From positions 1 through 22,761 of the IMG/VR virus record IMGVR_UViG_3300022698_000056: a stretch of DNA of 22,761 nt; one strand, given 5' to 3'. Numbering within the stretch: position 1 is the first letter of the stretch; each line of letters begins with the position of its first letter. Under the pieces are notes generated by a model. That model searched no databases, was not told the origin of the DNA, and saw nothing but the letters and a program-made list of their open reading frames with translations. Shown here one piece after another: positions 1 to 22,761 of the stretch. The position numbers and the translations under genes are program-made. The stretch comes from a virus.

Positions 1-248
1 GCGGCGGCGATCTGCTTCTGTTTTTGCGCAAAGATGGTTCTGACCGGAAGGCCGTCCTTTCCGTGGACCTGGGCGTATCTCCCTGTTCTCGTATTCATCA
101 CGCTCGCCATGATCCAATTGGTCCCGCTGCCCACGTCCTTTGTCGAATGGAGTTCACCAAACACGGCGGCCCAGAAATTGAAGGTCCTGGCTGATCTTGA
201 AGATGCGGTCGGTATCCCCAAAAAGATTCTACGCAAGATGTCTCGCAT
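1..248 (-). CDS. Possible minus-strand partial CDS running off the left edge
   Basis: Read on the minus strand from an ATG at 248-246, this frame stays open to the window edge (82 codons, no stop). From about position 195 down to 1 it reads like real protein, with segments such as TNWIMASVMNTRTGRYAQVH and KDGLPVRTIFAQKQK, and many third positions are G or C. GC is about 57% over 1-180, against about 43% in 241-300. I do not recognise the product. The first roughly 18 codons (248-195) overlap the convincing plus-strand DsbA-like tail and are unlikely to be coding. So if the minus-strand gene is real, its true 5' end may be missing and the boundary near 175-195 may be a recombination or assembly junction. 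Low confidence. Confidence 0.3.
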   Translation of the reverse strand, partial: MRDILRRIFLGIPTASSRSARTFNFWAAVFGELHSTKDVGSGTNWIMASVMNTRTGRYAQVHGKDGLPVRTIFAQKQKQIAA

Positions 249-327
249 CTACCACAAGCAGAATCTAAATGAAGTCCGGTCTGAAATGAGCGACATTGAA
301 GACCTTTACGAGACGGTCATTTCATAG
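34..327 (+). CDS. dsbA: DsbA-like dsDNA-binding protein (C-terminal part; 5' end apparently replaced)
   Basis: The last ~45 residues, from about VLADLEDAVGIPKK to DLYETVIS, resemble the C-terminus of T4 DsbA as I recall it (GVxxKxxxxxxxxYHK...ELYDTVFS). T4 DsbA is a small double-stranded DNA-binding protein active near late promoters. The first ~50 residues (rich in Pro, Trp and Val) do not look like that family. They lie in GC-rich DNA that reads better on the minus strand, and no ribosome binding site precedes the ATG at 34. The family is about 90 residues long, so the 97-residue length matches only by accident of the upstream open frame. I read this as a DsbA gene whose 5' half is missing or replaced. 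The stop codon directly abuts the -10 box of the next promoter. Confidence 0.45.
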   Translation: MVLTGRPSFPWTWAYLPVLVFITLAMIQLVPLPTSFVEWSSPNTAAQKLKVLADLEDAVGIPKKILRKMSRIYHKQNLNEVRSEMSDIEDLYETVIS

Positions 328-333
328 TATAAT
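305..333 (+). promoter_or_regulatory. Sigma70-type promoter for tRNA/gp44 unit
   Basis: The -35 box is TTTACG (305-310) and the -10 box is a perfect TATAAT (328-333), with a 17-bp spacer. Transcription would start near 340, directly before the hairpin and tRNA. It overlaps the stop codon of the DsbA-like gene. Confidence 0.7.
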
Positions 334-341
334 ACATGACA

Positions 342-359
342 TGGGGCAGAAATGCCCCA
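342..359 (+). other. GAAA-tetraloop hairpin at the 5' end of the tRNA transcript
   Basis: TGGGGCA (342-348) pairs perfectly with TGCCCCA (353-359) around a GAAA loop. It lies just downstream of the predicted transcription start and 4 nt before the tRNA. It could protect the 5' end or guide tRNA processing. There is no T-run, so it is not an intrinsic terminator. Confidence 0.6.
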
Positions 360-363
360 ACTC

Positions 364-440
364 GCCCCCTTAGCTCAGTTGGTCAGAGCACTCGACTCAT
401 AATCGATTGGTCGCTGGTTCGAGCCCAGCAGGGGGCACCA
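364..440 (+). tRNA. tRNA-Ile2 (anticodon CAT, probably lysidine-modified to read AUA)
   Basis: The cloverleaf is clear. The acceptor stem is GCCCCCT (364-370) with AGGGGGC (430-436), followed by an encoded ACCA (437-440). The D stem is GCTC/GAGC. The anticodon arm has loop CTCATAA with anticodon CAT at 398-400 and a C-T mismatch at the first stem pair. The T arm is GCTGG-TTCGAGC-CCAGC. A CAT anticodon could mean Met or Ile2. Large parts (CCCCTTAGCTCAG, CGACTCATAATCG, TTGGTCGCTGGTTC) match E. coli ileX as I recall it and differ from tRNA-Met. The C4-G69 and C5-G68 pairs used by TilS are present. It would supply AUA decoding for phage genes. Confidence 0.9.
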
Positions 441-463
441 CTTTTTTATTATGGAGTTATATT

Positions 464-1408
464 ATGCGTGAAGATTTCCTATTTGTCGAGAAGTATCGCC
501 CCAAGACGGTTGCTGATACTATCCTACCTGAACAGCTCAAACAGACATTCCAGACATTCGTCGATCAAGGTAACGTACCGAATCTAATCCTATCCGGTGG
601 TGCTGGTATGGGTAAAACTACAATCGCCAAAGCCATGCTTGAAGAGTTGGATTGCGATTATATTGTCATTAACGGATCTATGAATGGTAACATTGATACA
701 CTCCGAACCGAGATCAAGAACTTCGCTTCCTCGGTCTCATTCTCTGGTGGTCGCAAGTATGTGATTCTAGATGAGGCTGATTACCTGAACCCTCAATCTA
801 CTCAACCTGCGCTTCGTAACTTTATGGAAGAATACAGCAAGAACTGTGGGTTTATCCTGACGTGTAACTTTGTCAATCGTATCATTGAGCCTTTGCACTC
901 TCGTTGCTCAGTAATCGAGTTCAAGATCCCCAAGGAAGCCAAAGCTAAAATGGCTGGCGAGTTCTTCAAGCGTTGCTGTGAGATCTTGACGACTGAGGGT
1001 GTTGAGTTTGACAAGAAGGTTATTGCTGAGGTTGTCAAGAAGTTCTTCCCCGACAATCGTCGAGTGTTGAATGAGTTGCAGCGTTATGGTGTTACTGGTA
1101 AGATCGACTCTGGTATTCTGGCGAACTTTGAAGAAGTCAACATCAAGGTTCTTGTTGATGCGCTCAAGGCGAAAGAGTTTAGCACCGTCCGTAAATGGGT
1201 TGCCCAGAACGTGGATGGAGACTCTTCGCAAAGTGTTTTCCGTCAACTGTATGATAGTGCTAGTGATTTTGTTGCGCCCGCGAGCATCCCTCAACTAGTC
1301 GTTACAATTGCTGACTACCAATACAAGTCTGCCTTTGTTGCCGACCATGAAATCAACCTAATGGCTATGCTGACTGAATTGATGGTAGAACTAGAATGGA
1401 ATGCTTGA
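464..1408 (+). CDS. 44: Clamp loader large subunit gp44 (AAA+ ATPase)
   Basis: This is the ATPase of the T4-type sliding clamp loader, which uses ATP to open the gp45 clamp and place it on primer-template DNA. The protein has 314 residues, close to T4 gp44 (319). It carries the YRPKT box near residue 11, Walker A GAGMGKT (46-52), Walker B VILDEAD (100-106), sensor 1 TCN (133-135) and the SRC arginine-finger motif (146-148). The start is the ATG at 464 (MREDFLFVEK), with GGAG 7 nt upstream. An earlier in-frame start would lie inside the tRNA. The 3' end overlaps the next gene by 13 nt. Its partner subunit gp62 is encoded not next to it but one gene further on. Confidence 0.95.
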   Translation: MREDFLFVEKYRPKTVADTILPEQLKQTFQTFVDQGNVPNLILSGGAGMGKTTIAKAMLEELDCDYIVINGSMNGNIDTLRTEIKNFASSVSFSGGRKYVILDEADYLNPQSTQPALRNFMEEYSKNCGFILTCNFVNRIIEPLHSRCSVIEFKIPKEAKAKMAGEFFKRCCEILTTEGVEFDKKVIAEVVKKFFPDNRRVLNELQRYGVTGKIDSGILANFEEVNIKVLVDALKAKEFSTVRKWVAQNVDGDSSQSVFRQLYDSASDFVAPASIPQLVVTIADYQYKSAFVADHEINLMAMLTELMVELEWNA

Positions 1409-1989
1409 TCTATGACTTTGAGACGCTATCTCAGCGTCCAGAAGAAGGTGTAGCTGTTTGTATCGCAGCCTTGAACTATGACTCTGGTCGTTTCTCTAGC
1501 GATAACCCCTATACGTATCAGGAATTGGTTGATATGTGTGGGTTCATGAAATTTGATGTTCAGGAGCAAGTCAGTAAGTATGGGCGTACCATCCAGAAGT
1601 CCACGCTAGACTGGTGGAAGAAGCAAGGCGCAGAAGCCCGAAAACTTCTTCAGCCTAGTGATGAAGATCAGTCGATCGAGAATCTATATGACTTCTATGT
1701 GAACAAACACCTTGCTACTAAAGTGAAACGGATATATACTAGAGGCAATACGTTCGATCCTGTGTTTATGGGATCTCTGTTTAAGTCTTTGGGTTTTGAA
1801 GACCCAACGCCTTGGTGGGTTATCCGTGACACTCGATCATATATTGATGGACTGACTGTGGATACGGTTAGTGATAAGTTTATTCCTGATGACATCAAAG
1901 ATAAGTTTGTCGCCCACGACCCGATGCATGACATTGCAATGGACGTATACCGCATACAATATATTATTAGGATGGTACTGGATAAATGA
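1396..1989 (+). CDS. dexA: DexA-like DEDD-family 3'-5' exonuclease
   Basis: The protein has 197 residues and resembles T4 DexA, a 3'-5' DNA exonuclease of the DnaQ/RNase T superfamily (about 227 residues). The first acidic pair is D7 and E9 in IYDFET. A KSTLDWWKKQ segment matches T4 DexA's KSTIEWWKNQ. The last active-site motif is VAHDPMHDIAMDV, with the His-Asp typical of DEDDh enzymes. In T4, dexA lies elsewhere; here it sits between the two clamp loader genes, overlapping gp44 by 13 nt and gp62 by 4 nt (ATGA). That layout implies coupled translation with replication proteins. A role in DNA turnover or end trimming is inferred. Confidence 0.85.
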   Translation: MECLIYDFETLSQRPEEGVAVCIAALNYDSGRFSSDNPYTYQELVDMCGFMKFDVQEQVSKYGRTIQKSTLDWWKKQGAEARKLLQPSDEDQSIENLYDFYVNKHLATKVKRIYTRGNTFDPVFMGSLFKSLGFEDPTPWWVIRDTRSYIDGLTVDTVSDKFIPDDIKDKFVAHDPMHDIAMDVYRIQYIIRMVLDK

Positions 1990-2381
1990 GCAATCCATTT
2001 GATTACATTAACGACATCAATACTGGCAAAAAGAATCTGATGCGAGGTTCTGAGAACGACGAATTGGCTGAGAAAGGTTACAATCCTTTCTTGTCTAATC
2101 GTGCCTTGTCATACCACCACGACACTGTCGGTATTGCTAATGAGATGAACATCCGTAGTCAGGCTGATAATAAACTACAGTATGAGTTTTTACTAAATAC
2201 CGTTAGACCCAAAAAACGTTTCGCGAAATGGGCTAAAAAGGTTAGTGATGGTGACTTGGCTGTGGTTATGGAATACTACGGGTATAGCGAAACGAAAGCA
2301 GAACAAGCGTTATCCATCCTATCTAAAGAACAAATAACAAAAATAAAAAGAAAAATGGATAAGGGTGGTAAGAATGCTTGA
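1986..2381 (+). CDS. 62: Clamp loader small subunit gp62
   Basis: The protein has 131 residues, shorter than T4 gp62 (187). It begins MSNPFDYINDINTGKKNLM, a recognisable gp62 N-terminus in T4-like phages, and ends in a basic helix. gp62 is the non-ATPase subunit that completes the gp44/62 loader and contacts the clamp. The ATG overlaps the upstream stop (ATGA), and the stop overlaps the regA start by 8 nt. Position directly before regA is the T4 order and supports the call. Confidence 0.85.
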   Translation: MSNPFDYINDINTGKKNLMRGSENDELAEKGYNPFLSNRALSYHHDTVGIANEMNIRSQADNKLQYEFLLNTVRPKKRFAKWAKKVSDGDLAVVMEYYGYSETKAEQALSILSKEQITKIKRKMDKGGKNA

Positions 2382-2763
2382 AACATTGGTGGAAGTCCTC
2401 TTAAAAAATGAGGATGACTTTTTGAAAATTAGGGAGACGCTAACTCGCATTGGCGTTGCATCCCGCAAAGATAAAACGATTTATCAATCGTGTCACATCC
2501 TGCACAAGCAGGGTAAATATTATATTGTCCACTTCAAAGAGCTATTTGCTCTGGACGGTAAACCCTCTAACTTTGGTGATGAAGATCGCGGACGTAGAAA
2601 TACAATCGCAAACCTGCTCTCTGAGTGGGGTCTGGTTGAACTGGTCGAACCGACTAAATCGAAAGAACCGATCACTCCCCTAAGTCAGATCAAAGTCTTG
2701 CCTCATCGAGAAAAGAGAGACTGGACACTCACAGCAAAATACAACATCGGGAAAAAACTATAA
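2374..2763 (+). CDS. regA: RegA translational repressor
   Basis: The protein has 129 residues (T4 RegA 122). It closely follows the T4 sequence, with ETLTRIGVASRKDKTIYQSC near residues 17-36, then YYIVHFKE and a C-terminal W-K-YNIG. RegA binds ribosome-binding regions of early mRNAs and blocks their translation. The ATG at 2374 is preferred over an in-frame GTG at 2365 because it matches the family N-terminus. The gene overlaps gp62 by 8 nt. In T4, regA regulates its own cluster; autoregulation here is likely but inferred. Confidence 0.93.
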   Translation: MLETLVEVLLKNEDDFLKIRETLTRIGVASRKDKTIYQSCHILHKQGKYYIVHFKELFALDGKPSNFGDEDRGRRNTIANLLSEWGLVELVEPTKSKEPITPLSQIKVLPHREKRDWTLTAKYNIGKKL

Positions 2764-2764
2764 A

Positions 2765-3145
2765 ATGACAAACTTTGATATGGTTCGTGAATTTATGACC
2801 ACCTTTGGTCAGAAAGTGGAAGAGCAACCTACACTGTCGGATCTGGATACTCGCGCACTGCGCATCGATCTGATCAAGGAAGAAATGTTCGAATTGATTG
2901 AGGCACTGGCTGACGAAGATATCGTTGAAGTTGCTGATGCTCTTACCGACATTCTATATGTAACTTATGGTGCGGGTCATGCCTTTGGTATTGATCTGGA
3001 CGCATGTTTCTCTGAAGTCCAACGCTCGAATATGAGCAAGCTTGGTGCGGATGGAAAACCTATTTATCGTGAAGACGGTAAAGTGATGAAGGGTGAAGGA
3101 TATTCTGAACCCAATTTGAAGCCTTTTGTTGGAGTTGAAGTATGA
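2765..3145 (+). CDS. MazG-like nucleotide pyrophosphohydrolase
   Basis: The protein has 126 residues of the all-alpha NTP pyrophosphohydrolase type. It has the metal-binding signature EExxE at 39-43 (EEMFE) and ExxD at 55-58 (EVAD). The family hydrolyses NTPs or dNTPs to monophosphates, or acts on related substrates. In phages it is often annotated as MazG or phosphoribosyl-ATP pyrophosphohydrolase-like. The C-terminal part (about 90-115), with its KLGADGKPIYREDGKV segment, is typical of this phage and bacterial subgroup. It starts one base after the regA stop and overlaps the next gene by 4 nt. It probably adjusts nucleotide pools. The substrate cannot be read from sequence. Confidence 0.82.
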   Translation: MTNFDMVREFMTTFGQKVEEQPTLSDLDTRALRIDLIKEEMFELIEALADEDIVEVADALTDILYVTYGAGHAFGIDLDACFSEVQRSNMSKLGADGKPIYREDGKVMKGEGYSEPNLKPFVGVEV

Positions 3146-3390
3146 TGAGCATTAAAGAATTTTTCTACTGGTTGGTCACTGTTGTTAGTGGTCGCCCCGT
3201 AGATATGGAAAGAATATCAGTCGTAGAAGAAAATGCCGAGCCAGGACATCAAGTTGAAGTTGGTGCACCCCTTGACATTTTTTCTGGTATGACCAAGGCA
3301 CAACTGTTAAAGTATGCTGAAGTTGAAGGTATTGAAGTCAAGAAAAGTTGGACAAAGTCTAAAATTGTCGATACCATCTGCGCTAAATAA
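3142..3390 (+). CDS. Small protein with C-terminal SAP/HeH-like helical motif
   Basis: The protein has 82 residues. The N-terminus (about 5-17, FFYWLVTVVSG) is a short hydrophobic helix, too short to be sure of a membrane span. The last ~33 residues (MTKAQLLKYAEVEGIEVKKSWTKSKIVDTI) resemble the helix-extended-loop-helix or Rho-N/SAP motif that often binds nucleic acid: T-K-x-x-L, a small turn, then T-K-x-x-I-V. Two adjacent ATG codons (3142, 3145) are possible starts. The first overlaps the mazG-like stop. The function is not known. Confidence 0.7.
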   Translation: MMSIKEFFYWLVTVVSGRPVDMERISVVEENAEPGHQVEVGAPLDIFSGMTKAQLLKYAEVEGIEVKKSWTKSKIVDTICAK

Positions 3391-3399
3391 TTACGGTTT

Positions 3400-3443
3400 G
3401 GGGCACCGCAAAGCCCCGCCTCTCTATGCCTAATGGGTAGAGA
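3400..3443 (+). promoter_or_regulatory. Tandem hairpins in the leader of hsp20
   Basis: Hairpin 1 is GGGGC (3400-3404) pairing with GCCCC (3413-3417). Hairpin 2 is TCTCTA (3421-3426) pairing perfectly with TAGAGA (3438-3443), with a possible inner CC/GG pair. Neither is followed by a T-run. They precede the strong AAAGGAG ribosome binding site of hsp20. They may stabilise or process the mRNA. I see no convincing pairing with the ribosome binding site. Confidence 0.45.
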
Positions 3444-3479
3444 ATTTAATGTCTTGCTTAACACAAAGGAGATAGTAAT

Positions 3480-3902
3480 ATGACATTTAGCCTATTCAAT
3501 CCAGACGCCAGTAAATACTTTGTTGGCTTTGATAAACTTGCTCAACAGTTCGAGACCGTCGAAACTGAGCTCAAGAAACTTCCTAACTACCCACCATACA
3601 ACATCGTCAAAAAAGACGAAGACACTTATGTCATCGAGATGGCTGTTGCAGGTTTCGGGAAGACAGATGTGGAACTCACCATTGAAGGCGATAAGCTGGT
3701 AATCAAAGGCGAAACCACCAAAGATGAATCAGAAGCAGAACTATTGTACTCTGGTCTAGCATTCCGCCCGTTCACTCGCATGTTCACGCTCAATGATCAA
3801 ATTGAAGTTCGTGACGCTGAGATGGTTAATGGTCTACTCAAGGTTTTCTTGGAGCGTGTTATTCCTGAAGAAAAGAAGCCAAAGACGATTAAAGTTAAAT
3901 GA
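3480..3902 (+). CDS. hsp20: Small heat-shock protein, Hsp20/alpha-crystallin family
   Basis: The protein has 140 residues with an alpha-crystallin domain at about 38-130. It has YNIVKKDEDTYVIEMAVAGF at the first strands, the GDKLVIKGE turn, and a NGLLKVFLER segment matching the conserved GxLxV signature. A short charged tail ends in IKVK. These ATP-independent chaperones hold unfolding proteins. Hsp20 genes are common in cyanophages and other marine T4-like phages, where a role in virion assembly or stress protection is supposed but not settled. The start is fixed by a strong AAAGGAG site. A clear terminator follows, and hairpins precede it, so it may be its own transcription unit. Confidence 0.92.
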   Translation: MTFSLFNPDASKYFVGFDKLAQQFETVETELKKLPNYPPYNIVKKDEDTYVIEMAVAGFGKTDVELTIEGDKLVIKGETTKDESEAELLYSGLAFRPFTRMFTLNDQIEVRDAEMVNGLLKVFLERVIPEEKKPKTIKVK

Positions 3903-3907
3903 TATAT

Positions 3908-3936
3908 AAGGGGGTATAACAACCCCCTTTCTATTT
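3908..3936 (+). terminator. Rho-independent terminator after hsp20
   Basis: AAGGGGGT (3908-3915) pairs with ACCCCCTT (3922-3929) around a 6-nt loop, followed by the T-rich run TCTATTT. It starts 6 nt after the hsp20 stop. Confidence 0.8.
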
Positions 3937-3946
3937 GGAGCAAATA

Positions 3947-4411
3947 ATGAAACTATCTAAAAACTTCAGCATGGCTGAGTTTACTAAATCACAAACCGCA
4001 ACGCGTCGGGGTATCGACAACACACCGCAGGGCGAACACTTAGAAGCTGCTAAAGCATTGTTTGAAAATGCAGTACAGAAAGTGCGCGACCACTTTGGTC
4101 CTACTGTATTGAACAGTGGCTATCGCAGCCCTGAACTAAATGAAGCTGTTGGCGGAAGTCCTAAGTCTCAACACTGTAAAGGCGAAGCTGCAGATATTGA
4201 AGTTCCAGGAGTTGCTAATGCTGAACTGGCTCAATGGATTGTTGATAACCTAGACTTTGACCAAGTTATCCTTGAGTTCTATACTCCAGGAATTCCTGAT
4301 TCTGGTTGGGTACACATTAGCTATAAAGCAGACGGAAGTAATCGTAAGTCTATCTTGACAGCTTCTCGCGTTGACGGTAAGACTCAATACAGCCACGGCA
4401 TCAACGCATAG
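3947..4411 (+). CDS. Peptidase M15-family (M15A/VanY-like) zinc peptidase
   Basis: The protein has 154 residues. Zinc ligands fit the peptidase M15 pattern: H76 and D83 in SQHCKGEAADIEV, and H123 in GWVHISY. A YRSPELN segment lies at 59-65. The family cleaves D-Ala-containing peptide bonds in peptidoglycan stems, and many phage endolysins and virion lysins belong to it. No signal peptide or cell-wall binding domain is seen. The ATG at 3947 is preferred over a TTG at 3935 because GGAG lies just upstream and the N-terminus KLSKNFSMAEF is typical. Lying in a replication region, it could be an endolysin or a host-wall modifying enzyme. Confidence 0.88.
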   Translation: MKLSKNFSMAEFTKSQTATRRGIDNTPQGEHLEAAKALFENAVQKVRDHFGPTVLNSGYRSPELNEAVGGSPKSQHCKGEAADIEVPGVANAELAQWIVDNLDFDQVILEFYTPGIPDSGWVHISYKADGSNRKSILTASRVDGKTQYSHGINA

Positions 4412-4412
4412 C

Positions 4413-4586
4413 GTGGTGTGGAAGTATATTGCGAAGGCGCTTGGCAGTAAAGCGTATGACGATAATGACAAGGCTGATAAAGTCGCTGTCATTAGGTTCA
4501 CGATATTGTCATTCGAAGTCACTGTCGGTGTCTTCATTATATTAAATGCAATAGCCAATCATGGCTGGGGTTTGATCGGATTATGA
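4413..4586 (+). CDS. Small membrane protein, unknown function
   Basis: The protein has 57 residues. An amphipathic, charged N-terminal half (WKYIAKALGSKAYDDNDKAD) is followed by one hydrophobic span at about 26-52 (IRFTILSFEVTVGVFIILNA). The only plausible start is GTG at 4413 or 4416, 1-4 nt after the peptidase stop, so translation probably depends on re-initiation. Lying next to a peptidoglycan hydrolase it could assist lysis, but a similar stand-alone membrane gene could equally act in superinfection exclusion. I do not recognise the family with certainty. Confidence 0.6.
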   Translation: MVWKYIAKALGSKAYDDNDKADKVAVIRFTILSFEVTVGVFIILNAIANHGWGLIGL

Positions 4587-4607
4587 TTATTTTGAGGAGT
4601 ATGGAAG

Positions 4608-4820
4608 TTGAGTAAGTGGCATGGCGGTAAAGGATCATCTAGGCGCAAAGGTTCGGATGACGAGAAGTTTAAGAGTAATTGGGATAAAATTTTCGGAAAG
4701 AAGGAAGAGGTTGTTCATGACAAATGTGGAACTGATGAATGCTGCGGTACATGCGAAACCGCTACCGAAAAGCCAGAGAAAGAAGTGGAATTCTACCAAC
4801 CCTCGCCAAGAATTCCTTAA
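4608..4820 (+). CDS. Conserved small phage protein with Cys cluster, TTG start
   Basis: The protein has 70 residues and begins MSKWHGGKGSSRRKG. This N-terminus (SKWxGGKGS...NWDxIFGKK) is one I associate with a conserved small T4-like phage family of unknown function. A C-terminal cluster CGTDECCGTC (four Cys) with a nearby His could bind zinc. TTG at 4608 is chosen because GAGGAG lies 8 nt upstream. The nearer ATG at 4601 opens only a four-codon frame. The stop overlaps the next ATG (TAATG). Confidence 0.7.
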   Translation: MSKWHGGKGSSRRKGSDDEKFKSNWDKIFGKKEEVVHDKCGTDECCGTCETATEKPEKEVEFYQPSPRIP

Positions 4821-5434
4821 TGTTTGATGACTACAGTGAAGAAAGTGTCTGGAAATATGCTGACGCTGATGACCTCTGGGCTCTTGATAAACTGATACTT
4901 GCTCGCAAGATGGGATATATCGCTGGACCAGTTGGTACTGAAGTTCCGTTTTCCGACAAGTACATGGTAAGACCTTGCGTCAATGCGCTTGGTCTTGGCT
5001 TGGGTGCTGAGACGTATTTCCTACACGCTGGATCCTCCGACCATCTCCCTGTTGGTCATTTCTGGTGCGAGTTCTTTGAAGGTGAACACTACTCTGTCGA
5101 CTTCTTTTATGGTGAACAATATATCGCAGTCAAGGGAATCAAAGAGGAAGAGACCCACACCAAGTGGTCTTCATGGGTTCGTGATGATAAGAAGAAGTTT
5201 GATTTACCAGACGAACTGGGTGAAATCCCGTTCAAATATCCTTGGATCAATTGTGAGTTCATTGGCGGGCATCTTATTGAAGTCCACTTCCGACGCAATC
5301 AAGACTTTGCGCACATGGACGATCAAGACGAGTATATCCCCGTCTGGCAAGGGCAAGACACCAACCCACCCGAAGGTTACATATATGTGACCGACCCAGA
5401 TGTACACGGGCGCATCGGGGCATTCATAAAATAA
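4820..5434 (+). CDS. Conserved T4-like phage protein, unknown function
   Basis: The protein has 204 residues and begins MFDDYSEESVWKYADADDLWALDK. The frame is open further upstream, but the ATG at 4820 overlaps the previous stop and matches my recollection of homologues in marine T4-like phages (W-K-x-x-D-x-D-D-L-W-x-x-D-K-L-I-L-x-R-K-x-G-Y). It is soluble and rich in acidic and aromatic residues, with paired segments HLPVGHFWCEFFEGEHYS and INCEFIGGHLIEVHFR that suggest a repeated beta unit. An ATP-grasp-like fold is conceivable, but I see no catalytic motif to support it. Function unknown. Confidence 0.8.
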   Translation: MFDDYSEESVWKYADADDLWALDKLILARKMGYIAGPVGTEVPFSDKYMVRPCVNALGLGLGAETYFLHAGSSDHLPVGHFWCEFFEGEHYSVDFFYGEQYIAVKGIKEEETHTKWSSWVRDDKKKFDLPDELGEIPFKYPWINCEFIGGHLIEVHFRRNQDFAHMDDQDEYIPVWQGQDTNPPEGYIYVTDPDVHGRIGAFIK

Positions 5435-5490
5435 TTTTCAACTAATTTGTAAGACGTTGATTTTGCAGGCAATTTAATTTTGAAAAAGTG

Positions 5491-5518
5491 TTTACTTTCT
5501 TCGCGAGTGTAGTATAAT
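5491..5518 (+). promoter_or_regulatory. Early-type promoter (family copy 1)
   Basis: TTTACT (-35, 5491-5496), a 16-bp spacer, TATAAT (-10, 5513-5518), then the shared leader TGCATAACTTGAGAGAAGG. A short palindrome AGTAT-A-ATACT covers the -10 box. Confidence 0.82.
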
Positions 5519-5550
5519 ACTTGCATAACTTGAGAGAAGGAAGAAAGATT

Positions 5551-5868
5551 ATGTTGAAGTTTGAAGGTATTGCAAAGGTTGGCGAAATCATTAAAGCGTA
5601 TGACTTCGCTGGTTACACAGACTCTTACATTACTGGTCGCGTTGTAGACAAGGGTGACGTTCTGCATCCTGCCACTGGTGCCTTACTCTATCGCGGTTAC
5701 ACTATTGAAGTCATGAGTGACAGCGGCGATAAAGAAGACCGTTATGGTGACATCGGTTACGTTCCCTTCGAGACTAGCTTCGACCACGACGGTCGTGTTG
5801 AGTTGGTTCTTTCTCTGGAAGAACTTGCTCTCCTCGAGACTGAACTGTTTGTTGAGGAAGTTCACTAA
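5551..5868 (+). CDS. Early phage protein, predicted beta-rich, unknown function
   Basis: The protein has 105 residues. The start is ATG 5551, following the leader GAGAGAAGG. The pattern GEIIKAYDFAGYTDSYITGRVV near residues 10-31 is familiar from small early proteins of many large phages. It suggests a beta-barrel with a long C-terminal helix (LSLEELALLETELF). It is driven by its own promoter. Its stop overlaps the next ATG (TAATG). No enzymatic motif. Confidence 0.75.
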   Translation: MLKFEGIAKVGEIIKAYDFAGYTDSYITGRVVDKGDVLHPATGALLYRGYTIEVMSDSGDKEDRYGDIGYVPFETSFDHDGRVELVLSLEELALLETELFVEEVH

Positions 5869-6044
5869 TGATCATTAAAGAAACCACAGGGACGGTAGGT
5901 GGTTTCTCTTACCCTCCCCACACATATGAACTCAACTCGGCAGGGAAGCTGGTTGCGTTCACCCCCGAGAATGGCAAGCGTGTAATATTTGCCAAGCCGA
6001 TGATGTTCGACAAGAAAGGCAGAAAGTTCAAAAAACTTTCCTGA
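5868..6044 (+). CDS. Small basic protein, unknown
   Basis: The protein has 58 residues, MIIKETTGTVGG... ending RKFKKLS. It is short beta-rich N-terminally and strongly basic at the C-terminus. The ATG overlaps the upstream stop by one base, which argues for translational coupling. The stop lies 5 nt before the next promoter. It is not recognised. Confidence 0.6.
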   Translation: MIIKETTGTVGGFSYPPHTYELNSAGKLVAFTPENGKRVIFAKPMMFDKKGRKFKKLS

Positions 6045-6049
6045 AAGCG

Positions 6050-6077
6050 TTGACATACTCCACCATTGTAGTACAAT
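6050..6077 (+). promoter_or_regulatory. Early-type promoter (family copy 2) with perfect palindrome
   Basis: TTGACA (6050-6055), a 16-bp spacer and TACAAT (6072-6077). The -10 box lies in the perfect inverted repeat CCATTGTA-G-TACAATGG (6063-6079), which looks like an operator. Confidence 0.85.
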
Positions 6078-6106
6078 GGCTGTATTGATTGAGAGGGGTA
6101 CTAATT

Positions 6107-6481
6107 ATGGCATTACCGAATTGTGGAGTTTACGCTACTGCTGTTATCGCTGACGTGACCAAGCCTATCGATTACTGGATGGAAAAGTTCCGTGAGAAGT
6201 TTAACTTCGGTGCTCGTTGGAAAGGTGTGACCAATGTAGCTCAAATCGAAGCTATGCTCTCCAGCGAAGGTGTTAAGGTCAAGCGTATCAATGCCCCGAA
6301 GGTCAACCTCAAGAAGTTCGTTGATTATTACTCTACTCCAGGAGTTCGATATATCGTTCGTACTGGTTACCATATGCAAGTGGTGGTAGACGGTATCGTG
6401 ATTGACCAGCATCAAGTAAATAAGGTTGATAAGTTCTGGGGAAACCGGAAGCGAGTTACTCATGTGATTGAAGTAAAATAA
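6107..6481 (+). CDS. Putative papain-like cysteine peptidase-fold early protein
   Basis: The protein has 124 residues. N-terminal NCGVYATAV places C6 at the start of a helix. Near the C-terminus VRYIVRTGYHMQVVVDG has H89, followed by D95 or D100 (IDQHQ). Cys at a helix start, then YIV-RT-x-H-x-x-VVDG strands, is the layout of the C39/papain-like superfamily. Phage proteins ending in RYIVRT..H...DG..xD recur. The length is near the minimum for that fold, and activity is not shown. The start is ATG 6107, following GAGAGGGG. It is a single-gene early cassette, suggesting host takeover or defence evasion. Confidence 0.55.
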   Translation: MALPNCGVYATAVIADVTKPIDYWMEKFREKFNFGARWKGVTNVAQIEAMLSSEGVKVKRINAPKVNLKKFVDYYSTPGVRYIVRTGYHMQVVVDGIVIDQHQVNKVDKFWGNRKRVTHVIEVK

Positions 6482-6494
6482 TTCAAAATAGTTG

Positions 6495-6522
6495 TTGACA
6501 ACTTCGTCCATTGCGGTACAAT
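6495..6522 (+). promoter_or_regulatory. Early-type promoter (family copy 3)
   Basis: TTGACA (6495-6500), a 16-bp spacer and TACAAT (6517-6522). The surrounding CCATTG...CAATGG is a 6-bp imperfect version of the palindrome in copy 2. The leader TTGATTGAGAGAGG follows. Confidence 0.84.
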
Positions 6523-6551
6523 GGCTGTGTTGATTGAGAGAGGTTCTTATT

Positions 6552-6851
6552 ATGTCATTTGCTCCTAATAGCGTTGGTTTTTCTTCTGGCGATGGTTCTA
6601 TCTTAGGTTGCTTCTTCGAGAAAGAAGTTGGTAATCTGTTTGAGTTCTCGCGCAACGATGACGACTTCGCTTGGTGCGCTGACTACCCCCACAAAGTCTG
6701 GGTCATGGAAAATCCCGTTAATGACTCAGGTTTCCGTTACGCTATCGTTAAGAAGACTGTTGCCTACATCGTTGTAGATGAAGATGAGTATGGTCGCCCT
6801 GTTGTTGAAAAGTGGGACATCAAAAACCACAAAGAATACACCAAAGCTTAA
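6552..6851 (+). CDS. Early protein, unknown function
   Basis: The protein has 99 residues and starts at ATG 6552 behind the shared GAGAGAGG leader. It is acidic, with Trp-rich segments (DDDFAWCADYPHKVWVMENP) and a beta-rich second half (FRYAIVKKTVAYIVVDEDE). No transmembrane segment and no recognised motif. The next gene begins 16 nt downstream without a promoter, so both are probably read from copy 3. Confidence 0.68.
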   Translation: MSFAPNSVGFSSGDGSILGCFFEKEVGNLFEFSRNDDDFAWCADYPHKVWVMENPVNDSGFRYAIVKKTVAYIVVDEDEYGRPVVEKWDIKNHKEYTKA

Positions 6852-6867
6852 ATTGAAGGAATTGAAT

Positions 6868-7446
6868 ATGAAAGATAAAGTTATTTTAGTCGACTGTGAT
6901 GGCGTTCTCCTTGATTGGTTGTATGCATTTGACGTTTGGATTAAGCGTCATGGATTCAGTGAAGTTGAATGTGATACGCCTGTTTATGAGATCGGAAAGC
7001 GTTACAATATCAAAGATGCCAAACGCTGGATTCGGATGTTCAATGAGTCTGCTGCGATCGGTTTCTTACCACCCCTGCGTGATGCCATGCATTATGTTAA
7101 GATGCTGCACGAGCGTCACGGTTATGTGTTCCATGCTATCACTAGCTTGAGCCTCGACCCTGCAGCTGGCGCATTGCGCACTAAGAACCTACAGAAGTTG
7201 TTTGGAGAAACAGCTTTCGAGCGGTTTGTATATCTAGACACCGGAGCTGATAAAGATGATGCTTTGCGTGAATACAAAGGAACTGGTTGCTTCTGGGTTG
7301 AAGATAAACCTGAGAATGCCGACACTGGTTGGGCTATGGGTCTCAATAGTTTACTGGTTGCCCACGACTTCAATGTAGGGTATAATGGACCTGCGACCCG
7401 AGTTAATAACTGGGCGGAAATTTACAATCTTGTGACTGGTGCTTAA
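6868..7446 (+). CDS. HAD-superfamily 5'(3')-nucleotidase-like phosphatase
   Basis: The protein has 192 residues. The N-terminal HAD motif VDCDGVLLDW gives the nucleophile D9 and acid D11. Motif II is T92/S93 in HAITSLS, motif III probably K129, and motif IV E145-D146 in WVEDKPEN. The size and VEDKP suit the class I deoxyribonucleotidase-like group found in many phages, which dephosphorylates nucleotides. The substrate is inferred. The start is ATG 6868 with GAAGGA upstream. The stop overlaps the polymerase start (TAATG), linking it to replication. Confidence 0.75.
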   Translation: MKDKVILVDCDGVLLDWLYAFDVWIKRHGFSEVECDTPVYEIGKRYNIKDAKRWIRMFNESAAIGFLPPLRDAMHYVKMLHERHGYVFHAITSLSLDPAAGALRTKNLQKLFGETAFERFVYLDTGADKDDALREYKGTGCFWVEDKPENADTGWAMGLNSLLVAHDFNVGYNGPATRVNNWAEIYNLVTGA

Positions 7447-8918
7447 TGCGATTTTATACTAACTTTTATGCTCGCGGTGATTACGTTTACATCCGCGGGT
7501 ATGACGATGGGGTTCGTTTCTCGGAGAAACACGAGTACAGCCCCACGTTCTATTTGCCGTCAAACAGCCGCACCGAGTGGCAGACTATTGATGGAACTTA
7601 TGTCGAGCCGATGGAACTGGGATCTATCAAAGAAGCTCGAGACTTTATTCGTCGATATGATGACGTGTCGAACTTCAAAGTATATGGATCAAACTCGTAT
7701 GCATACACCTGCCTGAATGAACACTATACGCAGGACTTTGATATTGATCATGTCCGTATTATCTCCCTTGATATTGAGGTCGGGTCTGAAGATGGGTTCC
7801 CCGAGCCTGAGCGAGCAGATCAACCCATTACGGCAATCACTATTGGCTTCCGTGGTAAGTATTATGCGTTTGGTGTGGGTGAGTTTGTCCCGACCGAGTC
7901 GCATACCAGCTATATTGATTGTCAGAATGAGAGCCGACTGATTGAGAAGTTCCTTGAGTTCTGGCGCAAGATTGATGCTGACATCGTGACTGGCTGGAAC
8001 GTGGGTGGGTTTGATATTGCATACCTCTACAACCGTATCCAAAAGATCAAGAGCAAGGCTGATGCCAAGCGCCTATCGCCTGTCGGTATTATCAACGAAC
8101 GTTCCTATACGAAGTTCAATAAAGAACATTTCGAGTACGAGCCAGTTGGTCTCGCCGTCCTAGACTACCTCGAGTTGTATAAGAAGTTTACATACACTCA
8201 GCAGGAATCGTACCGACTTGATCACATTGCATTCGTCGAGTTGGGTGAACGCAAATTAGATTACTCTGAGGTTGAGAATCTACACCAGCTTTACAAGACG
8301 GATTACCAGAAGTACATGGAGTATAACGTCCGTGACGTTGAACTGGTCGATCAGCTTGAAGATAAGATGCGGTTGATTGAGCAGGCGATGACTATTGCTT
8401 ATGATGCAAAAGTGAACTATAATGATGTCTTCACGCAGGTAAGGATGTGGGACGTATTAATACATAACTACCTGCTTGAAAGAAACATTGTAGTGCCGCC
8501 CAAAGAGGACTCAGAAAAGTCTGCGCAGTTCGCTGGCGCTTTTGTGAAAGAACCGCAGGTCGGTATGCATGAATGGATTATGAGTTTTGACTTGAACAGT
8601 CTGTATCCTCACCTGATCATGCAATACAACATCTCACCCGAGACGTTTGTGCCGGAAGGTTTCGTTTCTGGGTTGGAAGTCGATAAGATTGTTGATGGTA
8701 CTGCCGAGTTGCCAGATTACAATCAGGATTTCACTGAACTTGGTGATTGGGCGTTGACCGCTAATGGTCATCGGTATGATCGTTCGCAGATCGGCTTTCT
8801 GCCTGAGATGATGAATAACATGTACAATGAGCGAAAGATGTACAAAAAGAAAATGCTTGAAGCAAAGCAAGAACTTGAAGAAGTAGAAGAGAAACTGAAG
8901 GAGTTAGAAAATGAATAA
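7446..8918 (+). CDS. 43A: DNA polymerase gp43, N-terminal part (43A): exonuclease, palm motif A
   Basis: The protein has 490 residues. It holds the N-terminal and 3'-5' exonuclease domains: Exo I D109-I-E111, Exo II D190 in NVGGFDIAY, and Exo III Y293...D297 in YNVRDVEL. The first palm motif is D382 with SLYP at 385-388 in SFDLNSLYPHLI. It stops inside the fingers after a charged helix (KKKMLEAKQELEEVEEKLKE). It therefore lacks motifs B and C, which lie in 43B. T4 gp43 is one chain of 898 residues; 43A plus 43B total 859. The 5' end overlaps the HAD gene and the 3' end overlaps the inserted small gene by 8 nt. The active enzyme must be a two-chain complex. Confidence 0.95.
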   Translation: MRFYTNFYARGDYVYIRGYDDGVRFSEKHEYSPTFYLPSNSRTEWQTIDGTYVEPMELGSIKEARDFIRRYDDVSNFKVYGSNSYAYTCLNEHYTQDFDIDHVRIISLDIEVGSEDGFPEPERADQPITAITIGFRGKYYAFGVGEFVPTESHTSYIDCQNESRLIEKFLEFWRKIDADIVTGWNVGGFDIAYLYNRIQKIKSKADAKRLSPVGIINERSYTKFNKEHFEYEPVGLAVLDYLELYKKFTYTQQESYRLDHIAFVELGERKLDYSEVENLHQLYKTDYQKYMEYNVRDVELVDQLEDKMRLIEQAMTIAYDAKVNYNDVFTQVRMWDVLIHNYLLERNIVVPPKEDSEKSAQFAGAFVKEPQVGMHEWIMSFDLNSLYPHLIMQYNISPETFVPEGFVSGLEVDKIVDGTAELPDYNQDFTELGDWALTANGHRYDRSQIGFLPEMMNNMYNERKMYKKKMLEAKQELEEVEEKLKELENE

Positions 8919-9183
8919 AGGTGAAGTTGTAACAATTGTGACGATGGCTGGAGAGTTTGTCGGCAAGATGAATGACCAGAACGATACAAAGGTTGTGCTT
9001 GATGACCCTCGAATGTTGATCCAAACGCAAGAAGGTATGGGTTTCGCGCAGGGTGTTTGCGTGACAGGTAAGGCTGATCCTGATCAAGTATCGTTTTATG
9101 TGGGTGGTATTGTACTGCTTGCCGAGACTAATGATGAGATCGTCAAGGCATACCGTCAGGCTACAAGTGGGTTGATTCTTTAA
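8911..9183 (+). CDS. Small possible Sm-like beta-barrel protein inserted within the polymerase gene
   Basis: The protein has 90 residues: MNKGEVVTIVTMAGEFVGKM, then VVLDDPRMLIQTQEGMGFAQG, then a last part EIVKAYRQATSGLIL. The opening V-x-x-G-E-F-V-G-K-x-x-D...VVLDDP is the strand pattern of Sm/Lsm-like barrels. I recall similar stand-alone proteins (DPRM...GFA-G...AYR-A-SGL) in marine T4-like phages. This is not a homing endonuclease. It overlaps 43A by 8 nt and 43B by one base (TAATG), so all three are translated as a coupled unit. RNA or protein binding is inference from fold resemblance only. Confidence 0.7.
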   Translation: MNKGEVVTIVTMAGEFVGKMNDQNDTKVVLDDPRMLIQTQEGMGFAQGVCVTGKADPDQVSFYVGGIVLLAETNDEIVKAYRQATSGLIL

Positions 9184-10292
9184 TGACTAAAGACGAACTT
9201 TTGCAACGCAAGCGGCAGCTAGAGAAAGACATTTCTCGTTATGAAAACCTGCAGCTTGCCAAAAAGGTTCAGTTGAACTCAGCATACGGCGCGATCGGGA
9301 ACCAGTATTTCAGGTATTTCGATGTCCGTGTTGCTGAGTCTATCACATTGTCTGGACAACTGTCGATCAAGTGGATCGCTGCGAGGGTAAATGAATATCT
9401 TAACAAACTACTTAAAACTGAAGAAGTTGACTTTGTTATTGCAATTGATACGGACTCGATTTACGTGCGCTTTGACGAGCTTGTACGCACAGTGTTTAAG
9501 GAAAGAGCGATTCGCCCGACGGACGAGGTACGCAGGAAGATCGTGGACTTCCTTGACAACATCGCTGGAAAGAAGCTGGAACCGTTTATTGATAAGAGTT
9601 ATCAAGAACTTGCTGACCTGATGAATGCATATGACCAGAAGATGGTCATGGCTCGTGAGGTAATTGCAGACAAAGGCATCTGGACGGCAAAGAAGCGATA
9701 CATCCTGAACGTGCATGATAACGAAGGTGTTCGTTATGCTGAACCTAAAATCAAGATGATGGGTATTGAGGCAATCAAGTCTTCAACCCCGTATGCTTGT
9801 CGCGAGAAAATGAAGGAAGCGTATTCGATTGTTATGGGCGGGAACGAGCAAGAGGTTCAAGACTTTATTGCAGACTTCCGTGATGAGTTCAAGAAGCTTC
9901 CGTTCGAGGATATCGCGTTCCCTCGTGGTGTCTCTGAGTTGTCTAAGTACAGTAGCAATCAGCGTCAATTGGTAATCCCTAAAGGTGCCCCGATTCATGT
10001 TCGTGGTAGTCTGTTGTTCAATTACTTGCTGTATCAACACAAGCTTGATAAGCGTTATGAGTTGATCAAGGATGGCGAGAAGATTAAGTTCTGTTATATG
10101 AAGGAACCTAATCCTGCTGGTCAGAATGTGATGGCTGCGCTGAGCACCCTCCCCAAAGAGTTTGGTCTCGAGAAATACATCGACTATGACAAGCAGTTCG
10201 AGAAGTCGTTTGTTGAGCCACTCAAAGTTGTCCTGAACTCTATCGGTTGGGAACACGAAAAAACTGCAACCCTCGAGGATTTCTTTTCATGA
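9183..10292 (+). CDS. 43B: DNA polymerase gp43, C-terminal part (43B): fingers, palm motifs B/C, thumb
   Basis: The protein has 369 residues. A charged N-terminal helix (TKDELLQRKRQLEKDISRYE) would pair with the C-terminal helix of 43A at the fingertip. Motif B is K28-VQL-N32-S-AYG. Motif C is D89-T-D91 in AIDTDSIYV. The KKRY motif lies in WTAKKRYILNV. The C-terminus TATLEDFFS resembles the T4 gp43 tail (ASLFDMFDF) that binds the sliding clamp. All residues needed for synthesis exist across 43A and 43B, so the split should not inactivate the enzyme. The stop overlaps the next start (ATGA). Confidence 0.95.
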   Translation: MTKDELLQRKRQLEKDISRYENLQLAKKVQLNSAYGAIGNQYFRYFDVRVAESITLSGQLSIKWIAARVNEYLNKLLKTEEVDFVIAIDTDSIYVRFDELVRTVFKERAIRPTDEVRRKIVDFLDNIAGKKLEPFIDKSYQELADLMNAYDQKMVMAREVIADKGIWTAKKRYILNVHDNEGVRYAEPKIKMMGIEAIKSSTPYACREKMKEAYSIVMGGNEQEVQDFIADFRDEFKKLPFEDIAFPRGVSELSKYSSNQRQLVIPKGAPIHVRGSLLFNYLLYQHKLDKRYELIKDGEKIKFCYMKEPNPAGQNVMAALSTLPKEFGLEKYIDYDKQFEKSFVEPLKVVLNSIGWEHEKTATLEDFFS

Positions 10293-10501
10293 GTGAAGTA
10301 TCTAAAAGACGCCACCTAGCCAAAGCGGTTACGTGGCGCATCATTGCAAGCATTACGACAGCGTTGATTGCTTGGTTCTTTGGGTTGCCACCCAAAGCGA
10401 TCGGTGGCGTGTTTGTCGCCGACATTATCATTAAGTTTGTATTGTATTATGCGCATGAACGAGCGTGGTACAATTACGTTAAGATGGGAGTTAAACGATG
10501 A
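10289..10501 (+). CDS. DUF2061-like small membrane protein
   Basis: The protein has 70 residues. HLAKAVTWRIIASITTALIAWFF and the ending IIIKFVLYYAHERAW match the DUF2061 pattern (AK-xTWRxxA...T...KxxLYYxHERxW). Two hydrophobic spans are visible, about 17-33 and 38-55. Function is not known. ATG 10289 overlaps the 43B stop, and the stop overlaps the next start by 4 nt, so it is embedded in the replication operon. Confidence 0.8.
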   Translation: MSEVSKRRHLAKAVTWRIIASITTALIAWFFGLPPKAIGGVFVADIIIKFVLYYAHERAWYNYVKMGVKR

Positions 10502-10761
10502 GTGATTTCGATTTCGGTTTCACGTTTGCGTCTGAGAACGAACTGGATGTCGTCCAAAAGGCATCGAGTAAAGTCGAGTCAACTGAAGCAGAACTTGACA
10601 AATTGAACGAAAAGGTGTATACTCTATACAATATGATTATGCCGTTACTCAATAATCTTGCTGCTAATCCTGATAAGGATTACATCAAGTGGGACGGCAA
10701 AGATCGTTTGGCAAAAATTGAACAGTTCCGAGATAAATTAGAAGAGGTCTACAATTCGTGA
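10498..10761 (+). CDS. Conserved coiled-coil protein between gp43 and uvsX
   Basis: The protein has 87 residues. The acidic N-terminus (MSDFDFGFTFASENEL) is followed by a coiled coil at about 18-50 (QKASSKVESTEAELDKLNEK). The position between gp43 and uvsX and the FDFGFT opening match a conserved unknown I associate with cyanophage-type T4-like genomes. Start and stop overlap both neighbours by 4 nt. No catalytic motif. Confidence 0.75.
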   Translation: MSDFDFGFTFASENELDVVQKASSKVESTEAELDKLNEKVYTLYNMIMPLLNNLAANPDKDYIKWDGKDRLAKIEQFRDKLEEVYNS

Positions 10762-11810
10762 ATTTTTTAAATGATATTACAAAGGGTATTGATAACACAA
10801 ACCTTTTGGCTGATGGAGGCAACAGCTCAGAGTTCTCTGGTACGATTGATACCGGCTCGTATATTCTGAATGCTGCATTGTCGGGCAGTCTATATGGTGG
10901 TGTGCCCAATAACAAGATTACTGCATTTGCAGGCGAATCTGCTACAGGCAAGACATTCTTCGTTCTTGGTGTACTGAAGCAGTTCCTTGATAAGAATCCA
11001 ACAGGTGGTGTGATTTACTTCGACACTGAAGCAGCTGTGACTAAAGATATGATGGAAACTCGTGGTATTGATACCAACCGAGTTGTGATCTCAGAGCCAG
11101 CTTCTATTGAAGAGTTCCGCACCAACGCAACGCGCATCCTAACGTCATATATTGACCAAGGTACTGACGCACCTCCGATGATGATGGTACTTGACTCGCT
11201 CGGTATGCTCTCGTCAGCTAAAGAGCTTGCTGATACGGAAGCTGGTGTTGAAAAACGCGATATGACAAAAGCCCAATTGTTGCGTGGTACGTTCCGTGTA
11301 CTGTCACTGAAACTTGCTAAGGCGAACGTGCCCCTGTTGGTAACTAACCATGTATACGATGTTGTCGGTGCATACATCCCAACCAAAGAAATCTCTGGTG
11401 GTGCGGGTCTAAAGTATGCAGCGTCTTCCATCTGTATGTTGGGTAAGAAGAAAGATAAAGACGGCACGGATGTTATCGGTAATATCATCAAGATCCTAAT
11501 GCACAAGTCTCGGTTCACCAAGGAACAATCTAAGATCGAAGTTAAGCTTTCGTTTGACAAGGGTCTGGATCGCTACTATGGTTTGCTAGAGCTTGCTGAG
11601 AAGTATGGTATCTTCAAGAAAGTCTCGACTCGTTATGAGTTGCCAGACGGCACAAAAGTATTCGGTAAAGCTATCAACAGCAATCCCGAGAAATACTTTA
11701 CCGAAGATGTCATGGCTCAACTAGAGGTTGCAGCTGGCAAAGAGTTCTTGTATGGTAAGTCCGATGACGAAATTGAAGAAGAATCTGAAGAGGAGTTTGG
11801 CGATGAGTGA
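10758..11810 (+). CDS. uvsX: UvsX RecA-like recombinase
   Basis: The protein has 350 residues (T4 391). It forms filaments on ssDNA and catalyses strand exchange for recombination-dependent replication. Walker A GESATGKT (59-66) and Walker B MMMVLDS (D146) are seen, with a following LADTEAG...RDMTKAQ segment like the RecA L1 region. The C-terminus is very acidic, as in RecA-like proteins. The start is GTG 10758 overlapping the previous stop by 4 nt. No ATG gives a complete N-terminus. Confidence 0.93.
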   Translation: MNFLNDITKGIDNTNLLADGGNSSEFSGTIDTGSYILNAALSGSLYGGVPNNKITAFAGESATGKTFFVLGVLKQFLDKNPTGGVIYFDTEAAVTKDMMETRGIDTNRVVISEPASIEEFRTNATRILTSYIDQGTDAPPMMMVLDSLGMLSSAKELADTEAGVEKRDMTKAQLLRGTFRVLSLKLAKANVPLLVTNHVYDVVGAYIPTKEISGGAGLKYAASSICMLGKKKDKDGTDVIGNIIKILMHKSRFTKEQSKIEVKLSFDKGLDRYYGLLELAEKYGIFKKVSTRYELPDGTKVFGKAINSNPEKYFTEDVMAQLEVAAGKEFLYGKSDDEIEEESEEEFGDE

Positions 11811-12108
11811 AGCTGTTGCATATGAATTGGTTGAAGCGAAAGCTGGTGAATCTTTCCACGAAGACCACTGGGGAATTAAGATCAAAGAAGGTGACTATGA
11901 GGGTGTCGTGTATCAATACGACACTGTCAAGATTAGTGAAGAACAAGATGAAGACGGTAACGTGAACTTGTCATTCGACACTATCACAGTCGATAATCCT
12001 AATGATTTAGACTTGACTGATGAGGCATTTGTTAGTACAATTGGTGACATTCTGGTGAAGATTATCGCCGAACAGATTGAAGCTGATACGAAGGAATCTA
12101 ATGACTGA
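11803..12108 (+). CDS. Conserved protein between uvsX and gp41
   Basis: The protein has 101 residues. ATG 11803 overlaps the uvsX stop by 8 nt. It is acidic and beta-rich (HEDHWGIKIKEGDYEGVVYQ), with a helical C-terminus. T4 has gene 40 between uvsX and 41, but I see no sequence match to it. Cyanophage-type genomes have a similar unknown at this place. A role in recombination or helicase loading is suggested by position only. Confidence 0.75.
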   Translation: MSEAVAYELVEAKAGESFHEDHWGIKIKEGDYEGVVYQYDTVKISEEQDEDGNVNLSFDTITVDNPNDLDLTDEAFVSTIGDILVKIIAEQIEADTKESND

Positions 12109-13513
12109 GATTGAACAGCTGGTACTCAAGTACCTTCTCAAAAGTGATCAATACACACGAAAGACTCTGCCTTATTTACGGGCAGAGTATTTCAGCGGCA
12201 AGATCCAAAAGACTATCTTCGAGCAAGTCTTTGAATATGTCGAGAAGTATAACAAGGTTCCTACCAAGGAAGCTATCACGATTGAGCTTGATAATCTATC
12301 AAATTTATCTGATGACGAGTTCAGTCAATGTTCTCAGTTAATCAATGAACTTGATGACAAGGAATCAAGTGATGAGGACTGGCTGTTAGAAAGCACCGAG
12401 AAGTGGTGTCAAGAGCGAGCGGTTTACAATGCCATCATGGACTCTATCCAGATCCTTGATGGTAACGATCAAGGTAAAGACAAAGGTGCTATTCCTGAAC
12501 TTTTGTCTGATGCTTTGTCCGTCTCGTTTGACCCAAACATCGGTCACGATCTTATTGAAGATGCTGAGGGTCGACACGATTTCTATACTCGTGTCGAGGA
12601 ACATATCCCCTTTGACCTTGAGCACTTCAATACAATCACTGAGGGTGGTGTGACACGGAAGTCGCTGAACATCATCCTTGCTGGTACGGGTGTGGGTAAA
12701 TCTATGGCAATGTGTCACTTTGCTACTCACAATCTACTCGACGGCAAAAACGTTTTGTATATTACTATGGAAATGGCGGAAGAAAAGATTGCGGAACGTA
12801 TTGACGCTAATATGTTGAACGTCCCAATCAAAGAACTGAAGAACATGCCCAAGTCTTTGTATCTAAAAAAGATGGAGCGTGTGAAGGGTAAGACTTCCGG
12901 CAAGTTGTTCGTTAAGGAATACCCCACCGCATCTGCTGGTGCAGGACACTTCCGCCATTTGTTGAATGAGCTGAAACTCAAGAAAGGGTTTGCGCCGGAT
13001 ATCATCTACATTGACTATCTAAATATTTGTACTTCTTCTCGGATTAAGGCGAATGCGCAAGCTAACTCTTACACATTGATTAAGAGTATTGCTGAGGAAC
13101 TTCGTGGGTTGGCTGTCGAGTTTAACCTGCCTATCTTCAGCGCAACTCAAACTACTCGTACCGGTTATGGTAGTAGCGATGTTGGTCTTGAGGATACCTC
13201 TGAATCTTTTGGTCTGCCGGCAACTGCTGACTTTATGTTTGCGTTGATTAGTACGGAAGAACTTGAAGAGATGGGTCAGCTTATGGTGAAGCAATTGAAG
13301 AACCGTCACGACAGTCCCAACAACCTGAAGCGATTTGTTATTGGCGTTGATCGCCCCAAGATGAGATTGTTTAACTGTGAGCAATCAGCGCAATCAGATG
13401 TTGTTGATGATGGTCCAGCTTTCGATAAAAGTTCGTTTGGGAGTAGAATGAAAGAAGAGTCTGGTTGGAATAAAAAATCAGGTCGCAAAGACTTCGGAGG
13501 GTTAGTGGTATGA
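12101..13513 (+). CDS. 41: Replicative DNA helicase gp41 (DnaB-like)
   Basis: The protein has 470 residues, close to T4 gp41 (475). It has an N-terminal helical domain (1-150) and a RecA-like motor with Walker A GTGVGKS (195-201), H1a YITMEMAEE, Walker B IIYIDYLN and ATQTTR motif 3. The hexamer unwinds DNA 5'-3' ahead of gp43 and works with the gp61 primase, which is not in this window. ATG 12101 overlaps the upstream gene by 8 nt. The ORF is open further upstream, but this start matches the family. Confidence 0.95.
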   Translation: MTEIEQLVLKYLLKSDQYTRKTLPYLRAEYFSGKIQKTIFEQVFEYVEKYNKVPTKEAITIELDNLSNLSDDEFSQCSQLINELDDKESSDEDWLLESTEKWCQERAVYNAIMDSIQILDGNDQGKDKGAIPELLSDALSVSFDPNIGHDLIEDAEGRHDFYTRVEEHIPFDLEHFNTITEGGVTRKSLNIILAGTGVGKSMAMCHFATHNLLDGKNVLYITMEMAEEKIAERIDANMLNVPIKELKNMPKSLYLKKMERVKGKTSGKLFVKEYPTASAGAGHFRHLLNELKLKKGFAPDIIYIDYLNICTSSRIKANAQANSYTLIKSIAEELRGLAVEFNLPIFSATQTTRTGYGSSDVGLEDTSESFGLPATADFMFALISTEELEEMGQLMVKQLKNRHDSPNNLKRFVIGVDRPKMRLFNCEQSAQSDVVDDGPAFDKSSFGSRMKEESGWNKKSGRKDFGGLVV

Positions 13514-13725
13514 CAGAAAGAGTATATGCTAGTTACACGGCACAAGATATTGACGAGATGCGTGAGTCAAATGGTATTATGATAAAGCGCATCGTACACT
13601 TAACTGAAGAAAATATTAAACTGAATAAACGAATCAGTTTACTTGAGGAAGATCTAAAGTATTCCGGTGCAAGCAAGGAAGTTGAGCTGGAAGTAGCGGT
13701 GGATAATGAAAAGAAAGTGGCTTGA
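13510..13725 (+). CDS. Small coiled-coil protein, unknown
   Basis: The protein has 71 residues. Residues 15-50 (HLTEENIKLNKRISLLEEDL) form a leucine-rich coiled coil. The ATG overlaps the gp41 stop by 4 nt, and the 3' end overlaps the deaminase start by 20 nt. An adapter role with the helicase is possible from position, but nothing else supports it. Confidence 0.68.
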   Translation: MTERVYASYTAQDIDEMRESNGIMIKRIVHLTEENIKLNKRISLLEEDLKYSGASKEVELEVAVDNEKKVA

Positions 13726-14146
13726 TGCGTACATGGATTGTGCGGAACGTTTTGCTGAACTCTCGACAGCAGAGCGTTTACAAGTAGGTGCGGTGGTGGT
13801 CAAAGACCACCGCATCATTTCAATTGGGTATAATGGAACCCCGACTGGATGGGATAATTGCTGTGAAGAAGAGGTTGTCACCACATCCCCTGGATATGAA
13901 CCACTAGTCAGCACAAAGACTAAGCCCGAAGTATACCATGCAGAAGAGAACGCTATCCTGAAGCTGTCTGCCTCTGGAGAGTCCGGTTTAGGCGCTTCCA
14001 TATTCGTTACACACCAACCTTGCATGCAGTGCTCTAAGATGATTGCTGGCGCTGGGATCAAAGAAGTTTACTTCCGGAATGAGTATCGGTGCAATGCCGG
14101 TATCGACTTTCTGGAAAAGATGCAAATTAGTTGTAAAAAAGTGTAG
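13706..14146 (+). CDS. cd: dCMP deaminase-like enzyme
   Basis: The protein has 146 residues. The zinc site is H78-A-E80 in YHAEENAI and P105-C106-x-x-C109 in HQPCMQC. GYNGTPTGWDNC at 41-52 is typical of deoxycytidylate deaminases. The enzyme converts dCMP to dUMP for dTTP supply. T4 Cd is longer (193 residues), so this is a compact form. A related deaminase substrate is possible. It is the last gene before the second promoter cluster. Confidence 0.85.
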   Translation: MKRKWLDAYMDCAERFAELSTAERLQVGAVVVKDHRIISIGYNGTPTGWDNCCEEEVVTTSPGYEPLVSTKTKPEVYHAEENAILKLSASGESGLGASIFVTHQPCMQCSKMIAGAGIKEVYFRNEYRCNAGIDFLEKMQISCKKV

Positions 14147-14153
14147 ATAACTG

Positions 14154-14181
14154 TTTACTTTCTCCTCCATTGTAGTACAAT
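14154..14181 (+). promoter_or_regulatory. Early-type promoter (family copy 4)
   Basis: TTTACT (14154-14159), a 16-bp spacer and TACAAT (14176-14181). ATTGTA-G-TACAAT is a perfect 6+1+6 palindrome over the -10 box. The leader GCATAGATTGATTGAGGAAG follows. Confidence 0.84.
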
Positions 14182-14209
14182 AGGTGCATAGATTGATTGA
14201 GGAAGAACG

Positions 14210-14683
14210 ATGAAAGTAGACTATTCCCCGAGTGTCCTCGATGAGCTAGATGTTGTTGAAAGCATTATCTTGTTTATCGGGGACATTTACGGTTTGGACG
14301 CCACGATTACTGTCGACATCGAAGAGAACTTTGAGTACGAAGCTTGCGTTGAAGTAGTCGACTTGGAAAATGGCGAGTACAAACTGACCATCGACCCTAT
14401 CCTCTTCGAAGACGAGAAGGTTCTACTTACCACTATTGCCCATGAGATGATCCACGTGAAGCAGTATGAATATGGGCAGCTGGTTGCTAGTGAAGAAGCT
14501 GACAAAAATATATTCATTTGGAACGGTGATGAGTATGACTGGACTGGCGGTGTTGCTCGTTCTACTTACTTCTCGGCTCCTTGGGAAGTTGAAGCTTATG
14601 GTATGGAACGGGCATTGTATGAGCTGTGGCTTGAGAACGAAGACATGAAAAATAATTTGAAAAAGATGTTAGATAACTGTTGA
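14210..14683 (+). CDS. Putative HExxH zinc metalloprotein (ImmA/IrrE-like)
   Basis: The protein has 157 residues. AHEMIHVKQ gives H78-E79-x-x-H82. Later PWEVEAYGMERALYE carries E126 and E128 as candidates for the third ligand. Similar short phage and bacterial proteins with HEMVHxKQ...PWEIEAYG are annotated as metallopeptidases. No signal peptide, so it would act in the cytoplasm on host or phage proteins. It has its own early promoter. Its stop codon (TGA 14681-14683) lies inside the -35 box of the next promoter. Confidence 0.65.
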   Translation: MKVDYSPSVLDELDVVESIILFIGDIYGLDATITVDIEENFEYEACVEVVDLENGEYKLTIDPILFEDEKVLLTTIAHEMIHVKQYEYGQLVASEEADKNIFIWNGDEYDWTGGVARSTYFSAPWEVEAYGMERALYELWLENEDMKNNLKKMLDNC

Positions 14684-14707
14684 CATCTCCCACCAGTGCG
14701 ATAGAAT
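14680..14707 (+). promoter_or_regulatory. Early-type promoter (family copy 5)
   Basis: TTGACA (14680-14685), a 16-bp spacer and TAGAAT (14702-14707). The palindrome is degenerate here. The leader TGCATAACTTGAGAGAAAG is nearly identical to copy 1. Confidence 0.8.
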
Positions 14708-14739
14708 ACCTGCATAACTTGAGAGAAAGAGAGAATATT

Positions 14740-14928
14740 ATGAGTCGATTTAATGTTAGGGTTGTTTCAGAAGGTACTAATATCACTTATGGCATGTATC
14801 TGCTTGAAGCTGAGACAAAACGTGATGCGATGAAGCAGGCTATTGAAGCAATCCGCAAGATTCGCAATCTACCTAAAGATGCTGCATTGATCGCAACTGC
14901 TAACTTAGCTGAAAAGAGTGTAAAATAA
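14740..14928 (+). CDS. Small early protein, unknown
   Basis: The protein has 62 residues. ATG 14740 follows the shared leader. Short beta strands (FNVRVVSEGTNITYGMYLLE) are followed by a helix (ETKRDAMKQAIEAIRKI). It is a single-gene cassette. No recognised motif. Confidence 0.68.
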   Translation: MSRFNVRVVSEGTNITYGMYLLEAETKRDAMKQAIEAIRKIRNLPKDAALIATANLAEKSVK

Positions 14929-14931
14929 TTG

Positions 14932-14959
14932 TTGACTTCTTCCACCAATATAGTACAAT
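14932..14959 (+). promoter_or_regulatory. Early-type promoter (family copy 6)
   Basis: TTGACT (14932-14937), a 16-bp spacer and TACAAT (14954-14959). CCAATATA-G-TACAATGG is the palindrome with two mismatches. The leader TGCATAACTTGAGAGGAA follows. Confidence 0.83.
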
Positions 14960-14986
14960 GGTTGCATAACTTGAGAGGAAATATGA

Positions 14987-15208
14987 ATGTTTAAAGTTTG
15001 TGATAGAGTTTACAATGCAGATATGAGCGTTACTGGTGAGGTCACCGACGTTTCACACGACGCCTGCTGGGTTCGTAACATTATTGATGGTGGTCTATAC
15101 TTTATCGCCAAGTACAATCTGTATCACGTTGGAACTGGTCCGGCGATGGACATCGAACTTGGTGAACGTGTTAATTCTCTATTGGAGCCTATGCCTTATG
15201 AACTATAA
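14987..15208 (+). CDS. Small beta-rich early protein, unknown
   Basis: The protein has 73 residues. Alternating strands (VCDRVYNADMSVTGEVTDVS) hint at an SH3/KOW-like barrel. The ATG at 14987 has GAGAGGAA 6 nt upstream. An earlier ATG at 14983 opens only three codons in another frame, which could lower expression. The 3' end overlaps the next gene by 11 nt. Confidence 0.65.
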   Translation: MFKVCDRVYNADMSVTGEVTDVSHDACWVRNIIDGGLYFIAKYNLYHVGTGPAMDIELGERVNSLLEPMPYEL

Positions 15209-15467
15209 TGTTGATGCGCTGAAAAGCATGCTAGAACTTTACAACAAGAACATCGAATCATTCACTTTGATGTACCACCGTGCTCTGGCTAACGAAGCCA
15301 CTGGTCTTGAAGACCTAGAACAGAAGATTAATGAAATGGTCAAAGAACGTCGTGATCTGGCTGCTACCATTGAAAACGATGGTATGGGTATGGAAGGAGT
15401 CCGTATCGATACAATGATGTATGAAGCCCACAACGGTGCTGACACCAGCTGGTGGGCAGGAAATTAA
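15198..15467 (+). CDS. Small helical protein, unknown
   Basis: The protein has 89 residues. ATG 15198 is preceded by GGAG and overlaps the previous gene. Residues 5-60 are helical, with coiled-coil character (GLEDLEQKINEMVKERRDLA). The C-terminus ends HNGADTSWWAGN. It is not recognised. Confidence 0.65.
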   Translation: MNYNVDALKSMLELYNKNIESFTLMYHRALANEATGLEDLEQKINEMVKERRDLAATIENDGMGMEGVRIDTMMYEAHNGADTSWWAGN

Positions 15468-15477
15468 GGAGATTATT

Positions 15478-15666
15478 ATGTTTGAATTAGTATCATGGTT
15501 TTTGATTACTTTTGTTATCGGCTACTTTGTTATTGCGATTAATAGAAACATCGCTGACATCCGACAGATGAAGAAAGAGATTCGCGTGCGCAAGATCCAA
15601 CATGATCTTAACATGGAGCGTTTAAATCGTGAACATGAAGAGCGTTTAAAAAAGCTTGATTCTTAG
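15478..15666 (+). CDS. Small membrane-anchored coiled-coil protein
   Basis: The protein has 62 residues. One N-terminal membrane span (about 2-21, FELVSWFLITFVIGYFVIAI) is followed by a charged coiled coil (NIADIRQMKKEIRVRKIQ...). The start is ATG 15478 with AAGGAG 6 nt upstream. The topology resembles small phage inner-membrane effectors. Function unknown. Confidence 0.65.
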   Translation: MFELVSWFLITFVIGYFVIAINRNIADIRQMKKEIRVRKIQHDLNMERLNREHEERLKKLDS

Positions 15667-15673
15667 ATAGTTT

Positions 15674-15689
15674 TGCTATAATATATAAT
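15674..15689 (+). promoter_or_regulatory. Extended -10 promoter ahead of a structured leader
   Basis: TGC directly before TATAAT (15677-15682) makes an extended -10. A second TATAAT lies at 15684-15689. A weak TTGATT -35 at 15656-15661 gives a short 15-bp spacer to the first. This promoter does not belong to the six-copy family. Confidence 0.6.
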
Positions 15690-15691
15690 AC

Positions 15692-15768
15692 TGGGGCGCT
15701 GTTGCTTTCTATTGTTACTCCTTCCGGTACTAGCAGTGAAAAGATGGTAACGCAAAGTTACCACCCCA
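15692..15768 (+). ncRNA. Structured 5' leader RNA (three-way junction), riboswitch-like
   Basis: Helix P1 is TGGGG (15692-15696) with CCCCA (15764-15768). P2 is CGCTG (15697-15701) with CAGTG (15734-15738), including one G-T wobble. P3 is TGGTAAC (15745-15751) with GTTACCA (15757-15763) and loop GCAAA. P3 abuts P1, leaving J2/3 AAAAGA. The P2 loop contains GTTAC (15714-15718), which can also pair with GTAAC (15747-15751) and would break P3. The ribosome site GAGGTG lies 9 nt after P1. It matches no riboswitch class I can recall. Confidence 0.5.
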
Positions 15769-15790
15769 ACTTATTTCGAGGTGTGTTGTT

Positions 15791-16123
15791 ATGATGTCAA
15801 AAAAGAAACGTGCTAAATTGAAACAAGAAAAACTCCAGAGCGAAGCCAAAACGCGCAAGCTTTTGAAGCGCCATGGTCTGGATAAACCAATTAAGCCACG
15901 TGAGTTCTCTGACTACACACCCACTCTTTCGTCGCGTGGAGATGAGCACCGCATCAAGTATCCCTCTCTCGTAACCCGCTCTGGTGCGGCTCATCTCCGC
16001 GACGATTCCTTCAAGAAAGAAGTGTCAGCCAAATACAATATTGGTCAGGCATATAACAAAGGCAACTATGTCGTGCTCAGTACAAAAGAAGCGCACGATC
16101 CAATGACAGGTAAACGCCGATGA
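15791..16123 (+). CDS. Conserved basic phage protein, unknown
   Basis: The protein has 110 residues. It has a very basic N-terminus (MMSKKKRAKLKQEKLQSEAK), then PREFSDYTPTLSSR and a C-terminus with KYNIGQAYNKGNYVVLS. I associate this middle and C-terminal pattern with a conserved unknown in large phages. It is soluble and probably nucleic-acid binding by charge. The start is ATG 15791 or 15794, with GAGGTG upstream. It is preceded by the structured leader RNA, which may control it. The next gene overlaps by 4 nt. Confidence 0.75.
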   Translation: MMSKKKRAKLKQEKLQSEAKTRKLLKRHGLDKPIKPREFSDYTPTLSSRGDEHRIKYPSLVTRSGAAHLRDDSFKKEVSAKYNIGQAYNKGNYVVLSTKEAHDPMTGKRR

Positions 16124-16554
16124 AAATTCGTAATGAATCAACTATCTTGACTGAAGAACAGATCAAAAAAATCGAAGAATCAAAGAACGCGAAGTATGTT
16201 TGCGAGACTTCCCTGAAAGCCAATGATCAGTGGTACGAAAACCCTGTCGCAGTTTTCTATGGTGAGGAAGTTCACCCTGTATCAAAGTCCAGATATTTTG
16301 GAGTATTCTTTCAAGGCGATTACAGCTACATCTGTAATGCAGCTTCTGTTGAAGATCAAGTTATTACCGGAGTTATTACTGAAGATGCAGAAATTATTTA
16401 CTCGAAATACCGTCATGATTATATTGAGTCTGGCGATCTATTTATTGATGGCGGACGTGATTACACCAGAACAAACGCCACTGAAGATCGACTGGTAGAA
16501 TTGGTTATTCGCAACGGCAAAATCCAAATTCAATTAGAAAAAGTAGTAGAGTGA
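16120..16554 (+). CDS. Unknown acidic protein
   Basis: The protein has 144 residues. The ATG overlaps the previous stop (ATGA). It has an N-terminal helix (TEEQIKKIEESK), then beta-rich segments (PVAVFYGEEVHP, YFGVFFQGDYSYI) and a beta C-terminus (LVELVIRNGKIQIQLEK). No motif recognised. It is expressed with the preceding gene. Confidence 0.68.
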   Translation: MKIRNESTILTEEQIKKIEESKNAKYVCETSLKANDQWYENPVAVFYGEEVHPVSKSRYFGVFFQGDYSYICNAASVEDQVITGVITEDAEIIYSKYRHDYIESGDLFIDGGRDYTRTNATEDRLVELVIRNGKIQIQLEKVVE

Positions 16555-16558
16555 TGTT

Positions 16559-16654
16559 ATGTGGAAGGTGTTTATGGACTTCTTCCAGGGACGGAATGAA
16601 AGGTTTCCTCGAAGCCCTAACAAGTGTGTGTGGAACCTAGAAAACGAAGGTTAA
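16559..16654 (+). CDS. Possible tiny ORF (31 residues)
   Basis: ATG 16559 to TAA 16654, beginning MWKVFMDFFQGRNERFP. It fills an otherwise empty 100-nt gap and ends 4 nt before the next ATG. There is no clear ribosome binding site. Another short frame from ATG 16554 overlaps it. Weak evidence only. Confidence 0.35.
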   Translation: MWKVFMDFFQGRNERFPRSPNKCVWNLENEG

Positions 16655-16658
16655 TAAA

Positions 16659-16892
16659 ATGTATGTAGAAATACTGCAATGGGTCATATTCACGGTTTCT
16701 TGTATTTCGGTAATTGCCCTGAGTGGCAAGAGCACAGTAGAAAAGAAACTGGGCTGGGTTTTTACAGGCATAGCTAGGTTTGGTGGAATATTTATTTTTG
16801 CATACTTTGAATTGTATGCAATGGTTGCCATGAATATCATGTATGTGGTTTTGTCATTCAGAGGATATAGGAATACAGATAATGAAAATTGA
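16659..16892 (+). CDS. Small membrane protein, two or three spans
   Basis: The protein has 77 residues. Hydrophobic spans are visible at about 4-22 (EILQWVIFTVSCISVIALSG) and 33-70 (WVFTGIARFGGIFIFAYFEL and after), separated by a short charged loop (KSTVEKK). The layout faintly recalls half-size transporter-like phage proteins, but there is no motif to support transport. It overlaps the next gene by 11 nt. Confidence 0.65.
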   Translation: MYVEILQWVIFTVSCISVIALSGKSTVEKKLGWVFTGIARFGGIFIFAYFELYAMVAMNIMYVVLSFRGYRNTDNEN

Positions 16893-17337
16893 AATCGGTA
16901 AAACGTATGAAGTCAGCCCTCAATACAAAAAGAGTCTGATTGAGATCGAGCAATATACGGCAGACAGTGACAAATTCAAAGGTGTTAACGTTGAAACACT
17001 TTGGCGCACTGGCAGCTTCTCGGTCACACCCAAAAACGAAGAAGAAGTTGAATGGCTACAAGGCGCTGTTGACGGAGATATCTGGGACTACGACGATTAC
17101 GAAGAAGTTGAAATGTACGATACCTATGATGGGATTTCCGAAGACTTAGTGTTCTGGGGTAGTGGTTGGGAAGAAGGCGAGCAAGAGGATCTTGAAGAGC
17201 GTTATGAGAATCAAGACGATGACGACTGGTGTAGCTATTACGAGTTCCTAGAAGAACGAAACGGTTTCACTTCTCAATTTTGTAACTGGCAAATTCATAA
17301 TGGCGTTGTTGTTGAGGAAGTTGAAGATGAAGGTTAA
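16882..17337 (+). CDS. Highly acidic protein, unknown (possible DNA-mimic-like charge)
   Basis: The protein has 151 residues. After a beta-rich N-terminus (MKIEIGKTYEVSPQYKKS), residues ~50-130 are dominated by Asp, Glu, Tyr and Trp (DGDIWDYDDYEEVEMYDTYD; later DLEERYENQDDDDW). Such a charge pattern occurs in DNA-mimic inhibitors but also in ordinary acidic early proteins. ATG 16882 overlaps the membrane-protein gene. Function unknown. Confidence 0.68.
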   Translation: MKIEIGKTYEVSPQYKKSLIEIEQYTADSDKFKGVNVETLWRTGSFSVTPKNEEEVEWLQGAVDGDIWDYDDYEEVEMYDTYDGISEDLVFWGSGWEEGEQEDLEERYENQDDDDWCSYYEFLEERNGFTSQFCNWQIHNGVVVEEVEDEG

Positions 17338-17494
17338 AATCGAGATGGACTTGACACCCGAAGAAGCCAAGGAGCTATTTGTCCCTAGCGATAAGCAATC
17401 CGAGTTTATGTCAAAAACATATGATGCATACATTCAGTCTTTGAATGATGTGTTCATGAAGACGGTAAACCCCTTTACTCCAACGAAAGAATAA
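17327..17494 (+). CDS. Small protein, unknown
   Basis: The protein has 55 residues (MKVKIEMDLTPEEAKELFVP...). The opening M-K-V-K-I-E-M-D-L-T-P-E-E is a beta strand then a helix start. It overlaps the acidic gene by 11 nt and ends 2 nt before the late promoter, closing the early block. Confidence 0.62.
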   Translation: MKVKIEMDLTPEEAKELFVPSDKQSEFMSKTYDAYIQSLNDVFMKTVNPFTPTKE

Positions 17495-17496
17495 GT

Positions 17497-17504
17497 TATA
17501 AATA
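17497..17504 (+). promoter_or_regulatory. T4-type late promoter (TATAAATA)
   Basis: An exact TATAAATA box, as recognised by the gp55-type late sigma factor of T4-like phages. It lies 32 nt before the first packaged-type gene. Only two exact copies of this octamer were found by eye on the plus strand, both in this right-hand region. Confidence 0.8.
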
Positions 17505-17535
17505 GTCTAGTAAAACTAATTGCTGGACTAAAGAA

Positions 17536-18471
17536 ATGCTTTCGTTTGAAGAATATTTAACTGAATCAAAGAACACAGATGTAGCTGATGTAAACGAAAT
17601 TTTACTTGGCTACTATCTGGGCGGGTCATCTTGGAAGAAATATGATGACCCAAGTTCTGTCCAAAAACAGCTGGAACTAAAGAAGAAAAAAATTACAGCT
17701 GCACAATATGACCAGCAAGACGACCGTGCGCAACGCATGGCTAAAGAGACCATCTCTTGGTCCAAGAAAAATGGTTATAATGGAATCGTTAAGAAACTTT
17801 ACTGGACTGCCCGAAAGGGTTCTCTGCAAAGAGCAGTAGGTAAGTCTGGTAAAGTCGATTCAGGAAACCCCACCGATATCCTGATTGAATTCACTGACGG
17901 AGAGTTCCTTGGCATTTCTGCTAAGTCCACACTAAAGAATGCTGAGATCGGTTTCAAGAATCCAGGAATGGGTACTGTCGAAAAGAAACTGAAGATTGAA
18001 CTGTCTGATATCAAAAAAGAATCCGAAGCGAAGTTTAGCGAAGAAAACGACCTCCCGAAAGCTGCTAATGCTCGTAAGAAAGAGATCCGTGCACGTGACG
18101 GCATGAAGCCGAAAGCTGATAAAGTCGGTTCTGAAGTAATGGCTAAGATGCGCGACATTATGATTCAAAGGCTCGTTAAGATGAGCGACAAAGAAGCAAG
18201 AACCTATATAATGTCCGATTGGATGGACGCTTCTGATATTGTTTATCCAAACTACATAAAGGTGACTGGTAAAAAGGGTGGCGTTTCTATTGAAAACCCT
18301 CTTGAGAACAGTAAGATTGAGAGTATGAACAAAGGTAACATAAAGTTCATGAAGGTTGGTAATGAAAGTATCGGTGTTACTGCAGATAACAAGAAGATCA
18401 TGAAAATGAGATTCAAGTACGAGTCGCAGGCATTAGCTTCTTCGATGAAGTTGTCAGGAGATCCGTGGTAA
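17536..18471 (+). CDS. Putative head-packaged protein with PD-(D/E)xK-like nuclease motif
   Basis: The protein has 311 residues. It begins MLSFEEYLTE|S, matching in length and pattern the 10-residue capsid-targeting sequence of T4 internal proteins (MKTYQEFIAE|A) that the prohead protease cuts after Glu10. The core has D114 in NPTDILIEFTDGEFLGISAK and S-A-K130, a D...xxK arrangement seen in variant PD-(D/E)xK nucleases. The canonical Glu before x-K is replaced by Ser. The rest is lysine-rich helices and a beta-rich C-terminus. It is driven by a late promoter. I recall related unknowns in marine T4-like phages. Nuclease activity is inference. Confidence 0.7.
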   Translation: MLSFEEYLTESKNTDVADVNEILLGYYLGGSSWKKYDDPSSVQKQLELKKKKITAAQYDQQDDRAQRMAKETISWSKKNGYNGIVKKLYWTARKGSLQRAVGKSGKVDSGNPTDILIEFTDGEFLGISAKSTLKNAEIGFKNPGMGTVEKKLKIELSDIKKESEAKFSEENDLPKAANARKKEIRARDGMKPKADKVGSEVMAKMRDIMIQRLVKMSDKEARTYIMSDWMDASDIVYPNYIKVTGKKGGVSIENPLENSKIESMNKGNIKFMKVGNESIGVTADNKKIMKMRFKYESQALASSMKLSGDPW

Positions 18472-19700
18472 TGAAAAAATTTACTTCTTTCCTAACGGAA
18501 CAGAAAAACACGCACATGGAGCATCTTGAAGATGCCGTGCTTAATGGGGGTGTAAATGGCACAAGAGACGCAATCAACCTTCTCCGCAATCTACGAGACA
18601 TGCTTGCTGGTAATGCTGGCACCGGTGTTTCTACTACTGTTAAGTGGGATGGGGCTCCTGCTTTGTTTGCTGGTGTCGATCCATCTGATGGTAAGTTTTT
18701 TGTTGCCAAGAAGGGTATCTTCAACAAGAATCCCAAGGTCTACAAGACTGAACAAGAAGTCAGGGAAGACACCTCGGGCGATCTGGCTGACAAACTTTCG
18801 TTAGCACTAAAGTATCTACCGGAACTGGGAATTAAGAGCGGAGTCTATCAAGGCGACTTCTTGTTCTCAAAGTCAGATCTCAAGAAGGAAACTATTGACG
18901 GGGAGAAGTATGTCACTTTTCACCCGAATACCATCGTGTACGCAATCCCTGTAAACTCTGAGTTGGGTCGGACAATACGCAGTAAGAAGATTGGTATTGT
19001 CTGGCACACTGCATACGATGGTAAGTCTTTTGAAAGCATGAAAGCGACATTCGGAAAGAACATCGTAAACAACTTCAAGAATGCTAAAGATATCTGGTCG
19101 GTAGACGCTGAGTTCAAGGACGTGTCAGGTAAAGCTACGTTCACAGCTAAAGAAACTGCTGAAGTCACAGCACTATTGTCACAGGCAGGTAAGCTGTTCA
19201 GAAAGCTAGATTCTAAGACTCTTGACGGAATCAGCGATAATCCCGAACTGCTACAGAAAGTGAAGACGCACTTCAACACTAAGGTTCGTGAAGGTCAAAG
19301 GATTACAAACGTTAAGTCGCACGTCCGTTCTCTTGTGAACTACATTGCTGACTACTATGGTAAGCAAGCCGACAAACGAAAGACACAAAAAGGTAAAGAC
19401 GTTCAGTTCTCAAAAAGGGACGAAATATTAAAGTTCTTCTCTAACGCTAACGTGAAGAACCTAGAGAATATCTTCACAATGATGAACCTGATTATCGAAG
19501 CCAAAGAGATGGTTATAGATAAGATGGATGAAGCGAGTTCTATCGGTACATTCCTACGAACCAACAAAGGGTTTGAAGTGACTTCACCAGAAGGTTACGT
19601 TGGTATTGACAGGAAAGGTAATGCACTGAAACTTGTCAATAGAATGGAGTTCAGCCGAGCTAACTTCTCTTCGGATATCATCAAAGGGTGGCAGAAATAA
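18471..19700 (+). CDS. Putative head-packaged nucleotidyltransferase/ligase-like protein (DUF6267-like)
   Basis: The protein has 409 residues and begins MKKFTSFLTE|Q, again a 10-residue capsid-targeting-like sequence ending at Glu10. HMEHLEDAVLNGG...LRDMLAG opens a family I know from cyanophages (recalled as DUF6267, unchecked). T-V-K58-W-D60-G61 is a KxDG motif as in ATP-dependent ligases and capping enzymes. QGDFLF could be motif III. Near the end SPEGYVGIDRKGNALKLVNR has the E374-G and K387 spacing of motifs IV and V. It could therefore be a covalent nucleotidyltransferase joining nucleic acid ends. ATG overlaps the upstream stop (TAATG), so it shares the late promoter. Confidence 0.75.
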   Translation: MKKFTSFLTEQKNTHMEHLEDAVLNGGVNGTRDAINLLRNLRDMLAGNAGTGVSTTVKWDGAPALFAGVDPSDGKFFVAKKGIFNKNPKVYKTEQEVREDTSGDLADKLSLALKYLPELGIKSGVYQGDFLFSKSDLKKETIDGEKYVTFHPNTIVYAIPVNSELGRTIRSKKIGIVWHTAYDGKSFESMKATFGKNIVNNFKNAKDIWSVDAEFKDVSGKATFTAKETAEVTALLSQAGKLFRKLDSKTLDGISDNPELLQKVKTHFNTKVREGQRITNVKSHVRSLVNYIADYYGKQADKRKTQKGKDVQFSKRDEILKFFSNANVKNLENIFTMMNLIIEAKEMVIDKMDEASSIGTFLRTNKGFEVTSPEGYVGIDRKGNALKLVNRMEFSRANFSSDIIKGWQK

Positions 19701-19707
19701 CTGTCAT

Positions 19708-19715
19708 TATAAATA
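19708..19715 (+). promoter_or_regulatory. T4-type late promoter (TATAAATA)
   Basis: A second exact TATAAATA box, 77 nt before the large multidomain gene. The 93-nt gap between the two genes holds this box and a TTAGGA ribosome site at 19777-19782, and nothing else I can support. Confidence 0.8.
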
Positions 19716-19792
19716 GATTTATTAAAACAACAGTTTGATTATACTGAGAAACCAGTAACAAGTCAAGCGTTAAGTCTTAGGAAAACACGCTA

Positions 19793-22761
19793 ATGAAAAA
19801 AGTCGTATTTACGTTCGGCAGGATGAACCCGCCGACCATTGGTCACCAGAAATTGGTCGACAAAGTAATGTCGGTTGCCAAGAAAGAAAAGGGTGAACCG
19901 AGAATCTATCTGTCTCACACACAGAACGCTAAGAAAGACCCCCTCGATTATATCACTAAGATCCAGATGGCTCGCAAGGCATTTGGCAAACCGGTTATAA
20001 AGAGTCCTTCCAAAACCGTATTCCAGATTATGTCAGAGCTTGAGAAGGCTGGCTTTACTGACGTGATTATGGTAGTTGGTAGCGACCGTGTCAATGAGTT
20101 TGGTTCTTTACTAAAGAAGTACAACGGTAAAACCTACAACTTCGATTCAATCACAACCGTTTCTGCTGGCGAACGTGACCCTGACGCACAAGGTGTTGAG
20201 GGTATGTCTGCGTCTAAGCTTCGCGCTGTTGCTGTTGACGGCGACTTTGATACGTTCAAGCAAGGTCTAGCTAAAGGTTTGAAGGATTCTGACGCCAAGA
20301 AGATCTATGATACAATTCGCAAAGTTTTGGGCGAAGAAGTTGAATTAGACGAGAATCGCAAACCTCTATCGATTGCACAACGTCAAGCTAAGGCTCGTCA
20401 GATGCGACGTCTAGCACCTAAGTTGGCTCGTATGCGCAAGGTTAAGCAAAAGCGTATGGCTGATTCTGATGCACTAAAGACTAGAGCACAGAAAGCAGCA
20501 AGAAATATTGTCCGTAAGAAAGTTGCAGGACAACGTGGCGCAGATTACAGTTCGCTTTCTCCTGCAGAGAAGATTACGGTCGATAAGTTGGTTGCTAAGA
20601 AATCGGCAGTTATCTCCAGACTAGCCAAGAAGTTACTACCAAAGGTTCGTAAGTCTGAGCAAGAAAGGTTGAAGCAAGCTAGAACTTCAAAGAAAGAAGA
20701 GCTAGACATCGATTTGATGTTTGAGCAGGTTATTGAAGAGAATCGTAAGAATCCTGAAGACCCAGATATCGGTGATCGTGAAGGCAGTCAACCTAAAAAG
20801 TATCACAGCGGTTTAGCAAAGTCTACCAAGAAGAAGCGTGACTCGCAGTTTAAGAAAGGTGCTGAGAAAGATTCGGACGATCCTTCTGCATATCCCGATA
20901 AGCACGCTGGTGATTCTGACGCTAAGACCAAGCCGAGCAAGTACACCAAAAAGTATCACCAAATGTACGGTGAAGATGCTATTGAACGTGCAAGGGAAAA
21001 GATTGCTCGTGAGAAAGAAAGAGATAAGCGTAAGCACGATTCAATCCTAGACCGCGCACGTACTCGTGCTGCTCAGCAGAAGAATGCTCAAACGGAAAGT
21101 TTTGAACTGACCGAAAACGCTAAAGCTGCCCTGCAAAAGAAATCAGAAAAGTCTGGTATTGCATACGGTATCCTGAAGAAAGTTTACGATCGTGGACTAG
21201 CTGCATGGCGCACGGGGCATCGTCCTGGAGCAACACAACAGCAGTGGGGTTTTGCACGAGTCAACTCTTTCATTACTGGCGGTAAGACTAGAACTACTGC
21301 TGATGCAGACTTGTGGCGTAAGCATAAGGGTAAGCCAGCCAAAAAAGAAGAAGTTGAGCTAGAAGAAAAGTTCAAGATCGACCGCAATACATACTTTATG
21401 GGTAAACCTGCAGATAAAGTTTATTCCCACGATTCTTGGTATAGTATTGCTAAAGTAGGTAAAGATTGGGTTGTATCTAACCCTGATGACGAATTTGTCA
21501 GCAAGCATAAGTCACTTCGCGATGCTAAAGCTGAAATTCAAGGAATAACTGAAGAAGGTGGCGCTGGCGAAGAAGGTACTGACAAGCTAGTTAAAAAATA
21601 TAAGGAAGAAACACCAGAATGCTGGGATGGATATAAGCAACAAGGAATGAAAAAGAAAGGCGACAAAATGGTGCCTAACTGCGTTCCTGAATCTGTCGAG
21701 TTAGAAGAAGGCGTAAACGATCCTGCTATCTTTAAAGCAGTGTTTCTAGCCGGTGGTCCTGGATCTGGTAAGTCTTTTATTGTTGGTAAAACAGCATTAA
21801 CTTCTTTTGGTTTTAAATTGATCAACTCTGACGATGCCTTCGAAGCTGCTCTTAAGAAAGCTAACCTAACAGCAACACCAAAAGACATCTATTCTCCCAA
21901 GGGGCAAGAAATCAGATCAAAGGCTGTTGCCATTACTGGTAAAAAGATGCAGCTTGCTATTGATGGTCGTCTCGGTTTAGTTATTGACGGTACTGGTAAG
22001 AACTACGAAAAGATCAAAAAACAAGTTGAAATGCTTCGTGAATTGGGTTACGAAGTTCAAATGCTATTTGTTAACACTGATTTGGAAACTGCACAAAACC
22101 GTAATCAGAAAAGAGAAAGAACACTACCAAAAGATCAAGTTGAAAAGATGTGGAATGATGTGCAGAAAAACATCGGTAAATTCCAAAACTTATTCCGCAA
22201 TAATTTGATTGTAGTGGATAACTCTGATGGGTCTAACGTAGATAAAATTACAATGTCTGTCTATAAAAAGGTCGGTAACTGGGCTAAAACACCAGTAAAA
22301 ACATCTAAGGCTCGTAAGTGGATTGATCAACAGCGTGCTAAAAGTGCACCTAAATCATTAGATGAATCTTTCGAGACTATGTTTGCGAACGAGTTTATGT
22401 CAATTCAAGGTGCGTTTGAACACCACCCTGACGTTCAAGCAAAACTAGACGAGAACGACGAATGCTGCGATGAATGCGAAGATATCTTTGAGCAGGTTCT
22501 TGAAGAAGCAGAGTATCAAGGCAAAAAGGTTACACTGAACGATCCGATTCGTGGTGGTTCTAAGAAGTTTTATGTCTATGTAAAAAACGACAAAGGCAAT
22601 GTTGTGAAGGTTTCATTCGGTGATCCGAATATGGAAATCAAACGTGACGACCCCGCAAGAAGAAAAAGTTTCCGCGCAAGACACAATTGTGCAGATCCAG
22701 GACCAAAGTGGAAAGCACGATACTGGTCTTGCTGGCAATGGCGTGCTGGCGCAAAAGTTGA
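19793..22761 (+). CDS. Giant multidomain late protein: nucleotidyltransferase, DUF modules, P-loop kinase; probable protease-processed polyprotein (3' end cut by window)
   Basis: At least 989 residues, with no stop before the window ends. Domain 1 (1-~186): cytidylyltransferase-like fold, FGRMNPPTIGH with T15-x-G-H18 and GMSASKLR (137-144), as in NadM/RibF-type enzymes. Then Lys/Arg-rich regions (~188-316, 317-441). At ~450-505, AYGILKKVYDRGLAAWRTGH recalls a phage module annotated as DUF5824. At ~595-637 is a PECWDGYKQQGMKKKG motif. At ~640-800 is a P-loop kinase (G654-GPGSGKS661, zeta-toxin/PNK-like). From ~906 a module with RRKSFRARHNC. Boundaries coincide with (L/I)xE sites after E187, E316, E441, E525, E639, E858, E887 and E905, like T4 gp21 cleavage sites. 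A late promoter precedes it. Confidence 0.85.
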   Translation, partial: MKKVVFTFGRMNPPTIGHQKLVDKVMSVAKKEKGEPRIYLSHTQNAKKDPLDYITKIQMARKAFGKPVIKSPSKTVFQIMSELEKAGFTDVIMVVGSDRVNEFGSLLKKYNGKTYNFDSITTVSAGERDPDAQGVEGMSASKLRAVAVDGDFDTFKQGLAKGLKDSDAKKIYDTIRKVLGEEVELDENRKPLSIAQRQAKARQMRRLAPKLARMRKVKQKRMADSDALKTRAQKAARNIVRKKVAGQRGADYSSLSPAEKITVDKLVAKKSAVISRLAKKLLPKVRKSEQERLKQARTSKKEELDIDLMFEQVIEENRKNPEDPDIGDREGSQPKKYHSGLAKSTKKKRDSQFKKGAEKDSDDPSAYPDKHAGDSDAKTKPSKYTKKYHQMYGEDAIERAREKIAREKERDKRKHDSILDRARTRAAQQKNAQTESFELTENAKAALQKKSEKSGIAYGILKKVYDRGLAAWRTGHRPGATQQQWGFARVNSFITGGKTRTTADADLWRKHKGKPAKKEEVELEEKFKIDRNTYFMGKPADKVYSHDSWYSIAKVGKDWVVSNPDDEFVSKHKSLRDAKAEIQGITEEGGAGEEGTDKLVKKYKEETPECWDGYKQQGMKKKGDKMVPNCVPESVELEEGVNDPAIFKAVFLAGGPGSGKSFIVGKTALTSFGFKLINSDDAFEAALKKANLTATPKDIYSPKGQEIRSKAVAITGKKMQLAIDGRLGLVIDGTGKNYEKIKKQVEMLRELGYEVQMLFVNTDLETAQNRNQKRERTLPKDQVEKMWNDVQKNIGKFQNLFRNNLIVVDNSDGSNVDKITMSVYKKVGNWAKTPVKTSKARKWIDQQRAKSAPKSLDESFETMFANEFMSIQGAFEHHPDVQAKLDENDECCDECEDIFEQVLEEAEYQGKKVTLNDPIRGGSKKFYVYVKNDKGNVVKVSFGDPNMEIKRDDPARRKSFRARHNCADPGPKWKARYWSCWQWRAGAKV

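Follow-up and report, generated by a model that had tools for sequence, protein, structure and literature searches.

The window (the whole 22,761-nucleotide stretch of viral DNA analysed here) encodes two proteins, P1 and P2, that are probably late internal head proteins addressed by a T4-type capsid-targeting sequence (CTS) and trimmed by a gp21-family protease, together with a third, P3, that may use the same system as a fused polyprotein. The N-terminal CTS would draw the late-expressed P1 and P2 into the prohead core, where the gp21-family prohead protease would trim both after Glu10. P3 may have originated by the joining of tagged nucleotidyltransferase (NTase), basic, DUF5824, P-loop kinase and C-terminal modules and, since tags and [LIV]xE sites would remain as its linkers, cleavage by the prohead protease would release individual proteins from it within the head. 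This head load would enter the cell together with the DNA, most likely supplying a changeable nuclease and nucleic-acid end-processing enzymes (ligase-like, kinase and NTase) at the start of infection.

That P1 and P2 begin with decamers resembling the T4 CTS had been pointed out in the preliminary description, and the match holds at the residues mapped genetically. According to PMC9026906, which cites Mullaney and Black 1996, residues 4 and 7 of the T4 CTS serve targeting and residues 8 and 10 cleavage. The targeting positions are F4/Y7 in P1 and F4/F7 in P2, and both decamers have the hydrophobic residue 8 and Glu10 that determine cleavage in T4. Conservation of the decamer among homologues, proposed in the same description as a check, was found on examination: the N-termini of 79 P2 homologues (DUF6267) conserve positions 4 (F/L), 7 (Y/F), 8 (L/I) and 10 (E), while residues 2, 3, 5, 6 and 9 are variable; E10 is invariant across 49 DUF6267 sequences. 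Among isolates, Melnitz, C48C1 and DLP_6 have a tagged DUF6267. The decamer is likewise kept by P1 homologues from L028, L081, L082 and L084, and is absent from the cyanophage DUF6267 versions examined. Predicted models show residues 1-12 of P1 and 1-15 of P2 as disordered.

The whole window has just two copies of the T4-type late-promoter octamer TATAAATA, one shortly upstream of P1 and the other shortly upstream of P3 (Table 1). Because two copies were also reached in 12 of 100 shuffles (0.63 expected), the evidence lies in the position of the octamer, not in its number. Across related loci, 53 of 67 homologous NTase ORFs have it upstream, as against 64 of 532 other ORFs. No ORF of the window other than P1 and P2 bears the decamer. 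The window contains no MCP gene, and PADLOC yielded no credible hit.

Table 1 Features of the late genes in the window (a slash marks a predicted cleavage point)
Feature	Position	Strand	Remarks
Late-promoter octamer TATAAATA, T4-type	17497..17504	+	upstream of P1-P2
P1, 311 aa	17536..18471	+	nuclease-like pattern E21, PTD114, GIS128-A-K130; function uncertain
P1 capsid-targeting-like decamer MLSFEEYLTE/S	17536..17565	+	predicted cut after Glu10
P2, DUF6267 (PF19782)	18471..19700	+	ATG at 18471; predicted covalent nucleotidyltransferase / ligase
P2 capsid-targeting-like decamer MKKFTSFLTE/Q	18471..18500	+	predicted cut after Glu10
Late-promoter octamer TATAAATA, T4-type	19708..19715	+	upstream of P3
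P3, modular, at least 989 aa	19793..22759	+	open at contig end; without N-terminal decamer
P3 module 1, HIGH-type nucleotidyltransferase	19793..20347	+	NPPTIGH, GMSASKLR
Glu187 of ELDE/N	20351..20353	+	predicted prohead-protease site before basic module
P3 module 2, Arg/Lys-rich basic	20354..20707	+	separate tagged gene in C48C1 (MLSFKQFVSE/V)
Internal decamer-like DLMFEQVIEE/N	20711..20740	+	
P3 module 2b (PDIG...KYTKKYHQMYGE)	20744..20986	+	
Glu441 of FELTE/N	21113..21115	+	predicted cleavage site before DUF5824
P3 module 3, DUF5824 (PF19141)	21116..21352	+	separate tagged gene in C48C1
Glu639 of ELEE/GVNDPAIF	21707..21709	+	predicted cleavage site before kinase
P3 module 6, P-loop kinase (Zeta_toxin / AAA_33)	21710..22342	+	
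Internal decamer-like EDIFEQVLEE/AEYQG	22478..22507	+	
P3 module 7 (EYQGKKVTLND..., phrog_7595)	22508..22759	+	many relatives have it as a gene of its own, in some cases tagged

The payloads resemble enzymes to differing degrees. P2 matches PF19782 (DUF6267) with an E value of 1.8e-113 and 380.1 bits against a Pfam cut-off of 27, and its motifs K58-x-D60-G61, E374-G375-x-V377 and K387 are invariant among 49 DUF6267 sequences. These ligase-type KxDG, EG and K motifs sit on strands in the predicted model, for which the top PDB matches in Foldseek were DNA ligases, but weak (E 0.07, TM 0.2), and a viral RNA ligase was also retrieved (E 0.0044, prob 0.97); a DUF6267 sequence search of the PDB gave no match. 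Motifs and structural neighbours thus lend moderate support to the earlier label 'ligase-like', with DUF6267 as a predicted covalent nucleotidyltransferase. For P1, previously called nuclease-like, the E...PTD...GxSxK pattern stood up, whereas a matching fold did not appear. E21, D114 and K130 are invariant among P1 homologues, and Ser128 replaces the second acidic residue of the PD-(D/E)xK core. Neither Pfam nor PHROG gave a match for P1, and its predicted fold (pLDDT 69) found none in the PDB. For P1 itself the pattern hints weakly at a nuclease, but other tagged families in the same slot have PD-(D/E)xK-like patterns.

A repair or a counter-defence role could be imagined for such a set. The possibility that the set mainly serves counter-defence or host takeover, with a nuclease slot that diversifies, rather than genome repair, is a serious one, to which we give somewhat less than even weight. 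Many unrelated tagged families occupy the slot ahead of DUF6267, and several of them show PD-(D/E)xK-like patterns; a tagged HD_4 hydrolase is encoded at one related locus (L053), and S-CREM2 virions contain a SAM hydrolase and a Cas9-like protein. However, DUF6267 and the kinase/HAD-type proteins, as predicted, would equally suit nucleic-acid end healing and sealing.

Kinase and NTase domains had also been proposed for P3, and both were confirmed. Module 1 is cytidylyltransferase-like (CTP_transf_like, 21.2 bits against a cut-off of 21; phrog_395, E 4e-47), and module 6 is a Zeta/AAA_33 kinase with the Walker A motif AGGPGSGKS (Zeta_toxin, 52.3 bits against a cut-off of 22.3). The proposal of a three-gene head-loaded set is supported for the decamer-bearing P1 and P2 but not in the same form for P3, which has no N-terminal tag; a tagged N-terminal extension was sought and is excluded by an in-frame stop just upstream. 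The reading of P3 as a polyprotein formed no part of that description.

It is the internal tag-like and cleavage sites of P3 that suggest this reading, in which P3 and its relatives would be polyproteins packaged into the head and derived from fused tagged genes whose tags were kept as internal linkers, and we consider the chances of its being correct about evenly balanced. Elsewhere, the modules of P3 are found as individual genes that frequently bear a tag, and there are P3 relatives with N-terminal decamers. Within P3, the modules are parted by [LIVMF]xE sites, which correspond to the MCP cleavage motif of related contigs: contigs with the cassette have LLME/T, LLGE/A, MISE/T and LLSE/A, compared with LLTE/A in S-CREM2 and FLTE/A in T4. 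LxE was found at 46/50, 42/45, 7/8 and 36/37 of the module junctions, related sequences being counted, versus 35-42% of shuffled junctions, and it marks module boundaries in fused and separate versions alike. At the point matching Glu639 of P3, for example, stand-alone kinases of relatives carry ELTE/GVNDPSIF or ILKE/GLYDPGIF. P3 relatives also contain 64 internal decamers versus 11.5 expected, 23 of which fall near module starts, in zones covering 6.8% of residues.

A competing explanation is that P1 and P2 are tagged and packaged but P3 stays unprocessed, as an ordinary multidomain enzyme of the cytoplasm whose acidic linkers contain LxE by chance. The missing N-terminal decamer of P3 in the window fits this, as does the shortness of [LIV]xE and its frequency in shuffled junctions. 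Against it stand the share of junctions with the motif (88-97% for four modules), the decamers or LxE that separate module versions have at the corresponding point, the relatives with N-terminal decamers and the presence of NTases in virions, and we regard it as unlikely.

The tag itself extends well beyond P1 and P2. Across 80 related loci and the window, the decamer is present on 123 of 1,621 plus-strand ORFs versus 1.95 expected from shuffled N-termini, and on none of 1,395 minus-strand ORFs; around the 80 loci, its bearers belong to 23 unrelated families. We found no earlier description of the tag in this setting in the open-access literature, and prior reports elsewhere are possible.

Published virion proteomes of cyanophages contain tagged NTases (cytidylyltransferases). 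These begin with MKNFSSFLTE in S-CREM2, MKKFSAFLNE in S-SM1, MKSFLQFLKE in S-SCSM1 and a 9-mer, MRFRQFIIE, in S-SZBM1. Decamer proteins represented 5 of 52 virion versus 1 of 167 non-virion proteins in S-CREM2 (p=0.003) and 6 of 127 versus 4 of 592 when three genomes were pooled (p=0.003), an enrichment due mostly to S-CREM2 because most decamer ORFs of S-SZBM1 and S-SCSM1 (small, 69-204 aa) were undetected in virions. S-SZBM1 alone showed no enrichment (0/30 versus 3/188), S-SCSM1 alone gave no support for it and, with a looser decamer pattern, that in S-CREM2 was not significant (p=0.09). The S-CREM2 authors caution that co-purification is possible. In published proteomics, we found no report of DUF6267 in a virion (S-SZBM1_141 was undetected) and no N-terminal peptides of tagged proteins. 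The tagged proteins in virions are the homologous NTase and other enzymes (S-CREM2, S-SM1 and S-SCSM1). Together, conservation, occurrence on 23 unrelated families and homologous tagged proteins in virion proteomes strongly support the earlier proposal of T4-type CTS head packaging, by which P1 and P2 of this phage would be packaged and presumably cleaved at their decamer sites. That the decamer is no targeting propeptide but an amphipathic helix, conserved at the N-terminus for some other function (partner docking or stability), is very improbable: its cleavage is a prediction and shared descent within DUF6267 could explain the conservation of E10, but one pattern spans unrelated families, the conserved positions coincide with those mapped in T4, cyanophage homologues exist without it, the P1 and P2 N-termini are disordered in predicted models and tagged enzymes are found in virions.

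Among known systems, T4 IPI-IPIII share the decamer with aromatic or hydrophobic residues 4 and 7, hydrophobic residue 8 and Glu10 (PMC9026906). They too are late gene products of a T4-like phage with LxE capsid maturation but are small basic proteins, whereas the payloads here are predicted enzymes and the tag, besides being spread across at least 23 families, turns up within a fused multidomain protein. T4 Alt, an ADP-ribosyltransferase, is a head-packaged enzyme that is trimmed by gp21 and acts at the start of infection. A head-packaged enzyme is likewise proposed here for a T4-like phage; the Alt leader is short and different from the P1/P2 tag (MELITELFDE), and we know of no relation of Alt to P1-P3.

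Polyvalent proteins (Iyer et al. 2017, PMC5512222, which does not mention cyanophages) combine dissimilar enzymatic domains in one protein and are presumed to enter alongside the phage DNA. P3 similarly joins unlike enzymatic domains but, unlike polyvalent proteins, which often have their own peptidase or a MuF/portal fusion, would be cut by the head protease at LxE; Pfam revealed no peptidase, MuF or portal domain in the part of P3 that precedes the end of the contig. In phiKZ and SPN3US, a gp21-like protease cleaves head and ejection proteins after Glu, as predicted here, but these proteins differ in their mostly long propeptides, in the AxE motif of SPN3US and in that no fused multi-enzyme protein was seen (PMC5694885, accessible part). 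Finally, the virion cytidylyltransferase/NMNAT of S-SM1, S-SCSM1, S-SZBM1 and S-CREM2, detected by mass spectrometry, is the homologue of P3 module 1; the accessible parts of these papers discuss NAD synthesis or co-purification and mention no targeting tag.

Across a large group of T4-related phages, a ten-residue tag resembling the head-loading signal of T4 is found on genes for DNA- or RNA-processing enzymes. If our reading is correct, the head cargo of abundant T4-related aquatic phages could be read from genomes by a short motif, many 'hypothetical' genes would become candidate injected enzymes and P3, as a fusion, would represent a phage polyprotein cleaved by the capsid protease. It would also offer a possible reason for the recurrence of cytidylyltransferases in cyanophage virion proteomes.

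The window, a 22.8-kb piece of a T4-like phage contig, carries three late genes (P1, P2 and P3) in the same orientation, 3' of a replication block encoding a sliding-clamp-loader protein, HSP20, a MazG-like protein, a split B-family polymerase, a UvsX/RecA-like protein and a DnaB-like helicase. In Stenotrophomonas phage DLP_6, Pelagibacter phage HTVC008M, Methylophilales phage Melnitz and S-SZBM1 the gp41 helicase is likewise followed by the cassette, either adjoining or a few genes later, and C48C1 also contains it. The T4-type late-promoter octamer TATAAATA occurs only 5' of P1 and 5' of P3 in the window, and was found upstream of 53 of 67 homologous nucleotidyltransferase (NTase) ORFs versus 64 of 532 other ORFs.

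Features of the window by position
Feature	Position	Remark
tRNA-Met(CAT) gene	364-440	
B-family DNA polymerase	7446-10292	two ORFs with a 90-aa ORF in between; arrangement alike in S-CREM2
P1	17536-18471	
P2 (DUF6267, PF19782)	18471-19700	one-base overlap with the P1 stop
P3 (modular protein)	19793 to contig end	

P1 and P2 begin, as the preliminary description had claimed, with decamers resembling the T4 capsid-targeting sequence (CTS), MLSFEEYLTE/S and MKKFTSFLTE/Q (slash, predicted cut after Glu10), and predicted models show disorder at residues 1-12 and 1-15, respectively. T4 genetics assigned processing to residues 8 and 10 and targeting to residues 4 and 7 (PMC9026906). Among 79 DUF6267 N-termini, these positions were F/L at 4 (70), Y/F at 7 (68), L/I at 8 (71) and E at 10 (68), with variation at 2, 3, 5, 6 and 9 and a decamer one residue longer or shorter in several exceptions. 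Conservation at residue 10, the check originally proposed, was borne out by an invariant E10 in a 49-sequence DUF6267 alignment. The cyanophage DUF6267 proteins examined (S-SM1, S-SZBM1, P-HM2 and S-8S56) have no decamer, most beginning near KNTHLEHLED, so the tag is separable from the enzyme. Residues after the two window tags are alike (TESKNTD, 17536-17580; TEQKNTH, 18471-18515), which may reflect tag copying between neighbouring genes.

Across 80 related loci and the window, the decamer was present on 123 plus-strand ORFs versus 1.95 expected, and on no minus-strand ORF. Tagged proteins comprised 23 families without detectable kinship to one another, including a HAD-type protein matching a phage polynucleotide kinase family. 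One HD_4-domain protein (L053:13803-14357), tagged MKTFKKYIAE, is possibly of the RelA/SpoT hydrolase type and may hence be an injected alarmone hydrolase. Decamers end in the same motif as the major capsid protein cut sites, assigned by position, which read LLME/T, LLME/T, LLGE/A, MISE/T and LLSE/A on cassette contigs and LLTE/A in S-CREM2, where T4 has FLTE/A.

Published virion proteomics supports head packaging, the central earlier claim, for homologues of the tagged proteins; their cleavage, ejection and task we infer. Using a strict decamer pattern set from T4 and the window prior to the virion comparison, 5 of 6 matching S-CREM2 proteins were in the virion (list from Table 3 of PMC10665884), compared to matches in 1 of 167 non-virion proteins (p=0.003; looser pattern, p=0.09). 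The five include a SAM hydrolase, an APH-like kinase and a cytidylyltransferase, all classed as non-structural virion proteins by its authors (PMC10665884). A virion-detected Cas9-like protein of S-CREM2 (7704-10313) may also be tagged, carrying RFASFMAE/A some 18 residues from the start given in the annotation. Virion cytidylyltransferases of S-SM1 (T4-GC190; SSM1_190) and S-SZBM1 begin MKKFSAFLNE/A and MRFRQFIIE/A, and the virion NMNAT of S-SCSM1 begins MKSFLQFLKE/A. Neighbours 89, 90, 92 and 93 of this NMNAT are annotated as virion proteins, and protein 90 shares homology along most of its sequence (E 8e-51) with the gene preceding DUF6267 in another contig (L067, 8683-9996). Pooling three genomes, the decamer occurred in 6 of 127 virion versus 4 of 592 other proteins (p=0.003, driven by S-CREM2; wider pattern, p=0.016). 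Some decamer proteins of S-SZBM1 and S-SCSM1 were undetected in virions, and those are small (69-204 aa). Two small decamer proteins outside the reported virion sets, S-SZBM1_191 (MKSFKSFLSESVNI) and SSCSM1_30 (MKTFKQFMSESVNI), lie close to terminase/neck genes in both phages.

P3 has no N-terminal tag and begins directly with the NTase, a stop codon lying just before; NTase ORFs with an N-terminal decamer or near match occur in L018, L071, L085, L026 and C48C1. Its modules are found elsewhere alone or fused in varied combinations. The cleavage motif [LIVMF]xE marked the start of the basic module in 46 of 50 distinct sequences, of DUF5824 in 42 of 45, of the kinase in 7 of 8 and of the C-terminal module in 36 of 37, versus 35-42% in shuffled junctions, with p-values inflated because related sequences are non-independent. 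The stronger argument is that in stand-alone versions of the modules the decamer or leader finishes where the junction lies in P3: ELTE/GVNDPSIF (L014, after MLTFDQFVNE) and ILKE/GLYDPGIF (HTVC008M) for the kinase (P3, ELEE/GVNDPAIF), and MLTFTQFIAE/AEYQGKKV (L040) for the C-terminal module (P3, FEQVLEE/AEYQGKKV). The 60 P3-type proteins contain 64 internal sequences with full decamer spacing, where 11.5 would be expected, and 23 of the 64 sit beside module starts. Such decamers and LxE junctions would be the expected remnants of tagged-gene fusion. One P3 homologue (L075:10603-13155) has three tandem decamer-like sequences at residues 365-398 (DFEFDNFLGE, NAEFELFLGE and NNEFESFLEE), and another (L082:14611-17382) a full decamer with methionine at residues 488-497, MRSFSQFIKE, either a putative internal start site or a fossil gene start.

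The proposed kinase and nucleotidyltransferase were recovered in P3 as a Zeta/AAA_33 kinase and a HIGH-type nucleotidyltransferase (NPPTIGH, GMSASKLR). In DUF6267 the KxDG, EGxV and K motifs are invariant. Beyond its own family, the annotated viral structure prediction closest to it is an RNA ligase (E 0.0044, probability 0.97), and its top PDB matches are DNA ligases with low scores. The P1 pattern E...PTD...GxSxK recalls PD-(D/E)xK nucleases, with Ser in place of the second acidic residue; fold comparison gave no support for a nuclease fold. The gene preceding DUF6267 varies between phages, and tagged versions with a D...ExK or D...SxK pattern, read by eye, occur in several loci (L031, L024, L054, L047 and L090).

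P1 and P2 would most probably be produced late in infection, their decamers binding the prohead core before the T4-type prohead protease gp21 cleaves after Glu10. P3-type proteins, as proposed polyproteins, would enter the prohead via N-terminal or internal tags and be cut between modules, and the next cell would receive the enzymes along with the DNA. A changeable putative nuclease with a conserved ligase-like protein, kinase and NTase fits repair of incoming nucleic acid and anti-host or anti-competitor action equally. CTS loading is already known from T4; among the open-access papers searched, those using the term 'capsid targeting sequence' included none on cyanophages or marine phages by title and abstract, and no mention of DUF6267 was found. 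New here are what appears to be an extension of the CTS to numerous enzyme families among Kyanoviridae-like phages, and a fused P3 that carries tags internally.
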